Assembly (NCBI RefSeq): GCF_015220045.1 | Contig: NZ_JADBGB010000002.1 | Coordinates: 62,001 to 126,000 of the forward strand | Origin: Marivivens aquimaris | GTDB lineage: Bacteria; Pseudomonadota; Alphaproteobacteria; Rhodobacterales; Rhodobacteraceae | Reading direction: 5' to 3' | Length of the DNA stretch: 64,000 bases | Shown: in pieces, positions 1 to 64,000 of the stretch | Layout of the letters: each line of letters starts with the position of its first letter | How positions within the stretch are numbered: position 1 is the stretch's first letter | The notes under the pieces: generated by a model | Seen by the model: only the letters and a program-made list of their open reading frames with translations | Told to the model about the DNA's origin: nothing | Database searches by the model: none | Made by a program: the position numbers and the translations under genes

Positions 1-2
1 GC

Positions 3-776
3 TCATGCGGCGGCTCCGACGGCGGCGCGGTCCTGTGCGGGAACGCCGGCGTAGATCTCGTCCATCTCGGTCTTGGTGAGCTGTTCCGGCTTGTCATCGA
101 AAATGATGCGGCCATAACGCATCCCGACGATGCGGTCGGAGTATTCCTTGGCCTCGGTCACGTTGTGGATGTTGATGATGACAGGCAGTTTCAACTCGCT
201 TGCCAGATCGCGGAGCAGCGACATGATCTGTTCGGAGGTCTTTGGGTCGAGCGATGCGGTCGGCTCGTCGGCGAGCAGAATCTCGGGGCGCTGCATCAGG
301 GCACGCACCACGCCGACACGCTGGCGTTCACCGCCCGAAAGCTCGTCCGCACGTTTGTCCGCGTAATGGGCGATGCCGACGCGTTCCATCAGTTCATAGG
401 CACGGCGGATGTCGTCCTTGGGGTAGCGGCGGGTCAGCGCGGACCAGGTCGAAATGTAGCCCAGACGGCCCGACTGGACGTTTTCCATCACGGTGAGGCG
501 GTCAATGAGGTTGAAGCCCTGAAACACCATGCCGATGCGGCGGCGGGCAGCGCGTAATTCGCTGCGTTTCAGGGTCGTGAATTCGGTCCCGTTGAGATTG
601 ATCGACCCTGATGTCGGCTCGACCAGACGGTTGATGCAGCGCAGCAGGGTACTTTTGCCCGCGCCGGACGATCCGATGACCGAGGTGATCTGGTCGCCCT
701 CGACGGTCAGGTCCAGCTCTTTCAGGACGGGGTCGCCCGATCCGTAACGCTTTGTCAAATTGTTGATTTTTAGCAT
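3..776 (-). CDS. phnC: Phosphonate-type ABC transporter ATP-binding protein
   Basis: Cytoplasmic ATPase of a phosphonate/organophosphonate import system, 257 aa. Visible motifs are Walker A GSSGAGKST near residue 35, the signature LSGGERQRV, and Walker B ILLADEP followed by the conserved D-loop region, all in PhnC-like order. I start at the ATG at 776 (MLKINNLTK) because the longer open frame adds 30 residues that do not resemble an ABC N-terminus. It lies downstream of phnD on the same strand, separated by 123 bases holding two perfect hairpins. The permease gene (phnE) is not in the window and would be expected to the left of base 3. The substrate could be another phosphonate or phosphate ester. 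Confidence 0.9.
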   Translation of the reverse strand: MLKINNLTKRYGSGDPVLKELDLTVEGDQITSVIGSSGAGKSTLLRCINRLVEPTSGSINLNGTEFTTLKRSELRAARRRIGMVFQGFNLIDRLTVMENVQSGRLGYISTWSALTRRYPKDDIRRAYELMERVGIAHYADKRADELSGGERQRVGVVRALMQRPEILLADEPTASLDPKTSEQIMSLLRDLASELKLPVIINIHNVTEAKEYSDRIVGMRYGRIIFDDKPEQLTKTEMDEIYAGVPAQDRAAVGAAA

Positions 777-807
777 GAGTGCCTCTGGGACATAGCACGG
801 CCATGCC

Positions 808-831
808 TCTGCCGGATGTGCGTCCGGCAGA
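808..831 (-). other. Hairpin between phnD and phnC
   Basis: Perfect inverted repeat: 9-base arms (TCTGCCGGA at 808-816, its complement at 823-831) around a 6-base loop. No T-run follows on the minus strand, so it is more likely an mRNA-stabilising or attenuating structure than a full terminator. It probably favours binding-protein over ATPase expression. Confidence 0.6.
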
Positions 832-853
832 AACGTGGAGGAGCCGTGTGGCT

Positions 854-881
854 GTCCGGTCGGCAAAATGACCGACCGGAC
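854..881 (-). other. Second hairpin between phnD and phnC
   Basis: Perfect 10-base inverted repeat (GTCCGGTCGG at 854-863, complement at 872-881) around an 8-base loop, 19 bases after the phnD stop. With the hairpin at 808-831 it makes a tandem structure in the phnD-phnC mRNA. Confidence 0.6.
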
Positions 882-899
882 GCTGGTGGTGGGAGAAAC

Positions 900-1880
900 T
901 TAGTTTCCTGCGAGGCCCTGCGGCGTGTACTCGACGCCGTTGGACGCTTGGATCTGACGGATAACCGCCCACTGATCCTTGTAGGTGATCGGGATGAACT
1001 TGCTCACGCCTTCGAATTCGTCGCCAAGCGCGGTGCCAGCGAAGTCAAAGGTGAAGAAGGCTTCCTTGATCTTCTCGGCCAGCTCGGGGTCGAGGTTATG
1101 CGCAAGGTTGAACGAGGTGGTCGGGAACGGGTCGCTTTCCCAGATCATGCGGACGTCCGCCGGATCGTAGAGCCCGCGTTCCGCCATGCGGTCCACAACT
1201 TCGGACGCAACCGGAGCCGCATCGTAGTCACCCGCGACAACGCCCAGCATCGACTGGTCGTGCGAACCCGAGTAGATCACTTCGTAGTCCTCATCCGGCA
1301 CAACGCCGAGGTCGGGGAACAGCGCGCGCGGCGCCTGGTTGCCCGAGTTCGAGGTGGGCGAGGTGTGTGCCACCCGGCGGCCTGCGAGGTCGGCGACCTC
1401 TTCGATGTCGCTGTCCGACTGGGTGAAGACCTGCAGCTTGTAGCCGAACTGGCCGTCTTCTGCGCCCATGATCGCGAATGGCACCGCACCGGCGAGGTTC
1501 ACCGCGAACGGGGTCGGACCGGTCGAGAAGCCGGCAACGTGCAGACGGCCCGAACGCATGGCCTCGACCTCGGCAGAGTTCGACTGGACCGCAAAGAACT
1601 GTACGTCCTTGCCGGTGGTCTCCGAAAGGTGCTCGATGAACGGCTCCCAGATGTCGGCATAAACGGCCGGATCTTCGACTGGGGTGTAGGCGAACACGAG
1701 CGTGTCAGGATCGCTCAACTGCGCCGGATCGGTCGGCGTATCGGCCACAAGGTCGCCGTTCGCGTCGCAATAAAGCGTGTCTAACGCACCCTGATTGGCA
1801 CAATCCTGCGCCGAAGCTGCGAATGCGCTGATGCTGAGTGCGCCCAGTGCCGTCGCGGCACGGGTGATGAATTTGGTCAT
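900..1880 (-). CDS. phnD: Phosphonate ABC transporter substrate-binding protein
   Basis: Periplasmic binding protein of the PhnD family, 326 aa. A Sec signal peptide is visible at the N-terminus (MTKFITRAATALGALSISAFAASA). The mature part carries PhnD-type features: FAYTPVEDP in the first strand, AGRRVAHTSP, and GSHDQSMLGVVAGDYDAA in the hinge region. I use the ATG at 1880 because a strong GGGAGG ribosome site lies just upstream and the signal peptide begins there. It is the first gene of a phnD-phnC operon and diverges from a response-regulator gene. I see no PhoB-like box upstream, so phosphate control is not evident. The ligand may be a phosphonate, a phosphite or a related anion. Confidence 0.88.
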   Translation of the reverse strand: MTKFITRAATALGALSISAFAASAQDCANQGALDTLYCDANGDLVADTPTDPAQLSDPDTLVFAYTPVEDPAVYADIWEPFIEHLSETTGKDVQFFAVQSNSAEVEAMRSGRLHVAGFSTGPTPFAVNLAGAVPFAIMGAEDGQFGYKLQVFTQSDSDIEEVADLAGRRVAHTSPTSNSGNQAPRALFPDLGVVPDEDYEVIYSGSHDQSMLGVVAGDYDAAPVASEVVDRMAERGLYDPADVRMIWESDPFPTTSFNLAHNLDPELAEKIKEAFFTFDFAGTALGDEFEGVSKFIPITYKDQWAVIRQIQASNGVEYTPQGLAGN

Positions 1881-2020
1881 ATAATTTCCTCCCTTGGACG
1901 CGGCGACCCGATCTTGTTCCTCGTGGGCCACCTGCGTTGGTAGGGCCACGATAGAAGCGCTCCGATCCCGATGGCGAGGCGTAGTGTGTTAACGAAAACC
2001 GCTCCAGACTGCCTTCGGGT

Positions 2021-2031
2021 TAACAATGTTA
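2021..2031. promoter_or_regulatory. Palindrome in phnD / response-regulator intergenic region
   Basis: TAACA-A-TGTTA, an 11-base perfect palindrome in the 258-base divergent region between phnD and the response regulator. A GTTAAC lies about 30 bases away at 1988-1993. It is a candidate site for the adjacent OmpR-type regulator, by position only. The rest of this gap holds the two ribosome sites and a small TCGTGG/CCACGA repeat (1921-1951). Confidence 0.35.
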
Positions 2032-2138
2032 CAATCCGGTTTGCTCTGCTTAAACTGGCCGGAAATCTGCGCTATCAACTCTGACCGGCCCCCATTCAGG
2101 CCGGACATAAGCCAAGCACGTAGCAGGAGGAGAGTTGC

Positions 2139-2858
2139 ATGCAGGCCGGCAAGGGAGAGCCGACAATCGCCATCGTCGACGACGATCCGCACGTCCGTGA
2201 AACGCTGTCCGCGCTCATGGTCGAAAGCGGGTTCGGCGTCGTGACATGCGCCGACATTCCGAGCTTTCACGCGCTTGGCGACCCGCCGCCCGTGGACCTT
2301 GTTGTGATCGACCTGCGGCTCAGCGGCGAGTCCGGCTTAACGCTCGCGATCCATATCCGCGAACGCTACGAGATCCCGATTGTCATGCTGACAGGCGTCG
2401 GTAACGAAATCGACCGTATTATCGGACTGGAAACCAGTGCGGACGATTACCTGATCAAACCTTTCAATCCCCGCGAACTGGTCGCCCGCATCCGCGCGGT
2501 CCTGCGCCGTTACGGTCACAGCAGTGCCAAGCCCGCGACGAACGGGCAGGCGATTGCCTTCGGCGCCAAGAAACTGGACCTCGAAAGCCGGCGGCTATTG
2601 GACGGTGAGAACGAGGAAATCCCGCTGACCAACGCCGAATACCGCCTGCTCGAATTCTTCGCCAAGAACCCCGAGCGGGTCATCACGCGGCCCGAACTGC
2701 TCGAAGAACTCGGCTCGGATATGGAGCGTTACGTGGACCGCACCATCGACGTGCTGATCCTGCGCCTACGCCGCAAAATCGAGCCTGTTCCGTCCAAACC
2801 CGTGCATCTGCAAACCCGCCGGACCCGCGGGTACGTGTTCCAACTGTCCCCAAGCTGA
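2139..2858 (+). CDS. OmpR/TorR-type two-component response regulator
   Basis: DNA-binding response regulator, 239 aa. The receiver domain (about 8-122) has acidic residues D14-D16, phospho-acceptor D58 (VVIDLRLSG), T85 (MLTG) and K107 (YLIKPF). A winged-helix output domain covers about 140-236, ending in RTRGYVF as in OmpR/PhoB regulators. An AGGAGG ribosome site at 2125-2130 fixes the start. The partner histidine kinase begins 2 bases after the stop, so the two are co-transcribed. Divergence from phnD suggests, but does not show, that it controls the phn genes. TorR is the closest named type I can suggest. Confidence 0.85.
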   Translation: MQAGKGEPTIAIVDDDPHVRETLSALMVESGFGVVTCADIPSFHALGDPPPVDLVVIDLRLSGESGLTLAIHIRERYEIPIVMLTGVGNEIDRIIGLETSADDYLIKPFNPRELVARIRAVLRRYGHSSAKPATNGQAIAFGAKKLDLESRRLLDGENEEIPLTNAEYRLLEFFAKNPERVITRPELLEELGSDMERYVDRTIDVLILRLRRKIEPVPSKPVHLQTRRTRGYVFQLSPS

Positions 2859-2860
2859 CG

Positions 2861-5320
2861 ATGGGTTTCATCCGCAACCTCAGCGTTCGTTTCCGCCTGT
2901 CGGCCGCCATCGCGGTGCTGTTCACGCTCATGCTGCTGGTCAGTCTGATCGGGATGCGCGTGCTGAACCGGACCGAGTTGTGGATGAACGTGCTCCATCA
3001 GGACACGCTGACCGAGGTCTCCGCCGCGCTGACACTTTCACAGGAGTCCTCCGACCTCGCGACTTCCGCGCCGTTTCTTTTCGCGCTGTTTGCCCCTTTC
3101 CAGCTCGAGAAAGAGGCGCAGAGCATCCGCGAAAACCTCCAGCGGATCGAAGAGCAGTCCGTGGGTGATCCCGAACTGGCCCTGCCGATTGCGCGGCTGC
3201 GGTTGGCCATCGACGATCTGACCCGCGCGCTGCTGCCGCAGACCGAACGCAAGGCCGCGCTGGAGGCCGTCGACCGCGAGATGGTGCGCCTGAACAACCG
3301 CGTGCGCAGGTTGGCGAATGACGAGAGCCTGCCGCTGGAAGATCGTCAGCAATGGGCCGACCTGCAACAACTCGCGATCAACGCGCTAGGAGCCGCGCGG
3401 GCCGATGCGCTGATTGAACTGGGCGACTTCAGCCGAATTTTCACGCAGCGCCGCGCGCAGATTGGCGACCTGTCCCCTGACCAGCAGACTACGCTGGGCG
3501 AACTGGACGAGGCTATGCAGCGCAGCGGCGGGCTTTTTGTGCTGAAATACAACGATCTGGCGGCGCATCTTGATGCCGAAAACGCGCTATTCCGCATCCG
3601 TCAGGAAACGAGCCGCATCAGCACCTACGCCGAAGCCAAGGTCACATCGGCTCAGGAACGCCTGAGCCAAGCGCGGATGGACACCTCGCGGAACCTCGAA
3701 CTGGCGAAGAAATCGTTCTTTGCTTTCATCCTCGCCAGCCTTCTGGTTGCCGTGAGTTCCGCCATCTACGTGTCCCGCTATGTGGCGAGGAACATTCAGG
3801 AAATCGCTGGCAAGATGCGCGAACTGGCCGCTGGAAACCTGCGGGCCGACCTGCCGAACAAGGTCAATTCCGACGACGAGATCGGGCAGCTTTATGCGGC
3901 CTTCGATGTGTTCCGCGAAAACGCGCGCAATCTGGACCGCCGCACGGGGCAGATCAGGCATCAGAACGCGCTCTTTTCCCGTGTTTTCAATAACATCAGG
4001 GACGGTGTTGCCGTGGCCTCTGCGAACGGGCTGATCGAGGCGGAGAACGCTAATTTGCGCAAACTCCTCCGCCTGCCGCCCGACACGACCAACGGACCGA
4101 ACCAGATGGACGAGCTGATCGCGCGGTCCCGCTTCACCCGCCAACCGACCGCTCGCGAGGTGGATTTCGAGGAATACGCCGACCCCGACGGCAACATTGT
4201 CGAGATGCGGCAATCCCCCCTGCCGAGCGGTGGCACCGTCTGGCTGGTCTCCGAAACCACCGAGCGGAAAAAGGTCGAAGCGCGGCTCGAAGAAATCCGC
4301 CGTGTCGAGGCGCTCGGCAAGGTGTCGGGCGAGATCGCGCATGATTTCGGCAACATCCTGTCGAGCATTTCCGGCAACCTGCACCTGATGGAAAAAGCCG
4401 ACGCCGACCGTGCCCGCGCCCTGCGCCAGCGGATCGGGTCTGCGCTCGATCTGGGTGTTTCGCTGACAGAACGGCTGCTGGCTTTTGCCCGCAAACAGCA
4501 CCTCGCGCCGCAGGTGACGGACATTGGCGAGCTGGTCGAAGGTATGGCCGATCTGCTGGAAATCGCCGTCCCGAGCACGGTAGAGATCGCGATCACCGTG
4601 CCTGAAGCACCCTCGCTCAGCCTTGTCGATCCGGGGCAGCTGGAAAGCGCGATCCTGAACCTTTGCGTCAACGCGGGGCAGGCGATTGACGGGGCGGGGC
4701 GGATAGAGATCACTGTTGCGGCGGGCGATGGCACGACCGTGACCATCGCGGACAACGGGCGCGGGATGACGTCGGAAACGCTCCGCCAAGCGACCGAGCC
4801 GTTCTATACCGCACGCGCCGATGGGCAGGGGACGGGCCTCGGGCTGTCGATGGTGGACGGGTTCGTGCACCAGTCGGGCGGCAATATGACGATCACTTCG
4901 GACACGAGCGCCGCCGCGCATGGTACCGTCATCACGATGACCTTCCCGCCCGTCGAGGCGGTCGCCGGACCGCAGCCCATGACCACCGGCACCGCGCTCG
5001 TCATCGACGACGACCCTGCCTATCTGGCCTCCGTCGCGCATATCGCCAAGGAGGCGGGCTACACCGTGCGCCGCGCGCAGACGTTTGCCGAAGGGCTCGC
5101 GATGTTGGAGGCTGAGGAATTCGCGCTCGTTATCAGTGACTTGAACCTCGATAGCGGGAATTCGGGCTGGGATATCCTCAGCGCCGCGCAGGTCCGCAAT
5201 CCAGAAAGCCGCCTTGTCATCATGTCTACCCGCGAAATTCGCGGCGGGGCGAACGGGCTACAGGCTGCGACGCTCAAAAAACCGTTTTCCGATGCCGACC
5301 TGCGGCGGGTGCTGATGTGA
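2861..5320 (+). CDS. Hybrid sensor histidine kinase with C-terminal receiver (TorS-like layout)
   Basis: Membrane sensor kinase, 819 aa. A first membrane helix (about 13-32) is followed by a long helical periplasmic region (about 33-284), a second helix (about 285-305), a HAMP linker, a PAS-like segment (about 366-467), a HisKA domain with H494 in EIAHDFGN, an ATPase domain (NLCVNAGQ, DNGRGM, GQGTGLGLS), and a receiver with D760 (VISDLNL) and LKKPF. No Hpt domain is visible, although TorS has one. The all-helical sensor region resembles sensors that read a periplasmic binding protein. The phnD product is encoded next door and is a possible partner, which is inference. It is co-transcribed with the upstream regulator. 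Confidence 0.82.
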   Translation: MGFIRNLSVRFRLSAAIAVLFTLMLLVSLIGMRVLNRTELWMNVLHQDTLTEVSAALTLSQESSDLATSAPFLFALFAPFQLEKEAQSIRENLQRIEEQSVGDPELALPIARLRLAIDDLTRALLPQTERKAALEAVDREMVRLNNRVRRLANDESLPLEDRQQWADLQQLAINALGAARADALIELGDFSRIFTQRRAQIGDLSPDQQTTLGELDEAMQRSGGLFVLKYNDLAAHLDAENALFRIRQETSRISTYAEAKVTSAQERLSQARMDTSRNLELAKKSFFAFILASLLVAVSSAIYVSRYVARNIQEIAGKMRELAAGNLRADLPNKVNSDDEIGQLYAAFDVFRENARNLDRRTGQIRHQNALFSRVFNNIRDGVAVASANGLIEAENANLRKLLRLPPDTTNGPNQMDELIARSRFTRQPTAREVDFEEYADPDGNIVEMRQSPLPSGGTVWLVSETTERKKVEARLEEIRRVEALGKVSGEIAHDFGNILSSISGNLHLMEKADADRARALRQRIGSALDLGVSLTERLLAFARKQHLAPQVTDIGELVEGMADLLEIAVPSTVEIAITVPEAPSLSLVDPGQLESAILNLCVNAGQAIDGAGRIEITVAAGDGTTVTIADNGRGMTSETLRQATEPFYTARADGQGTGLGLSMVDGFVHQSGGNMTITSDTSAAAHGTVITMTFPPVEAVAGPQPMTTGTALVIDDDPAYLASVAHIAKEAGYTVRRAQTFAEGLAMLEAEEFALVISDLNLDSGNSGWDILSAAQVRNPESRLVIMSTREIRGGANGLQAATLKKPFSDADLRRVLM

Positions 5321-5321
5321 A

Positions 5322-5349
5322 AAAGGCCGGAGCGTGAACTCCGGCCTTT
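5322..5349. terminator. Bidirectional terminator between convergent genes
   Basis: Perfect 11-base inverted repeat (AAAGGCCGGAG at 5322-5332 and its complement at 5339-5349) around a 6-base loop, with A- and T-rich outer ends. It sits exactly between the stop of the kinase gene and the stop of the ABC ATPase gene. Confidence 0.85.
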
Positions 5350-5353
5350 CCAT

Positions 5354-6967
5354 TCAAAGCGTCTGCTGGACTTCTTCCATCCAACCGAGCCGCATTTCCG
5401 GCACCGATTTCAGCAGCTTGTCGGTGTAGTCGTCGAACGGCGGCGCGAGCACCTTCGACTTCGGACCGTAGCGTACCAGCTTGCCGAGGTGCATCACGGC
5501 GATGCTGTCGGCGATGGCGCGAACGGTGGCGATGTCGTGGGTGATGAACATGTAGGACACATGCTCGCGGTCCTGCAAATCCTTGAGAAGACGCAGGATT
5601 CCGTCAGCCACCAGCGGGTCGAGTGCGCTGGTCACCTCGTCGCAGATGATCAGCTTCGGCTTGGCCGCGAGGGCACGGGCGATACAGACACGCTGCTTCT
5701 GGCCGCCCGAAAGCTCTGCCGGATAGCGGTCGATAAAGCCTGCGCCCAGTTCGATCTCGTCGAGCAATTCGACCACGCGGTTGCGGAGTTCCTTGCCCTT
5801 CATGCCGAAATAGAACTGGAGCGGACGGCCGATGATCGTGCCGACGGTCTGGCGCGGGTTCATTGCGACGTCCGCCATCTGGTAGATCATCTGCAATTCG
5901 CGCAGATCGTTGCGGCTGCGGCCCTTGAGGTCACGCGAAAGTTCGCGATCGTCAAAGGTAACGCGCCCCTTGATCTGCGGCAGAAGCCCCGTGATCACGC
6001 GCGCCAACGTGGATTTACCCGAACCGGATTCCCCCACGACAGCCAGCGTGGTGCCGGGCTGGATCGCGATGTTGATGTCCGAAAGCACCTCGCGGTCCAT
6101 GCCGGTGTAGCGGGCATGGAGGTTTGAGGCTTCGAGCACCGGTTTGTCATCGCTGACCTTTTCGGTGTGATCCTTGGCCGTCACCGAAACGAGCGCAGCA
6201 GTGTATTCCTCGCGCGGGGCGGTGATGATCTGCTCGGTGGTGCCGTATTCGACCGTCTTGCCGTGGCGCAGAACCATGATGTCGTCGGCGATCTGGGCCA
6301 CGACCGCGAGGTCGTGCGTGATATAAAGCGCCGCAACGCCCTGATCACTGATCGCGGCCTTGATCGCGGCCAGAACACCAAGCTGCGTGGTCACGTCGAG
6401 CGCGGTTGTCGGCTCGTCGAAGATCACCAGATCGGGCTGCGGACACAGCGCCATCGCGGTCATCGCGCGCTGAAGCTGACCACCCGACACTTGGTGCGGG
6501 TAGCGGTCGCCGAAGTTTTCGGGCTCGGGCAGGCCGAGCTTGCGGAACAGATCGACGGCACGCGCCTCGGCTTCGGCTTTGCTGGCCTTACCGTGGTAGA
6601 GCGTGGCCTCAATGACCTGCTCCATCAGCCGTTTGGCAGGGTTGAAGGCCGCAGCGGCGGATTGCGCCACATAGGTCACTTCGGCCCCCCGCAGCTTGCG
6701 CAGAACGCCGGACTTGGCGTTGCGGATGTCGCGACCATTGAGGATGATCTCCCCCTCGGTCAGTTCGATCCCGCCGCGTCCGTAGCTCATGGCAGAGAGG
6801 CCGATGGTGGACTTGCCTGCACCGGATTCCCCGATGAGGCCAAGCACCTTGCCCTTTTCCAGCGCGAGCGACACGCCGTCCACGATGGTAATCCGCTGGG
6901 GCGGCTCGCCCGGCGGATAACTGGTCGCCTCGATCTTGAGGTTGTTGATTTCCAGCAGGTTACCCAT
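5354..6967 (-). CDS. Peptide-type ABC transporter, fused double ATPase (DppD-DppF type)
   Basis: Cytoplasmic ATPase, 537 aa, made of two complete ABC domains in one chain: Walker A GESGAGKST with signature VSGGQLQRA, then GESGSGKST with LSGGQKQRV. Walker B motifs are LVIFDEPTTALD and LIICDEVTSALD. This matches DppD-DppF/GsiA-like fusions that energise peptide/opine/nickel-type importers. It is the last gene of an operon that begins with carnitine-degradation enzymes, so its load is probably a carnitine-related quaternary amine rather than a peptide, by inference. Its start overlaps the permease stop by 8 bases. Confidence 0.9.
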   Translation of the reverse strand: MGNLLEINNLKIEATSYPPGEPPQRITIVDGVSLALEKGKVLGLIGESGAGKSTIGLSAMSYGRGGIELTEGEIILNGRDIRNAKSGVLRKLRGAEVTYVAQSAAAAFNPAKRLMEQVIEATLYHGKASKAEAEARAVDLFRKLGLPEPENFGDRYPHQVSGGQLQRAMTAMALCPQPDLVIFDEPTTALDVTTQLGVLAAIKAAISDQGVAALYITHDLAVVAQIADDIMVLRHGKTVEYGTTEQIITAPREEYTAALVSVTAKDHTEKVSDDKPVLEASNLHARYTGMDREVLSDINIAIQPGTTLAVVGESGSGKSTLARVITGLLPQIKGRVTFDDRELSRDLKGRSRNDLRELQMIYQMADVAMNPRQTVGTIIGRPLQFYFGMKGKELRNRVVELLDEIELGAGFIDRYPAELSGGQKQRVCIARALAAKPKLIICDEVTSALDPLVADGILRLLKDLQDREHVSYMFITHDIATVRAIADSIAVMHLGKLVRYGPKSKVLAPPFDDYTDKLLKSVPEMRLGWMEEVQQTL

Positions 6968-7778
6968 TGCGGCCTCCTTTCAGCGACGAGGTACGGTCGA
7001 GCACCCAGTCGGCGACGAGGTTGACGCTAATCGCCAGTGCGGCAATCGCGATGGCAGGCAGCAGGGCCGCCGGAATGCCGTAGACGATACCGTCCTTGTT
7101 TTCCTTCACGATCCCGCCCCAGTCGGCTGCGGGCGGCTGAACGCCAAGGCCGAGGAACGACAGAGTGGACACGAACAGCACCATGAAGATGAAGCGCATC
7201 CCTGCTTCCGCGACGAGCGGCGACAGAGCGTTGGGAAGGATTTCGCGGAAAATGATCCACGCACGGCCCTCGCCGCGCAGACGGGCCGCCTCGACGTAGT
7301 CCATAACCTCGATATCGCTGGCGACGGCACGGGATAGGCGGAACACACGGGTGGAATCCAGAAGGCCCATCACGAGGATCAGCACAGGCAGCGTGACCGG
7401 CATGACCGACAGCACGACAAGCGCGAAAATCAGCGTCGGGATCGCCATGATCAGGTCGACAAACCGCGACAGAAGCTGGTCGATCCAGCCACCGATCACG
7501 GCAGCGAACAGACCCAGCACAGAGCCGGTGACAAAGCTGACCACAGTTGCGGCGATGGCGACGAAGATCGTCGTCTGGCCACCCCAGATCAGGCGCGACA
7601 GCAGGTCACGACCGATGTTGTCGGTGCCCAAGAGATGCTCTGCCGACGCGGGCTCCCACACATCGCCGACGATTTCGCTGACGCTATAGGGGGCCACCCA
7701 CTGCGCGAAGATCGCGCACAGAAGGAACAGGGTAGTGATAAGAAGCCCGATCAGGGCGGGGAATGGTACACGCCTCAT
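6960..7778 (-). CDS. Peptide-type ABC transporter permease (DppC-like)
   Basis: Inner-membrane permease, 272 aa, with an N-terminal anchor helix (FPALIGLLITTLFLLCAIFA) and five further membrane segments. The conserved DppC-type EAARLRGEGRAWIIFREILPNA loop is present and contacts the ATPase. The start at 7778 gives a 4-base ATGA overlap with the upstream permease; the longer open frame adds 31 polar residues and is unlikely. It pairs with the DppB-like permease encoded just upstream. Confidence 0.9.
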   Translation of the reverse strand: MRRVPFPALIGLLITTLFLLCAIFAQWVAPYSVSEIVGDVWEPASAEHLLGTDNIGRDLLSRLIWGGQTTIFVAIAATVVSFVTGSVLGLFAAVIGGWIDQLLSRFVDLIMAIPTLIFALVVLSVMPVTLPVLILVMGLLDSTRVFRLSRAVASDIEVMDYVEAARLRGEGRAWIIFREILPNALSPLVAEAGMRFIFMVLFVSTLSFLGLGVQPPAADWGGIVKENKDGIVYGIPAALLPAIAIAALAISVNLVADWVLDRTSSLKGGRNG

Positions 7779-8734
7779 TTCGGATGCCTCAGTCTCGGGT
7801 TTGCGAGGATCGAAACGATATCCGCAAACATATTCAGAAGGATGTAAACCGCCGCGAAAATCAGGCCGCACGCCTGCACGACAGGCACGTCACGCTTGGC
7901 AACGTGGTCCACAAGGTACTGGCCCATGCCGGGGTAGACGAAGACCACCTCGACCACGACCACACCCACAACGAGGTAGGCGAGGTTGAGCATGACCACG
8001 TTGACGATCGGCGCGATGGAGTTCGGGAACGCGTGGCGCCAGATCACCTGAAGCCGCGGGATGCCCTTCAGCTCTGCGGTTTCGATGTAGGCCGATTGCA
8101 TCACGTTCAGCAGCGCCGCGCGGGTCATACGCATCATGTGCGCGAGGACCACGAAAACGAGCACTGCAACGGGGAGCGTGATGGCGTGGAGCTTGTCCCA
8201 AAAGCCCATGCTGCTGTTGAGCATCGCCACCGACGGCGCCCAGCCGAGCTTTACCGCGACGAAGTACATCAGGATGTAGCTCATCATGAACTCGGGGATC
8301 GAAATGGCCGAGAGCGTGACGGCAGAGATCAGCTTGTCGGGCCAGCGACCACGGTAGAGAACCGAAACGAGGCCGAGCGTGATTGCGAGCGGAACGGAGA
8401 TGACGGCAGCCCAAGCGGCAAGGAACAGCGTGTTGCCGAGGCGCTCTCCGATCGAGGTCGCAATATCACGGCCATTCGTCAGCGAGGTGCCGAGGTCGCC
8501 CTGAAGGACACCGCCGAGCCACGAGAAATAGCGCTGGTAGGCAGGGACGTTGAGGCCAAGCTCTTCGCGCAGGTTCGCGAGCGATTCAGGCGTCGCCGTC
8601 TGACCGAGGATCGACTGTGCGACGTCCCCCGGAAGGATTTGCGTGCCGACAAAGATCAATATCGACACGAGGAAAATGAGCAGAAGGCCCAGCGAAATTC
8701 GCTGGACCAACAGTTTAACCACAAGTGAGTTCAT
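7775..8734 (-). CDS. Peptide-type ABC transporter permease (DppB-like)
   Basis: Inner-membrane permease, 319 aa. It has the DppB N-terminal signature helix followed by GTQILPGDVAQ, and the coupling loop IETAELKGIPRLQVIWRHAF. Six membrane segments are visible. It is translationally coupled to the downstream permease (ATGA) and lies 10 bases after the binding-protein gene. The operon context suggests carnitine or a related betaine as substrate. Confidence 0.9.
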   Translation of the reverse strand: MNSLVVKLLVQRISLGLLLIFLVSILIFVGTQILPGDVAQSILGQTATPESLANLREELGLNVPAYQRYFSWLGGVLQGDLGTSLTNGRDIATSIGERLGNTLFLAAWAAVISVPLAITLGLVSVLYRGRWPDKLISAVTLSAISIPEFMMSYILMYFVAVKLGWAPSVAMLNSSMGFWDKLHAITLPVAVLVFVVLAHMMRMTRAALLNVMQSAYIETAELKGIPRLQVIWRHAFPNSIAPIVNVVMLNLAYLVVGVVVVEVVFVYPGMGQYLVDHVAKRDVPVVQACGLIFAAVYILLNMFADIVSILANPRLRHPK

Positions 8735-8744
8735 GCGGCCGGCC

Positions 8745-10340
8745 TCAGGCCAGCCAGCACTTGTGCGGTGCGAGACCGTTCATGACTTCCCAAACGCCGG
8801 ACTTTTCCCAGCCCTGAACTTCGTCACGGACGCCTTCGACAAAGTCGTTGAACATCGGCAGGATCAAGCCGCCTTCGTCGCGCAGGATCTCGGCCATTTC
8901 CGAGTACTGTGCCTTGCGGGTGTCGGTGTCCAGTTCGCCCTTCGCCTTGACGAGCAGTGCGTCGAACTCTTCGTTGTTGAAGCGGGTGTCGTTCCAGTCA
9001 GCGGTCGAGAGGTAAGCGGTGGCGTACATCTGGTCCTGAACCGGACGGCCGCTCCAGTAGGATGCGCAGAACGGCTTCACGTTCCAGACTTCCGACCAGT
9101 AACCGTCAGCCGGCTCGCGCACGATTTCGAGCGGGATACCACATGCCTTGGCGCTTTCCTGGAACAGCTGGGCTGCGTCGACGGCACCCGGGAAGGCGAC
9201 TTCCGACACGCGCAGTTCGATCGGCGAGCCGTCATGGCCCGACTTCTCGTAGTACTCGCGTGCTTTTTCCTGATCGTAGGTACGCTGCGGGATGCTGTCG
9301 TCGAACAGCGGGTAGGCCGCGTTGATCGGGAAGTCGTTACCGATGCTGCCGTAACCCTGAAGGATCTTCTCGACCATCTCTTCGCGGTTGATCGCATACT
9401 TCAGCGCCATACGCAGGTCGGCGTTGTCGAACGGTGCGGTGTCGCAGTGCATGATGAACACGTAGTGACCACGGCCCGAGTCGGTCTTGATCGACAGACC
9501 CGGCGCACGGCCGAGCAGACCAGCAACCTTCGGCGCAACCTGGTTGATGATGTGCACCTGACCCGACTGGAGTGCCGCGTTACGGGCGGTCGGATCGTTG
9601 ATGACAGCGATTTCAACGCGGTCGAAGTTGCCGCGGGTCTGGTCCCAGCAGTCTTCGAACTTCTCGAACGCGTAACGCACGCCCGGCTCTGCTTCGACGA
9701 CCTTGTAGGCTGCGGTACCGATACCGGCAGCGGGGTTGTCGCGGCCACCGTTCGGCTGGATTACGAGGTGGTAGTCCGACATCAGGTAGGGAAGGTCGGC
9801 GTTGGCTTCGGACAGTTCGACGATGAAGTCGTTGCCGTCGACCGACATGTTGGCGATGCCCTGCATGATGCCCAGAGCGCCCGACTTCGAGTCTTCGTCC
9901 GAGTGGCGCAGCATGGTTTGCAGAACGTCGTCCGCGGTCATTTCGCTGCCGTCGTGGAATTTGACGCCGGTGCGGATCTTGAAGGTCCAGGTCTTCGCGT
10001 CTTCGCTCGACGAGATGTCTTCGGCCAGACGCATGTCCAGCGAGCCGTCAGCGTTCACGTCGACGAGGGTTTCGCCGAAGGTACGGGTGACGTGGAAGGC
10101 AACCTGCGCCAGCGCCAGTGCCGGATCGAGCGATTCAGTGCTCTCGCCGCCGCCGAGGCCGAGCTTCAGCGTGCCGCCCTTGACGACTTCTTGCGCCATG
10201 GCAGAGCTGAACGGCATGTTCACAGCTGCAAATGCGCCAAAGCCGAGCACACTGGCCCGGCTCAGAAGTTCACGACGCGTCAGGCCCTTCTTCGGGGCGA
10301 AACGCTGATAGGTGCGCGGTTCATGATTATGTTTTGTCAT
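8745..10340 (-). CDS. ABC transporter binding protein, SBP family 5, Tat-exported
   Basis: Periplasmic binding protein of the DppA/OppA family, 531 aa. The N-terminus carries a twin-arginine signal (TRRELLS, then a hydrophobic stretch and SSAMAQ), so it is probably exported folded. The mature protein begins with the family-5 pattern GGTLKLGLGG and shows TWTFKIRTGVKFHDGSEMTADDV, a typical family-5 block. It lies 81 bases downstream of the carnitine dehydrogenase fusion, with only an imperfect GC-rich repeat between them. It is the best candidate for ligand recognition by a carnitine-type importer. A peptide, opine or other amine ligand is not excluded. Confidence 0.88.
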   Translation of the reverse strand: MTKHNHEPRTYQRFAPKKGLTRRELLSRASVLGFGAFAAVNMPFSSAMAQEVVKGGTLKLGLGGGESTESLDPALALAQVAFHVTRTFGETLVDVNADGSLDMRLAEDISSSEDAKTWTFKIRTGVKFHDGSEMTADDVLQTMLRHSDEDSKSGALGIMQGIANMSVDGNDFIVELSEANADLPYLMSDYHLVIQPNGGRDNPAAGIGTAAYKVVEAEPGVRYAFEKFEDCWDQTRGNFDRVEIAVINDPTARNAALQSGQVHIINQVAPKVAGLLGRAPGLSIKTDSGRGHYVFIMHCDTAPFDNADLRMALKYAINREEMVEKILQGYGSIGNDFPINAAYPLFDDSIPQRTYDQEKAREYYEKSGHDGSPIELRVSEVAFPGAVDAAQLFQESAKACGIPLEIVREPADGYWSEVWNVKPFCASYWSGRPVQDQMYATAYLSTADWNDTRFNNEEFDALLVKAKGELDTDTRKAQYSEMAEILRDEGGLILPMFNDFVEGVRDEVQGWEKSGVWEVMNGLAPHKCWLA

Positions 10341-10421
10341 TTCAGATCCCTGTTTTTATTTCGTTATTCGGCCACCCGTTAATCGGGCTTTGGGACCGCC
10401 CCCGGATGGGAGGGGACGGCC

Positions 10422-11876
10422 TTAGGTGACAGCGCCCTCCGGTGAAGATGCTGCCGCCTGGCGCTGACCTACATGCCTGCCGTGGCCATCGGCGTCTTTG
10501 CCGGCATGTTCTTCAGCGTATGCAGCAACCGCCTTTGCCACTGCCTCTTCGGGCAGGCAGGTCCGGCGGGTATTCAGATCGGTGTGCAGCAGAAGCGTCT
10601 CGACGGTCGCAGCGAGAGACTCGCCGTTCCACAGACGATGGAAGAGGTGCAGTTTCTTGCCCTCGCCGCCCATCACTTGGGTGGTGACAGTCAGTTTGTC
10701 ACCTGCGTGTACTTCGTCGAGATATCGGATGTGGGTTTCCACAGTGAAATAGCTTTTGCCCGATGCGATGTAACTCTCATCTGCACCAACTATCGCCATA
10801 AAGCGATCCGTGGCAAGCGATGACGCCTCAAGGTAGTGGGTTTCGTTCATGTGGCCGTTGTAATCGGTCCAGCTTGCGGGAACCTGACGGCGCGCGGTCA
10901 CGGGCAGGCCGTCTTTGGTCTCGTTTGTCAGCAGATTGGCATCGTGCGCCTTGACCACGCCGCCAGCGCCCGAGCCGCTGCGCTTGAGCGCGCGGATCAT
11001 GCCGACCACGTTGTCGTCGCGCAGGCGTTCCAGCTCGCGGATCGACATATGGCCCGATTGTTCATCCGATTGACCCGCGATGAGGTCCACCAGTTCGTCG
11101 GTGAACTCCGGCACGTCCATCAGCTTGGTCCACGGCCACGACAGGCAGGGGCCGAACTGGGCCATGAAGTGCTTCATACCAGCCTCGCCGCCCGCGATGC
11201 GGTAGGTCTCGAACAGACCCATCTGCGCCCAACGGATGCCGAATGCCATGCGGATTGCTTCGTCGATTTCCTCGGTCGTCGCGACGCCGTCTTTGACGAG
11301 CCAGAGGCTCTCGCGCCAGACGGCTTCGAGCAGGCGGTCAGCGATATGCGCGTCGATTTCCTTGCGAACGGTGAGCGGGAACATCCCGATGCCGCGTAGG
11401 ATTTCCGCCGCTTTTCCAGTGCGTTCCGCCTCGCCAACCAGTTCGATCAGCGGCAGTAGGTAGACGGGGTTGAACGGGTGGGCGACGATGGCGCGTGCGC
11501 CTTCCGCGTTCAGTTCGGACGGTTTGAAGCCCGACGTGGACGAGCCGATGACCGCCGTATCAGGCGCCATATCGGACAGAGCGCCCAGTACCTTGTGCTT
11601 GAGGTCGAGCCGTTCGGGCACGCTTTCCTGCACCCAGTCGACGTTCGCCACCGCCTCGCCCATGTCGGAGAAGAATTTCAGTTCCCCTTCGTCCGGCATC
11701 GCGTTGTCATAAAGCGCAGGTAGGGCGCGGCGGGCGTTCGCAAGAACCTCGCCGATTTTGCGCTCAGCTTCGGGATCGGGGTCGAAGACGTTGACGTTCC
11801 AGCCGTTCAGCAGGAAACGCGCGGCCCAACCGCCGCCGATGACGCCGCCACCGATGATTGCTGCTGTACGGGTCAT
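10422..11876 (-). CDS. lcdH: L-carnitine 3-dehydrogenase fused to a hot-dog thioesterase
   Basis: Probable bifunctional cytosolic enzyme, 484 aa. Residues 1 to about 320 are a 3-hydroxyacyl-CoA dehydrogenase-type domain: NAD-binding IIGGGVIGGGWAARF at the N-terminus, then SSTSGFKPSEL and HPFNPVYLLPLIELVG. Residues about 325-460 form a 4-hydroxybenzoyl-CoA-thioesterase-like domain (SWTDYNGHMNETHYLEA). The first domain would oxidise L-carnitine to 3-dehydrocarnitine; the second would hydrolyse the betainyl-CoA made by the adjacent BKACE enzyme. Such fusions are known in rhizobia. The ATG at 11876 gives an ATGA overlap with the BKACE gene; earlier in-frame starts lie inside that gene. Confidence 0.88.
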   Translation of the reverse strand: MTRTAAIIGGGVIGGGWAARFLLNGWNVNVFDPDPEAERKIGEVLANARRALPALYDNAMPDEGELKFFSDMGEAVANVDWVQESVPERLDLKHKVLGALSDMAPDTAVIGSSTSGFKPSELNAEGARAIVAHPFNPVYLLPLIELVGEAERTGKAAEILRGIGMFPLTVRKEIDAHIADRLLEAVWRESLWLVKDGVATTEEIDEAIRMAFGIRWAQMGLFETYRIAGGEAGMKHFMAQFGPCLSWPWTKLMDVPEFTDELVDLIAGQSDEQSGHMSIRELERLRDDNVVGMIRALKRSGSGAGGVVKAHDANLLTNETKDGLPVTARRQVPASWTDYNGHMNETHYLEASSLATDRFMAIVGADESYIASGKSYFTVETHIRYLDEVHAGDKLTVTTQVMGGEGKKLHLFHRLWNGESLAATVETLLLHTDLNTRRTCLPEEAVAKAVAAYAEEHAGKDADGHGRHVGQRQAAASSPEGAVT

Positions 11877-12793
11877 GCTTTCACCTGCGGAGCACGCTTG
11901 GTCAGGCCAAGCTTTTCGCGGACTTCGGCGGGCCCGATCACGCGGGCACCGAGGTTCTCCGTGATGGTCACGGCGCGCTCCACCAGTTGCGCGTTGGTCG
12001 CCAGTTGGCCCTTGCCGAGCCACAGGTTGTCTTCAAGGCCCACACGAACGTTGCCGCCTGCCAGAACCGACGCGGCCACATACGGCATCTGGTCACGGCC
12101 AAGGCTGAACGCCGACCAGTTCCAGTCTGCGGGCACGTTGTTCACCATCGCCATAAAGGTGTTCAGATCGTTCGGCGCGCCCCACGGAACGCCCATGCAA
12201 AGTTGCACCAGCGCCTGCGGCTCCAGCGTGCCTTCTTCGACCAGTTGCTTGGCGAACCAGAGGTGGCCGGTGTCGAAGGCTTCGATCTCGGGCTTCACGC
12301 CCAGTTTCGTCATCATCCCGCCCATAGCGCGCAGCATACCGGGGGTGTTGGTCATCACGTAATCGGCTTCGGCAAAGTTCATCGTGCCGCAGTCGAGTGT
12401 GCAAATCTCGGGCAGGCATTCGGCGACGTGCGCCATACGCTCGGTTGCGCCGACCATGTCGGTGGCGGCCTCGTTGAGCGGGAACGGCGCTTCGGTCGAA
12501 CCGAACACGATATCGCCGCCCATGCCTGCGGTCAGGTTCAGCACCACATCGACCTCTGCGTCGCGGATACGGTCGGTGACTTCACGGTAGAGAGCGAGGT
12601 CACGCGACGGCTTTCCGGTCTCGGGATCGCGGACGTGGCAATGAACGATTGCAGCACCTGCCTTCGCCGCGTCGATCGCGCTTTCCGCGATCTGTGCCGG
12701 GCTACGCGGAACGTGCGGCGAGCGATCCTGTGTCGCTCCAGAGCCGGTCACCGCGCAGGTGATGAATACTTCTTTGTTCATGGCCAATGGCAT
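11873..12793 (-). CDS. BKACE-family (DUF849) dehydrocarnitine cleavage enzyme
   Basis: Beta-keto acid cleavage enzyme, 306 aa, a zinc-dependent TIM barrel. The N-terminal ITCAVTG block, the metal-binding HCHVRDP, and a later LNLTAGMGGD and VRVGLEDN are typical. The family condenses a beta-keto acid with acetyl-CoA. Next to a carnitine dehydrogenase, the expected reaction is 3-dehydrocarnitine + acetyl-CoA giving betainyl-CoA + acetoacetate. The ATG at 12793 is chosen because AGGAG lies 6 bases upstream; a TTG just before it is a worse fit. First gene of the carnitine-ABC operon, with a large inverted repeat in its leader. Confidence 0.88.
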   Translation of the reverse strand: MPLAMNKEVFITCAVTGSGATQDRSPHVPRSPAQIAESAIDAAKAGAAIVHCHVRDPETGKPSRDLALYREVTDRIRDAEVDVVLNLTAGMGGDIVFGSTEAPFPLNEAATDMVGATERMAHVAECLPEICTLDCGTMNFAEADYVMTNTPGMLRAMGGMMTKLGVKPEIEAFDTGHLWFAKQLVEEGTLEPQALVQLCMGVPWGAPNDLNTFMAMVNNVPADWNWSAFSLGRDQMPYVAASVLAGGNVRVGLEDNLWLGKGQLATNAQLVERAVTITENLGARVIGPAEVREKLGLTKRAPQVKA

Positions 12794-12824
12794 CAAAAAC
12801 TCCTGTGCCGTCTTGCGTCGTGCC

Positions 12825-12875
12825 TCATGGCGGTGCCGTCAACGCACAAGAGAATGTGCATCACGACCGCCATGA
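12825..12875. promoter_or_regulatory. 51-base hyphenated inverted repeat in the carnitine operon leader
   Basis: Outer arms are perfect 10-mers: TCATGGCGGT at 12825-12834 and its complement at 12866-12875. Inside them sit CGT/ACG and GCACA/TGTGC (12844-12848 and 12855-12859) around AGAGAA, so almost the whole element folds on itself. It lies between the BKACE start (12793) and the regulator start (12953). Either an operator for the divergent CdhR-like protein or an RNA structure in the operon's 5' leader. Confidence 0.6.
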
Positions 12876-12952
12876 CAGGGGATGCTAGGGGCAGACAAAC
12901 GGAGTGTAATGTCATATCCTGCCATTAAGTTGTCAAATACGGCCTATTTTCG

Positions 12953-13900
12953 ATGCCCAACGTCCGGTTTCTGCTTTTCGACGGATTCTCCAACATGGTG
13001 CTTTCGTGCCTGCTGGAGCCCCTTCGTGCCGTGCGCGATCAGGGCCACGATGACCTGAGCTGGGAGATAGCAACACCCCACGGACAGCCCGCGAAAAGCT
13101 CTAGCGGATTGAGCATCGCGCCGGATTCTGGCGGGGATACGGGGCGCTTCGATCTGCTGGTCGTCATCAGCGGCTACAGCTACCGCGAGCATTCGAAGCC
13201 CGAGAATCTGGCGCTTATCAGCCGCCTCGCGCGCAAGTCCGATCTGGTCATCGGCGCGGACACGGCGAGCTGGATTCTCGCCTCTGCCGACCTTCTGAAC
13301 GAGGAGGCCGGCACGATCCACTGGGCCGTCATCGCCGACTTCACCGAGGAATTTCCGCAGGTGAACGTCAGCTACGACCGCTTCGTGCGCAGCGGCAAAT
13401 TCTGGACCTGCGGCGGGGCCTCTACCGCGCTCGAGATGATGCTCGCCTACATCGCCGAAACCTTCGGCCCCGCAAGCGCGTTCCTCGCCTCGACCATGTT
13501 CCTGCACGACGCCGAACGTCAGCAGATGGCAGGACGCGGGCCGAACCGCTTGCAGGGCAGGGGGTCGTCGCGTCTGCGGCAGGTGATGAACCTGATGGTG
13601 GAAACGATCGAAACCCCGCTGAAGCTCGAAGACATCGCCGATCGCGCGGGCCTCACCGTGCGGACGCTGAACCGCATGTTCCAGTCCGAACTGTCGCTGT
13701 CCCCCGGTCAGTACTACCAGATGGTGCGGCTGTCACATGCGCGGGAACTGGCGTCGAATTCGGAATACGACCTGCGAGAAATCGCCTTGCGTTGCGGGTA
13801 TGCGGATGCCTCGGCACTCAGCAAAGCGTTCCGCAAAGCATTCGGCCATCCCGTCCGCAAATCCCACGGCAACAGGCCGACTAGCCGCCAAACCCACTGA
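12953..13900 (+). CDS. AraC-family regulator with DJ-1/PfpI-like sensor domain (CdhR-like)
   Basis: Transcription regulator, 315 aa. Residues about 1-170 form a GATase1/DJ-1-type domain (VRFLLFDGFSNMVLSC, then FWTCGGASTALEMMLAYI). Residues about 205-300 carry two helix-turn-helix motifs of AraC type (LEDIADRAGLTVRTLNRMF and LREIALRCGYADASALSKAF). CdhR of Pseudomonas, the carnitine dehydrogenase regulator, has this architecture. Divergence from the carnitine operon supports the same role, probably as activator with carnitine as ligand. No ribosome site is evident in front of the ATG, so translation may be leaderless. Its 3' end overlaps the convergent esterase gene by 20 bases. Confidence 0.82.
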   Translation: MPNVRFLLFDGFSNMVLSCLLEPLRAVRDQGHDDLSWEIATPHGQPAKSSSGLSIAPDSGGDTGRFDLLVVISGYSYREHSKPENLALISRLARKSDLVIGADTASWILASADLLNEEAGTIHWAVIADFTEEFPQVNVSYDRFVRSGKFWTCGGASTALEMMLAYIAETFGPASAFLASTMFLHDAERQQMAGRGPNRLQGRGSSRLRQVMNLMVETIETPLKLEDIADRAGLTVRTLNRMFQSELSLSPGQYYQMVRLSHARELASNSEYDLREIALRCGYADASALSKAFRKAFGHPVRKSHGNRPTSRQTH

Positions 13901-14732
13901 TAGCATTGATGATCTGGGTGAAGCACGCGCGGGTGTGATCGTTCACGTTCCGCGCCCGCAGCCAGCCGTGCACAAGGCCCGTCTGCACCGTCACCTGCGC
14001 CCCCGTCCGTGCGGCGAAGGCTTCGGCATCCGAACACAGCGGATCGCATTCGCAGGGAAACAGATGCGTTGGCGGCAGATCATCAAGCCGCCCTTTTGCG
14101 GGCACCAGACGCGGGTCTTCGGGGTCGCCGCCACGGACGCTGCCGTAGAACTCCAGATCGGCGGCGGTCAGCATCGGCGCATGAGCGTGGGTGTCGAAAC
14201 TGCCGCCGCTCCGCTGAATGCCGAGCATCGGATAGATCAGCACCTGACCGAGCATCGGCAGATCGGGCCGCGTTCCCGCCAGCGTCGCACAGAGCGTCCC
14301 GCCTGCACTATCGCCGACCAGCACCACCGGGCCGAGCGCCTCGGCCACTGCCGTGATGTCCTCATAGGCTGCCGGATGCAGATGTTCGGGCGAGAGGCGA
14401 TAGTCGATGGCCACCAGCCGCATTCCCGTGCGATCCGCGATCTCGGCGCAGGTGTCGTCATGGCTATCAAGTCCGCCAAGCACGAACCCGCCGCCATGCG
14501 CAAACAAGATCGTCTTGTCGCCGGTCCCATAGATGCGCACGGGAACACCCGCGATTACTGTGTCCTCGACCGCCAATCCCTCGCGCCGGCCCGCGTGGAA
14601 ATGCGCGCACATGCGGTTGTAGACCGCGCGCTGCCCCTCCACATCATCGACGGGCACATCGGGCGGGTAAAAGCTGTCCGTCTCCGCGATGAAAGCGAGG
14701 ATTTCGGGGGAGAGGTAACTGGCGCAATCCAA
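13881..14732 (-). CDS. Alpha/beta hydrolase of the HSL (fold-3) esterase type
   Basis: Probable cytosolic carboxylesterase, 283 aa. It has the oxyanion HGGGF block, the nucleophile elbow GDSAGG, and a late GLVHGW supplying the catalytic histidine. The preferred start is TTG at 14732 (MDCASYLSPEI): GAAGG lies 7 bases upstream and the family usually begins here. A TTG at 14786 is an alternative. The start is unusual because the ribosome site lies inside a 14-base-pair RNA hairpin (14733-14779). It follows the mannosidase operon on the same strand, so it could remove acyl groups from a glycoside. It also neighbours the carnitine regulator, so acylcarnitine hydrolysis is possible too. Confidence 0.75.
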   Translation of the reverse strand: MDCASYLSPEILAFIAETDSFYPPDVPVDDVEGQRAVYNRMCAHFHAGRREGLAVEDTVIAGVPVRIYGTGDKTILFAHGGGFVLGGLDSHDDTCAEIADRTGMRLVAIDYRLSPEHLHPAAYEDITAVAEALGPVVLVGDSAGGTLCATLAGTRPDLPMLGQVLIYPMLGIQRSGGSFDTHAHAPMLTAADLEFYGSVRGGDPEDPRLVPAKGRLDDLPPTHLFPCECDPLCSDAEAFAARTGAQVTVQTGLVHGWLRARNVNDHTRACFTQIINAISGFGG

Positions 14733-14779
14733 AGCGGCACCTTCGTTTTTCGGCCTGAAGCCACCACGAAAGCGCCGCT
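14733..14779 (-). other. RNA hairpin covering the esterase ribosome site
   Basis: On the minus-strand transcript, 14-base arms (14779-14766 and 14746-14733) pair fully if two G-U pairs are allowed, around a 19-base loop. The same two positions are A-C mismatches on the plus strand, which favours a function in the minus-strand RNA. The 3' arm contains the GAAGG ribosome site and ends next to the TTG start. It may end the upstream operon or hold back translation of the esterase. Confidence 0.55.
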
Positions 14780-14792
14780 GAGGCAAGAGCGG

Positions 14793-15828
<1,036 letters not shown>

Positions 15829-15836
<8 letters not shown>

Positions 15837-18800
15837 TGTCGACCTCCACAATGATGGTCTTGATCTCGAACGGGCGGAAGTCGAGCGTGACGGCGTTGTC
15901 TGTGATCTCCAGCGGGTCCGAACGTTCTTCTTCCATCAGGTTGGCGGTCCGCACCGACTTGATCGGCAGGCCGAATTTTACCTGTGCGCTGGCGCGGCGG
16001 TTGGCGTGCTCGAAGAGGCGCAGCACGAGGTCAGAGCCGTCTTCGGCCTGTTTCACAGCCTCGACTGTCACGTTGACAGCTGTCACCTCGGCGAGGCTGA
16101 AGGCATCCTCCGCCGTGTCCGTCAGATCGCCCATCAGCTTGATCGGGTTGTTGAACCGCTCCGCCGCGTGGTGGACGGTTTCCAGATCGGAGAGACCGTC
16201 GTGGATCATCAGGGCGTAGCGCACCGAATGCAGCCCTTCGTCCGCGTCGGGCGCGGGGAAAGCGGGGCTGCGCACGAGCGTCAGGCGAACCGTCTGTTCG
16301 TGGGCGTCGTAGGCGTATTTGCAGTCGTTGAGCAGCGCCGCACCGAAATCGGGTTCGGACATGTCCACCCAGCGGTGCATCGACGCCTCAAAACGCGCTT
16401 TGTCCCAGCTTGTGTTGCGGTGGGTGGCGCGGGTGACGTGGCCGAACTGGATTTCCGAGCGGACTTCGGAGACGTTCAGATCGAACGGGAACTGCGCCTT
16501 CAGCACGGTGTGTTTGTCGTGCCAGTCCATATGGGTGTCGAACTCCACCATCGCGGCGTCGTCCTGCAATGAAATCACCTGAGTGACAGTCGATGCGCCG
16601 TAGTGGCGGACGACCTTGATCGCGGCGCGGTGGGGGCCTTCTTCGATGACCTCGACGCTGGTGGTGTCGAGGGGCCAGAACTGCTCCTCGAAATACCAGT
16701 CGATGTCCCACGCGTCCCACTCCATCGGCTTGTCCTCGTAAGCGACGAGCGCGTTGGCGACCTCGCCTGCCTTGATGAGCTCGCGGGAGCGAACCTTGTC
16801 GTAGGCCGAGGTGATCTGGCCCTGATCGTCGAACTTGATGGCAACGCGGTCGTTCTCAAGGTGCGTTTTGGAGACTGACAGGCCGGAGGTTTTCGCGGGC
16901 GCATCGGCCTTCGCGATCCCGGTCCATCCTTGAGAGCCTAGGCCGTGGACGGGGGCAACAAGTTCGCTCGTGCCGTCGGCGCGGTGGATGGTCTGGACAG
17001 GCTCTGTGGTGCCGCCGGTGCTGATACCAGCGGTGCCTTCGGGCAGGCTGACCAGATCGCCGTTGCGGGTCTGACCCGTGAGGTTATAGACCCGCGCGCC
17101 GCTGGTGCGCAGCGTGTTTTCCGCTTGTGCCAGAGGGCCTTGGGTACTGTCGAGCTCACTGAACAAAGCGGCATATTCGGCGTCGGTGTCCTCGTACACT
17201 TCGGGGATCGAGGTGCCGGGAAGGATGTCGTGGAACTGGTTGATCAGCACCACCTTCCACAGACGGTCGAGGTCCTCGCTCGGGTAGCTCGCACCCTTCG
17301 TCGCCGCCGCCAGCGAGGCGAAATATTCCAGCTCGCGCATGGCGCGTTCGGCGTTGCGGTTGTTGCGCTTCGTGCGGGCGATCGTGGTGAGCGTGCCGCG
17401 GTGGTATTGCAGGTACAGCTCGCCATTCCAGCGGGGGAACTTCGGCGCGTTCTCGGTCATCGCGCCGCCCATACGGTCCAGAAAATCGCGCAGACCTTCG
17501 AGCTTCACATGCGGCGCACCGGGGATGCCTTTTTCCATGCGGGTGCCGCGCTCGACCATCTCGCGGGTAGGACCGCCGCCACCGTCGCCCCAGCCGTAGC
17601 AGATGGCGAGTTCGGGGTGGATGGCCTTTGGTTCATAGCGTTTCCAGCCGCCCATGACCTGACTGGCCGAGAGGTCGGAGTTATAGGTGGTAAAGATTTC
17701 CTCGCTCTCGAAATCCTGAGCGACGAGCAGGTGCGCCTTGGTGTCCGTCCCGTCGATGCCACGCCAGAAGAACGTGTCGAACGGGTGTTTGTCGGTGTCG
17801 TTCCACGACAGCTTGGACGTGATGAAATAATCGAGGCCGGATTTCTGGATGATCTGCGGCATGTTCGCGGAATAGCCGAAGGTATCAGGCAGCCAGACGC
17901 AAGTCGGCGTGACCCCGAATTCGGTCTGGTGGAAATGGCGGCCGACCATGATCTGACGGATCATGCTCTCGCCCGAAACGATGTTCGCGTCAGGCTCCAC
18001 CCACATCGCGCCGTCGATTTCCAGCTGCCCGCGTTTGACGGCTTCCTTGATGCCTTTCCACAGCACCGGATAGTCGCGCTTGATGAAATCGTAGAGCACC
18101 GCTTGGTTGTACATGAATTTGTACTGCGGATATTCCTTCATCATATTCAACGCGGTAGCGAAACTCCGCCCGCCTTTTTCGCGGGTATGTTTCACCCGCC
18201 AGAGCCACGCGATATCGACGTGGGTATGACCGAAGGCGACGACCGACGGCTTGGCGCTGGTGTCCTCCATGTCATAGATTTCCTGCGCGATGGCCTTTGC
18301 CTCCGCGATGGAGCCTTGCAGCCCCTCAGTCAGCCCGTTGCCGCGCCGATCCAGCGCCCTGAGCGCGCGGTCAACGATGTTGAAAATGGCATGGCGGCGG
18401 TTGTCGGTCTGATGCAGGCGCGAGGCGACATCGAAGGGCGTGCGCAGGTCGTAGAACAGCTTTTCGACCTCTTCGTTGCGCACCAGATAATCGACGCGGA
18501 AGCCCGCCAGCGGACGGTCAAAGAAGGTAAACGCATCGACGTGCAGCACGACCTTGGTCCCCGGTACGGCGTCGCGCATGATGACGAGTTCGTTGTGGTT
18601 GCCGTCGATCGCCTGCGTGATCTCGCCATCAAGGTAGGCGAGGCACTGCGGATCGGTCGAGCCGGGCCGTTCCTGCCATTGCGAGGTGAAGCGCAGCAGA
18701 AACACTTTGCCCGCAGCATCCTCGGGCACGGTAATCTCTGCCGCGAACCATGTGTTGCCCTGCTTTTTCGACCAGACGGTGCGCTGATCGAAGGAGGGCC

Positions 18801-18993
18801 AGTTGCGCCAGTCGGCGGTCAGGGCAAACGACGTTTCCAGATCGGCTTCATGAAAATGCCACGCGATCTCGCCACTCACGGGCTGGAGGATCTTGTCCTT
18901 CAGATCGTCCAGAAGGCGCTGAAGCTTGCCCTCCTGTTTGACGTCATCCGTGGTCAGGGCAAGCTTTTGTTTGAGGGGGGTGCTGTATGTCAT
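15829..18993 (-). CDS. Alpha-mannosidase, glycoside hydrolase family 38
   Basis: Large retaining alpha-mannosidase, 1054 aa. The catalytic region shows GHTHVDIAWLWR (zinc ligands) near residue 255 and the nucleophile D370 in VWLPDTFGYSANMPQI, followed by the C-terminal beta domains. There is no signal peptide or membrane helix, so it should act in the cytosol on an imported mannoside. It is embedded in an ABC operon: its ATG at 18993 overlaps the upstream permease stop (ATGA) and its end overlaps the ATPase gene. The longer upstream frame would run 79 residues into the permease and is rejected. The natural substrate is unknown; mannosyl oligosaccharides or mannosylated solutes are options. 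Confidence 0.92.
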
Positions 18994-19793
18994 CCTTTGA
19001 CTCCGACCCCTGCAAATCCGGTGTTCATATTCCGGCGCAGGAGAAAATAGACGGCCACGGCGGGCGTTGCGTAAATGATTGAGAAAGCTGCGAGAAATCC
19101 GTACTGGATCGACCCGTTTCGCCCGAAAGCGGAATAGAGGCCCATCGACATCGGAAAGGCATCCTCGGTCCGCGAAAAGAGCAGCGGAAACAAGAATTCG
19201 TTCCATGCGGATGTGAACGTAAAGAACCACACGACGGCGAGGCCCGCTTTGGAGATTGGCAGGACCACGCGCCGCAAAATGGTGGCGAGCGACGCGCCTT
19301 CGACATGCGCCGCTTCTTCGAGCTCGACAGGAACAGTGTCGAAGAAGTTCTTCAGAAGTAGCATCGCGAAGGGCAGGTTGAGCACCGTCAGCGCGACGAT
19401 GATGCCGACGTTATTGAGCAGACCGACGCTCTGCGCGGCGAAGTAGATCGGCACCAGAATACCTGTCGGCGGCAGCATCCGCAGCAGCACGAGCGACCAC
19501 AGGAATGCGTTGCGACCAGGGATTTTGAGGCGCGAAAGGGCGTAGGCTGACCCCGACGCCACAATGAGCGTCAGCGTGGCCGTGCCGCCCGCGATGAACA
19601 GCGAATTCCAAAGTTGTAGAAGGGACTCGCCCGTCAGCGCTTGGGCAAAATTACTGAAGCCCAGCTCCTTCGGAAACCGCAGTTGGCCTGTGGCGATGGG
19701 GTCGACAGCGGTGGACAGGAGCCACGCGAACGGGCTGACCCAGATCACCGCCATAAAGGCCAGCGCGATGTTGAGAGTGCGGGAATTGTTCAT
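18990..19793 (-). CDS. Carbohydrate ABC transporter permease (MalG/UgpE type)
   Basis: Inner-membrane permease, 267 aa, six membrane segments. It carries the coupling-loop signature EEAAHVEGASLATILRRVVLP typical of sugar importers, and ends FAGVGVKG. The ATG at 19793 gives a TGATGA junction with the upstream permease; a GTG one codon earlier is also possible. AAGGAG lies 8 bases upstream of the ATG. Partner of the MalF-type permease. Confidence 0.92.
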   Translation of the reverse strand: MNNSRTLNIALAFMAVIWVSPFAWLLSTAVDPIATGQLRFPKELGFSNFAQALTGESLLQLWNSLFIAGGTATLTLIVASGSAYALSRLKIPGRNAFLWSLVLLRMLPPTGILVPIYFAAQSVGLLNNVGIIVALTVLNLPFAMLLLKNFFDTVPVELEEAAHVEGASLATILRRVVLPISKAGLAVVWFFTFTSAWNEFLFPLLFSRTEDAFPMSMGLYSAFGRNGSIQYGFLAAFSIIYATPAVAVYFLLRRNMNTGFAGVGVKG

Positions 19794-20695
19794 CACTCCG
19801 GCTCCTTCAGCAGTCGCAGGTAGAACAGGGACATCACGCCGACGATCACCAGCATCGCGACCGAAATCGCACTGCCGTAGCCGAGTTTGCCGATGCCAAA
19901 GCTCTGTTTATAAAGGAAGATCGACAGGACTTCGGTCTTGCTACCCGGACCGCCGCCAGTCAGCGCGTAAATCAGAGGGAAGTAGGTGAACGTCCAGATC
20001 GTGATGAACAGCAGGTTCGTTCCGATGTGCGGCTTGATGATCGGCAGGATCACGCGGCGGGTGCGTTGCCATGCGTTCGCGCCGTCCACTTTGGCCGCCT
20101 CGACGACCTCTTTGCTGACGTTATCGAGCGCTGCGGAATAAAGCAGATAGGACCACGCCGTGCCCTTCCAGATATTCGCGAGGATCACGACCGGCAGCGC
20201 GTAATCGTTGAGGAAATTGACCGGCTCCATCCCCAGCGGAATAACGATAAGCTGGTTGACGAGGCCGGTTTTGCTGGTGGTCGCTGACCACAGGAAGGCG
20301 GCGACGATATCGGGAAGCAGCCAGCCGAGCATCAGGGAAACCTCGAGCACCGACCGCACGCCGCCGTACCTATTCCGCAGGACTGCCGCGAGGGTGAAGC
20401 CTAGGATGCTCTGCCCGATGATGGCCGAAAAGAACGTGAAATTCAGCGTGGTCCAAAGGCTTTCGAGAAAGCCGCGCCGCGTGAACAGGCGTTCATAATT
20501 ATCCAGCCCGACAAACGACCACTCGGTCGCCTTACGCCCATAAAGTTCGAGGTTGGTGAAGCTGAACATCAGCGCCCAGCCTGTGAAATATAGCAGCACG
20601 CCGACAAAGATCAGCGCAGGTATCGCCGCGACGATCAGGACGGGCACGGAGCCCGACAGCCATGGGCTGACCCATGATTTACCGCTCTTCTGCAT
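19793..20695 (-). CDS. Carbohydrate ABC transporter permease (MalF/UgpA type)
   Basis: Inner-membrane permease, 300 aa, six membrane segments with the first starting near residue 20. The EAAKVDGANAWQRTRRVILP block is the conserved loop that binds the ATPase. It follows the binding-protein gene after 64 bases that include a strong hairpin, a common arrangement that lowers permease relative to binding-protein expression. Confidence 0.92.
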   Translation of the reverse strand: MQKSGKSWVSPWLSGSVPVLIVAAIPALIFVGVLLYFTGWALMFSFTNLELYGRKATEWSFVGLDNYERLFTRRGFLESLWTTLNFTFFSAIIGQSILGFTLAAVLRNRYGGVRSVLEVSLMLGWLLPDIVAAFLWSATTSKTGLVNQLIVIPLGMEPVNFLNDYALPVVILANIWKGTAWSYLLYSAALDNVSKEVVEAAKVDGANAWQRTRRVILPIIKPHIGTNLLFITIWTFTYFPLIYALTGGGPGSKTEVLSIFLYKQSFGIGKLGYGSAISVAMLVIVGVMSLFYLRLLKEPE

Positions 20696-20724
20696 GACAG
20701 GAATTCCGATCGCTCAAGAAGGGT

Positions 20725-20752
20725 GGCGGGCAGGTGGGAGGTCCTGCCCGCC
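20725..20752 (-). other. Hairpin between sugar-binding protein and permease genes
   Basis: Perfect 10-base inverted repeat (GGCGGGCAGG at 20725-20734, complement at 20743-20752) around an 8-base loop, 7 bases after the binding-protein stop. No T-run follows on the minus strand, so partial termination or mRNA protection is likelier than full termination. Confidence 0.65.
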
Positions 20753-20759
20753 GCTGCGC

Positions 20760-22070
20760 TTATTCGAGGGTCATCACGTTTTCTTCGCCGAACTCGTCGA
20801 CGAGAGCATCGTGATATTCCTCGAGGGCATCCTCGGGATCGACGCCGTCAAGAATGGCGCCCGTCATGTCCTGCACCAGCGCAGAGACCACCTGATAACC
20901 AGGGTAGGTGTCGCGGCCCGTGGTGGTCGCGGCAAGCTCGGTCGCTTGGGCGAGGAACGCGTTCTCCATGTATTCGGGCGATTCAGAAATATCGGTGCGC
21001 ACGGCCATGCGGCCATTGTCGAGAGTCCATTTCTTGAAGTTCGCCTCGTCGAAGATCGCGGTGAGAAGCGCTGTTGCAGCCTCTTTGTCCTCTGCGCCGG
21101 CATTCACGCCGATGGCCCAACCGCCAGAGATATTGGTGGTCGCAGGCGCGCCTTCGGCGCCGCTACCCGGCCACGGGGTCCAGCCGATGATCTCTTCACG
21201 GTTATCAGGCACATCGAGGCCGTTGCAGTCGAACAGGCACGCCCATTCCCACGATCCGCTGGCGAGGATGCCGATCTCGTCATTGGTGAGCGCCTCGCGT
21301 ACCGCACTGGAGAGGTCAGTCGCATAGTTGATCGACGGCTCGGTTAGTTCGCGCTCCACGTAGACCTCGTGATAAAGGTTGGCGGTCGCCGTGATGGCGG
21401 GACTTGCGCCGATCCACTTGCCTTCGGCCCAGTTGCGCAAGCGGTTGCGCTCGCCCTCTTTGGTGTCCGCGCCAAGCATCGCCATGTAGAAGCCCTGCAT
21501 CGTCGCGGCTTCGGCCTGTTTGGTGCCTGCGGGCAGCAAGAAGGCATAGTCGGCGCCGGTGGCGTCTTTCACCTTCTGCGCGGCGTCCAGAACGTCATCC
21601 CACGTTTCGGGGTGCCACGGCATTTCGATGCCAGCGGCTTCGAAGTTGGATTTGTCGTACCACAGCATCCGCACATCGGTGTCGGTTGGCAGGGCGTAAA
21701 CGGAGCCGTCGAACGAGACAACATCGAGAAGGCCCGGCATATAATACTGGAACTGATCCCAGTCCGAGAGCGGCCCTTCGAGTGCTTCGAGGTAGCCGGC
21801 GGACGCAAGCTCCGCGACCATGAAGCTGTCGAGAACCGCAACGTCGGCAGCCGTACCAGCGGCCAGATCGACGGCCACGCGGCGGTCATAGCCATCGACG
21901 GGCAGTTCGGTGCTGGTGACGGTCGTGCCGGTGTCGGCCTCGTACTGTTCGATCGCGGGCTCGACGAGCGAAGCGATCCACTGCGGGTACATTATGGAGA
22001 CGTCGGCGAAAGCCGTGGTTGCACTTGTGCTCAGGGCGCAGATCGCGGCCCCGGTCAGAAATTTTTTCAT
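20760..22070 (-). CDS. Sugar ABC transporter substrate-binding protein (family 1)
   Basis: Periplasmic binding protein, 436 aa, with a Sec signal peptide (MKKFLTGAAICALSTSATTAFA). The mature sequence has family-1 features: AAGTAADVAVLDSFMVAEL, YALPTDTDVRMLWYDKSNF, and GWAIGVNAGAEDKEAATALL. First gene of the operon that also encodes two permeases, a GH38 mannosidase and the ATPase. Expression is probably controlled by the divergent LacI regulator through operators at 22154-22169 and 22252-22267. Confidence 0.9.
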   Translation of the reverse strand: MKKFLTGAAICALSTSATTAFADVSIMYPQWIASLVEPAIEQYEADTGTTVTSTELPVDGYDRRVAVDLAAGTAADVAVLDSFMVAELASAGYLEALEGPLSDWDQFQYYMPGLLDVVSFDGSVYALPTDTDVRMLWYDKSNFEAAGIEMPWHPETWDDVLDAAQKVKDATGADYAFLLPAGTKQAEAATMQGFYMAMLGADTKEGERNRLRNWAEGKWIGASPAITATANLYHEVYVERELTEPSINYATDLSSAVREALTNDEIGILASGSWEWACLFDCNGLDVPDNREEIIGWTPWPGSGAEGAPATTNISGGWAIGVNAGAEDKEAATALLTAIFDEANFKKWTLDNGRMAVRTDISESPEYMENAFLAQATELAATTTGRDTYPGYQVVSALVQDMTGAILDGVDPEDALEEYHDALVDEFGEENVMTLE

Positions 22071-22153
22071 AACTAATTACTCCTCCTCCGGACGGTTCAC
22101 GCTTGCACAGCAGCCCACCGCCATAGGTTGATCGTAGGCACTGTTCGGAATTT

Positions 22154-22169
22154 ATTGCAACGTTACAAT
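22154..22169. promoter_or_regulatory. LacI-type operator 1 (mannoside operon)
   Basis: ATTGCAACGTTACAAT, a near-palindrome (one mismatch from perfect) with the central CG of LacI-family sites. It lies 84 bases upstream of the sugar-binding-protein start and matches operator 2 at 14 of 16 positions. Confidence 0.75.
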
Positions 22170-22251
22170 TCGCGCTTCGTACTGAAAATTTCGGCAAATA
22201 TCTTGAATCGTTGGATAAAAAATTTCCGTTTAACGGGTGTATCTGTTATTC

Positions 22252-22267
22252 ATTGCAACGCTGCAAT
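22252..22267. promoter_or_regulatory. LacI-type operator 2 (regulator promoter)
   Basis: ATTGCAACGCTGCAAT, with perfect 6-base arms around ACGC, 35 bases upstream of the LacI-family regulator start. Its position suggests autoregulation. The two operators are 98 bases apart start to start, which would allow DNA looping. Confidence 0.75.
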
Positions 22268-22302
22268 TCTGCAATGCAGCGCTTTCCCAGACTGGACCGT
22301 CG

Positions 22303-23304
22303 ATGCTGAAAACTCGCCAACGCCCTACTTTGAAAACACTTTCCGAACATACGGGGCTCAGTCTTTCGACGGTGTCGCTGGCGCTGCGGGGCGGCGAGAA
22401 TCTCAAAGAGGACACGCGACTCAAGGTGATGAAAGCGGCGCAGGAGCTGGGCTATGTTCCGGACCGCGCGGGCGTGAAACTACGGACGGGGCGGTCGAAC
22501 GCGGTGGGGATCGTGCTGGACGGGCACGAGGACTCGGTTGGGTTTTCGCGCAACCTCATTCACGGGATCAGCGATGCGGTGCGGGCAGAGGGGCTGCTGC
22601 TCAACGTCTACCCCGAATTCGACAGGGCAGAGACGAACCGCACCATCCAGAGCCTGATATCTGGCGGGCAGGTGGATGGGCTGATCCTAACGCACACCGA
22701 ACCGCAGGACGCGCGAGTGAAGATGCTGCTGGAGATGGACTTTCCCTTTGTCACCCACGGCCGGACGGAGCTGTTTACCCCGCACGCCTACCATGACTTC
22801 GACGCGGCGGCCTTTGTCGCGATGGCTGTGCAGCAGCTCGCGGATCGCGGGGTGGGGCAGATCCTTGCCGTGATGGCCGAGAGCGAGATTTTCAACCACG
22901 ACATGCTGGCCCGCCAGTTCCGCGCGGAATGCGAAGAGCGCGGGATCACAGCCGAGATTTACAGCGGGCCGCGTCGCGGGCGCGATCATATCCGCGGACT
23001 GCGCGAACTTGGCCTGTCGCTCGCCAACACCGGCGTCGAGGCGATCCTGTGCGACAGCGAACTGACCGCGATCACGGTCGCCACGGGCCTGCGCGATGCG
23101 GGGATCAGCGTCGGGGACGACATGCCGATGGTGGCAAAACAGACGTCCGATCTGCTCTACGCGCTGTTTCCCGAAATCACGGGGATTTATGAGGACGTCT
23201 ATGCTTCGGGCCGCGAACTGGCGCGCCTTTTGATGCAACGCATCGCAGGTGTCGCGGCGGGCGAGTTGCAGACACTCGCCGCGCCAGTGGTCTATCGCGG
23301 CTGA
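22303..23304 (+). CDS. LacI-family transcriptional regulator
   Basis: DNA-binding repressor, 333 aa. The N-terminal helix-turn-helix reads TLKTLSEHTGLSLSTVSLALRGG, then the hinge helix block KVMKAAQELGYVPDRAG, followed by a periplasmic-binding-like ligand domain (about 65-333). The start at 22303 (MLKTRQRPTLKTL) puts the DNA-binding domain at the usual distance from the N-terminus; 22 extra residues of the longer frame would read through operator 2. It diverges from the mannoside operon and probably responds to an imported mannoside. Its TGA directly abuts the stop of the convergent TetR gene. Confidence 0.92.
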   Translation: MLKTRQRPTLKTLSEHTGLSLSTVSLALRGGENLKEDTRLKVMKAAQELGYVPDRAGVKLRTGRSNAVGIVLDGHEDSVGFSRNLIHGISDAVRAEGLLLNVYPEFDRAETNRTIQSLISGGQVDGLILTHTEPQDARVKMLLEMDFPFVTHGRTELFTPHAYHDFDAAAFVAMAVQQLADRGVGQILAVMAESEIFNHDMLARQFRAECEERGITAEIYSGPRRGRDHIRGLRELGLSLANTGVEAILCDSELTAITVATGLRDAGISVGDDMPMVAKQTSDLLYALFPEITGIYEDVYASGRELARLLMQRIAGVAAGELQTLAAPVVYRG

Positions 23305-23886
23305 TTAGCGGCGCGGCCAGCCGTTCAGCATGGCTTGCAACGTCAGGCGAAGCTCGGGCGTGCGGTCGAGGTCGGGCATCCAACTGAGAATGCCGGGATG
23401 GTGGAAGGCGCCGGTGGCAAAGAACAGGGTGGAGGTCGCCTCTTCGGTGGAGGGGCCGAGGTTCAGTTCTTCGACCATGCCCGCCAGTTGACCCTTGAGC
23501 CGCGCGAGGTGGTGGCCCGCAGCAGGGGTGCCGCGCACGACAGCCAGATCAAACGCGGTGAAAAGCTGGCTATCACCCAGAACGCGCTCGCGCTTGATGG
23601 TGTAGAGGGTCACGAACCAATCGACGATGCGCTCTTCGACAGGGGCGGCAGAGTCCGCGATGTCCTGCAAAGGCGGCTCACTTTTCGACAACCAGCGCTC
23701 CACAACGGCGTCCAGCAGGGCCGCTTTACCGTCGAAATACGGGTAGAGCGCCGCGTGGGATACACCCATGGATTTAGCGACATCACTCAGACGGAGTTTG
23801 TCCACGCCAAGAGTGCGGATTTTTTCCATCGAGATTTCAATGGCTTTGGCGCGGATCTCGTCAGGGGTGAGACCTAATTTGGGCAT
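23305..23886 (-). CDS. TetR-family regulator
   Basis: Repressor-type regulator, 193 aa. The DNA-binding part (about 10-60) is RTLGVDKLRLSDVAKSMGVSHAALYPYF. It closely resembles the TetR protein at 61060-61650, sharing KLRL.DVAK.M.V.H..LYP.F..KAAL.DAV, so the two look like paralogues or members of one subfamily. It diverges from a small membrane-protein gene, and a CTACA-N5-TGTAG palindrome (23925-23939) lies 38 bases upstream of its start. The effector is unknown. Confidence 0.88.
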   Translation of the reverse strand: MPKLGLTPDEIRAKAIEISMEKIRTLGVDKLRLSDVAKSMGVSHAALYPYFDGKAALLDAVVERWLSKSEPPLQDIADSAAPVEERIVDWFVTLYTIKRERVLGDSQLFTAFDLAVVRGTPAAGHHLARLKGQLAGMVEELNLGPSTEEATSTLFFATGAFHHPGILSWMPDLDRTPELRLTLQAMLNGWPRR

Positions 23887-23924
23887 ACGTCATGAACTCC
23901 GTTGACAGAGGCAATACAAACAAA

Positions 23925-23939
23925 CTACAAAAAATGTAG
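23925..23939. promoter_or_regulatory. Candidate TetR operator
   Basis: CTACA-AAAAA-TGTAG, a perfect 5-base inverted repeat with a 5-base spacer, just upstream of the TetR gene. The core TACA-N5-TGTA recurs at 60058-60074 next to the similar TetR gene at 61060. The remainder of the 198-base gap to the membrane-protein gene shows nothing else clear. Confidence 0.5.
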
Positions 23940-24084
23940 AACGTAAATAAAGAGATCCTAATTCATCATTAGTGGTAACGGGGTACATAGGTGTTCGCTA
24001 GACCCAGTTCCCGTGACGCCGCGATGTTTGGCCTCTTTTCATGCGTCCCCTGTTGAAACTGCCTCCTCGTGAAAGAGCCTTCTC

Positions 24085-24594
24085 ATGAATACTACTCCCG
24101 CACAGGAAAATCTCCTGCCCTCCGCCCGTTTCCTCGCCGGTCTTGCCGCGATTCTCTTCATTCCGATCGTTGTGTGCTTCTTCCTGCCTGAAGTGCCTGC
24201 TTGGGCCGACTATCCGGGCATCATTTTCCACCTCGCGATCTTCGGCCTCGTGTCGCGTCTGCCGGCCCCTGAATGGGGACGCGCGGCGGGCTATGGCTGG
24301 CTGGTTGTGGACACGACCGTCGGCGTGATGACCATGCACGGCATTGGTGAAGAAATCTTTGCGCCGATCCGTTTTGGCGGCCACATTTTCGCAGGTATCT
24401 GGATCGTTTCGGCCTCGGTCGGTGGCTCGCGCCTGCTGCAAATCCTCGGTGTGATTTCCGGCCTGTACCTCGGCGGTTTCACGTTCGTGTCGACATTCCT
24501 GCCGATGCAGGCACTGGCTCCGGCGTCGATTCTCGTGACGGTCTGGCTGATCATCATCGCCTTCTATGACGGCAACGGCCGCAAAGAAGCCTGA
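24085..24594 (+). CDS. Small membrane protein of unknown function
   Basis: 169 aa. I do not recognise the family. Hydrophobic segments suggest four or five membrane helices (about 18-36, 45-58, 70-82, 98-118, 138-160). GEEIFAPIRFGGHIFAG in the middle is the most distinctive stretch. It diverges from a TetR gene, so it is probably induced by that regulator's ligand. A GC-rich hairpin follows the stop. Confidence 0.65.
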   Translation: MNTTPAQENLLPSARFLAGLAAILFIPIVVCFFLPEVPAWADYPGIIFHLAIFGLVSRLPAPEWGRAAGYGWLVVDTTVGVMTMHGIGEEIFAPIRFGGHIFAGIWIVSASVGGSRLLQILGVISGLYLGGFTFVSTFLPMQALAPASILVTVWLIIIAFYDGNGRKEA

Positions 24595-24612
24595 TCCTAT
24601 AGCGTCCCCTGT

Positions 24613-24636
24613 GCGGTGTCCCCTCGGGGGCGCCGC
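24613..24636 (+). terminator. Probable terminator after membrane-protein gene
   Basis: A stem of about 10 base pairs from GCGGTGTCCC to GGGGCGCCGC, allowing G-U pairs, with a 4-base loop, followed by ATTT. It lies 18 bases after the stop and just before the iron box, insulating the siderophore operon. Confidence 0.6.
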
Positions 24637-24643
24637 ATTTAGC

Positions 24644-24658
24644 TGATTATTTTAGTCA
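24644..24658. promoter_or_regulatory. Iron-responsive operator (RirA-like TGA-N9-TCA)
   Basis: TGA-TTATTTTAG-TCA, flanked by C and G to give CTGA...TCAG. This matches the TGA-N9-TCA iron-responsive operator described for RirA in rhizobia. It lies 65 bases before the siderophore ATPase start, where iron control is expected. RirA itself is not in the window. Confidence 0.65.
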
Positions 24659-24722
24659 GCCATTGAATTCCGGTCAGCAGAGGCATATTCCGAGCGAAAT
24701 AGTCAATTTTGTGCAAAGCGGG

Positions 24723-25541
24723 ATGTCCGCCATGTTGGACCAGCAAACGATCCTTTCTCCGATCCTCAGAACCCATGATCTGAAAGCGGGTTACGAGGGC
24801 AAGACGATCCTGAACGGCGTCGATCTGGATGTCGGGAAGGGCGAGTTCGTTACGCTGATCGGGCCGAACGGTTGCGGGAAATCGACCCTGCTGAAGACGA
24901 TGGCGCGCATTCTGACACCCACGAGCGGGGTGGCGGAACTGAACGGCCGCGCGGTCCACGACACGCCCACCCGCGAAATTGCCAAGGCGATGGCGCTGCT
25001 GCCCCAGACGCCGCTGACGCCCGACGGGCTGACTGTGCGCGAACTCGTCGCGCAGGGCCGTTTTCCCCACCAGACGCTCTGGCGGCAATGGACGAAGGCG
25101 GACGAGACCGCTGTCCATGACGCGATGGAGGCAACAGATGTCCTCCAGTTTGCGGACCGCCCAGTGACCGCGCTCTCTGGCGGACAGCGGCAGCGGTGCT
25201 GGATCGCGATGACGCTGGCACAGGATACGGATGTTATTCTGCTCGACGAGCCGACGACGTACCTCGACCTGAAAATCCAGATCGACGTGATGCAGCTTCT
25301 GTCCAAGATCGCGGCGCAGGGGCGCACGCTGGTCGTGGTGCTGCACGAATTGAACCTCGCTGCCGCCTATGCCGACCGTGTTGTGATGATGCGCGAGGGC
25401 GCGATTGTGCATCAGGGCCATCCCGCGGAGTGCATCACCGCAGTAACGCTCGAGGACGTGTTCGGGCTGCGCGCCCGCGTCGTGACCGACCCCGACACAG
25501 GCCGGCCCGTTTGCATTCCGATGACCGGCCCCGCTGCCTGA
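24723..25541 (+). CDS. Ferric-siderophore ABC transporter ATP-binding protein (FecE/FepC type)
   Basis: Cytoplasmic ATPase, 272 aa. It shows Walker A GPNGCGKST, signature LSGGQRQRC, Walker B VILLDEPTTYLDLKIQ and switch HELNLAAAYADRV, all characteristic of siderophore/haem/B12 importers. I use the ATG at 24723; the ATG at 24732 is an alternative and the upstream TTG at 24663 lacks a ribosome site. The two FecCD permease genes follow directly, and an iron box lies upstream. Confidence 0.9.
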   Translation: MSAMLDQQTILSPILRTHDLKAGYEGKTILNGVDLDVGKGEFVTLIGPNGCGKSTLLKTMARILTPTSGVAELNGRAVHDTPTREIAKAMALLPQTPLTPDGLTVRELVAQGRFPHQTLWRQWTKADETAVHDAMEATDVLQFADRPVTALSGGQRQRCWIAMTLAQDTDVILLDEPTTYLDLKIQIDVMQLLSKIAAQGRTLVVVLHELNLAAAYADRVVMMREGAIVHQGHPAECITAVTLEDVFGLRARVVTDPDTGRPVCIPMTGPAA

Positions 25542-25542
25542 G

Positions 25543-26526
25543 ATGGGCCGCTTGACGATCAGTTTCGCGCTGACCGCAGCGCTGGTGGTGCTTGCCGCGC
25601 TATTCCACATGAGCGTGGGTGCGAAGGCGGTTCCGCTGTCCGACGTGACGGGCGCATTCACCGCGTTCGATGCGACCGTGATGGACCACCAGATCGTCCG
25701 CGCCTTGCGTTTGCCGCGCGCTGTCATCGCGATTTTCGCGGGCGCGGCTTTGGGCATGGCGGGCGCGATGACCCAAGGGATCACCCGCAACCCGCTCGCC
25801 GAGCCTGGCATTCTGGGCGTCTTGAAGGGCGCGGCGTTTGCGGTGTTCATCTGCGTCGGTTTCCTCGGGCTGGTGAGCGTGGCGTGGATCCCGCTTGTCG
25901 CGGCCATCGGCGCGGTCATCAGCGGAGCCATCGTGTTCGCCATCGCGCGGGCCGCGCCGGAGGGGGCAACGCCCGTGACTCTGGTGCTCTGCGGCGCGGC
26001 GATTTTGGCGTTCCTCTCGGCTGTTCTGATGGCGGTGCAGCTCCTCGATGAGACCACGTTCCAGAACCTGCGGGTCTGGGCGAGCGGGACGCTCACGGGC
26101 GCGAAGCTGGAGACGGTGTACTGGGCGCTGCCGTGGGGCATCGTCGGCGCGGTGATCGCGGTCTGGATAGCGCCCCGCGTGACGGCGATGGCGATGGGGG
26201 ATGAGGCGGCACTCGGCCTCGGGATCGACCTGACCAAGACGCGGGCATGGGGCTTTGGCGCTGTTGTGCTGCTGAGCGCGGCGGCGGTGTCGGTCGCTGG
26301 CCCGCTGGAGTTCCTCGGCCTCGTGGTGCCGCACATGGCGCGGATGATCGTCGGGGCGGATTACCGCGCGATCGTGCCGTACTCGGCTTTGCTGGGGGCG
26401 CTGGTACTGCTGCTCGCGGACATCGCGGCGCGGACGGTGCTGGCGCCGGCAGAGATTTCGACGGGCATCGTGCTGGCGCTGATCGGCGCGCCGGTGTTCG
26501 TCGGCCTGATCAGGGCGCGGCTATGA
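25543..26526 (+). CDS. FecCD-family iron-siderophore permease, first subunit
   Basis: Inner-membrane permease, 327 aa, with about nine or ten membrane helices. Conserved FecCD features are LRLPRAVIAIFAGAALGMAGAMTQ, TRNPLAEPGILG and GPLEFLGLVVPHMAR. The start codon follows the ATPase stop by one base, and the stop overlaps the next permease (ATGA), so the three genes are translationally coupled. Confidence 0.92.
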   Translation: MGRLTISFALTAALVVLAALFHMSVGAKAVPLSDVTGAFTAFDATVMDHQIVRALRLPRAVIAIFAGAALGMAGAMTQGITRNPLAEPGILGVLKGAAFAVFICVGFLGLVSVAWIPLVAAIGAVISGAIVFAIARAAPEGATPVTLVLCGAAILAFLSAVLMAVQLLDETTFQNLRVWASGTLTGAKLETVYWALPWGIVGAVIAVWIAPRVTAMAMGDEAALGLGIDLTKTRAWGFGAVVLLSAAAVSVAGPLEFLGLVVPHMARMIVGADYRAIVPYSALLGALVLLLADIAARTVLAPAEISTGIVLALIGAPVFVGLIRARL

Positions 26527-27554
26527 CGCGGGTCTGGGCGAGCAAATCGGGCCGGTTTTCGGTGCTGCTGCCTGCGGCGGGGTATGGCGTGTTGGCCGTG
26601 GTGGCCGCCGTTTTGCTGGCGTTCTTCATCGGGCAGGTGGCCTTGGGCACCTATGTGCTCTCCCCTGCGGAGGTCTGGGCCGCGCTGACCGGATCGGCAG
26701 AGGACATGGCCCGCACGGTGGTCTTCGATTTCCGCATCCCGCGCGCGCTGGCGGCGATGCTGGCGGGGGCGCTGCTGGCGATTTCGGGGGCGATCTTGCA
26801 GGCTTTGACGCGCAACCCCTTGGCCGATCCGTCGCTGGTCGGCGTCAGTCAGGGCGGCGCTTTGGCGGTCGTTTCGACCATCATTCTGTTCCCCGCATTC
26901 CCGCCCGCGTTGCGCCCGCTGGTGGCGTTCATCGGCGCGATGGCTGTCGCTGCGTTGGTGCAAGCGCTGTCGGACAAGGGCCGAGGTCGGAACGCGCTAC
27001 GCTTTATCCTCATCGGCATCGCGATTTCGTCGTTCCTCGCCGCGCTGATCCGCGCGTTCCTGACCTACGGAGACATCCGCGACTCCATGTCGGCGCTGAG
27101 CTGGCTGGCGGGGAGCGTGCATTCGTCGGGCTGGCAGGATGTGGCGATCATGGGGGTCGCGTTGGCGGCCATCGTGCTCGCCATCCCCGCGATGGCGCGG
27201 CGGCTCGCGGTCCTGCAGCTGGGCGAGGAAGCGGCGACGGGCCTCGGGCTCGACGTGCGGTGGACGAACCGCGCGCTGCTGTTCGCCTCGGTCGCTTTGG
27301 CAGCGGTGGCAGTGGCAGCGGTCGGGCCGCTGGTGTTCATCGGTCTCATCGCCCCGCAAGCGGCAAAGCGGATGGTGCGCACCGGCGCGGGGATGCACTT
27401 GCTACTGACCGCACTCACGGGCGCGATCATGGTTATCGCGGCGGACCTTGCCGGACGCACGCTGCTGTCGCCGACCGAAATCCCTGCGGGCGTCGTGACG
27501 GCAATCATTGGCGCACCTGTATTTTTGCTGATCATGCTGCGCCGGAATGCGTAG
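26523..27554 (+). CDS. FecCD-family iron-siderophore permease, second subunit
   Basis: Inner-membrane permease, 343 aa, homologous in layout to the preceding gene: FRIPRALAAMLAGALLAISGAILQ, TRNPLADPSLVG and GPLVFIGLIAPQAAK. The start at 26523 is fixed by the ATGA overlap; the longer open frame lies inside the upstream permease gene in another frame. Presumably the heterodimeric partner of that permease. Confidence 0.92.
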   Translation: MTRVWASKSGRFSVLLPAAGYGVLAVVAAVLLAFFIGQVALGTYVLSPAEVWAALTGSAEDMARTVVFDFRIPRALAAMLAGALLAISGAILQALTRNPLADPSLVGVSQGGALAVVSTIILFPAFPPALRPLVAFIGAMAVAALVQALSDKGRGRNALRFILIGIAISSFLAALIRAFLTYGDIRDSMSALSWLAGSVHSSGWQDVAIMGVALAAIVLAIPAMARRLAVLQLGEEAATGLGLDVRWTNRALLFASVALAAVAVAAVGPLVFIGLIAPQAAKRMVRTGAGMHLLLTALTGAIMVIAADLAGRTLLSPTEIPAGVVTAIIGAPVFLLIMLRRNA

Positions 27555-27578
27555 GTCGGGCGCTTTACATCTAATTCA

Positions 27579-27594
27579 TACTATTTTAGTCAGG
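27579..27594. promoter_or_regulatory. Partial iron box upstream of siderophore-binding protein
   Basis: The 12-mer TATTTTAGTCAG (27583-27594) is identical to the right half of the iron box at 24644-24658, but the left TGA is ATA here. It sits 31 bases before the binding-protein ATG. It suggests a second, weaker iron-controlled promoter inside the operon. Confidence 0.45.
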
Positions 27595-27624
27595 AATCAG
27601 ATTTTCCAATTTCCGAGGTTCGCG

Positions 27625-28554
27625 ATGCGACTCATTGCCCTTTCTACCATTGCCGTTCTGATGTCCTCTGCCGCTGCCATGGCGCAGGACTATCCGCTGA
27701 CCATCGAGCATAAATTTGGCACCACCGTGATCGAGGAAAAGCCCGAGCGGGTGGCAACACTGGACTATGTCGGCGCGGACGATCTGCTGGCGCTTGGCGT
27801 GCAGCCGGTGGCAATCCGCTACTGGTACGGCGACTATGAACACGCCGTCTGGCCGTGGGCGGAGGAGCTGCTGACCACCGAGCCGGAGATCCTCAAGGGC
27901 GAGATCAATTTCGAGCAGGTTGCGGCCTCCGATCCGGACGTGATCCTCGCGATGTGGTCGGGCATCACGGACGAGGACTATGAGAAGCTTTCCAAGATCG
28001 CGCCTGTTGTCGCCGTGGCTCCGAGCGTTGGCGATTACGAGATGCCGTGGGATGACCGCGCGCTGCTGGCGGGGGAGGTCGTGGGCGAGGCCGATCTGGC
28101 GCAGGAACTGGTCGACGGCGTGCGTGCGCAGCTTGATGACGTGGCTGCCGCGCACCCCGACTGGGCGGGCAAGACCGCTTCGGTCGCGTATATGTGGGGC
28201 GATGCGCCGGGCGCTTACACCAGCGCGGATATCCGTCCGCAGGTGCTGGCCAAAATGGGCTTTACTACGCCCGAAGCCATCGACGCGAACCCCGATCCGA
28301 GCGGTTTCACCACTACTCTTTCGACCGAGGATCTGTCCCCGCTCGATGGCGATCTGATCGTCTGGATTTCGACCGACGGAGATTATTCCAAGATCAACGG
28401 CCTGCCGACGAAGCCGTTCCTGACCGCAGCGCAGGAAGGTCACGAGGTGTTCCTCGATGCCGAAACCACGGGTGCGTTCAGCCACTCGACCCTGCTGAGC
28501 CTGCCTTATGCGGTCGAAAAGCTCGTCCCGCAGATCGAAACTGTGATCGACTGA
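27625..28554 (+). CDS. Iron-siderophore ABC transporter substrate-binding protein (FecB/FepB type)
   Basis: Periplasmic binding protein of the helical-backbone (TroA/BtuF) class, 309 aa. A Sec signal peptide (MRLIALSTIAVLMSSAAAMAQ) precedes ITIEHKFG-like start strand (LTIEHKFGTTVIEEKPERVATLDY). DPDVILAMWSGI is the usual second block. I start at 27625, where the signal peptide begins. It follows the two permeases, and its stop overlaps the start of the FhuF-like reductase gene. Confidence 0.88.
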   Translation: MRLIALSTIAVLMSSAAAMAQDYPLTIEHKFGTTVIEEKPERVATLDYVGADDLLALGVQPVAIRYWYGDYEHAVWPWAEELLTTEPEILKGEINFEQVAASDPDVILAMWSGITDEDYEKLSKIAPVVAVAPSVGDYEMPWDDRALLAGEVVGEADLAQELVDGVRAQLDDVAAAHPDWAGKTASVAYMWGDAPGAYTSADIRPQVLAKMGFTTPEAIDANPDPSGFTTTLSTEDLSPLDGDLIVWISTDGDYSKINGLPTKPFLTAAQEGHEVFLDAETTGAFSHSTLLSLPYAVEKLVPQIETVID

Positions 28555-29393
28555 TGGTCCTCCACGCGCCGCAACTGACACCTGCCGACTGGCCCGCTGC
28601 CTATGCAGCGGCGCTGCCGTCGTTCGTGTTGCTGCGGCGCGAGTTGCCTTCGGGATTGCTGCGTCTGTCGGACCTGTCGGACGCAGCGGCCTGCGGGCTT
28701 GCCGTGGCCGAGGAGTTGCGCATCTACGATGACCTCGACAGCAAAAGCTGCGGGGCGTTTTTCCTAAACCGCATGGGCTACGAGGTCGCGCGGGCGATGG
28801 CTGCGCTCGACCTGACGGGCCACCAGATCGGCCACCTCACGGCAGAGAGCATCGCGTTCCGCACCAGCGTCGCGGTGTTCCGGTCGGGCGATGAGGAGCT
28901 GCCGTATCTGCAAACATCGCTGGTGTTTCCGCATTGCTTCAACATCGGAAAGAGCGATCCAGCGGCGCGGGTGAACGATGCCATCGTGCGGGTGTTTGCG
29001 CCCGTGATCGAGGCGGTGACGCTGAACTGCAAGCTGTCCAAAGGTGCGCTCTGGCGGATCGTGGCGGATGGCGTGGCGGCCGCCTATCTGGAACTCGGCA
29101 AGGCGGCGAACGACCCCGAGGCGAAGAAACGCGCCGAGGCGATCCTGTGTCTGCGCGGCTCTCCGCTGTGGAACAAGCAGGTCGGCTTCATCCGCGTGGA
29201 CCTGCCCGCGTCCGAAGCCCCCGACGGTCAGGCGCAGAGCGAGACCTTCCGCAAGCGCGGTGGATGCTGCCGGTATTACAAAAGCGCGAAGAGCGGCGGG
29301 AAATATTGCGCGACCTGCATTCACGAGACTGAACCGCAGGTGGCGTTGATGGACTACCTCAAGCGCCGACGCCTCGCGGAAATGCACGCCTGA
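28554..29393 (+). CDS. FhuF-like siderophore ferric-iron reductase
   Basis: Probable cytosolic [2Fe-2S] protein that releases iron from imported siderophores, 279 aa. The C-terminus carries GGCC-RYY...KYCATC, i.e. CC-X12-C-X2-C. The described FhuF motif is CC-X10-C-X2-C, so the spacing here is two residues longer. The start at 28554 overlaps the binding-protein TGA (TGATG), which argues for coupling; earlier in-frame starts lie inside that gene. Last gene of the siderophore operon. No TonB-dependent outer-membrane receptor is encoded nearby. Confidence 0.78.
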   Translation: MVLHAPQLTPADWPAAYAAALPSFVLLRRELPSGLLRLSDLSDAAACGLAVAEELRIYDDLDSKSCGAFFLNRMGYEVARAMAALDLTGHQIGHLTAESIAFRTSVAVFRSGDEELPYLQTSLVFPHCFNIGKSDPAARVNDAIVRVFAPVIEAVTLNCKLSKGALWRIVADGVAAAYLELGKAANDPEAKKRAEAILCLRGSPLWNKQVGFIRVDLPASEAPDGQAQSETFRKRGGCCRYYKSAKSGGKYCATCIHETEPQVALMDYLKRRRLAEMHA

Positions 29394-29486
29394 AACGGGC
29401 GGTCAATCCAATGAGACTTGCGGTCATATTCTCCTGACTGGCGGGTGGGTAATTGCCTCTCCATGATTTGTGGAAAGGATTATCCA

Positions 29487-29852
29487 ATGAAAAAGACTGT
29501 TGTTGCCGTGCTTGTTTCCTGTGTGTTTGTAGCTGCCTGTGCCGAGGACGGCGCGCTTTATACCCCAGTGGTCGACGGCGTGCCTGCGGCGAATTTCAAT
29601 GCCGACCTCGCGGCCTGTCAGGCGCTGGCGCAGAACCAGCGGCACCTCGATCAGGAAACAATGGCGGCTGCCGCGATGGGTGCGGGCGCGGGTGCGCTGC
29701 TGGGACACTGGGACGATGACGCGGATGCCGCTGGCGGCGCTGTCGCAGGGGCCTTGGCAGGCGGGATTGCCGGAGCGGTGGACGCGACCGAAACCCGCAA
29801 AGCCATCGTGATCGAGTGTATGCGCGGACGCGGTCATAAGGTGGTCGCGTAA
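29487..29852 (+). CDS. Small lipoprotein with glycine-zipper segment
   Basis: 121 aa. Signal peptide with a lipobox ending VAAC (cysteine near residue 19) predicts a lipid-anchored protein. The middle contains a glycine/alanine-rich zipper (AAMGAGAGALLG, then AGGAVAGALAGGIAGAV) typical of glycine-zipper envelope proteins. The ATG at 29487 places the signal sequence correctly. The next gene starts immediately after the stop. Precise role unknown. Confidence 0.7.
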   Translation: MKKTVVAVLVSCVFVAACAEDGALYTPVVDGVPAANFNADLAACQALAQNQRHLDQETMAAAAMGAGAGALLGHWDDDADAAGGAVAGALAGGIAGAVDATETRKAIVIECMRGRGHKVVA

Positions 29853-30203
29853 ATGCCAGCAGCCATCGCATACGCCGCACTCGCTTGCCTGCCGATCGCC
29901 ATGCATATCGCAATCGCGTTTGGCGCGCCGCTTGGCCGCTTTACGGTCGGCGGACGGTTTGAGGGCCGCTTGCCACCGCTGTGGCGGAGCCTCGCGGTCG
30001 TTCAGGCGTGTATCTTGGGTGCGATGGCTTGGGTGATCCTGAACGAGGGATCACCCGCTAACTGGCTGACGGTCGTGACTGTGATCACGGCGCTATCGCT
30101 GATTGCGAACGCGGCCAGCCCGTCCAAGCCCGAGCGCCTTTTGTGGACGCCCGTGCTGTTCCTGATGACCGTCGCGGCGCTGGTCGTGACGGTTATTCGG
30201 TGA
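29853..30203 (+). CDS. Small membrane protein of unknown function
   Basis: 116 aa with four hydrophobic segments (about 4-25, 44-62, 68-86, 95-114). I do not recognise the family. Its ATG abuts the stop of the lipoprotein gene, so they are co-expressed. Its 3' end overlaps the convergent YjdM gene by 11 bases. Confidence 0.6.
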
Positions 30204-30534
30204 CTTTTTTCACGAACTGGGACTTCAGGCTCATCTGGCCGAACCCCGGGATCTTGCAGTCGATGTCGTGATCTCCGCCAACAAGGCGGATGCCGCGCAC
30301 CTTGGTGCCGACTTTGACGACGGACGACGATCCTTTGACCTTGAGGTCCTTGATCACTGTGACAGTGTCGCCGTCCACAAGGACGTTGCCCACGCTGTCG
30401 CGGATGACATCTTCGTCGGCGGGGGCGGCTTCGGCGGACCATTCATGGCCGCATTCGGGGCAGGTGAGAAGCGCATCCACCTGATAGGTGAAGGCGGACG
30501 AACATTCGGGGCAGGGCGGCAAGGTATCACTCAT
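30193..30534 (-). CDS. YjdM/PhnA-family zinc-ribbon protein
   Basis: 113 aa. An N-terminal zinc ribbon (CPECSSAF...CPECGHEW, about 8-32) is followed by the PhnA/YjdM beta-barrel-like domain ([23 protein letters not shown], then [11 protein letters not shown] and [11 protein letters not shown]). The family is named from proximity to the E. coli phn operon but is not itself a phosphonatase. No phn gene is close here, so its role remains unknown. Confidence 0.88.
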
Positions 30535-30576
30535 GCCATTGGCTTTAGCGCCAAGGGTGCGCTCTGCCTAGCGAAA

Positions 30577-31257
30577 CTATTGCGACAGAGCAGCGCGGAG
30601 CGTGCTGGGCTTGCTGGTCTTGTTCGACAGATCGAGCGAAGTCAGCAGGTCGAGCAGGTGACTCTTCATCAGTTCTTCGGCAAGCGCGCCGTCCTTTTTC
30701 TCGAACGCCGAAATCAGGGCGTGGTGTGCGTTGCTTTCACACAGCGCGGCGCGGCGCTGCCAGTAGAGTGCGATAATCAGGGAAGAGCGCGAGATCAGTT
30801 GCTCGACGAAGTTCAGGATCGTCTCCTGATCCGAGATGCGCGCGATCTCGATATGGAACTGGCCCGACAGATAGAGCGCCCGCCCGTTGTCACCGTCATG
30901 GAGCGCCGCATGTTCGGCGTCGATATGGGCGCGCAGCAGGCCTAGGTCTTCGGGCGTCATCCGTTCGGCGGCAGAACGTGCGGTACGCGGCTCCAGCAGG
31001 GCGCGGGCTTCGAACACTTCGCGGGCTTCGCGGACCGAAGGCTGGGCGACGAAGGCACCGCGGTTGCGCTGGTGTTCGATCAGGCGGCGATGGGTGAGCG
31101 CCTGCAATGCCGCGCGCACGGTGGTGCGGCTGACGCCATAGATATCGCCAAGCTCTTCTTCACTCAGCTTCGCACCAGGGGCGATGCGGTGTTCGTGAAT
31201 GGCTTTTTCCAGATCGTTGGCCAGCGACTCGGCTGACGGGGGTGCGGTGTCGTTCAT
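30577..31257 (-). CDS. GntR-family regulator, FCD type
   Basis: Transcription regulator, 226 aa. N-terminal winged helix (about 8-75) with LSEEELGDIYGVSRTTVRAALQAL, then an all-helical FCD ligand domain with FHIEIARIS. It diverges from a polyamine-type ABC operon that ends in a racemase gene. Two palindromes at 31339-31346 and 31361-31372 in the shared intergenic region are its likely operators. Confidence 0.88.
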   Translation of the reverse strand: MNDTAPPSAESLANDLEKAIHEHRIAPGAKLSEEELGDIYGVSRTTVRAALQALTHRRLIEHQRNRGAFVAQPSVREAREVFEARALLEPRTARSAAERMTPEDLGLLRAHIDAEHAALHDGDNGRALYLSGQFHIEIARISDQETILNFVEQLISRSSLIIALYWQRRAALCESNAHHALISAFEKKDGALAEELMKSHLLDLLTSLDLSNKTSKPSTLRAALSQ

Positions 31258-31338
31258 TGCGTGTCCTCTGGCTTATAAGTGGAATCACGGGCGGCGCAGG
31301 GCAAGTCGGACCACGGGTCAGATTGTTGTGGGCAGGAT

Positions 31339-31346
31339 TGTATACA
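31339..31346. promoter_or_regulatory. GntR-type operator candidate 1
   Basis: TGTATACA, a perfect 8-base palindrome within TTGTATACAG. The TGTATACA core is typical of FCD-type GntR regulators. It lies in the 254-base gap between the GntR gene and the ABC operon, in which only these two palindromes and the AGGAG ribosome site at 31501-31505 stand out. Confidence 0.55.
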
Positions 31347-31360
31347 GTTTTGTGACCGAA

Positions 31361-31372
31361 TATGTGCACATA
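31361..31372. promoter_or_regulatory. GntR-type operator candidate 2
   Basis: TATGTGCACATA, a perfect 12-base palindrome, 24 bases centre to centre from the TGTATACA site. The spacing is slightly over two helical turns, which could allow two dimers to bind side by side. Confidence 0.5.
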
Positions 31373-31511
31373 CTTGTCGCAACTGCCCATTCCCTAAGCA
31401 GATCATGTTTCTGCCCCCGCCACCTACGAAAAACAGATGACGTAACGCGACCGCTCAGGCTGCCATGAGAGCACGAGATTTCAATCTTAGTGCGACAAGC
31501 AGGAGTAAGGC

Positions 31512-32486
31512 ATGGGCGCCGGATACGATCTGGAACTGGTCAATCTGACCAAGCGGTACGGCGACACGCTGGCCGTCGATGGCATCGATTACCACTTCAA
31601 GGCGGGTCACTATGTCTGTCTGCTGGGACCTTCGGGCTGCGGCAAGTCCTCGACCCTGCGGATGATCGCGGGGCACGAGAGCGTTTCCAGCGGATCGGTC
31701 GTGCTGGACGGTTTCGACGTCAGCCACCTGCCGCCCGCCAAGCGCGGCACGGCGATGATGTTCCAGAATTACGCGCTGTTCCCGCACCTGAGCGTGCGCG
31801 ACAACGTCGCCTTTTCGCTGCGGATGAAAGGTGTCGACAAAGACGCCCGTCACAAGAAAGCGAACGAACTGCTCGAGCTCGTCGACATGACGAAATACGC
31901 CGATCGTCTGCCTGCGCAGCTTTCGGGCGGTCAGCAGCAGCGTGTGGCGCTGGCCCGCGCGCTGGTCACGCAGCCGAAGGTTCTGCTGCTGGACGAGCCG
32001 CTTTCCGCGCTCGACCCGTTCCTGCGTATCCGTATGCGGGCGGAGCTGAAGAAGCTTCAGCGCGAACTGGGCATCACATTTATCCACGTCACCCATGGTC
32101 AGGACGAGGCGCTCGCGCTCGGCGACGAACTGGTGGTGATGAACAACGCGGTGATCGAACAGGCGGGCCGTGCCCGTGATGTCTGGGCGGCCCCGCGCAC
32201 CGAATTCGTGGCCCGTTTTATGGGTGGCCACAACGTCATCAATCTGGCCGGCGGCAAGGTCGCGCTGCGGGCCGATGACGTCATCGTCGGACAGGAGGGC
32301 ATGGCCGCAACCGTGTCCGCTGTCGAATATCAGGGCGGCCATGTTGCCCTGACCACAAAGACCGAAACGGGCGAGGAAGTGCTCGCGCTCGTGCCCGAAG
32401 GTCATTTCTTCGAGTCTCCCAAAAATCCGGGCGATGCCGTGCGGCTCGCTTGGGACGAGGGGCGGCTGCACCGCCTCCAAGCCTGA
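31512..32486 (+). CDS. Polyamine-type ABC transporter ATP-binding protein (PotA family)
   Basis: Cytoplasmic ATPase, 324 aa. Walker A GPSGCGKSS, signature LSGGQQQRV and Walker B VLLLDEPLSALD are followed by a short TOBE-type C-terminal domain. AGGAG at 31501-31505 supports the ATG. First gene of an operon encoding a binding protein, two permeases and a racemase. PotA-type ATPases also serve iron, thiamine and amino-acid-like compounds, so the substrate is open. Confidence 0.88.
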   Translation: MGAGYDLELVNLTKRYGDTLAVDGIDYHFKAGHYVCLLGPSGCGKSSTLRMIAGHESVSSGSVVLDGFDVSHLPPAKRGTAMMFQNYALFPHLSVRDNVAFSLRMKGVDKDARHKKANELLELVDMTKYADRLPAQLSGGQQQRVALARALVTQPKVLLLDEPLSALDPFLRIRMRAELKKLQRELGITFIHVTHGQDEALALGDELVVMNNAVIEQAGRARDVWAAPRTEFVARFMGGHNVINLAGGKVALRADDVIVGQEGMAATVSAVEYQGGHVALTTKTETGEEVLALVPEGHFFESPKNPGDAVRLAWDEGRLHRLQA

Positions 32487-32523
32487 ACCACTGAAAACTC
32501 CTCTCCAACAAGGGACTACCACC

Positions 32524-33789
32524 ATGTCTAAGATGCGTTATAGCCGTCGCGCTGTACTCAAGGGCGGTGCTGCCGCAGCCGCCGCGACCGCTCTTCCGGC
32601 CCCGATGATCTGGGCTCAGGAAATCAAGGATATCACCCTGCGCCAGTTCGGCACGGGCGTGTCGAACCTCAACGAGGTCGGTCAGAAGGTCAAAGAGGAC
32701 CTCGGCTTTACCCTCGAAATGACTGCGCTGGATTCCGACAGCGTCACCCAGCGTGCCGCCACCCAGCCCGACAGCTTCGACATCGCCGACATCGAATACT
32801 GGATCTGCAAGAAGGTCTGGCCGACCGGCAACCTGCAAGCGATGGATGTCAGCAAGATCAAGCGCTACGACCAGATCGTCGGCATCTTCAAGGACGGCAA
32901 ACTGGCCCCCGACAGCGAGATCGCGCAGGGCACCGCGCCGCACACCGTTGGATTCGTCGAAGGTCCGGAGTCGACCTCGTTCGCAAGCGAGCAGACCAAC
33001 TGGATGACCCTCATCCCGACCATCTACAACGCCGACACCCTCGGCATCCGTCCGGACCTCATCGGTCGTCCGATCGAAAGCTGGGCCGAACTGCTGAACC
33101 CTGAATTCAAGGGCAAAGCCTCGATCCTCGACATCTCGTCGATCGGCATCATGGACATGGCGATGGTTTGCGAAGCCATGGGCGAAATCCAGTACGCCGA
33201 CAAAGGCAACATGACCAAGGAAGAGATCGACAAGACCATCGCGATCTTCACCGAAGCCAAGCGCAACGGCCAGTTCCGCGCCTTCTGGAAGACCTTCGAC
33301 GAGTCCGTGAATCTCATGGCTTCGGGCGAGGTTGTCATCCAGTCGATGTGGTCGCCGGCGATCACCGCCGTCAAATCGCGCGGCATCGACTGCGTCTACC
33401 AGCCGCTCAAGGAAGGCTACCGTTCGTGGGGCGGCGGCATCGGTCTGTCTAAGTCGCTCACCGGCATGGAGCTGGATGCGGCCTACGAATACATCAACTG
33501 GTACCTCGACGGCTGGGTCGGCGGTTTCCTCATGCGTCAGGGTTACTACTCGGCCGTGCCGGAAACCTCGAAGGAATACATGTCGGCCAACGAATGGGGC
33601 TACTGGTTCGAGGGCAAGGAAGCCTCCGAAGACATTCTCAGCCCGTTCGGCGACGTGCTGGCCAAGTCGGGCGACACCCGCGACGGCGGCTCGTTTGAAG
33701 AGCGCATGGGCTCGGTGGCCTGCTGGAACGCCGTCATGGACGAGAACCAGTACATGGTTCGCAAGTGGAACGAATTCATCGCTTCGTAA
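32524..33789 (+). CDS. ABC transporter binding protein, PotD-like, Tat-exported
   Basis: Periplasmic binding protein, 421 aa. The N-terminus has a twin-arginine signal (SRRAVLKGG, alanine-rich core, then MIWAQ). The mature part shows SFDIADIEYWICKKVW and GGGIGLSKSLTGMELDAAYEYINWYLDGW, in keeping with the PotD/PotF class. I start at 32524 because the Tat signal begins there. A racemase in the operon hints that the ligand is an amino-acid-like or hydantoin-like compound rather than a simple polyamine. Confidence 0.85.
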   Translation: MSKMRYSRRAVLKGGAAAAAATALPAPMIWAQEIKDITLRQFGTGVSNLNEVGQKVKEDLGFTLEMTALDSDSVTQRAATQPDSFDIADIEYWICKKVWPTGNLQAMDVSKIKRYDQIVGIFKDGKLAPDSEIAQGTAPHTVGFVEGPESTSFASEQTNWMTLIPTIYNADTLGIRPDLIGRPIESWAELLNPEFKGKASILDISSIGIMDMAMVCEAMGEIQYADKGNMTKEEIDKTIAIFTEAKRNGQFRAFWKTFDESVNLMASGEVVIQSMWSPAITAVKSRGIDCVYQPLKEGYRSWGGGIGLSKSLTGMELDAAYEYINWYLDGWVGGFLMRQGYYSAVPETSKEYMSANEWGYWFEGKEASEDILSPFGDVLAKSGDTRDGGSFEERMGSVACWNAVMDENQYMVRKWNEFIAS

Positions 33790-33797
33790 TCACTCCC

Positions 33798-33824
33798 GCG
33801 CGGGGGGCATCATGCCTCCCGCGC
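33798..33824 (+). other. Hairpin between binding-protein and permease genes
   Basis: An inverted repeat of about 12 base pairs with one G-U pair (GCGCGGGGGGCA against TGCCTCCCGCGC), loop of three bases, 9 bases after the binding-protein stop. No T-run follows. Likely limits read-through into the permease genes or protects the upstream mRNA. Confidence 0.6.
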
Positions 33825-33849
33825 ACTCCGCCTGACTTCGAGAGGCCCC

Positions 33850-34698
33850 ATGACCCGCTCATTTACCGCATGGCTACAGGCAGCGCCGTTGGCGATCGTA
33901 CTGGTCGGTTTCCTTGTCGCGCCGATCATCATGATTGTGATCGTCAGCTTCTGGGGCGCGACCGAATGGTCGATCTATCCGGCCTTCCAGTTCGACAACT
34001 ACGCTTATCTGTTCAGCTCCGAAGTCACGTACCGCGTGTTCTTTGCCACGTTCAAATACGCTTTCATCACGTGGGCCTTCACGCTCTCCATCGGTTTTAC
34101 GGTGGCCTATTTCCTTGCATTCCACGTCCGTACGCAGGCCATGCAGATCGCTCTATTCCTGCTCTGCACGATCCCGTTCTGGACGTCGAACATCATCCGC
34201 ATGATTTCGTGGATCCCGTTTCTGGGCCGCAACGGCATCGCCAACCAGACGCTGATTTCGTGGGGAATCATCGACGAGCCGCTCGAATGGCTGCTCTATT
34301 CCGACTTCTCGGTGATCCTTGCCTTCGTGCACCTCTACACGCTGTTCATGGTGGTTCCGATCTTCAACACCATGATGCGTATCGACAAATCGCTGATCGA
34401 GGCCGCCTATGACAACGGTGCCTCCGCGATGCAGACGCTCTGGCACGTCATCGTGCCGCTGACCAAGCCTGGTATCATGATCGGCACCATCTTTGTCGTG
34501 ACGCTGGTCATGGGCGACTTCATCACTGTGCGCTTCATGTCGGGCAGTCAGAAAGCCAACGTGGGCCGCCTAATTTCCAACGACATCGGGCTGCTGCAAT
34601 ACCCGTCCGCGTCCGCCACTGCTGTTGTGCTGCTGTGTACCGTGCTGATCGTGATCGCCGTGCTGCTGCGCTTCGTCAACATCCGCAAGGAGCTGTGA
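33850..34698 (+). CDS. ABC transporter permease (PotB type)
   Basis: Inner-membrane permease, 282 aa, six membrane segments. It has the EAAYDNGASAMQTLWHVIVPLTKPGI coupling loop in PotB-like position and MGDFITVRFMSGSQ after it, as in PotB. Co-transcribed with the following permease, 1 base apart. Confidence 0.9.
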   Translation: MTRSFTAWLQAAPLAIVLVGFLVAPIIMIVIVSFWGATEWSIYPAFQFDNYAYLFSSEVTYRVFFATFKYAFITWAFTLSIGFTVAYFLAFHVRTQAMQIALFLLCTIPFWTSNIIRMISWIPFLGRNGIANQTLISWGIIDEPLEWLLYSDFSVILAFVHLYTLFMVVPIFNTMMRIDKSLIEAAYDNGASAMQTLWHVIVPLTKPGIMIGTIFVVTLVMGDFITVRFMSGSQKANVGRLISNDIGLLQYPSASATAVVLLCTVLIVIAVLLRFVNIRKEL

Positions 34699-34699
34699 G

Positions 34700-35536
34700 A
34701 TGGAAAGCCGTTCCCGTTCTTTCTACGTCCTCGCCACGTTTTTCACGCTGTTCCTGTTGTTCCTTTACGGCCCGACGATCACCATCGCGATCCTTTCGTT
34801 CCAAGGCCCGCAGGGCGGTCTGACCTTCCCGATGAACGGCGTGTCGCTCTATTGGTTCTTTGACCTGTTCGAGGAGCAAGCGGTCGGCGACATCTGGGGC
34901 GCGTTCCGCCGCAGCTTCGGCCTTGGCCTGATGGTCATGGTGACGACCGTTGTCGTGTCAGTCGCGGCGGGCCTCGCGTTCCGCAAAAAATTCCCCGGCT
35001 CGGGCATCCTGTTCTACCTTGCGATCACGTCGCTGGTGATCCCGTCGATCCTGATTTCGCTCGGCGTCGGCCTGATCTTCCAGCAGCTCGGGTTCAATAT
35101 CCACTGGGCGACCTCGGGCTTCGGCTCGCAGCTGACATGGACGCTGCCGTTCGGCCTGCTGATCATGTTCGCCGTGTTCAACCGTTTCGACAAAAGCTTC
35201 GAGGAAGCCGCCCGCGACCAAGGCGCAACGGCGTGGCAGACGATCCGCTTCGTGATCCTTCCGATTATCGCACCGTCGCTGCTGGGCGTTGCTCTCTTTG
35301 GCTTCACGCTCAGCTACGATGAATTCGCCCGCACGCTGATGACCGCAGGCAGCTACAATACGCTCCCGCTGGAGATCTTCGGCATGACGACCAACGTCAC
35401 AACGCCGGTGATCTATGCGCTCGGCACGCTGACGACGCTGTTCTCGTTCCTCATCATCGGCGTCTTCATCCTCACCGTCTTTTTCATGCAAAAGCGCCGC
35501 TCGCGCGCCGGTTCGGACGCGGGCAAGGGGGTCTGA
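34700..35536 (+). CDS. ABC transporter permease (PotC type)
   Basis: Inner-membrane permease, 278 aa, six membrane segments. The coupling loop EEAARDQGATAWQTIRFVILPIIAP is present, and FTLSYDEFARTLM matches the PotC pattern. AAGGAG lies just upstream of the ATG. Its TGA overlaps the racemase ATG (TGATG), tying the racemase to the transporter. Confidence 0.9.
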   Translation: MESRSRSFYVLATFFTLFLLFLYGPTITIAILSFQGPQGGLTFPMNGVSLYWFFDLFEEQAVGDIWGAFRRSFGLGLMVMVTTVVVSVAAGLAFRKKFPGSGILFYLAITSLVIPSILISLGVGLIFQQLGFNIHWATSGFGSQLTWTLPFGLLIMFAVFNRFDKSFEEAARDQGATAWQTIRFVILPIIAPSLLGVALFGFTLSYDEFARTLMTAGSYNTLPLEIFGMTTNVTTPVIYALGTLTTLFSFLIIGVFILTVFFMQKRRSRAGSDAGKGV

Positions 35537-36174
35537 TGCGCATCGTGTATGTGAACCCCAATTCCACCGAGGCGATGACCAGTGGGATCGTTTCGGTCGC
35601 CCAAGCGGAACTGCCCAATGACGAGATCATCGGCGTGACGAACGCAGACGGCCCGCCCGCGATCCAAGGGCCGGAGGATGGAGACGCCGCTGTTCCCGGA
35701 GTGCTTGCCGCAGTCCGCGCCAATCCGGATGCGAACGCGATAGTCATAGGCTGCTTTGACGACACCGGACTGGCAGAAGCGCAGGCGGAGGCATCGTGCC
35801 CCGTGCTCGGCATCGGGCAGGCGTCCTATCTGATGGCGGCTTTGCTGGGGAAACGGTTTGCGGTCGTCACGTCGCTGGACGTGTCGGTGCCGGTGATCGA
35901 AGCGAACATCGCGCGCGGCGGTTTTGCGGATGCGTGCAGCGCGGTCACTGCCAGCGGTTTGCCCGTTCTGACCATCGACGAGGGCAGCGAAGACACCCGC
36001 GCGGCTCTGGCCGACCACATCAGCCGCGCACAGGGCGATGTGGTGGTGCTGGGCTGCGCGGGGATGGCCCCGCTGCGCGCCGACCTCGAAGAGCGGACCG
36101 GCGTCACGCTGATTGACGGCGTTGCCGCCTCGGCCCATCTGGCAAAGGCGGCAGCGGCTTACATCAGGGCTTAG
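35536..36174 (+). CDS. Asp/Glu/hydantoin racemase family protein
   Basis: Cofactor-independent racemase-like protein, 212 aa. It begins MRIVYVNPNST as in hydantoin racemases. The two catalytic cysteines are visible in VIGCFDDTG and VLGCAGM. It would racemise or isomerise a small amino acid, hydantoin or arylmalonate-like compound brought in by the ABC transporter. The TGATG overlap with the permease gene supports a shared pathway. Its 3' end overlaps the convergent aldo/keto reductase gene by 4 bases. The exact substrate is not determined by the sequence. Confidence 0.82.
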   Translation: MRIVYVNPNSTEAMTSGIVSVAQAELPNDEIIGVTNADGPPAIQGPEDGDAAVPGVLAAVRANPDANAIVIGCFDDTGLAEAQAEASCPVLGIGQASYLMAALLGKRFAVVTSLDVSVPVIEANIARGGFADACSAVTASGLPVLTIDEGSEDTRAALADHISRAQGDVVVLGCAGMAPLRADLEERTGVTLIDGVAASAHLAKAAAAYIRA

Positions 36175-37124
36175 TTGCCCGCGTCATTAAGGTGCGCCAT
36201 GTCCTCTTCCGTTAGGACCAGTTCAGCGGCCTTGGCGAAGCTTTCGACCTGAGACACCTTGGTCGCGCTGGCAATTGGCGCGGTCACACCGTCCGAATTG
36301 ATGATCCACGCCAGCGCCACCTCGGCCGGAGCGGCGGAGTGTTTGTCGGCCACGTCGGTCAACGCCTCGATGATCTTCATGCCGCGGTCGTTGACGTATT
36401 TCTCGACCATACCGCCGCGCTTGCGGCCCTCAAGATCGGCCTTGCTGCGGTACTTGCCCGACAGGAAACCCGACGCGAGGCTGAAGTAGGTCACGACGCC
36501 AATGTTGTTGGCGATGCAGTAGTCGCGCAGCTCGCCATCGAACGTGTCGCGGTCATAGAGGTTATATTCGGGCTGAAGCACCTGATAGTGCGGCAGACCC
36601 TTGTCGCTGGCGATTTGCGCGGCGTTTTCCAGCATGGTCGCATCATAGTTAGACGCACCGATGGCGCAGATTTTGCCAGCTTTCAGCAGTTTGTCGTAGG
36701 CTTCCAGCGTCTCGTTGTGCTGCACGGTCGGGTCGGGCCAGTGCGAGAAATAGAGGTCCACGTAGTCGGTCTTCAACCGCGACAGGGAGTCGTCGATGGC
36801 GGTGCTAATCCAGCGGTCCGACAGGCCCTTTTTACCCTCACCGCCCATGTCAGAGCCGACCTTGGTGAAAAGTTTGATCTTCTCGCGCATCCCCGGACGG
36901 GCGGAAAACCAGTTGCCCAGAACGGTCTCGGACTCGCCGCCCGAATTGCCGTCGGCCCACGCGGAGTAGACGTCGGCGGTGTCGATGGTGTCAAAGCCGT
37001 GGTCGACGAAGGCGTCCAGAATGCGGAAGCTCTCGGCCTCGTCCAGCGTCCAGCCGAGCACGTTGCCGCCGAACACGATGGGAGAGATCTTCATCCCCGT
37101 TTTACCCAGTTCACGATTATCCAT
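36171..37124 (-). CDS. Aldo/keto reductase
   Basis: NADPH-dependent oxidoreductase of the (beta/alpha)8 type, 317 aa. Catalytic residues appear in FDTIDTADVYSAW (D, Y), KLFTKVGSD (K) and DLYFSHWPDP (H), and IGASNYDA is the usual cofactor-side strand. The ATG at 37124 is preceded by AAGGAG. Substrate unknown. It stands alone: on the same strand as the oxidase cluster but 99 bases beyond the triheme cytochrome start, transcribed away from the racemase operon. Confidence 0.88.
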   Translation of the reverse strand: MDNRELGKTGMKISPIVFGGNVLGWTLDEAESFRILDAFVDHGFDTIDTADVYSAWADGNSGGESETVLGNWFSARPGMREKIKLFTKVGSDMGGEGKKGLSDRWISTAIDDSLSRLKTDYVDLYFSHWPDPTVQHNETLEAYDKLLKAGKICAIGASNYDATMLENAAQIASDKGLPHYQVLQPEYNLYDRDTFDGELRDYCIANNIGVVTYFSLASGFLSGKYRSKADLEGRKRGGMVEKYVNDRGMKIIEALTDVADKHSAAPAEVALAWIINSDGVTAPIASATKVSQVESFAKAAELVLTEEDMAHLNDAGN

Positions 37125-37223
37125 GATGAAATCTCCTTTCTTAGGAACATCCACCAGATTTATCGCGAGCAGGCCGCGAGGCGAGGCAGCTCACCCCTTC
37201 GTGCGCTGCACAACCCGCGTGGC

Positions 37224-38294
37224 CTATCGCACCGAGGAATAATAAGCGGCGAGGTCGGCGATATCTTCGTCCGTCAGCGGCTTGGCAGCGGCGGCCATCA
37301 GATGCGCGCGCTCGGTCGTCGGGATAGGGCCGTCGCGGTACATCATCAGCCAGTTATAGAGGAAATAACCGTGCTGCCCCGCGATACGCGGAACGTCGCC
37401 GCGTTCAGGGTAAAGCCCGTTTTCGCCGTGCCCTTCGTGGCAGGAAGAACAAGCGGCAATGTCTTCGGGTTCGCTGCCGCGATTAGCCAACTCACCCCCG
37501 CGCTCGGCATCGCCAAAGGGCAGGGGGATACCGTTCCATTCGGTCGAACCAGCCGCCATGCCTTGCGCCACGCGGGCGCGTTCGATGGCTTCGAGCGGTT
37601 TTGCGAGCGGCTGCATGAAACCGCTCTGTCGCTGACCATTGCCATAGGCCATGAGCGCGCCGATCAGGTAGCCTTCGGTCTGGCCGCTGACGATGGGTGC
37701 GGCGCCGTCACGGCCCATGCCGTCCTCGCCGTGGCAGCGGGTGCAGGTGTTGGGCAGCCCGTCGGTGAAACTGATCGCTTCGGAACTGTATGATCCCGCC
37801 TCGCCGAACGCGGCCTCTTCATACGCAGTGCGGTCGAAGTCGTTGTAATGGCTGAGGAATGCAGCCATCGCCCACGGCTCGTCATCACGCTCGGCCACCC
37901 ACGACGGCATCCCTGTGTATTTGAAACCGTGGCGGGCGATCCACCAGAACTCCTCGGGATCATAGTCGTCGCCATCGAGCGGCGGCGGGGCGGGGCGCAT
38001 GTGCTCCACGACAGGATTGCGCTCTATCCCGGGTGCGCCGTGGCACATCTGGCAGCTTGTCGCGAAGTGGCCAGCGCCAAGGCGGATAAGGCCGGGATCA
38101 CTCAGATCGACCTGTTCGGGCACCTCGATATGGCTGGCGCGGACGGTGACGGCGTTTCGCAGGTATTGATGCAGCACTTCGCCCACCAGCGGGAAATGCG
38201 GGACGGAAGCGGCGATGTTGTAGGGCGCGAGGGTGAAAAACGCGGCGCCAGCAATGGCAGCAATTGCGGCTCCGCCGAAGAGGTAATATTTCAT
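37224..38294 (-). CDS. Triheme c-type cytochrome
   Basis: Periplasmic or membrane-anchored cytochrome c, 356 aa. An N-terminal hydrophobic helix (about 3-25) serves as signal or anchor. Three heme-binding motifs are visible: CQMCH, CTRCH and CSSCH. The second and third domains resemble the paired domains of class I diheme cytochromes. The ATG at 38294 overlaps the CtaG-like gene stop (ATGA). As the last gene of the oxidase cluster, it is a plausible electron donor to the caa3-type enzyme. Confidence 0.85.
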   Translation of the reverse strand: MKYYLFGGAAIAAIAGAAFFTLAPYNIAASVPHFPLVGEVLHQYLRNAVTVRASHIEVPEQVDLSDPGLIRLGAGHFATSCQMCHGAPGIERNPVVEHMRPAPPPLDGDDYDPEEFWWIARHGFKYTGMPSWVAERDDEPWAMAAFLSHYNDFDRTAYEEAAFGEAGSYSSEAISFTDGLPNTCTRCHGEDGMGRDGAAPIVSGQTEGYLIGALMAYGNGQRQSGFMQPLAKPLEAIERARVAQGMAAGSTEWNGIPLPFGDAERGGELANRGSEPEDIAACSSCHEGHGENGLYPERGDVPRIAGQHGYFLYNWLMMYRDGPIPTTERAHLMAAAAKPLTDEDIADLAAYYSSVR

Positions 38295-38869
38295 GCGAAT
38301 GCCTCCGATGTTTCGAGTGCGAGCCATATCCGGCGGAGTGCCGCAGCGAGGTACATCGCGCCGCCCGCTCCGGCCATGAGGATGCCCGCGATCTGTTGTT
38401 CTTCGAGCGCATCAAGGCCCAGATACCCCGCGCAGAAACTGCCGTAGAGCAAGCGCGGCGCGAGGCCGATGAGCGCGCCAAGCAGCGTCATATGCATGGT
38501 CGTGACCAGCAGAACGATGGCGCCGCCGAAGTTTCCCGCGCTCCGCACGGAGGTCCAGAGGAGCAGACCGGCGAGCAGGAAACTCGCCTGTTCCAGCACA
38601 AACCCTGTGGTCGTCATCCGCGCCCAGACGTGCAGCGAGGGCAGGTGCCAGGCCCATACGATCACGGCTTCCATCAACGCACCCGCCGCCAGCCAGACCG
38701 CAGAGTTGGGCAGCGGGAGACGGAAGGCGAGGAGGGCAGGCACGATGACGGTGACGCTCAGGTGCAGAACCATGTGCAGCACCATCGACCCTGTCGCCAG
38801 CCTCGGCAGCGGCGACAGCCAGAGCGCGGCCAGAAGCAGCAGCGCGCATATCCGGCGGGGCGTCAGCAT
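38291..38869 (-). CDS. ctaG: CtaG-like caa3 oxidase assembly membrane protein
   Basis: Membrane protein, 192 aa, with about five helices. HMVLHLSVTVIVPALLAF and TTMHMTLLGALIGLAPR match the caa3-type CtaG family thought to help copper/oxidase assembly. It is shorter than typical members. The ATG at 38869 overlaps the upstream gene stop by 7 bases. Gene symbol follows the caa3-type CtaG usage, not the Cox11-type. Confidence 0.7.
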   Translation of the reverse strand: MLTPRRICALLLLAALWLSPLPRLATGSMVLHMVLHLSVTVIVPALLAFRLPLPNSAVWLAAGALMEAVIVWAWHLPSLHVWARMTTTGFVLEQASFLLAGLLLWTSVRSAGNFGGAIVLLVTTMHMTLLGALIGLAPRLLYGSFCAGYLGLDALEEQQIAGILMAGAGGAMYLAAALRRIWLALETSEAFA

Positions 38870-39264
38870 TGCCCGAGCACCAATCCGGGGATGATGTTGA
38901 ACACGATCGCGACCGCCGACAGCACGCACAGCAGCAGCGAGACATGCCCCACGAATTTGTCGCGCCCGCGTTCGGAGCTTTCGGTGATCTCTTCAAAGAT
39001 CAGGAACACGCCGCCGTAGCGTTTGACCGCGATCCATGCCAGCCACGCGATCAGCGCGCAGCAAAAGACGCCGAGGCCGATGGCGATCCAGCGCGGCTCC
39101 ATCAGGGGCGCGGCGTTCGGGGCCTTCGCGCAATAGACGGCGGCGACCCAGTAGGAGATCAGGAAATGCGCCGCCCAGATCGAGGGCGAGGCGACGAGGA
39201 TCCAGATGGACCCTTGGTCGATCACGCGGGGCGCATCACCGGGCGGTTCGGGAAGCTCGGGCAT
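38863..39264 (-). CDS. Small membrane protein of the caa3 oxidase cluster
   Basis: 133 aa with three predicted membrane helices (about 20-42, 58-78, 105-128). Its start overlaps the CtaD-CtaE fusion stop (TGATG), so it is coupled to the oxidase. It may be an accessory or subunit IV-like protein. I do not recognise a named family. Confidence 0.65.
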   Translation of the reverse strand: MPELPEPPGDAPRVIDQGSIWILVASPSIWAAHFLISYWVAAVYCAKAPNAAPLMEPRWIAIGLGVFCCALIAWLAWIAVKRYGGVFLIFEEITESSERGRDKFVGHVSLLLCVLSAVAIVFNIIPGLVLGQC

Positions 39265-41819
39265 CACAGCACTCCCATCATCAGCGGAAACAGGGCGAGG
39301 AGGGCGAAGGTCACGATCACGGTGATCGCCACGAAATGCCCGTAGAGCGTCAGGTTGATGACGTCCGCGCGGAAAATCGGCGTGCAGCAATGCTTCCAGA
39401 TGCGGGCGATGACGTAGCCGTGCATGACCGCATCAAGGATCAGGTGCAGGCCCGTCCAGAGGATCAGCATCCAGACCATCGCGTCGAAACTGTGCACCGT
39501 CGGGTCAAGGCCCACGGCCCACGCAGCATAGCACCATGCGGCGATGCCAGCGGTTTTGATGACGACGGACCCGCCCAGCAGGATCATGGAGATCGTGCCG
39601 TTGTCCTTGCGCAGCGCCTCGCGCGACGCAATCGTCATGCCCCAGCCGATCAGCATCAGCGCAAGGCCGCCCATCATCGGGCCGAAGGCGGGCACATCGG
39701 CCAAGGACGGTAGGAAATCGGGCAGCGCGGTCCAGAAGAAGAAGTAGCTGAACACGAGGCCCGTGAACGCGGTCATATCGCCCGTCATCGTGATGAACAC
39801 TGCCCACCAGCCGACGGATTTGTTCCCCTGCGCATAGGTCGGCAAGGTGATCCCGCGCCCGACGTATTTGGTTGTCTTTTCAGGAATACGCGCCGTGCCG
39901 GTCCAGAGCCAGCGCAGCACGAACGCCACGAAGCCAGCGCCGAAGAACATCGTCCATGTCCACAGGTGGAAGGTCGCGAGGATGAACACCGCGCCGAGGC
40001 AGAACGCAGCGCCGAGCGTCAGGAAGCTCGGCCCGCCAACGCGCTGAACGAACAAAGGCCGCGCGTCGAGGATGTCGGTGACAATCAGCTCGCGCTCGCC
40101 CTCTTCAGCGTCGGGGAGGAACCACTCACCGCGATCCATTTCGCCGACCAGCTCGGGCTGCTCCCACAGCGGATAACGGGTGTGAACATAGGGGATCGAG
40201 CGGACGCCCCACGGGGTGCCTTCCTGCTCTTCCGACCACTCCATCGTGCCCGCGTTCCAGATGTTGCGCGGCGCGGCGGCGTGCTTGCCGCGTGGCCAAA
40301 GGACGTTGATCGCGAGCACGAGGAAACCGAAGGCAAAGACGAATGAACCAATTGTAGAGACCATGTTCAGCAGCCCCCAACCGTCGGACAATTGATACGT
40401 CCAGACGCGGCGCGGCATTCCCATGATGCCCGTCCAGTGCATCGGGAGGAATGCCACATTGAAGCCGCCGAACATGAGCCAGAAGCTCCACTTGCCCGCG
40501 CGGTCATTCATCTTGCGCTTGGTGACGAAGGGGTACCAGTAATGGATGCCCGCGAAGAGCGGGAACAGCATCCCGCCGATCAGCGTGTAGTGCAGGTGCG
40601 CCACGACGAAGTAGCTGTCATGCGCCTGCCAGTCGAACGGCACCAGCGCGACCATGACACCCGTCAGACCGCCAAAGACAAAGATCGCCAACGCTCCGCC
40701 CGCGAACAGCATCGGGACCGACGGGCGAACCTTGGCGACGAGCATCGTGGCAATGAAGCAAAAAATCTGGATGCCGGTGGGCACGGCCACGGCCTCTGAC
40801 GCGGCAGAGAAGAACGCGAGCGAAATCTCTGGCAGGCCGGTCGTGAACATATGGTGCACCCACAGCCCGAAGCTGAGGAACGCGACGCTCACCGCCGACA
40901 GCACGATCCACGAATGACCGACCATCGGACGACCGGCGAAGGTCGGCAACATGGTCGCGATCAGTGCGATGGACGGCAGGAAGATGATGTAGACCTCGGG
41001 GTGCCCGAAAATCCAGAACAGGTGCTGCCAAAGGAGCGGGTCGCCGCCACGGTCGGGATCGAAAAACGCCCAGCCAAACGCGCGCTCCATCTCCAGCAGC
41101 AGATCGCCCGCGATGAGCGGCGGGAAGGCAAACAGGATCATCCCCGCGACGACCAGCACGTACCAGCAATAGAGCGGGATGAGGTTCAGGCGCATCCCCG
41201 GCGGGCGGGATTTCAGGACGCCGACGATCAGTTCCACCGCCGCGGCGATGGACGACACTTCGATAAACGACAGGCCGAGCAGCCAGATATCCGTGCCAAG
41301 GCCCGAATACGCGGGGTCCGACGACAGCGGCGTATACATGAACCAGCCGCCATCAGGCGCGACCCCGAAGAAGATCGAGCCGCAGACAAAAACGCCTCCG
41401 ATCACGAAGCACCAGAAGCCGAAAGCCGAGAGCCTCGGGAACGGCAGATCGCGCGCACCGAGGATTTCCGGCAGGATGATGATCGCGACGGCTTCGAATA
41501 TCGGGACCGCGAACAGGAACATCATCGCCGTGCCGTGCAGGGTGAACAGCTGGTTATAAAGCGACTGCGAAAACAGCGGGTTATCTGGCACCGCAAGTTG
41601 CACACGGATCAGGAGCGCAAGGATGCCTGCAAAGACGAAGAACGCGAAAGACGTCAGCAGATACCACTTCCCGACATGGCTGTTGTTGACGGCGGAAACG
41701 CCGCGCCAGCCCGTCGGTTTCTTCCACACATCTAGGAGCCGCGCGCGCTGCGCCTCGTCACGGGCCTTGTCATAGGGTTCGGCGGGCGGAAGCTGGGAAA
41801 GGTCGATTTCGTCCGTCAT
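39264..41819 (-). CDS. Cytochrome c oxidase subunit I fused to subunit III
   Basis: Integral membrane terminal oxidase subunit, 851 aa. Residues about 1-560 are subunit I: LHGTAMMFLFAVP (heme ligand), WIFGHPEVYIIFLP (CuB histidine and the cross-linked tyrosine), WVHHMFTTG (CuB histidines) and VVAHLHYTLIGG (heme ligands). Residues about 590-851 are a subunit III-like segment with about seven helices. The GHPEVY motif points to an A-type oxidase. Reduces oxygen to water with proton pumping. The start overlaps the CtaC stop by 4 bases. I+III fusions are known in caa3-type enzymes. Confidence 0.92.
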   Translation of the reverse strand: MTDEIDLSQLPPAEPYDKARDEAQRARLLDVWKKPTGWRGVSAVNNSHVGKWYLLTSFAFFVFAGILALLIRVQLAVPDNPLFSQSLYNQLFTLHGTAMMFLFAVPIFEAVAIIILPEILGARDLPFPRLSAFGFWCFVIGGVFVCGSIFFGVAPDGGWFMYTPLSSDPAYSGLGTDIWLLGLSFIEVSSIAAAVELIVGVLKSRPPGMRLNLIPLYCWYVLVVAGMILFAFPPLIAGDLLLEMERAFGWAFFDPDRGGDPLLWQHLFWIFGHPEVYIIFLPSIALIATMLPTFAGRPMVGHSWIVLSAVSVAFLSFGLWVHHMFTTGLPEISLAFFSAASEAVAVPTGIQIFCFIATMLVAKVRPSVPMLFAGGALAIFVFGGLTGVMVALVPFDWQAHDSYFVVAHLHYTLIGGMLFPLFAGIHYWYPFVTKRKMNDRAGKWSFWLMFGGFNVAFLPMHWTGIMGMPRRVWTYQLSDGWGLLNMVSTIGSFVFAFGFLVLAINVLWPRGKHAAAPRNIWNAGTMEWSEEQEGTPWGVRSIPYVHTRYPLWEQPELVGEMDRGEWFLPDAEEGERELIVTDILDARPLFVQRVGGPSFLTLGAAFCLGAVFILATFHLWTWTMFFGAGFVAFVLRWLWTGTARIPEKTTKYVGRGITLPTYAQGNKSVGWWAVFITMTGDMTAFTGLVFSYFFFWTALPDFLPSLADVPAFGPMMGGLALMLIGWGMTIASREALRKDNGTISMILLGGSVVIKTAGIAAWCYAAWAVGLDPTVHSFDAMVWMLILWTGLHLILDAVMHGYVIARIWKHCCTPIFRADVINLTLYGHFVAITVIVTFALLALFPLMMGVL

Positions 41820-42775
41820 TCAAGGCTCATGAGGAAAGAGACAAGGGCCTCCAGCCGCGCGCCGTTGATGTGCGGGTAGCTGGGCATGTCGATGTCGGGT
41901 TTCATGGTGTCGAGGTCGGTGATCCAGTCCGACACATTCTCGGGCGTCATTTTGTAGATGCCCGCGCCAAGCCGTTCGCGGCTGGCAAAGTGCGTCAGAT
42001 CGGGGCCGACAGGGCCGATGGAGTCCGTGCCGCGAATGGTGTGACACGAGCCGCAACCTTCCTCGGTGAAGACCTGATAGCCTTCGTCCTCGGGGTCCAC
42101 GGTGGCGGGCTGGGCTTGTGCCGCGAGCCACGCGTCGAACTCCGCTGGCTCCATCACCACGGTGTCGAACCGCATCAGCGCGTGCGCGCCGCCGCAGTAT
42201 TCCGCGCAAAGCCCGCCCCAGTTGCCGAGCTTCTGCGGGGTCAGCGCGAGCTGCGTTTCGCGGCCGGGGATCATGTCCATCTTGCCGCCCAATGACGGCA
42301 CCCAGAACGAGTGGATCACGTCGTCTGCGGTCAGCTTGAACAATGCGGTTTCACCCAGCGGGATGCGGATTTCGTTCGCGGTCGGGACGGGGCCGTCTTC
42401 GGTGTCGTAGACCACGCGCCACCACCAGCGCTCGCCATCGACGTGGATCGTGCGGTCGCCTTCGTTCGGGGTGATGTCCTTGAGGATCACGAGCCCCCAG
42501 ACCAGCAGCGCACCGACGACCACGGTCGGAAATACCGCCCCGCCCCAGACGATGAAGTGCCGTGCCTGCTGTTCGCGGTCGGGGACGGAGGCTTTTTGCG
42601 CATAGACCGCCGCGCCAATGACAATGCACCAGATCACGGCCGCGCCGATCAGCAGCACCCAGAACAGATGTTCCACGCGCTGAGATTCCTCGCCCGCCGC
42701 AGAGAGCCAGTTGTGCCGTCCGCTACATCCCGCGAGCAAAAACGGCAGTAAGAGTAAAACCTTGCGCCCCGACAC
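41816..42775 (-). CDS. ctaC: Cytochrome c oxidase subunit II with fused cytochrome c domain
   Basis: Lipoprotein-type subunit II, 319 aa: signal peptide with lipobox LLAGC, two membrane helices, then the CuA domain with CAEYCGGAHALM (C-X3-C-X3-H-X2-M). A C-terminal cytochrome c domain carries GCGSCHTIRG, so this is a caa3-type subunit II that accepts electrons from a c-type donor. First gene of the oxidase operon. The conserved tryptophan-rich patch WWWRVVYDTE precedes the CuA site. Confidence 0.92.
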   Translation of the reverse strand: MSGRKVLLLLPFLLAGCSGRHNWLSAAGEESQRVEHLFWVLLIGAAVIWCIVIGAAVYAQKASVPDREQQARHFIVWGGAVFPTVVVGALLVWGLVILKDITPNEGDRTIHVDGERWWWRVVYDTEDGPVPTANEIRIPLGETALFKLTADDVIHSFWVPSLGGKMDMIPGRETQLALTPQKLGNWGGLCAEYCGGAHALMRFDTVVMEPAEFDAWLAAQAQPATVDPEDEGYQVFTEEGCGSCHTIRGTDSIGPVGPDLTHFASRERLGAGIYKMTPENVSDWITDLDTMKPDIDMPSYPHINGARLEALVSFLMSLE

Positions 42776-42857
42776 CCAGTCCCCCGAAAGCTATCAGGAG
42801 AACCAACGGCTTTGTCGCGGGAGGGTTCCCGAAAAAGTGAGCCTTTGTGAGAGAGTT

Positions 42858-42877
42858 CCGCGAAACGCGCGGTTTTT
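42858..42877 (+). terminator. Terminator-like hairpin facing the plus strand
   Basis: CCGCG-AAACG-CGCGG followed by TTTTT on the plus strand. No plus-strand gene ends here: ctaC and the Ldh2-type gene both run on the minus strand. It may end antisense or a short unannotated transcript. It overlaps the last codons of the Ldh2-type gene. Confidence 0.35.
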
Positions 42878-43904
42878 AATCGAGCGCGGCGAGGCCCTGC
42901 GCATTGAAACGGTCAAGCTGGGCGACCTCGGCATCGGTGAGTGTGATACCATCGGCCAGTGATTTCGCCCGCGCTTGGAACCGTCGCTGCGAGGGCAGGC
43001 GGGCACCCTGCGCACCGATCGCGCCGAGCAGGCGCTCGCCCTCTGCAATCGGATCACGGCCCGACCGCGCGGCGAACACGGCGGGGTCCATCGCGATAAC
43101 GAGCGCACCGTGGCGGGGCAGCAGCGTGCCATTGGCGCCGGTGAACTCCAGCGCTTCCTTGCTCATCCGCTCGCCCAGCATCGCGCCCGCCATCAGTTCG
43201 ATCATCGTGGAAATGGCAGAGCCCTTATGACCGCCAAAGGGCAGCATCGCGCCGTCGAGCGCGGCCTCGGGATCGGTGGTCGGGTTGCCGTCCTTATCGA
43301 CCGCCCAGCCGTCGGGCAGGGGCGTTCCGGCGCGGCGGTGCAGCTCGATCTCGCCCCGTGCGGCGACGCTGGTAGCGAAATCATAGACGTAGGGATGTTC
43401 GCCATGACGCGGGTAGCCGAACGCCATCGGATTGGTGCCGAGCAGCGGCTCCGTCCCGCCAGCGGGGGCCACGAAGGCATAGCTGGGACACATGGACAGC
43501 GAGGCCAACCCCTCGGCGGCCAGCAGTTCCACCTCGTGCCAGAGCGCGGAGAAATGCAGGCAATCGCGGATCACCAGCGCGGCGATGCCGGTCTCCTTGG
43601 CCCGCGCAACCAGTGCGTCTTTGGCGTGATCGAAGGCGGGATTAGCGAAGCCGCCATGCGCCTCGACCTCGATCACTGCCTTGCCGCTGTCATGCAGTTC
43701 GGGCTGCGCATCCGGCACCGCGAGGCCCGCCTGAACCGCCCGCAAACACCCTTCGATCCGGTAGATACCGTGAGATTTGCAGTGATCCCGCTCCCCATTG
43801 ACGATCACCTTGGCGACCGATGCGGCGTTCTGCGGCGTGAGGCCAGCGCTCGTGAAAATACGGGTCACGCGGTCATGCAGGTCGGTCACGGAAATGGTGG
43901 TCAT
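42876..43904 (-). CDS. Ldh2/MDH2-family reductase, possibly Delta1-piperideine-2-carboxylate reductase
   Basis: NAD(P)H-dependent oxidoreductase of the malate/L-lactate/ureidoglycolate dehydrogenase fold, 342 aa. Visible family blocks are the catalytic-region LHFSALWHEVE, VAPAGGTEPLLGTNPMAF and the cofactor-binding PFGGHKGSAISTMIELMAG. The HFSALW variant recalls DpkA-type Delta1-piperideine-2-carboxylate/Delta1-pyrroline-2-carboxylate reductases more than malate dehydrogenases, from memory of that family. The start at 43904 begins MTTISVTDL. It appears monocistronic. Substrate not settled. Confidence 0.72.
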   Translation of the reverse strand: MTTISVTDLHDRVTRIFTSAGLTPQNAASVAKVIVNGERDHCKSHGIYRIEGCLRAVQAGLAVPDAQPELHDSGKAVIEVEAHGGFANPAFDHAKDALVARAKETGIAALVIRDCLHFSALWHEVELLAAEGLASLSMCPSYAFVAPAGGTEPLLGTNPMAFGYPRHGEHPYVYDFATSVAARGEIELHRRAGTPLPDGWAVDKDGNPTTDPEAALDGAMLPFGGHKGSAISTMIELMAGAMLGERMSKEALEFTGANGTLLPRHGALVIAMDPAVFAARSGRDPIAEGERLLGAIGAQGARLPSQRRFQARAKSLADGITLTDAEVAQLDRFNAQGLAALD

Positions 43905-44025
43905 GGTGGCTCCGTAAGTGGTTTGGCCGCAGTGAAGCATATCGGTTCAGGGGCCGCAAATCTCTCTCATAGACTAGCTCCCCCAAAGCGGACCTACGCA
44001 TTATCCCATAATCCGTCTTATGTTG

Positions 44026-45084
44026 TTATTCTATATTGTCCCGAAGGTAGCGCACGATGATCTTTGACAGTTCGGCATGGATATCCGCGCGCGAGCGGCC
44101 TCCGGCGTCGTCGCACAGCGGATCGGGCTCGCCCTCTTTTTCGAGGATACGCGGCCCAGCTGGCTTGCACTCGGCCAAGAAGCTGAAGTGCGTGGAGTCC
44201 GGCACCAGTCGGTAGTCAGTCTGCGGGATCAGAGGCGCGGCATGGCTCGCATCGACGCCGCTCGGGATGGTGCCTTCGTCGCCGAGGTTCAGCACGAGCA
44301 TCGGAATGTCGATCTCGGTCAGGCTGTCATCGGTCAGCGTGCCAACGATACCGGGATCGACGATGACGGCAGACCCAATGCGCGGGTCGCGCAGATCCTG
44401 CCCGGCGGGTGACAGGTCAAAGCTGTGCAGGTCGATGCCGAAATGGGCGAGAAACGCGCAGTCGGACATGCCGTGATCGGTGCCGTCGCAGAACCCCGCC
44501 AGCTTCTCGGGATCGACGCGCGCTCCGCTGAGCGCCATGGCGGTGTAACCGCCGGCGGAGAAGCCCAGCACCGAAATGCGGGCCCGGTCGATATAGGGAT
44601 AGGCGTCCGAGCCCGTGACCTCGTCCAGAACGGCGGACACATCGGCGGGGCGTTCCCAGACCCGCACGGCAGCCTCGGCCGAGGCATCGCCCGTCGTGGT
44701 GCCAGGATGGTTCGGCAGGATCACGACAAATCCGGCCTGCGCGAGTTCGGAGGCGATCCAGCCAAACTGACCGGCATTTCCGCCCGCACCATGCGAGATG
44801 ATGACGGCGGGGAACTGGCCGTCCTTGTGCGGCGCGTTCCGTCCGGCAGGCGTGCCGTGGAAAACGCCATTGCCGCCGACAGTCACGGCGCGTCCACCCG
44901 GCGTCGCCGGATACCAGATATGAAACTTCACATCGCGGTCACGCACGGGCGCATAGGCGCTGCCATACGTGATCCCCGCGGTGCCGTCATAGGCTGGGCG
45001 GGTCAACTGGTAGCCGCCCCAGCCGCACAGCGCGAGACCTGCGGTGCAGGCGGTGATCTGTAGGAATGTTCTGAGCTTCGACAT
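44026..45084 (-). CDS. Exported or membrane-anchored alpha/beta hydrolase
   Basis: 352 aa. An N-terminal hydrophobic helix (about 4-24) suggests export or anchoring. The hydrolase part shows VIISHGAGGN (oxyanion side), the nucleophile elbow LGFSAGG, and PDSTHFSFL supplying the histidine. The layout resembles PAF-acetylhydrolase/dienelactone-hydrolase-like esterases. It diverges from a membrane-bound AraC-type regulator, which may control it. The start at 45084 (MSKLRTFLQ) is favoured by the signal helix. Confidence 0.72.
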   Translation of the reverse strand: MSKLRTFLQITACTAGLALCGWGGYQLTRPAYDGTAGITYGSAYAPVRDRDVKFHIWYPATPGGRAVTVGGNGVFHGTPAGRNAPHKDGQFPAVIISHGAGGNAGQFGWIASELAQAGFVVILPNHPGTTTGDASAEAAVRVWERPADVSAVLDEVTGSDAYPYIDRARISVLGFSAGGYTAMALSGARVDPEKLAGFCDGTDHGMSDCAFLAHFGIDLHSFDLSPAGQDLRDPRIGSAVIVDPGIVGTLTDDSLTEIDIPMLVLNLGDEGTIPSGVDASHAAPLIPQTDYRLVPDSTHFSFLAECKPAGPRILEKEGEPDPLCDDAGGRSRADIHAELSKIIVRYLRDNIE

Positions 45085-45151
45085 CGGTTCTCTCCGTTCG
45101 GGTGTGTTGACGTCGTTCGGTGTGCCAACCACACGGAAATGCCGCGCCCTA

Positions 45152-45161
45152 AAACGCGTTT
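45152..45161. promoter_or_regulatory. Palindrome between hydrolase and AraC-type regulator
   Basis: AAACGCGTTT, a perfect 10-base palindrome; CGCGTTT recurs at 45178-45184. It lies in the 127-base divergent gap and may be the regulator's site. Confidence 0.35.
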
Positions 45162-45211
45162 CAGGTCGCTCAGGATCGCGTTTAAGGATATGAATAGCCT
45201 GAATTTACCGA

Positions 45212-46222
45212 GTGAAACGTCTGCCGATGTTATTCGTCCCCCTGCCCTTGTTCGCGTCGCTCTTGCTGGTTCTGGCACTGGTCCGGTTCTGCCTGTCACG
45301 GGACATGCGTGTGCGCGCCCATCAGCTTTTTGCGCTGCTGGTGGCGCTCTACGCGCTGCAAACGCTGCTGGCGTCGCTCCGCTGGGGGTATGAGGTCGAA
45401 TGGGCGGCGAAGGGCATGATCGTGATGGCGCCGCTTTTGCCGGTCATCGCCTATCTGGCCTACCGCGCACTCTCGGGACCGATCACCGTATGGCCGCTGG
45501 CGCTGGTGGTGCTCAACTGGCTGGTCTACGCCATCGCACCCGAGTTTTCGGACGCTGCAATCCTGATGACCTACATCGGGTTCGGCGGTCTGCTCATAAG
45601 GCTCGGCAGCAAGGGCATAGCGCAGGTTGCGCTTTCCGCGATCAATGATGCTGCCGACATCCGCATCGCGATTTACGTGACGGGAGCCGCTCTGATCGCC
45701 TCGGGCCTGACGGACATCTATATCATCTATGATTTCGTGCGGAACGACGGGCAGACGGCTCCTGTCATCATCACCTTCGTGCAGACGGCGTTCGTGCTGG
45801 CGATCGGGATTTCCGGCGTGGTCGGGCGGTCGACCGCCGCCCCGTCCGAAGACACGCAGGAGCCCGCCCCTACCCCGCAAGCCACGCTTGCCGATAGCGA
45901 GATCGTCGACCAGCTCGAACGCCTGTTCGAGGCCGAGCACCTACACCGGAACGAAGACCTGAGCCTGCGCCGACTGGCCCGCAAAATCGGCGTGCCGGAC
46001 CGGCAGGTCTCGAACGCCATCAACCGCGTGCGCGGGGTCAGCGTGTCCCAGTTCGTGAACGGCTTCCGCATTCAGGAGGCCTGCGAGCTGCTGCGTGACA
46101 CGGATCGCACCGTGCTGGATATTTCGCTGGCCTCGGGCTTTGCCTCGAAATCCAATTTCAACCGCGAATTCGCACGCGTAACCGGGAAAAGCCCGACGCA
46201 GTGGCGTCAGGGCCAGTCATAA
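45212..46222 (+). CDS. AraC-type regulator with N-terminal membrane domain
   Basis: 336 aa. About six membrane helices occupy residues 1-205, then a linker and a C-terminal AraC DNA-binding domain (about 230-335) with LSLRRLARKIGVPDRQVSNAI and ILDISLASGFASKSNFNREF-like second motif. Such membrane-tethered AraC proteins sense envelope or lipid signals in some alphaproteobacteria. The start is a GTG at 45212 with a weak ribosome site; an ATG at 45227 is an alternative. It diverges from an exported hydrolase gene. Confidence 0.75.
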   Translation: MKRLPMLFVPLPLFASLLLVLALVRFCLSRDMRVRAHQLFALLVALYALQTLLASLRWGYEVEWAAKGMIVMAPLLPVIAYLAYRALSGPITVWPLALVVLNWLVYAIAPEFSDAAILMTYIGFGGLLIRLGSKGIAQVALSAINDAADIRIAIYVTGAALIASGLTDIYIIYDFVRNDGQTAPVIITFVQTAFVLAIGISGVVGRSTAAPSEDTQEPAPTPQATLADSEIVDQLERLFEAEHLHRNEDLSLRRLARKIGVPDRQVSNAINRVRGVSVSQFVNGFRIQEACELLRDTDRTVLDISLASGFASKSNFNREFARVTGKSPTQWRQGQS

Positions 46223-46223
46223 A

Positions 46224-46919
46224 TTACTCCGCCGCGCCGATCGTCAGCTCCACAGGCTCCAGCCCGTCGATGCCGCCAGTAATGGTGTCGCCCGCCGCCA
46301 CAGGGCCGACGCCCTCGGGGGTGCCGGTCAGGATCACATCGCCGGGGCGGAGGTGGTAGTATTTCGACAGGTCCGCGATGATGGCAGCGACATCGTGGAT
46401 CATCAGGTCCAGCGTGCTGTCCTGCCGCTGCGCGCCGCCTACCTCAAGGTGGATGCGCTGGCTACCGACCGCGAAATCCTCCGCTTTGGTGATCGGCGCA
46501 AAGATGGCGGAGTTTTCGAAATCCTTCGACGCGTCCCACGGGCGGCGCTTTGCCTTGGCTGCGGCCTGAATATCGCGCCGCGTCATGTCGAGCGCGCAGC
46601 AGTAGCCGTAGACCGCTTTAAGGGCGTCCTCCTTAGAGACGCGGAACGCAGGCGCGCCGATGACAAAGGCCAGTTCCATCTCGTAGTGGTAGTCCGCCGT
46701 GCCTGCGGGATACGGCACCTCGGCACCCGTCATCACGGCGGTTGTCGGCGATTTGGTGAAGTAGAACGGCGCCTCGCGGTCAACCTCCGCACCCATTTCG
46801 GCAGCGTGCGCGGCGTAGTTGCGGCCCACGCAGAAGATGCGGCCGATCGGGTATTCTGCCGCCTCGCCCTTGACCGGAATGGTCGGATTGGCGGGGAGCG
46901 TGAACAAGGTGGCGGGCAT
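46224..46919 (-). CDS. Fumarylacetoacetate hydrolase family protein
   Basis: Metal-dependent C-C hydrolase, 231 aa. It has IFCVGRNYAAHAAEMG, the metal-binding YHYEMELAFVIG, and LTGTPEGVGPV, all typical of FAHD1/fumarylpyruvate-hydrolase-like enzymes. It would cleave an acylpyruvate or decarboxylate oxaloacetate. It stands convergent to the AraC-type gene (1 base between stops) and diverges from the rRNA methyltransferase. Confidence 0.85.
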   Translation of the reverse strand: MPATLFTLPANPTIPVKGEAAEYPIGRIFCVGRNYAAHAAEMGAEVDREAPFYFTKSPTTAVMTGAEVPYPAGTADYHYEMELAFVIGAPAFRVSKEDALKAVYGYCCALDMTRRDIQAAAKAKRRPWDASKDFENSAIFAPITKAEDFAVGSQRIHLEVGGAQRQDSTLDLMIHDVAAIIADLSKYYHLRPGDVILTGTPEGVGPVAAGDTITGGIDGLEPVELTIGAAE

Positions 46920-47053
46920 CGGCGGCGGTCCTTCTGGGTGTTTCGGCGTCAGCCTAACGCGCCGCCGCGCGGGTGCAAGGGCCCCTACAAATGCCGGTTT
47001 TCATGGAACGGCGATCGGAGTACACAAGCCGCCATTCCAGCGAGATTGATATC

Positions 47054-48322
47054 GTGACCCCAGCCGCCGCCCGCCTGCAAGCCATCCTTGACCTGTTCAC
47101 CGCCACCGAGGCCGAAAGCCGCCCCGTGGATGCGGTCACTTCCGCCTGGCTGCGCGGTCGCCGTGATATCGGTGATGAGGATCGCGGCACCATTCTGGAC
47201 ACGCTCTACGACCTGCTGCGCCACCGCGCGCGGCTGACGTGGTGGCTGGAGAAATTCGGCCGCGAGGCTACCGCCCGCAACCAGTTCCTTGCATGGCTGG
47301 TGCTGGCCGAACGCCGCCCCGCCGAAGAGATCAAGCGCCTGCTGGGTGAAGAGCCGCAGGACGGCTCGCTGCTGAACAAGCTCCACGGTCACACCATGGA
47401 GCATCCCGAAATGCCCGAGGCCGTGCTGCTCGAATGCCCCGCATGGGCCGAGCCGTCGCTTCGCGCGCGTTTCGGGGACCGCTTCGCGCCCGAGATGAAT
47501 GCGCTTCTGACGCCGCCGCCCTTCGATCTGCGGGTCAACCCGATCAAAGCAACGCGAGAAGGCGTGCTGAAGCAACTGTCCAAGCTGGGCCTACCCGCCG
47601 AGCCTACGCCCCTCGCCCCGCACGGCATCCGCTTGGCCGAGAAATTCGCGCTCTCCCGCCTGCCCGCGCTGAAAACGGGCGAGGTCGAAATTCAGGACGA
47701 AGGCTCGCAGCTTGTCGCGCAACTCGTGGACGCCCAGCCCGGCGACCGCGTGGTCGATTTCTGCGCCGGTGCGGGTGGCAAAACCCTCGCGATGGCCGCG
47801 CAGATGAACAACAAGGGCCGGATCATCGCCTGCGACGTGAACGAAGGCCGCTTGAAGCGGTGTTCGGAACGGGTCCGCAGCGCGGGAATGCACAACGTCG
47901 AGACAAAGCTCCTCGGATCGGAAGCCGACAAGTGGGTCAAGCGCAAGAAGCTCGGCTTCGACCGCGTTCTGATCGACGCACCGTGTAGCGGCACAGGCAC
48001 GTGGCGGCGCAATCCCGACACCCGTTGGCGCGACGAAGGGGGCCTCGAACATCTGACCGCCCTGCAATCGCGCATCCTCGCCAGCGCCGCGCGTCTGGTG
48101 AAGGAAGGCGGGCGGCTGGTCTATGCGACCTGCTCCATGCTGCTCGAAGAGAATGAGGCGCAGGTGGAGGCATTCCTCAAAGCCTTTCCCGCGTTCAAAC
48201 TGGTCCCGCTGGCCGAGGTCGCGCCCGATCTTCCGCAGACGGGAGATTATCTGTCCTTGACGCCTGCGCAGCATGACACGGACGGTTTCTTCGCCGCCGT
48301 GATGACCCGCACCCCCGCATAA
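47054..48322 (+). CDS. RsmB/NOP-type rRNA (cytosine-C5) methyltransferase
   Basis: SAM-dependent RNA m5C methyltransferase, 422 aa. An N-terminal NusB-like RNA-binding helical domain (1 to about 130) precedes the catalytic domain with VVDFCAGAGGKTLAMA (SAM loop), LIDAPCSGTGTWRRNPD and the catalytic-cysteine block YATCSMLLEEN. I prefer the GTG at 47054 (MTPAAARLQ), since family members usually begin this way; an ATG at 47003 is possible. Ends at a strong terminator. Confidence 0.88.
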   Translation: MTPAAARLQAILDLFTATEAESRPVDAVTSAWLRGRRDIGDEDRGTILDTLYDLLRHRARLTWWLEKFGREATARNQFLAWLVLAERRPAEEIKRLLGEEPQDGSLLNKLHGHTMEHPEMPEAVLLECPAWAEPSLRARFGDRFAPEMNALLTPPPFDLRVNPIKATREGVLKQLSKLGLPAEPTPLAPHGIRLAEKFALSRLPALKTGEVEIQDEGSQLVAQLVDAQPGDRVVDFCAGAGGKTLAMAAQMNNKGRIIACDVNEGRLKRCSERVRSAGMHNVETKLLGSEADKWVKRKKLGFDRVLIDAPCSGTGTWRRNPDTRWRDEGGLEHLTALQSRILASAARLVKEGGRLVYATCSMLLEENEAQVEAFLKAFPAFKLVPLAEVAPDLPQTGDYLSLTPAQHDTDGFFAAVMTRTPA

Positions 48323-48352
48323 AAGAAAATCGGGCCGAAGCCCGAGTTCTTT
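48322..48352. terminator. Bidirectional terminator between rRNA methyltransferase and YgiQ genes
   Basis: TCGGGC-CGAA-GCCCGA core hairpin (48330-48345) extended by AAAGAA and TTCTTT arms, with A-rich and T-rich ends (ATTTTTT on the plus strand). It lies between two convergent stop codons. Confidence 0.85.
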
Positions 48353-50390
48353 ATTTTTTCTTGGGTTTCGACGGGTACTGGTTGCCCTTCGTCGTGAACT
48401 TCATTGGCCGCGAATTGGGTCGGCTGCTGGAGCGGTTGCCGAACTTCTTTGGCCCCTTGCCGTTGCCCGAACCCGTACCAACGGGCTGGTGCGCAGGGAT
48501 CAGCTGGTCCGGACGCGGCCCGATCAGATCGGCGCGGCCCATGGATTTCAGCGCCTCGCGCAGCAGCGGCCAGTTGTCGGGGTCGTGGTAGCGCAGGAAC
48601 GCCTTATGGATACGGCGCTGACGACCACCGCGGACGGTATCAACCTTTTCTCCGCCGCCTCGGCGCACACCGCGCAGCGTGTTGACGCCCGTGTGGTACA
48701 TCGCGGTCGCGGTCGCCATCGGAGACGGCAGGAAGGTCTGCACCTGATCGGCGCGGTAGCGGTTTTTCTTGAGCCACAGCGCGAGGTTCATCATGTCCTC
48801 GTCCGTCGTTCCGGGGTGGGCGGCGATGAAGTACGGGATCAGATAGTACTTCTTGCCCGCCTTCTCGGCAGCGGCGTCGAACATTTCCTTGAACTTGTCA
48901 TAAGTCCCGATGCCCGGCTTCATCATGACGTCGAGCGGCCCGCGCTCGGTGTGTTCCGGCGCAATTTTGAGGTAACCGCCGACGTGGTGCGTCACCAGTT
49001 CTTCGACGTACTCGGGGCTGCGGACGGCAAGGTCGTAGCGCACGCCCGAAGCAACCATGACCTTCTTGATACCGTCGACTTCGCGGACCTTGCGGTACAG
49101 CTGGATCAGGTCGTCGTGCGAGGTGTTCAGGTTCGGACAGATGTCAGGGAACACGCAGGACGGCAGGCGGCAGTTCTTTTCGATGTTCGGATCTTTGCAG
49201 GCCATCCGGTACATGTTGGCGGTCGGGCCGCCCACGTCCGAAATGACGCCCTTGAAGCCCGGCGTCTTGTCGCGGATCAGTTCGATCTCGCGCAGGATCG
49301 ACGCTTCGGAGCGGTTCTGGATCACGCGGCCTTCGTGCTCGGTGATCGAACAGAAGGTACAGCCGCCAAAGCAGCCGCGCATGATCGTGACCGACGCCTT
49401 GATCATCTCGTAGGCGGGTACTTTCGCGTCCATGTAGGACGGGTGCGGGATGCGCGCATAGGGCAGGTCGTAGACCGCGTCCATTTCCTCGGACTTCAGC
49501 GGGATCGGCGGCGGGTTCAGCCACAGATCGCGGTCGCCGTGGCGTTGGACCAGCGGACGCGCGTTACCCGGATTGGCTTCGCGGTGCAGAACACGCGACG
49601 CGCGGGCGTAGGCGTCTTTGTCCTTTTCCACCACCTCGAAGGACGGCAGGCGAATGACGGTCTTGCCAGGGTGACGGGTCGCGGCCTCGTCGGCGCTATC
49701 GAGGTCATCGGCAGGCAGTTCCTGATAGTCTTCGGGCACCGAGCGGAACAGCGCGACACCACGCACGTCGTCGATTTCCTTGGCGACTTCGCCCTGCGCG
49801 ATACGGTTCGCCAGTTCGACAATCGCGCGCTCGGCGTTGCCATAGACCAGCAGATCGGCCTTCGCATCTGCGAGGATCGAGCGGCGGACCTTATCCGACC
49901 AGTAGTCATAATGGGCAATGCGGCGCAGCGAAGCCTCGATCCCCCCGAGGATTACAGGCACGTCCTTATACGCTTCGCGGCAACGCTGGGTGTAAACGAT
50001 CGTGCAGCGGTCGGGACGCTTGCCCCCCTCGCCGCCCGCCGTATAGGCGTCGTCGCTGCGCAGTTTGCGGTCCGAGGTGTAGCGGTTAACCATCGAGTCG
50101 AGGTTACCGCCGGTCACACCAAAGAACAAACGCGGGCGGCCCAGTTCCTTGAACGCATCGGCAGACTGCCAATCGGGCTGCGAGATGATACCGACGCGGT
50201 AGCCCTCGACCTCCAGCAAACGCCCGATCAGCGCCATGCCAAAGCTGGGGTGGTCCACATAGGCGTCGCCGGTGACAAGGATAATGTCACACTCGTCCCA
50301 TCCGAGCCGCGTCATCTCTGCGCGGGTCATCGGAAGGAATGGCGCTGCTCTTCCGCCAATATACTTGGGGGCCGTCATCATCTGGTTCAT
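48351..50390 (-). CDS. YgiQ-family radical SAM protein
   Basis: Radical SAM protein of the UPF0313/YgiQ family, 679 aa. An N-terminal B12-binding-like region ([25 protein letters not shown]) precedes the [4Fe-4S] motif [11 protein letters not shown] near residue 337, then [10 protein letters not shown] and HPGTTDEDM blocks. The C-terminal 50 residues are basic and low-complexity. The cellular role of the family is not established. The ATG at 50390 ([13 protein letters not shown]) is chosen on family alignment; no good ribosome site is visible. Its 160-base upstream gap has a small CGGGG/CCCCG hairpin (50467-50481). Confidence 0.9.
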
Positions 50391-50550
50391 GGTATTTTCG
50401 GGGAGTTTGCTTCTGTAGCTGATCTGCGGGCGCATATCACAGCCTGCAAAACAACTCAATGTCGGACGGGGCCATACCCCGAGCGCACATTTTTATCGTT
50501 CAAATCTCAAATAACTATGCGAGACGCGCGAGTTGACGTAGCAGTTGCGT

Positions 50551-51549
50551 ATGAGCAGCGATCTAAATCTCAATGCAATGAACCACTTCGAGGCCGTTGC
50601 CCGCCTCGGCGGGGTTTCGAAAGCGGCCGAAGAGCTTGGCGTGTCTCCCTCTGCGGTCAGCCAGCAGATCAGACAGCTCGAACAGCAGTTCGGAGTCCGC
50701 CTCTTTCGCCGCGAAAAGCGCCGCATGACATTGACGCTGGACGGCGAGCGCCTCTTCCAGTCGACGACTCAAGCGTTCCGCCTGATGCGGGACGTCCAGT
50801 CGGCCATCAAACGCCAGCGCGAAAACCGGCAGTTCATCCTGCGCGTTTCGCCCTCCTTTGCCGTGCGCTGGCTCGGGCCTCGGGTCAAATCCTTCCTCGA
50901 CAGCGCGCCGAACTGGGATCTGAGGATCGACGCGGCGCCGGACTTTACCGATTTCGAGACCGAAGTCGTCGACCTTGATCTGCGCTATGGCGAGGGCGGC
51001 TGGACCGGCCTTCACGAAGACTGCGTGATGCACGACTGCGTGCTGCCCATGTGCTCGCCCCAATACCTTGCGGAACTCAAACAACAGTCGGACAGCCCCA
51101 TCGGGCAGCTTCTGAACGCGCGTCTGATCGACTCGGTCAAAACACACTATCGCTGGGATTTCTGGCTGGCGCGTCAGGGCGTGATGGGTGAGCGGCTTGT
51201 TTATCCGCTGCGCTTCGACCGTTCGTCGATGGCGCTCCAAGTCGCCCGTGACGGTGGCGGCGTGGTGCTGGAAAGCACGACGCTCGCGATTAACGAACTG
51301 GAAAGCGGCGCGCTGGTGCCGCTGTCGAACGCGTTCGAGGTTATCCGCTTCCCCGCCTATTGGATCGTTTGTCCGCCACGCCACACCAGCCGCCGCATTG
51401 TCCGTCTCTTCACCGACTGGATGCGGGCTGAAGGTCAGGCGCATGACGCGCTGGTACAACGCGTGCTGGACGGCCTCGGCTGCCGGAGCCGCGATGTGAC
51501 GGGCCGACAGGTACCCGGCGTCGAATTCATACCCCCTGAAAGCGAATGA
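50551..51549 (+). CDS. LysR-family regulator (GcvA-like)
   Basis: 332 aa. N-terminal winged helix (about 6-65) with GGVSKAAEELGVSPSAVSQQIRQLE and RLFRREKRRMTLT, then a LysR effector domain. The HTH reads like GcvA/AmpR-type members. It lies at the edge of the TRAP/transketolase cluster and converges on it, so it may regulate that cluster; diverges from YgiQ. The ATG at 50551 is chosen over a TTG two codons earlier. Confidence 0.85.
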   Translation: MSSDLNLNAMNHFEAVARLGGVSKAAEELGVSPSAVSQQIRQLEQQFGVRLFRREKRRMTLTLDGERLFQSTTQAFRLMRDVQSAIKRQRENRQFILRVSPSFAVRWLGPRVKSFLDSAPNWDLRIDAAPDFTDFETEVVDLDLRYGEGGWTGLHEDCVMHDCVLPMCSPQYLAELKQQSDSPIGQLLNARLIDSVKTHYRWDFWLARQGVMGERLVYPLRFDRSSMALQVARDGGGVVLESTTLAINELESGALVPLSNAFEVIRFPAYWIVCPPRHTSRRIVRLFTDWMRAEGQAHDALVQRVLDGLGCRSRDVTGRQVPGVEFIPPESE

Positions 51550-51570
51550 CCCCCGCCGGAGCGAGGGTCA
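51547..51570. terminator. Bidirectional terminator between LysR and TRAP genes
   Basis: TGACCC / GGGTCA outer arms and CGC / GCG inner arms around a CGGA tetraloop, with one C-A mismatch. The left arm overlaps the LysR stop codon; the TRAP permease stop is 8 bases to the right. Confidence 0.65.
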
Positions 51571-51577
51571 TCAAAGA

Positions 51578-52834
51578 TCAGTAGATCGTCAGGAACGGCA
51601 GATACGATATCAGCAATAGCACCACGATCCCGACTGCGTAGAATGGGAACAGCGCCCTGACGACTGACCCTATACTCGTCTGCGCAATCGCGGCCGATAT
51701 GAACAGTGTCGTCCCGACCGGAGGCGTGTAGAGGCCGATAGCGAGGTTCACGACCATCATCAGGCCCAGCTGCACCAAATCGAGGCCGATGGCGTTCGCG
51801 ATGGTCACAAACAGCGGGCCGAGCAGCAGAACCGCAGCAGGCAGATCAAGGAAGGTGCCGACGATCAGCATGATGATGTTCATAGCCATAATGACCATCC
51901 ACGGCTCGCTCAGCGCACTGGTCACCCACATCGCGAGCGTTTCGGGCGTGCGCTCGGCGGTCAGGATCCACTGGATCACGTTCGAAGCCATGATGATGAC
52001 CATCACCGCACCGGTCATCACACCCGTGTCAATCATCGCGCGCCAGATGTCCTTGAGCTTGAGGTCGCGGTAGATGCCGCCCGACACGAGGAGCGCGTAG
52101 GCCACCGCCATCACGGAAACCTCCGTAGGAGTCGCAACGCCGAAGCGCAGGGTGCCAATGACGAAGACAGGCATCGCGAGCGCGGGAAGTGCGTGCCAGA
52201 GTTGCGATTTGTAGGCGCGGAAACCTCCGGGGAGTTCAGCGGTCGGCAGGTTCAGCTTCTTCGATACGAAGTAAACGGCGCTGAACATGCCGATACCCAG
52301 CATGACACCCGGAACAATGCCCGCAACAAACAGGTCGATGATCGACGTGTTCGACACCAGACCGTAAAGGATCAGCGGGATCGACGGCGGGATCAGCACC
52401 GAAACGGTCGAGGAAGACGCGTTGACGGCAGCCGCAAAACCGGCGGGATAGCCTTCGCGGCGTTGCACGGGAATCAGCGCGTTCCCGAGTGCCGATGCGT
52501 CCGCTACGGCAGAGCCGGATACGCCGCCAAACATGACCGAGCCGACGATCGAAACCTGTGCCAGACCACCTTTGAAACGGCCAACGAACAGCTTGGCAAT
52601 ATTCACAAGGTATTCGCCGAATTTGCCCGACATCATCAGATTGCCCGCCAGAATAAAGAACGGGATCGCAAGCATCGGGAAGCTCTGCGTCGGCGAATAG
52701 AGGCGCTGCGCCATCACAGCCATCGGCTTGCCGTTGGCCCAGAGCGCGATGCCCGTCGCGCCCAGCATGGCTTGGGCGACAGGCACGGAAATGATGAGGA
52801 AGATCGGAAAGACCCAGATCAAAAGCTTGACCAT
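51578..52834 (-). CDS. dctM: TRAP transporter large permease (DctM type)
   Basis: Inner-membrane large subunit, 418 aa with about 11-12 helices. Conserved blocks are AIPFFILAGNLMMSG, GSVMFGGVSGSAVADASALG and IPPSIPLILYGLVS, then LPAAVLLLGPLFVTIA. It translocates the ligand delivered by the DctP protein, driven by an ion gradient. Last gene of the split-transketolase/SDR operon. Confidence 0.93.
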   Translation of the reverse strand: MVKLLIWVFPIFLIISVPVAQAMLGATGIALWANGKPMAVMAQRLYSPTQSFPMLAIPFFILAGNLMMSGKFGEYLVNIAKLFVGRFKGGLAQVSIVGSVMFGGVSGSAVADASALGNALIPVQRREGYPAGFAAAVNASSSTVSVLIPPSIPLILYGLVSNTSIIDLFVAGIVPGVMLGIGMFSAVYFVSKKLNLPTAELPGGFRAYKSQLWHALPALAMPVFVIGTLRFGVATPTEVSVMAVAYALLVSGGIYRDLKLKDIWRAMIDTGVMTGAVMVIIMASNVIQWILTAERTPETLAMWVTSALSEPWMVIMAMNIIMLIVGTFLDLPAAVLLLGPLFVTIANAIGLDLVQLGLMMVVNLAIGLYTPPVGTTLFISAAIAQTSIGSVVRALFPFYAVGIVVLLLISYLPFLTIY

Positions 52835-52846
52835 TGCGGGCTCCTT

Positions 52847-53371
52847 TTAGCTGTAGCTGACTTGGCTATCGTCAGCGTTTGCCTGACCGCCGATGATGAG
52901 ACGCACCACATTCAGCGCGGCATTGATCGCCATGCAGACGAATGCATAATAAAGGCTGAGGTAGCCCCAGTATTGCGTCACGGGGATCTCGGACAGTTTC
53001 TGGAATTTCGACGCGTTGATGATCGGTTGGCTGGTGTGAACGACCGTCACCGCAATCGCGCAGATCAGGATATTCACCAGAATGGCGAGCACACGGCGCA
53101 GGGGCACCGGAAGCACATAGACCAGAACATCGACCGCGATGTGACGCGCACGAACCGAGGCAATGGCGATACCGCCCGCAACGAGCCACGGGAACAGGAT
53201 CGAGTGGATTTCGTAGGCCCACGTAATGCCGTCACCGAACACGTAGCGTAGGACGACGTTTACCAAAAGCGCGAGGAATGTCGTCAGCAGCGTGCCGAAG
53301 ATGATCACCGCGCCCGACCATTCGATGACCTTATCCACGAGGTCCATTGCCTTGGTCAGGAGGCGGCTCAT
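52847..53371 (-). CDS. dctQ: TRAP transporter small permease (DctQ type)
   Basis: Inner-membrane small subunit, 174 aa, four membrane helices, with the family-typical LLVNVVLRYVFG and ITWAYEIHSILFPWL. The start at 53371 (MSRLLTKAMDL) is preferred over a frame that reads through the upstream hairpin. Encoded between DctM and DctP. Confidence 0.9.
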   Translation of the reverse strand: MSRLLTKAMDLVDKVIEWSGAVIIFGTLLTTFLALLVNVVLRYVFGDGITWAYEIHSILFPWLVAGGIAIASVRARHIAVDVLVYVLPVPLRRVLAILVNILICAIAVTVVHTSQPIINASKFQKLSEIPVTQYWGYLSLYYAFVCMAINAALNVVRLIIGGQANADDSQVSYS

Positions 53372-53375
53372 GCCG

Positions 53376-53403
53376 CCCCCCTCTTTTTGATCCCGCAGGG
53401 GGG
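53376..53403 (-). other. Hairpin between dctP and dctQ
   Basis: CCCCCCT (53376-53382) pairs with AGGGGGG (53397-53403) around a 14-base loop. It directly follows the binding-protein stop on the minus strand. Probably adjusts binding-protein to permease ratios. Confidence 0.5.
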
Positions 53404-54375
53404 TCACTGCGCAGCCTCACGCAGAGCAGCGATCAGATCGCCGAACTGGGCTTCGTAGGTTTCATAAACCGAGGCGGTCGCGTCGATGAATGCCTGACGG
53501 TCTTCGACTTCAGCGAAGATGGCGCCTTCGGCTTCCATGGTTGCGCGCAGCTCATTGCTTTGGGTCAGCGACAGACCACGCTGGTACCAACCGGCTTCTT
53601 TCGCGGCGTTCTCGATGCACGACTGGGTGTCTTCGTCGAGCGACGACCACCACATCAGCGACGCGACGACCGGAGTCGACTCGTACTTGTGGCCGGTCAG
53701 CGTGATGTACGGGGTGATCTCGTGCAGCTTTGCCGAGTAGATGTTGGTCAGCGGGTTTTCCTGACCTTCGAACACGCCCGACTGAAGCGCGGTCGGCAGT
53801 TCCGACCATGCGAGCGGAGCAGGCGATGCGCCGAGAGCTTCGAAGGTGGCGATGGTCACTTCGTCCGACGGGGTGCGGATCTGCATACCGGCGAGGTCCG
53901 CGGGGGTCGGGACGTTCTTGCTGGTGTGGCTGACCTGACGGATGCCGTTGTCCCAGAAGGTGAGGATCTTGAGGCCAGCGTTCTGGGCCTTCTCGTCGAT
54001 CATCTGGCCGACTTCGCCGTCAACCACGGACCAGACGGTCGGCAGGTCTTCGAACAGGAACGGCAGGCCGAGCATACCGGCTTCGGGAACGATCTGCGAA
54101 AGCGGGCCTTGGCTGTTTGCGGAAATCTGGATGATGCCCGCTGCGGTCGACGTCAGCATCTCGACGTCGTTACCCATGGTCGCCGACGGAGCAACGTTCA
54201 CAGTGGTCTCGCCGCCGGTACAGGCCGGAACCAGTGCGCCGAACATTTCGGCAGCCGCGTAGCGCGGGTTACCCGGGTTCGCACCGTGGGCAAAGATGAT
54301 CTCTTCAGCAAAAGCAGGTGCAGCGGTTGCCAGAATAGTCGCGCCAAGGATCGCGGTCTTGAAAGTCGTTTTCAT
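53404..54375 (-). CDS. dctP: TRAP transporter substrate-binding protein (DctP type)
   Basis: Periplasmic binding protein, 323 aa, with a Sec signal peptide (MKTTFKTAILGATILATAAPAFA). The mature sequence begins EIIFAHGANPGNPRY and shows DLAGMQIRTPSDEVTIATFEALGASPAPLAWSELPTALQSGVFEGQENPLTN, a DctP-type ligand site with the conserved arginine in QIRTP. Co-encoded with sugar-phosphate enzymes, so the ligand is probably a polyol, sugar or sugar acid rather than a C4-dicarboxylate. Start at 54375. Confidence 0.9.
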   Translation of the reverse strand: MKTTFKTAILGATILATAAPAFAEEIIFAHGANPGNPRYAAAEMFGALVPACTGGETTVNVAPSATMGNDVEMLTSTAAGIIQISANSQGPLSQIVPEAGMLGLPFLFEDLPTVWSVVDGEVGQMIDEKAQNAGLKILTFWDNGIRQVSHTSKNVPTPADLAGMQIRTPSDEVTIATFEALGASPAPLAWSELPTALQSGVFEGQENPLTNIYSAKLHEITPYITLTGHKYESTPVVASLMWWSSLDEDTQSCIENAAKEAGWYQRGLSLTQSNELRATMEAEGAIFAEVEDRQAFIDATASVYETYEAQFGDLIAALREAAQ

Positions 54376-54468
54376 TGGTATTCTCCCTATTTGGTACAGG
54401 CGGCTCCTCCCCGCCCGGCCGGAAAACTCCGGCGATGGCCCGACATGCGGATGCATGACGGAATTGCG

Positions 54469-54506
54469 CGCTGACCGCCACCCTCACGATGGCGACCAGC
54501 GTTTTT
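54469..54506. other. Hairpin between SDR and dctP genes, T-run on plus strand
   Basis: CGCTG-AC-CGCCA pairs with TGGCG-AC-CAGCG (54469-54480 and 54490-54501) around nine bases, with TTTTT at 54502-54506 on the plus strand. On the minus transcript the T-run precedes the stem, so it is not a normal terminator for the operon. Confidence 0.45.
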
Positions 54507-54508
54507 CG

Positions 54509-55264
54509 TTAGTGGATCAGCGAGCCGCCGTTCACATCGACTTCGGAGCCGGTGCAGTAGGCCGAAAGGTCGGACGCAAGGAACAGGGCGCAGCCTGCAA
54601 CGTCATCGGCAGTACCGGCGCGGCCCATCGGGATGCCTTCCAGAACCATCGCACGCATCTCGTCGGTCAGCTTGCCTGCGGTGATGTCTGTCGCGATGAA
54701 GCCAGGGCAGATCGCATTGAAGCGCACGTTATCGGGCGCACATTCGCGGGCCATGGCTTTGGTCAGGCCGAGGATACCGGCCTTGGCTGCCGAGTAGTGC
54801 GGGCCGCCGAAGATTCCGCCACCGCGCTGCGCCGAAACCGACGACAGGTTCACGACCGAACCGGATTTGCGCGAACGGAAGTGCGGGATCAGCGCCTGAC
54901 TCATGTAGAGAGTGCCGCGCAGGTTCACATCGAGAACCGCGTCATAGTTTTCCGGCTGGATATCCATGATCTTGAGCGGCTGGGTGATGCCAGCGTTGTT
55001 CACGAGGATATCGACAGCGCCCCACTTGGCGACCAGCTCGTCGGCCACAGCCTGACATTCAGCTTTATCGGTGACGTTGCACGCCAGACCAACGTGGCCC
55101 GACCCCGGCAGGTCGTCGGCAGCGGCCTGCGCCTGCTCGGCGTTCAGGTCCAGAATAGCGACAGTCGCGCCGTGCTCTGCAAAGAGCTTTGCGGTCGCTT
55201 TGCCCAGACCACGCGGGGAAGCCCCGCCAGTGACGATGGCATATTTACCGTCAAGAAGTCCCAT
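54509..55264 (-). CDS. SDR-family NAD(P)-dependent dehydrogenase
   Basis: Classical short-chain dehydrogenase, 251 aa. It shows the cofactor motif VTGGASPRGLG, NNAG, the catalytic serine region NLSSVSAQRG and YSAAK. In this operon it is likely to oxidise an imported polyol or sugar, or reduce a keto intermediate. It lies between the transketolase genes and the TRAP genes. FabG-like enzymes share these motifs, but context argues against fatty-acid synthesis. Confidence 0.88.
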   Translation of the reverse strand: MGLLDGKYAIVTGGASPRGLGKATAKLFAEHGATVAILDLNAEQAQAAADDLPGSGHVGLACNVTDKAECQAVADELVAKWGAVDILVNNAGITQPLKIMDIQPENYDAVLDVNLRGTLYMSQALIPHFRSRKSGSVVNLSSVSAQRGGGIFGGPHYSAAKAGILGLTKAMARECAPDNVRFNAICPGFIATDITAGKLTDEMRAMVLEGIPMGRAGTADDVAGCALFLASDLSAYCTGSEVDVNGGSLIH

Positions 55265-55292
55265 TGTTTTCCCTTTCGTAAGTGCGTCAGGC

Positions 55293-56321
55293 TCAGAGCC
55301 AGCCGCGGATCTGTTCGGCGACCTTCGCGGTGCTCAGGCCGTACATGTCGTGCAAGGTCGGCAGTGCGCCGGCCTCGAGAAACTGATCGGGGAGGCCGAT
55401 CTGCCGGAACGTCGGTGTGACGCCAGCAGTCAGGAGAGAGGTAGCAACAGCCTCGCCCAACCCGCCGATCACCGTGTGGTTTTCGGCAGTCACCAAGAGC
55501 CGCCCTTTGCGGGCCTCGGTAATGATTGTTTCGGTATCCAGCGGCTTGATCGTCGGGCAGTGCAGCACCGCCACGTCGATCCCGTCCTTCGCCAGCAGTT
55601 CGGCGGCGTCGAGCGCGCGCATCGTCATGATGCCGGAAGTGACGACCAGCACGTCGCCGCCTTCGCGGATCATCTGCGCCTTGCCCAGTTTGAACTGGTA
55701 GTCAGGCTTGTAGCGGGTCAGTACCGAAGGCACCTTGCCGCGCAACAGACGGGCGTAGACCGGCCCGTTGTGGTCGACCATCGCGGGCACCATCTGCGCC
55801 ACGTCCGTCGCATCCGCCGGATCAATGATCGTCATGTTCGGCAGACCGCGGAAGATCGCGAGATCCTCGGTCGCTTGGTGGCTAGGGCCGTAGCCTGTGG
55901 TGAGGCCCGGCAGGCCGCAGACGATTTTGACGGGGAGGTTTTCCTCGGCAATCGCCATGCAGATAAAGTCGTAAGCGCGGCGCGACGCGAAGACGGCGTA
56001 GGTCGTGGCGAAAGGCACATAGCCTTCGTGCGCCATGCCCGCCGCGGCCGAGAACAACAGCTGCTCCGCCATACCCATTTGGTAGAACCGGTCGGGGTTG
56101 GCCTGCGCAAAGATGTGCAGGTCGGTGTATTTCGCGAGGTCAGCCGACAGGCCAACAATGCGGTCGTCCTTCGCAGCAACTTCGTTCAACGCTTGACCGA
56201 ACGGAGCCGCAACGGTGTCATACCCTTCGGCGGCCAGCGACGCGATCATCGCGCTCGTTGCGACCTTGGTTTGCGGAGCCTGACGCGGCTCGTATTTGCG
56301 GGCGCGTGCGTTGGCGGTCAT
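55293..56321 (-). CDS. Transketolase, C-terminal half (split enzyme)
   Basis: 342 aa, corresponding to the pyrimidine-binding and C-terminal domains of transketolase. RFYQMGMAEQLLFSAAAGMAHEG carries the conserved glutamate that activates thiamine diphosphate, and GPSHQATEDLAIFRG follows. The start overlaps the N-terminal half gene by 4 bases. With its partner it forms a two-subunit transketolase that moves a C2 unit between sugar phosphates, or between an unusual ketose phosphate and an aldose phosphate. Confidence 0.9.
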   Translation of the reverse strand: MTANARARKYEPRQAPQTKVATSAMIASLAAEGYDTVAAPFGQALNEVAAKDDRIVGLSADLAKYTDLHIFAQANPDRFYQMGMAEQLLFSAAAGMAHEGYVPFATTYAVFASRRAYDFICMAIAEENLPVKIVCGLPGLTTGYGPSHQATEDLAIFRGLPNMTIIDPADATDVAQMVPAMVDHNGPVYARLLRGKVPSVLTRYKPDYQFKLGKAQMIREGGDVLVVTSGIMTMRALDAAELLAKDGIDVAVLHCPTIKPLDTETIITEARKGRLLVTAENHTVIGGLGEAVATSLLTAGVTPTFRQIGLPDQFLEAGALPTLHDMYGLSTAKVAEQIRGWL

Positions 56322-57169
56322 GCGGGAGCTCCTTCATCCAGAATGGCCAGAGCCTTGTCCCACTCATCCGCTTCGACGCGGACAAAGTGGGTGATTTCAC
56401 GGGCTTCGAGGAACGGCACGCCTTTGCACATCGTGGTGTTGCAGATGATGACGCGCGGCTGGGTGCCTTCATGATTGCGGGCCGCATCGAAGGCCGCCAC
56501 AAGAGCGTCCATGTCGTTGCCGTCGACCTCTTGGGCGAACCAGCCGAACGCGCTCCATTTGGGCGCTTCGGCACCAACGGCCAGTGCGTCACGGGTCGGG
56601 CCGTCGGCCTGCTGGTTGTTGAAATCGACGATGCAGATCAGGTTATCCAGCTTCCATTGGGTCGCCGACATAACGGCCTCCCACGTCGAACCCTCGCCCA
56701 GCTCACCGTCGGACATCAGGTTATAGACGAACTGGTCGCCGCCCTTGCGTTTCAGACCGAGCGCCATGCCGACAGCAATGCCGAGGCCATGACCGAGCGA
56801 TCCGCCCGTGATCTCCATTCCCGGAGTGTAAGACGCCATGCCGGACATCGGCATCCGGCTGTCATCCATGCCGTAAGTGTCGATCTCGTCTTCGGGCAGA
56901 ACGCCCGCCTCGATCAGCGCTGCATAGAGCGCGATCGCGTAGTGACCGATGGACAGAAGGAAACGGTCGCGGCCTTCCCATTCGGGGTTTTCAGGACGCA
57001 GGTTCAGCGCATGGAAGTACGAAACCGCCAGCACATCGGCCACGCCGAGCGCCTGCCCGACATATCCCTGTCCTTGGACTTGGCCCATCTGCACGGCTTT
57101 GCGCCGGATACCCCAAGCGCGTCGCTCCAGTGACACATTGGCCAGCTGTTTCGCTGTTTCGATTGTCAT
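56318..57169 (-). CDS. Transketolase, N-terminal half (split enzyme)
   Basis: 283 aa, the thiamine-diphosphate-binding half. GHYAIALYAALIEAG, TGGSLGHGLGIAVGMALG, and the ThDP motif MSDGELGEGSTWEAVMSA ending in FNNQQ are visible. A GGAGGA ribosome site fixes the ATG at 57169. First gene of the minus-strand operon. Known split transketolases with dedicated substrates include apulose-4-phosphate transketolase; general pentose-phosphate transketolase is normally a single chain. Confidence 0.9.
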   Translation of the reverse strand: MTIETAKQLANVSLERRAWGIRRKAVQMGQVQGQGYVGQALGVADVLAVSYFHALNLRPENPEWEGRDRFLLSIGHYAIALYAALIEAGVLPEDEIDTYGMDDSRMPMSGMASYTPGMEITGGSLGHGLGIAVGMALGLKRKGGDQFVYNLMSDGELGEGSTWEAVMSATQWKLDNLICIVDFNNQQADGPTRDALAVGAEAPKWSAFGWFAQEVDGNDMDALVAAFDAARNHEGTQPRVIICNTTMCKGVPFLEAREITHFVRVEADEWDKALAILDEGAPA

Positions 57170-57181
57170 ATTTCCTCCCAT

Positions 57182-57201
57182 CGCGGCGGTAGTCTGCCGC
57201 G
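57182..57201 (-). other. Leader hairpin of the transketolase operon
   Basis: CGCGGC (57182-57187) and GCCGCG (57196-57201) around eight bases, just upstream of the first ribosome site. The divergent gap (216 bases) also holds CCGGCCGG twice and a strong GGAGG site before the TIM-barrel gene. No clear palindromic operator was found. Confidence 0.4.
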
Positions 57202-57385
57202 GTTGAAGGAGAACATGGCCTGCAACCGGCCGGAAAAACAATCAACCTATCTTAAATAGCTGTGAAGTATTTCTAAACTAGAACGCACGTGGTTTTCGTT
57301 GGCCGCCCAGAGGTTTTTGTCTACGCCTACAGGTCAACTGCGCCGGAGCGCCCCTCGCATCCGGCCGGAGGAGACGGAGGACATC

Positions 57386-58204
57386 ATGAAACTCGGGCTA
57401 GGCAGCTATGCTTACCGTTGGTCTATCGGCATCAAGGATCAGGTTCCGGCCAAGCCGCTAAACGCGTTCGATCTGCTGGATCGCGCATCCGATCTGGGGC
57501 TGGAGGTCGTGCAATACGCCGACAACATGCCGCTGGACCGCTACAGCGAAGCCGACCACCACAAGATCTATGAAATCGCGCAGGAAAAAGGTCTCGCGCT
57601 CGAACTTGGCACCCAGTGTTTCGATGCCGATCAGGTCGATGAATACGTGGAAATCGGCAAGCGCCTTCACGCGAAAATCCTGCGGGTCGCTCTGGACGAA
57701 GCCGACGGACATATCCCCGTTGCCGAACTGGCCGAACAGCTCCGCCCTCGTGTTGATCGTGCCCGTGCAGCCGGTATGAAGATCGCGATCGAGAACCACT
57801 TCAACTACCCTTCCCCCCGCATGGTCGAGCTGCTGGACGCGGTGAACGATGACCATCTGGGCGTTTGTCTGGACGTTGCGAACTCGATCTGTGCCAACGA
57901 ATGGCCGGAAGAGACCATCGCGATGCTTGCGCCCTATGCGATTAACCTGCACCTCAAAGACTACGAGATCACCCCCGATCCCTACGGCGTCGGGTTCCGC
58001 ATCCACGGCGTTCCGCTCGGCCAAGGGCGCGCGCCGATCGAGTGGACACTTGACCAGCTCAAGCATTGCCCGTCCGATATGAGCGTGATCCTCGAACACT
58101 GGCTGATGATTGATGACGCCGGTCTGGACGCGGCGATCTCCAAAGAGCAACCGTGGATCGAACAGACGGTCGCTGCGGCCAAAAAATTTACCGAAGGACG
58201 TTAA
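57386..58204 (+). CDS. Sugar isomerase/epimerase-like TIM-barrel protein
   Basis: Xylose-isomerase-like/AP-endonuclease-2 fold, 272 aa. Metal-site candidates are E in KIAIENHFNY, D in CLDVANS, H in INLHLKDY, and E in VILEHW. Relatives include hydroxypyruvate isomerase, tagatose/allulose epimerases, D-apiose isomerase-like proteins and 3-oxo-isoapionate decarboxylase. The gene is preceded by GGAGG and followed 2 bases later by a ketose-kinase gene, so it probably makes the kinase substrate. Exact reaction not assigned. Confidence 0.75.
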   Translation: MKLGLGSYAYRWSIGIKDQVPAKPLNAFDLLDRASDLGLEVVQYADNMPLDRYSEADHHKIYEIAQEKGLALELGTQCFDADQVDEYVEIGKRLHAKILRVALDEADGHIPVAELAEQLRPRVDRARAAGMKIAIENHFNYPSPRMVELLDAVNDDHLGVCLDVANSICANEWPEETIAMLAPYAINLHLKDYEITPDPYGVGFRIHGVPLGQGRAPIEWTLDQLKHCPSDMSVILEHWLMIDDAGLDAAISKEQPWIEQTVAAAKKFTEGR

Positions 58205-58205
58205 G

Positions 58206-59942
58206 ATGACCGACGACATTCGCACCAAGAAACTCATCAACGCCCCCGAAGACATCATCTCCCACGCACTTGCAGGCATGATCTCGGCCCACCCCGACAT
58301 GCTGATGATCGAAGGCGCGACCGGACGCGCTGTCGTGGCCAAGGACGGCCCGCGCGACGGTAAGGTCGGCATCGTCATTGGCGGCGGCTCTGGTCACGAG
58401 CCCGCATTCGCCGGTTACGTCGGTCGCGGCCTCGCAGACGCTGCGGCAGTCGGCAACGTATTCGCCTCCCCTTCGCCCGAACAGATCATGGACGCTGCCC
58501 GCGCTGCGGATGGCGGTGCTGGTGTCATGTTCCTCTATGGCAACTACACCGGTGACGTTCTGAACTTCGACATGGCCGCTGAAGAATGCGAAGGCATGGG
58601 CATCCCTGCCCGCTCGGTCGCAGTGACCGACGACGTTGCCTCCGCACCTGCTGACCGCATTGGCGAGCGTCGCGGGATTGCTGGCGACTTCTTTGTCTTC
58701 AAAATCGCAGGTGCCGCTGCTGAACAGGGACGCGATCTGGACGCCTGCTTGGCTGCGGCTCGGAAAGCCAATGACAACTGCCGTTCCATGGGCGTTGCGC
58801 TGACCGCCTGCTCGATGCCGCAAACCGGCAAACCGAATTTCCACATCGGTCACGACGAGATGGAAATCGGCATGGGTGTTCATGGCGAACCCGGTATGCG
58901 CCGCGGCAAGCTGGAAACGGCAGATGAAGTCACGGACGAACTGGTCGAAAAAATTCTGAACGACATGCCGCTTGGCCAAGGCGATGAAGTCGCCGTGCTC
59001 GTCAACGGCCTCGGCGCGACCGGTCAACTTGAGCTTTACATCATCCACCGCCGCGTTGCGCAGATCCTCGACGAGCGCGGCGTCAAAATCCATCACTCGT
59101 GGGTCGGCGAATACTGCACCTCGCTCGAAATGGCGGGTGCTTCGGTGACGTTCCTCAAGCTGGACGACGACCTGAAGGGCCTGCTGGACACTCCGTGCCG
59201 CACCCCTGCCCTGACCGTCGCGGGCCAACTCGCACCTGCTGGCAAGCGCACGAAACGCGACCACAGCGCAGGCGCCGCAAGCAATGCCATCGACCTCTCC
59301 ACCCTCGCGGTGGACGGCGAGGTCACGCCCGCGATCTTCAAGACCATGATGCTGAGCGTCGCTGATGCGATCCGCGAAAACCGCGATTGGCTGTCGGAGC
59401 TCGACGGCGTCATCGGTGACGGCGACCACGGCATCACCATGGATATCGGCTGGACCGCCGTCCGTGGCGAGATCGAAGGCAAGGATTTCCAGACAATCTC
59501 GGAGCTGTCCGAGACAATGGCGAAGTCTTTCCTCGACGCCGTTGGCGCATCCTCTGGCCCGCTCTACGCCTCGGCCTTCCGCCGCGCCGGTCAATCGGTG
59601 TCGAGCCGCCTGAACCTTGACGCTGGCGCGCTGGTCGACTGGATCGAAGGCATCTGCGTCGGCATCCAGTCACGCGGCGGCGCTCAGGTCGGGGACAAAA
59701 CCATGATAGACGCTTGGGTTCCCGCCGTCGCCAAGGCCAAGGAAGCGCTGCAATCCGGCGCCGACCTGAACGGATGCCTCGACGCTGCCATCGCGGGTGC
59801 CACCAGCGGGCGCGACTTCACCGCAACCATCGAAAGCCGCCGTGGCCGCTCCGCCAAGCTCGGCGACCGCTCGATCGGTCACGTCGACCCCGGCGCGGCG
59901 TCGGCTGTGGTCATCCTGACCGCGATGAAATCGGGCATCTAA
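58206..59942 (+). CDS. Dihydroxyacetone-kinase-type ketose kinase (DhaK-DhaL fusion)
   Basis: ATP-dependent kinase, 578 aa. The DhaK part (1 to about 330) has IGGGSGHEP and the substrate-binding histidine H226 in MGVHGEPGMRR. The DhaL part (about 365-578) has the ATP/Mg site DGVIGDGDHG. This single-chain ATP-using form also includes erythrulose and other short-ketose kinases. It is translationally linked to the TIM-barrel gene. The substrate may be dihydroxyacetone, a tetrulose or a branched ketose. A strong hairpin follows the stop. Confidence 0.88.
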   Translation: MTDDIRTKKLINAPEDIISHALAGMISAHPDMLMIEGATGRAVVAKDGPRDGKVGIVIGGGSGHEPAFAGYVGRGLADAAAVGNVFASPSPEQIMDAARAADGGAGVMFLYGNYTGDVLNFDMAAEECEGMGIPARSVAVTDDVASAPADRIGERRGIAGDFFVFKIAGAAAEQGRDLDACLAAARKANDNCRSMGVALTACSMPQTGKPNFHIGHDEMEIGMGVHGEPGMRRGKLETADEVTDELVEKILNDMPLGQGDEVAVLVNGLGATGQLELYIIHRRVAQILDERGVKIHHSWVGEYCTSLEMAGASVTFLKLDDDLKGLLDTPCRTPALTVAGQLAPAGKRTKRDHSAGAASNAIDLSTLAVDGEVTPAIFKTMMLSVADAIRENRDWLSELDGVIGDGDHGITMDIGWTAVRGEIEGKDFQTISELSETMAKSFLDAVGASSGPLYASAFRRAGQSVSSRLNLDAGALVDWIEGICVGIQSRGGAQVGDKTMIDAWVPAVAKAKEALQSGADLNGCLDAAIAGATSGRDFTATIESRRGRSAKLGDRSIGHVDPGAASAVVILTAMKSGI

Positions 59943-59950
59943 GCCTTGCT

Positions 59951-59975
59951 GGCGCGCGGAATGATCCCGCGCGCC
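59951..59975 (+). terminator. Hairpin after the ketose-kinase gene
   Basis: Perfect 9-base arms GGCGCGCGG / CCGCGCGCC around seven bases, 8 bases after the stop, without a T-run. Likely a partial terminator before the separately promoted reductase-TetR unit. Confidence 0.55.
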
Positions 59976-60057
59976 ATGCCACCAAACACAAACGTCGGAC
60001 ATATTATGTGCTAACCGCACATTTATTTCCGCCGACCCCTTGCGAGATTTTTTACGA

Positions 60058-60074
60058 ATTACATATTTTGTAAT
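60058..60074. promoter_or_regulatory. TetR operator candidate upstream of AKR-TetR unit
   Basis: ATTACA-TATTT-TGTAAT, a perfect 6-base inverted repeat with a 5-base spacer, flanked by CGA/TCG. It lies 29 bases before the reductase start. Its TACA-N5-TGTA core matches the palindrome at 23925-23939 next to a similar TetR gene. The surrounding stretch is unusually AT-rich, as in a promoter. Confidence 0.55.
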
Positions 60075-60102
60075 ATCGAACTCCTCTGCAAGGACATTCC
60101 AG

Positions 60103-60975
60103 ATGAAAGACATTGAAACCGCAGGCACTTGGCTGCTCGGCGACAAACGCGTCAACCGCATGGGCTACGGCGCTATGCAGCTGGCGGGTAAGGGCGCTTT
60201 CGGCGAACCACGCGACCGCGACGGCGCGATTGCCGTGCTGCGTGAAGCCATGGAACTCGGCATCAACCACATCGACACCAGCGATTTCTACGGCCCGCAC
60301 GTCACTAACCACATCATCCGCGAGGCGCTGCACCCCTACGCGGACGATCTCACAATCGTGACCAAGATCGGCGCCCGCCGCGACGCCGAAGGCAACTGGC
60401 TGCCCGCGCAATCCAACGACGAACTGACCGCGGCTGTCGAAGACAACCTGCGCAACCTCGGCCTTGATGTGATCGACGTGGTGAACATGCGCTTCATGGG
60501 CGGCGGCGCGGGTCATGGCCCCAGCGAAGAACCGATCGCACGCCAGATGGAGCAGATGGTCAAACTGCAAGAGCGCGGCCTTATCAAGCATATCGGCATC
60601 AGCAACGTCACCCACGCCCAGACCCGCGTGGCGCGCGAAATGGCGGATATCGTGTGCGTGCAGAACCTCTACAACCTCGCCAATCGCGGCGATGACGAGA
60701 TGATCGACGAACTGGCAAAGGCCGGAATCGCCTACGTGCCGTTCTTCCCGCTGGGTGGTTTCTCTCCGCTGCAATCGGACGAACTGGCCGCTGTGGCCAA
60801 GGACGTGGATGCCTCCCCGCTGCAAGTCGCGCTGGCGTGGCTGCTGCGCCGCTCGCCCAATATCCTGCTGATCCCCGGCACCTCGTCGGTCGATCACCTG
60901 CGCGAAAACGTGGAGGCGGCAACGCTGAAACTGGACGACGACGCGATGGCTGCTCTGGACAAGATCGGCAAGTAA
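60103..60975 (+). CDS. Aldo/keto reductase (YdbC-like subfamily)
   Basis: NADPH-dependent reductase, 290 aa. Catalytic D and Y are in NHIDTSDFYGPH and K in IVTKIGARRD. The usual histidine position reads VVNMRFMGG, so the fourth catalytic residue seems replaced, which is seen in some AKR subfamilies. It starts after a TetR-type palindrome and is followed by a TetR gene on the same strand, so it is probably the regulator's main target. It may act on carbonyl intermediates of the neighbouring sugar cluster. Confidence 0.82.
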   Translation: MKDIETAGTWLLGDKRVNRMGYGAMQLAGKGAFGEPRDRDGAIAVLREAMELGINHIDTSDFYGPHVTNHIIREALHPYADDLTIVTKIGARRDAEGNWLPAQSNDELTAAVEDNLRNLGLDVIDVVNMRFMGGGAGHGPSEEPIARQMEQMVKLQERGLIKHIGISNVTHAQTRVAREMADIVCVQNLYNLANRGDDEMIDELAKAGIAYVPFFPLGGFSPLQSDELAAVAKDVDASPLQVALAWLLRRSPNILLIPGTSSVDHLRENVEAATLKLDDDAMAALDKIGK

Positions 60976-60984
60976 AACACCTTC

Positions 60985-61003
60985 GGGCCGCCCCGCGCGG
61001 CCC
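60985..61003 (+). other. Hairpin between AKR and TetR genes
   Basis: GGGCCGC (60985-60991) and GCGGCCC (60997-61003) around five bases. No T-run follows, so read-through into the TetR gene is possible. Confidence 0.45.
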
Positions 61004-61059
61004 GTTGTCTCCCCTCGGCAATAGGGTTAGGTTTCCGCACCAACCGACAGGGACGATCG

Positions 61060-61650
61060 ATGCCAAGAACCGGCCTCAGCCAGGAAGAACTCCGCGAACG
61101 CGCTTTGGAAGTGACGCTGGCGCAGCTTCGTAAGGTCGGCTCGGAAAAGCTGCGGCTGGTGGACGTGGCCAAGGCGATGGACGTCAAACACACCTCGCTC
61201 TATCCGCATTTCGCCAACAAGGCTGCGCTGGTCGATGCGGTCACCGCGAAATGGCTGCTGGAAAGCGAAGAGGCATTGGCCAAGGTCTGCGCGCTGGACC
61301 TGCCCGCCCGCGAAAGGGTCGAGCAGTGGTTCATGACCCGCTACACGATGAACCGCGACCGTGCGCTCAATGATGCGGAGGTGTTCCACGCGTACAATCT
61401 GGCGAGCGACGCAAAACAGCCCGCCGTTGTCCATCACCTCGCCGCGCTGCGCCAGCAGATGGCAGACTTGATGCATGAGCTTGGCTATGAGGGCGACACC
61501 GCGATGGAGCGGGCGCGGCTGATCCTCCGTGCGATGGTGTTTTTCATCCACCCCGCCATGATTGCCGGCCATGCAGAGGAGGACCATTCGGCCCACCTCC
61601 GCGAAACGCTCGACTGTCTTCTGAACGGGATGAAGGTCAGGGACTTCTGA
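61060..61650 (+). CDS. TetR-family regulator
   Basis: 196 aa. DNA-binding region (about 12-60) with KVGSEKLRLVDVAKAMDVKHTSLYPHF, strongly similar to the TetR protein at 23305-23886. It sits downstream of the aldo/keto reductase, and the palindrome at 60058-60074 is its likely site, giving autoregulation of the two-gene unit. Its TGA directly abuts the convergent methyltransferase stop. Confidence 0.87.
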   Translation: MPRTGLSQEELRERALEVTLAQLRKVGSEKLRLVDVAKAMDVKHTSLYPHFANKAALVDAVTAKWLLESEEALAKVCALDLPARERVEQWFMTRYTMNRDRALNDAEVFHAYNLASDAKQPAVVHHLAALRQQMADLMHELGYEGDTAMERARLILRAMVFFIHPAMIAGHAEEDHSAHLRETLDCLLNGMKVRDF

Positions 61651-62280
61651 TCACTTCCGGCGCAGGTGGATCACCGTATCCTCCAGCTGCGCATGCTCAC
61701 CCTCGGGCGATTTCGCAGGGCGCGTGGCGATCCCGACCTGCACGAATTCCCAATCGTCTTCAGTGGCTTGCAGATCGGTCAGTTCGCTTTCAATCGTGGG
61801 GAAGCTTTTGGCGCGTTCCTTCATCTCCTCGCTCGCCCAAGGCGGGGCGGAGGCATGGGCGACGATCAGCAGCGTGCCGCCCTTGGCGACAAGCTTCGAA
61901 ACCTTGTTCAAAATCTCACCACGTGGAAAGTCGAACGAGGACTGGAAAAACAGCGCCGTCACCAGATCGAAGGGGCCTTCGGGCTGGCGCTCTGTCAGGT
62001 CCATCGCCTCGAACGTTGCGGTGCCCTTGAGTTCCAGCGTTTCCGCCCTCCCCCTTGCCCGCTCGCACGCCGTTTCCGAGATATCGACACCCACCGCGTC
62101 CCAGCCCTGCTCTGCCAGCCAGATCACGTCGTCACCGTTCGACGACCCGAGGTCCAGCGCCCGCCCCGGTGCCATATCGGTCGTCACCCGCACAAGGATG
62201 CCGCTTGGCGTGCCCGAGGATGTGGTGCGCTTGGTCTGGTAGAACTCTTCCCAGTAAGCCTTCGGATCTTCCGTGGTCAT
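61651..62280 (-). CDS. Class I SAM-dependent methyltransferase
   Basis: 209 aa. The SAM-binding strand reads ALDLGSSNGDDVIWLA, followed by AVGVDIS and FDLVTALFF. The sequence begins YWEEFYQTK, like small-molecule methyltransferases of the TehB/thiopurine type. AAGGAG 6 bases before the ATG at 62280 fixes the start. It diverges from an Rrf2-family regulator, suggesting stress- or toxicant-induced expression. The substrate is unknown. Confidence 0.82.
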   Translation of the reverse strand: MTTEDPKAYWEEFYQTKRTTSSGTPSGILVRVTTDMAPGRALDLGSSNGDDVIWLAEQGWDAVGVDISETACERARGRAETLELKGTATFEAMDLTERQPEGPFDLVTALFFQSSFDFPRGEILNKVSKLVAKGGTLLIVAHASAPPWASEEMKERAKSFPTIESELTDLQATEDDWEFVQVGIATRPAKSPEGEHAQLEDTVIHLRRK

Positions 62281-62305
62281 GCGACTCTCCTTCATTAGTA
62301 TCATC

Positions 62306-62314
62306 GTAAGTTAC
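62306..62314. promoter_or_regulatory. Palindrome between methyltransferase and Rrf2 genes
   Basis: GTAA-G-TTAC, a 9-base perfect palindrome in the 86-base divergent gap. GTAAC recurs at 62342-62346. Candidate Rrf2 site, based on position only. Confidence 0.35.
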
Positions 62315-62366
62315 TTGATTGCGCACCAGTGTCAACATCATGTAACGTAGAAAGTATCTTAACCCG

Positions 62367-62813
62367 ATGGAGCCGCCCTTGCGTCAGGACACCCGCCTAT
62401 CCCGCCTGCTGCACGTTCTACTGCACATGGCTCACAGCGATGCGCCGATGACGTCGCAGCAGATCGCGGACATGCTGGGCACGAACGCTGTTGTTGTCCG
62501 CCGCACGATGGCAGGGCTTCGCGATGGCGGATTGGTCGCGGCGGAGCGTGGTCACGGCGGCGGCTGGACGCTGATCAAAGACACGCAAGACATCACCCTG
62601 CGCGATATCTACGCCTGTATCGGAGAGCCGACGCTCTTCGCATTCAACCTGTCGAACCCCGCGCCGCAATGTCTGGTGGAGCAGTCGGTGAATACGACGA
62701 TTTCCGAAACGCTGGACGAGGCGACCGCGGCGCTACTAGCAAAGTTCGAAAGCATCCGCCTGTCCGACATCCAGACCGACGTGGATGCGCGGCGCAAAGC
62801 GGCGGGCTGTTAG
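62367..62813 (+). CDS. Rrf2-family regulator lacking a full cysteine triad
   Basis: 148 aa. Winged-helix N-terminus with MTSQQIADMLGTNAVVVRRTMAGLRDGGLV and the Rrf2 wing GHGGGWTL. Cysteines are C84, C102 and C148; the spacing does not match the three-cysteine iron-sulfur site of IscR/NsrR, so it probably senses through thiols or a ligand instead, as in YwnA-like members. Diverges from a methyltransferase and overlaps the TetR stop by 4 bases. Confidence 0.82.
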   Translation: MEPPLRQDTRLSRLLHVLLHMAHSDAPMTSQQIADMLGTNAVVVRRTMAGLRDGGLVAAERGHGGGWTLIKDTQDITLRDIYACIGEPTLFAFNLSNPAPQCLVEQSVNTTISETLDEATAALLAKFESIRLSDIQTDVDARRKAAGC

Positions 62814-63469
62814 GCCGCGACCGACGCCAGAATGCTCTGCACCACCTGTTCGCGCAGCGCGGCTTGGCCCGCCTCGTCGAACAGATCGTTGCCGAAGTTG
62901 TAGGAGAACGTCGACTGGTTCGCGACGTTGAAAAAGCTCATCGCCGAGATCTGCCAGTGGATCATCAGCGGTGACAATCCGGTCCGCATCACGCCCTCTT
63001 TGACGCCCGCATCGCAGATCCGTTCAATCTGCGTAATCGCCGCCGTGTTGGTTATCATCAGCGATTCCACGTCCATCATGTGCTTCCCGTGATGGATATT
63101 CTCGATCATCACGAGCCGGATGAAATCGCGGTTGTTGGCGTGGTGGTCAAATGTGAACTCCACCAGTTTGCGCAGGGCCTCCATGGGCGGAAAACCGTCG
63201 AGGTTCAGGTCGCGTTCGGCCTGACGGACGCTGCCGTAGACCTCTTCAAGGACAGCGCGGTAGAGCCCCTCTTTGTCCCCGAAATAATAGAAAATCATAC
63301 GCTTGGACGTCTGGATCTGATCCGCGATGTCCTGAACTCTGGCACCAGAAAGCCCGTGTTTCGCGAATTCGACCTTGGCCGCCGCGAGGATGTCAGCCTT
63401 CACCGCTTCGGGGTCTTGCTTCCACGAACGAGGCTTCTTGGGTGCTGAAATCTTGGGCTCTTTGGTCAT
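62810..63469 (-). CDS. TetR/AcrR-family regulator
   Basis: 219 aa. A basic N-terminal tail (residues 1-20) precedes the helix-turn-helix LSGARVQDIADQIQTSKRMIFYYFGDKEGLY. The C-terminal ligand domain includes the TetR_C-type FIRLVMIENIHHGKHM. It diverges from a shikimate/quinate dehydrogenase homologue and two copies of an AACCGTACGGTT-type site lie between them. It may respond to quinate, shikimate or another aromatic precursor. Confidence 0.85.
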   Translation of the reverse strand: MTKEPKISAPKKPRSWKQDPEAVKADILAAAKVEFAKHGLSGARVQDIADQIQTSKRMIFYYFGDKEGLYRAVLEEVYGSVRQAERDLNLDGFPPMEALRKLVEFTFDHHANNRDFIRLVMIENIHHGKHMMDVESLMITNTAAITQIERICDAGVKEGVMRTGLSPLMIHWQISAMSFFNVANQSTFSYNFGNDLFDEAGQAALREQVVQSILASVAA

Positions 63470-63509
63470 AAAAAATACTTTCGTTCAAACGGCTTGCCTG
63501 GTCAAGTTT

Positions 63510-63521
63510 AACCGTCCGGTA
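63510..63521. promoter_or_regulatory. TetR operator copy 1
   Basis: AACCGTCCGGTA within TTAACCGTCCGGTACATT, two mismatches from a perfect palindrome. It is close to the TetR gene start (63469) and exactly 31 bases (about three turns) from copy 2. Confidence 0.65.
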
Positions 63522-63540
63522 CATTTGCGTTGACGCAATT

Positions 63541-63552
63541 AACCGTACGGTT
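63541..63552. promoter_or_regulatory. TetR operator copy 2
   Basis: AACCGTACGGTT, a perfect 12-base palindrome, 39 bases before the dehydrogenase start. ACCGTNCGGT-type sites are common for AcrR-like TetR proteins. The pair with copy 1 would allow side-by-side binding. Confidence 0.7.
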
Positions 63553-63591
63553 CATTGTGAGGTCAGAATCGCTTTGGGAGGAGCGCCCGCA

Positions 63592-64000
63592 ATGCCGTTG
63601 ACCGATACAGATCAGGTGCAGACCACAGTCCGCATGGGACTGATCGGCAAAGGTATCGGCCTGTCGCGCACCCCAGCGATGCACATCGCCGAGGCCGAGG
63701 CCCAAGGTCTGCGCTGCACCTACGATCTGATCGACACCGACACGTCGGACTATGCAGGCCACACGCTCCGCGACCTTCTGAACATCGCAGAGGACAGCGG
63801 TTACGCGGGCCTCAACATCACCTACCCCTACAAGGTCGAGGTCATCGACCACCTCGACGATCTGTCCGACGGTGCGCGTGCGGTTGGCGCGGTGAACACC
63901 GTGATTTTCCGTAACGGCAAGCGCACCGGCCACAACACCGACGCGTCCGGCTTCAAAACCGCGTTCGAGATGTACCTCGGCGACAGCGCTCACGATCACG
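63592..64000 (+). CDS. Shikimate/quinate dehydrogenase family protein (3' end outside the window)
   Basis: At least 136 aa, cut by the window edge. The N-terminal substrate domain has GKGIGLSRTPAMH (substrate-binding S-x-T), GLNITYPYKVEVI with the catalytic lysine, and AVNTV; the NADP-domain boundary GHNTDASGF is also visible. GGGAGGAG at 63576-63583 supports the ATG at 63592. Control by its own TetR gene and the LSRTPAMH variant suggest a catabolic quinate/shikimate dehydrogenase rather than the housekeeping AroE, which is inference. Confidence 0.82.
   Translation, partial: MPLTDTDQVQTTVRMGLIGKGIGLSRTPAMHIAEAEAQGLRCTYDLIDTDTSDYAGHTLRDLLNIAEDSGYAGLNITYPYKVEVIDHLDDLSDGARAVGAVNTVIFRNGKRTGHNTDASGFKTAFEMYLGDSAHDH

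Follow-up and report, generated by a model that had tools for sequence, protein, structure and literature searches.

In a 64,000-nucleotide stretch of the Marivivens aquimaris genome (hereafter the window), we identify a gene cassette, comprising a LysR-type regulator, the three components of a TRAP importer, a short-chain dehydrogenase (SDR) and the two halves of a split transketolase (TK), with divergent genes for a TIM-barrel protein and a fused DhaK–DhaL kinase (DhaKL), in whose TK pocket, judged by alignment, most of the residues that hold phosphorylated sugars are gone. We tentatively propose, short of holding it probable, that the cassette serves aldonate catabolism: the acid would be imported by the TRAP system, oxidized by the SDR to a keto-aldonate and cut by the split TK to a C4 semialdehyde, which would pass either into the tetronate route or, through the TIM barrel and DhaKL, to dihydroxyacetone phosphate (DHAP). 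No description of the core gene set was found in open-licence PMC papers, and such a route would account for an unnamed gene set of soil, plant-associated and marine bacteria.

Pfam and NCBIfam confirmed, call and strand, every gene named in an earlier, sequence-only reading of this DNA. On the reverse strand lie the TRAP large permease DctM (51578..52834; PF06808, E 2.6e-115; TIGR00786 above cutoff), the small permease DctQ (52847..53407; PF04290), the solute-binding protein DctP (53404..54456, likely start 54378 by homology; PF03480, TIGR00787), the SDR (54509..55264; PF13561), the TK C-half with its pyrimidine-binding and C-terminal domains (55293..56321; PF02779 and PF02780) and, adjacent to it, the ThDP-binding N-half (56318..57241, likely start around 57169/57181 by homology; PF00456). 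The forward strand carries the putative TIM-barrel isomerase/epimerase of the AP_endonuc_2 family (57299..58204, likely start 57386 by homology; PF01261), the Dak1–Dak2 fusion DhaKL (58110..59942, likely start 58206; PF02733 and PF02734; PRK14479 above cutoff) and, past a forward-strand hairpin 3′ of DhaKL that is the probable end of the unit (59948..59979; −24.1 kcal/mol, z −4.5), an aldo/keto reductase (60040..60975; PRK10376 family, 484 bits against a cutoff of 280). A GcvA-like LysR gene, also on the forward strand (50545..51549; Pfam HTH_1 and LysR_substrate) and presumed to regulate the cassette, is a member of it, yet falls beyond the interval 51578..60975 that the earlier reading had set.

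Conservation was scored by tblastn, with thresholds of our own setting, in 127 related loci carrying the TK N-half gene (the 80 best from one search, 19 hand-picked plasmid records and 28 from a genome search); with four pairs each covering a single stretch twice, at most 123 loci are distinct, and Rhodobacterales are over-represented. The C-half gene accompanies the N-half in 126 of the 127 and an SDR does so in 115, so the arrangement is not a matter of chance; a LysR homologue is found in 95. This TK–SDR core extends across alpha-, beta- and gammaproteobacteria, is often plasmid-borne and is paired with interchangeable importers of anion type. The aldo/keto reductase, which had been proposed as a pathway member, is rejected as such: it occurs in a single related locus (1/127; L112), the hairpin separates it from DhaKL, and for these reasons it is probably a bystander outside the pathway.

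The two-chain layout of the TK is shared with the split TK of Carboxydothermus hydrogenoformans (PDB 6yaj/6yak), the closest solved homologue by sequence for both halves, which, unlike the core enzyme, retains the canonical-motif His and Asp in its C-half. The canonical TK substrate site for hydroxylated, phosphorylated substrates (H26, H100, R358, H461 and D469 of E. coli TktA) is absent from the window enzyme: H26 is replaced by Y and H100 by S in the N-half, while in the C-half H461 is replaced by L, R358 is lost and D469 is either Y or deleted. Among 110 aligned TK pairs (both halves called as open reading frames within length or score limits, others dropped; 100 distinct sequences), H26, H100, H461 and D469 read as Y, S, L and Y in 110/110, the D469 column being Y in one alignment and a gap in another. 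Most family members likewise lack R358, an assignment that outside the window depends on the alignment: the first showed V or I plus two R among 74, and a later one no Arg at the column, with Arg in 14/110 and Lys in 6/110 one column before. E411, H66, H473, H261 and R520 (E. coli numbering) are retained in the family. Of seven split TKs from outside the family, six retain H26, H100 and R358, and six likewise differ at H461 and D469. A TK with a canonical pocket sits elsewhere in the Marivivens genome (L130), in support of the earlier suggestion that the split TK is a dedicated, non-housekeeping enzyme tied to the importer and SDR. A companion full-length TK occurs in 32 of 93 loci, and 27 of the 28 sequences aligned show R358→I together with D469→N; we left it out of the explanation, the second TK of the Marivivens genome (L131) being canonical at R358 and D469.

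These substitutions recall an engineered enzyme, TktA R358I/H461S/R520Q, which converts 5-keto-D-gluconate to tartaric semialdehyde (available part of PMC12016104). As described in that part, the engineered route shares with our proposal a keto-aldonate made by oxidation, a TK altered at R358 and H461 and a kinase leading from dihydroxyacetone (DHA) to DHAP; unlike the man-made, single-chain variant, in which R520 is changed too, the core TK is natural and split, keeps R520 in 110/110 members, is changed at H26, H100 and D469, and has its own importer and regulator. By this residue parallel, the core TKs look like a natural family that would accept an unphosphorylated keto-aldonate and are predicted to cleave it. 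A review, in its available part, holds that the TK cutting 5-keto-gluconate in tartaric acid synthesis must take an unphosphorylated substrate, points to an E. coli mutant and the grapevine isoform VvTk2 as backing, and calls for this to be confirmed biochemically (PMC11066805); the bacterial core family, with several sugar-phosphate recognition residues replaced and operons that include a dehydrogenase and an acid-type importer, makes that question directly testable. It is possible, if doubtful, that the family represents a naturally occurring class of split TKs that are (3R)-selective, do not depend on phosphate and take keto-sugar acids as donors. Their two-enzyme 'dehydrogenate and cut' route would shorten aldonates by two carbons and supply tetronate catabolism, and it would be common among Proteobacteria and spread by plasmids. 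In TktA, H26Y and D469Y each reverse stereoselectivity; this mismatches 5-keto-D-gluconate itself and would suit a C4 epimer such as 5-keto-galactonate. The core TKs, with such a reversal predicted, are candidate biocatalysts.

Loss of phosphate-binding residues would also suit a small acceptor, and the engineered strain design pairs formaldehyde as acceptor with glycerone kinase toward DHAP (available part of PMC12016104). A dihydroxyacetone-synthase-like role, with formaldehyde as the physiological ketol acceptor and DhaKL phosphorylating the resulting DHA, nevertheless seems improbable to us, given DhaKL in 18/127 core loci and no formaldehyde-related gene among the ten open reading frames at 50545–60975.

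As for what is imported, all three DctPQM components are present, and DctP carries an arginine in an IRT motif, invariant in 25/25 aligned sequences, that we take to be a carboxylate-type ligand residue. Importers within the classified core operons are TRAP, ACS-like MFS and shikimate-like MFS systems, all anion types, with every MFS match below its NCBIfam cut-off. Our preferred aldonate reading would have the TRAP system bring in most likely a C6 acid of the gluconate, galactonate or idonate type; the SDR would then oxidize the hydroxyl adjoining the terminal CH2OH to give a 5-keto-hexonate-type keto-aldonate, and the split TK would take off the terminal two-carbon ketol, passing it to glyceraldehyde-3-phosphate or an unphosphorylated aldehyde acceptor and leaving a C4 aldehyde acid (tetruronate, that is, tartaric semialdehyde). 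This acid would enter tetronate catabolism through an LtnD-like dehydrogenase and OtnI/OtnK/OtnC; in the window variant we infer that the TIM-barrel isomerase/epimerase and then DhaKL would turn it into DHAP. The SDR has the YxxxK motif, and its nearest PDB sequence is 7krk; an Asp after beta-2 is the rule for NAD preference in SDRs, and its presence here suggests the use of NAD. In favour of this reading, some loci have amidohydrolase or SMP-30/gluconolactonase genes close to the core. Against it stand ribose-type ABC genes, whose type imports neutral sugars and which come after the TRAP genes in several loci of rhizobia, as well as the kept R520, the alignment dependence of R358, the H461 and D469 changes in other split TKs and the mismatch between reversed stereoselectivity and 5-keto-D-gluconate.

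The core is also linked to tetronate genes. OtnC occurs in 20/24 core genomes against 49/374 without the core (Fisher 2.9e-13), a link that holds within families (stratified OR 32.7, permutation p 5e-5) and under family and size matching (19 observed against 9.4 expected, n=23), genome families and sizes having been transcribed by hand; the control, UxaC, shows no link (7/24 core against 67/374 other genomes; stratified OR 0.61). Against the aldonate proposal, four of the 24 core genomes have no OtnC over the cutoff, one of them (G289) scoring 226 bits against 250. By tblastn, an LtnD-like gene lies in 35/127 core loci and OtnK in 12/127, and in L160/L178 the core lies on the same contig as genes for DhaKL, a TIM barrel, RpiB (rpiB), transaldolase and TKT and as LtnD-, OtnK-, OtnC- and OtnI-like genes. 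The L-threonate/tetronate pathway (LtnD–OtnI–OtnK–OtnC), as described in the available part of PMC12540250, resembles the proposed route in leading from a C4 acid to DHAP and differs in having no TK; the window cluster in turn lacks its genes, none of the four being present among the ten open reading frames. On contig C4 of the Marivivens genome, OtnK and OtnC exceed their cutoffs and an OtnI-like gene stays under its own; the LtnD-like matches in that genome also fall short (183 and 155 bits against a cutoff of 350), a point against the aldonate proposal. We dropped the idea of local mutual exclusion between Otn and TIM/DhaKL genes, one locus being in both sets with about two expected by chance.

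Might tetronate itself be the substrate? It would be imported and oxidized by the SDR or an LtnD-like enzyme to 3-oxotetronate, which the TK would split into glyoxylate and an acceptor-bound C2 ketol. LtnD-like beta-hydroxyacid dehydrogenases act near the carboxylate, and one occupies the SDR position in two loci (L137 and L166), which also fits a C4 substrate; OtnK in core loci is in keeping with this, as are 2-hydroxyacid dehydrogenase genes between the SDR and DctP (L037, L040 and L052) or after the SDR (L048 and L090). The dependency is one-sided, however: OtnC is found in 20/24 core genomes and the core in 20/69 OtnC genomes, which fits a core that feeds into the Otn route better than a tetronate substrate. 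With no clear task left for the TIM barrel and DhaKL, we consider tetronate import unlikely.

A branched acid of the isoapionate type, with the TK cutting a 3-oxoisoapionate-like substrate to hydroxypyruvate, is less likely than any other reading considered here. A DRL-domain oxidoreductase, which we take to be possibly related to D-apionate oxidoisomerase, occurs in 27/127 core loci, mostly beside the TK N-half gene, but not among the ten open reading frames; OiaX exceeds its cutoff in 4/24 core genomes against 3/374 others, a link that is weaker by family (stratified OR 6.3, p 0.06) and falls below that of OtnC. RuBisCO-like OiaX relatives are enriched in core genomes too (stratified OR 3.2), which tells against the aldonate proposal, and an isoapionate-pathway enzyme is encoded elsewhere in the Marivivens genome. 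Our guess that NF042435 is an apionate model was wrong.

The earlier suggestion that the TIM barrel and DhaKL have a pathway role is supported for some of the loci: by tblastn, 20/127 core loci contain at least one of the two genes, and in L160 the core is accompanied by a separate DhaKL of diverged sequence and by a different TIM barrel. The window kinase is an ATP-type fusion of DhaK and DhaL with the substrate-binding His and with HGEPG and DGDHG motifs, and DHA or erythrulose are candidate substrates. In the TIM barrel, Glu, Asp, His and Glu are invariant in two alignments, and the best folds for its model are ketose 3-epimerases, including a T. maritima L-ketose-3-epimerase, a match that speaks for the aldonate proposal, although the model is of medium confidence (pLDDT 72, TM about 0.55). 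Neither OtnI or hydroxypyruvate isomerase (TIM profile against two OtnI-like proteins, E 0.01 and 0.21, in a four-sequence file) nor OiaX (whose NCBIfam model is a 412-position family matching elsewhere in the genome) was accepted as its identity.

That modelled resemblance would also suit import of a branched or C4–C5 ketose or polyol, with oxidation by the SDR to a ketose, TK transfer and DhaKL acting on DHA or erythrulose, as would tpi and rpiB near DhaKL in L109 and rpiB beside the related DhaKL of L160, which could handle erythrulose phosphates, the D-threitol dehydrogenase and DhaK/DhaL genes after the TIM gene in L126, and the rhizobial ribose-type ABC genes. Set against the anion-type importers with their invariant DctP arginine, the small share of loci with DhaKL and the strong OtnC co-occurrence, uptake of a ketose or polyol, as the sequence-only reading suggested, or of apiose becomes decidedly unlikely. 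Apulose-4-phosphate and sulfofructose TKs are dedicated TKs in catabolic operons, and the D-apiose/apulose pathway combines an FGGY apulose kinase with apulose-4-phosphate TK; the cassette is set apart from them by gene content alone, no FGGY kinase or sulfosugar gene being present among the ten open reading frames. A published rhodobacterial D-apiose pathway, in the available part of its description, uses other genes (PMC11747546). An FGGY kinase gene does lie in a neighbouring unit of one related locus (L125).

Across the ten ORFs scanned between 50545 and 60975, the gene identities proposed by the sequence-only reading were borne out, with a LysR regulator to be added to its list. The true start of the TIM barrel is probably 57386, that of the fused DhaK-DhaL kinase (DhaKL) 58206, that of DctP 54378, and that of the transketolase (TK) N-half about 57169 or 57181. 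The same reading had counted an aldo/keto reductase (PRK10376 family; 484 bits, cutoff 280) as a pathway member; we omit it from the gene set because a hairpin of -24.1 kcal/mol precedes its gene and only 1 of 127 other core loci contains it. As families, the TRAP importer, SDR and DhaKL are ordinary. What is unusual is a TK pocket whose remodelling is fixed, importers that are exchanged around the core, and a strong coupling of the core to tetronate catabolism.

The split enzyme has E411, H66, H261, H473 and R520 (E. coli TktA numbering) in common with the canonical TK encoded in its genome, but not other substrate residues. In a pocket alignment of 110 pairs, 100 of them distinct, the H26, H100, H461 and D469 positions read Y, S, L and Y in 110/110 each, the D469 reading hinging on the placement of a one-residue gap. 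R358 is also lost in the window's split TK; its column holds Arg in 0/110, while the preceding column, which another alignment would match to R358, holds Arg in 14/110 and Lys in 6/110. H26, H100 and R358 are retained in 6/7 other split TKs of the sample, but H461 and D469 are lost in 6/7, so these last two changes are not specific to the family. The engineering literature reports that either H26Y or D469Y alone inverts which enantiomer E. coli TK prefers, that A29E, H461S and R520V raise its activity with unphosphorylated acceptors (PMC3657141), and that TktA R358I/H461S/R520Q cleaves 5-keto-D-gluconate to tartaric semialdehyde; the strain design there has formaldehyde as acceptor and relies on glycerone kinase for DHAP (PMC12016104). 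From these results we infer that the natural family carries, fixed, changes resembling those that give less phosphate dependence and R-selectivity. A review lists a TK for unphosphorylated 5-keto-gluconate as an open requirement (PMC11066805). A cousin split TK, 36-38% identical (L016, G016:C3), shares Y at H26 and L at H461, and has lost H100, R358 and D469 too. Separately, a second full-length TK (fam7, e.g. L044:7875-9893 (-)) lies near the core in 32/93 loci; it is non-canonical, with R358->I, the change also made in the engineered TktA triple mutant, and D469->N in 27/28 aligned sequences.

TK N-half matches occur in 251 plasmid records (E <= 1e-40) from Rhizobium, Pantoea, Agrobacterium, Bradyrhizobium, Sinorhizobium, Paraburkholderia and other genera, 66 of them at <60% identity and some of these being other split TKs. 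Within the window's phylum, the family is present in 24/398 sampled genomes (E <= 1e-70), the window's own included. The N-half is accompanied by the C-half in 126, the SDR in 115, a LysR homologue in 95 and a DctP of the window's type in 54 of the 127 loci, a Rhodobacterales-biased set that includes four pairs of identical stretch. On a mobilizable plasmid of Sulfitobacter THAF37, TK, SDR, TRAP and LysR genes stand alone, flanked by transposition and mobilisation genes, indicating that the core can be self-contained.

Genome-wide, OtnC exceeded its cutoff in 20/24 core genomes versus 49/374 others (Fisher p 2.9e-13). With ten families taken as strata, the odds ratio (OR) was 32.7 (permutation p 5e-5), and matching for family and genome size gave 19 observed against 9.4 expected (23 matched genomes). 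The corresponding counts for the controls were 7/24 versus 67/374 for the hexuronate enzyme UxaC (stratified OR 0.61), 4/24 versus 3/374 for OiaX (6.3, p 0.06) and 9/24 versus 14/374 for RuBisCO-like OiaX relatives at >= 370 bits (3.2, p 0.017), making the tetronate link the strongest among the associations tested. The link runs one way: OtnC is present in most core genomes, but the core is missing from most OtnC genomes. OtnK, OtnC and OtnI each occur in 11 of the best 80 genome-contig loci and 1/19 plasmid loci, and an LtnD-like gene in 35/127 loci; on contig C4 of the window's genome, OtnK and OtnC score above cutoff, alongside an OtnI-like gene at 288 bits (cutoff 325). That genome also encodes OiaX (G000:C1:1883747-1884976, in L173 and L174; 784 bits, cutoff 700), and so may contain a D-apionate pathway as well.

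In the mechanism we propose, the TRAP system would import an aldonate, the SDR would convert it to a keto-aldonate, and the split TK would remove a ketol, leaving a tetruronate; this would reach DHAP via LtnD/Otn or TIM/DhaKL, and the C2 unit would enter pentose phosphates or DHA. By our working, D-gluconate and D-galactonate share the C1-C4 configuration of L-threonate, in keeping with the LtnD link. If the split TK is R-selective, a donor of 5-keto-galactonate type would be more likely than 5-keto-gluconate, or else TIM would act as an epimerase. The closest folds to the predicted TIM model (pLDDT 72) are ketose 3-epimerases, and its Glu/Asp/His/Glu set is invariant across 19 aligned relatives. 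TIM could epimerise the keto-acid beside its carbonyl; it could instead form 3-oxotetronate by isomerising the C4 semialdehyde, and decarboxylation of the 3-oxotetronate would then provide DHA for DhaKL.

TIM and/or DhaKL occur in 20/127 loci, and 10/13 plasmid TIM matches adjoin the TK core (seven from annotation, three from coordinates), the other three lying apart. In a genome of another class (L160), the core is joined by a DhaKL that has diverged (37%), a different TIM-barrel gene, rpiB, transaldolase and a transketolase, with LtnD-OtnK-OtnC-OtnI-like genes 8 to 15 kb from the core/DhaKL/TIM set. The genes tkt-deoR-tpi-rpiB lie near TIM-DhaKL in Aestuarium (L109) and also on the window's contig (L131, G000:C2:1-9000), where a quinolinate/NAD gene set comes after them.

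The cargo of TRAP and ACS transporters is mostly organic anions, and the importer types mostly point to an acid substrate. All 25 aligned DctP sequences keep the IRT arginine. In addition to TRAP elsewhere, the core operons of Pantoea and Klebsiella pneumoniae contain an ACS-like MFS, closest to the D-galactonate transporter model (350 and 250 bits, below the cutoff of 395), and that of K. aerogenes a metabolite/shikimate-type MFS with scores below cutoffs; further loci have homologues of both. Counting against an acid substrate, several rhizobial loci carry ribose-type ABC genes and an amidohydrolase after the TRAP genes. In many Rhodobacterales loci, an oxidoreductase with a DRL catalytic domain (e.g. 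L076:7262-8608 (-)), its family present in 27/127 loci, is encoded divergently from the TK core; GntR, sugar-acid dehydratase genes and a second TRAP system frequently accompany it. At G000:C2:129428-131281, 3.4 kb beyond the end of the window, TRAP-type genes also adjoin a QuiC-like dehydroshikimate dehydratase homologue, which scores 672 bits against a cutoff of 1200.
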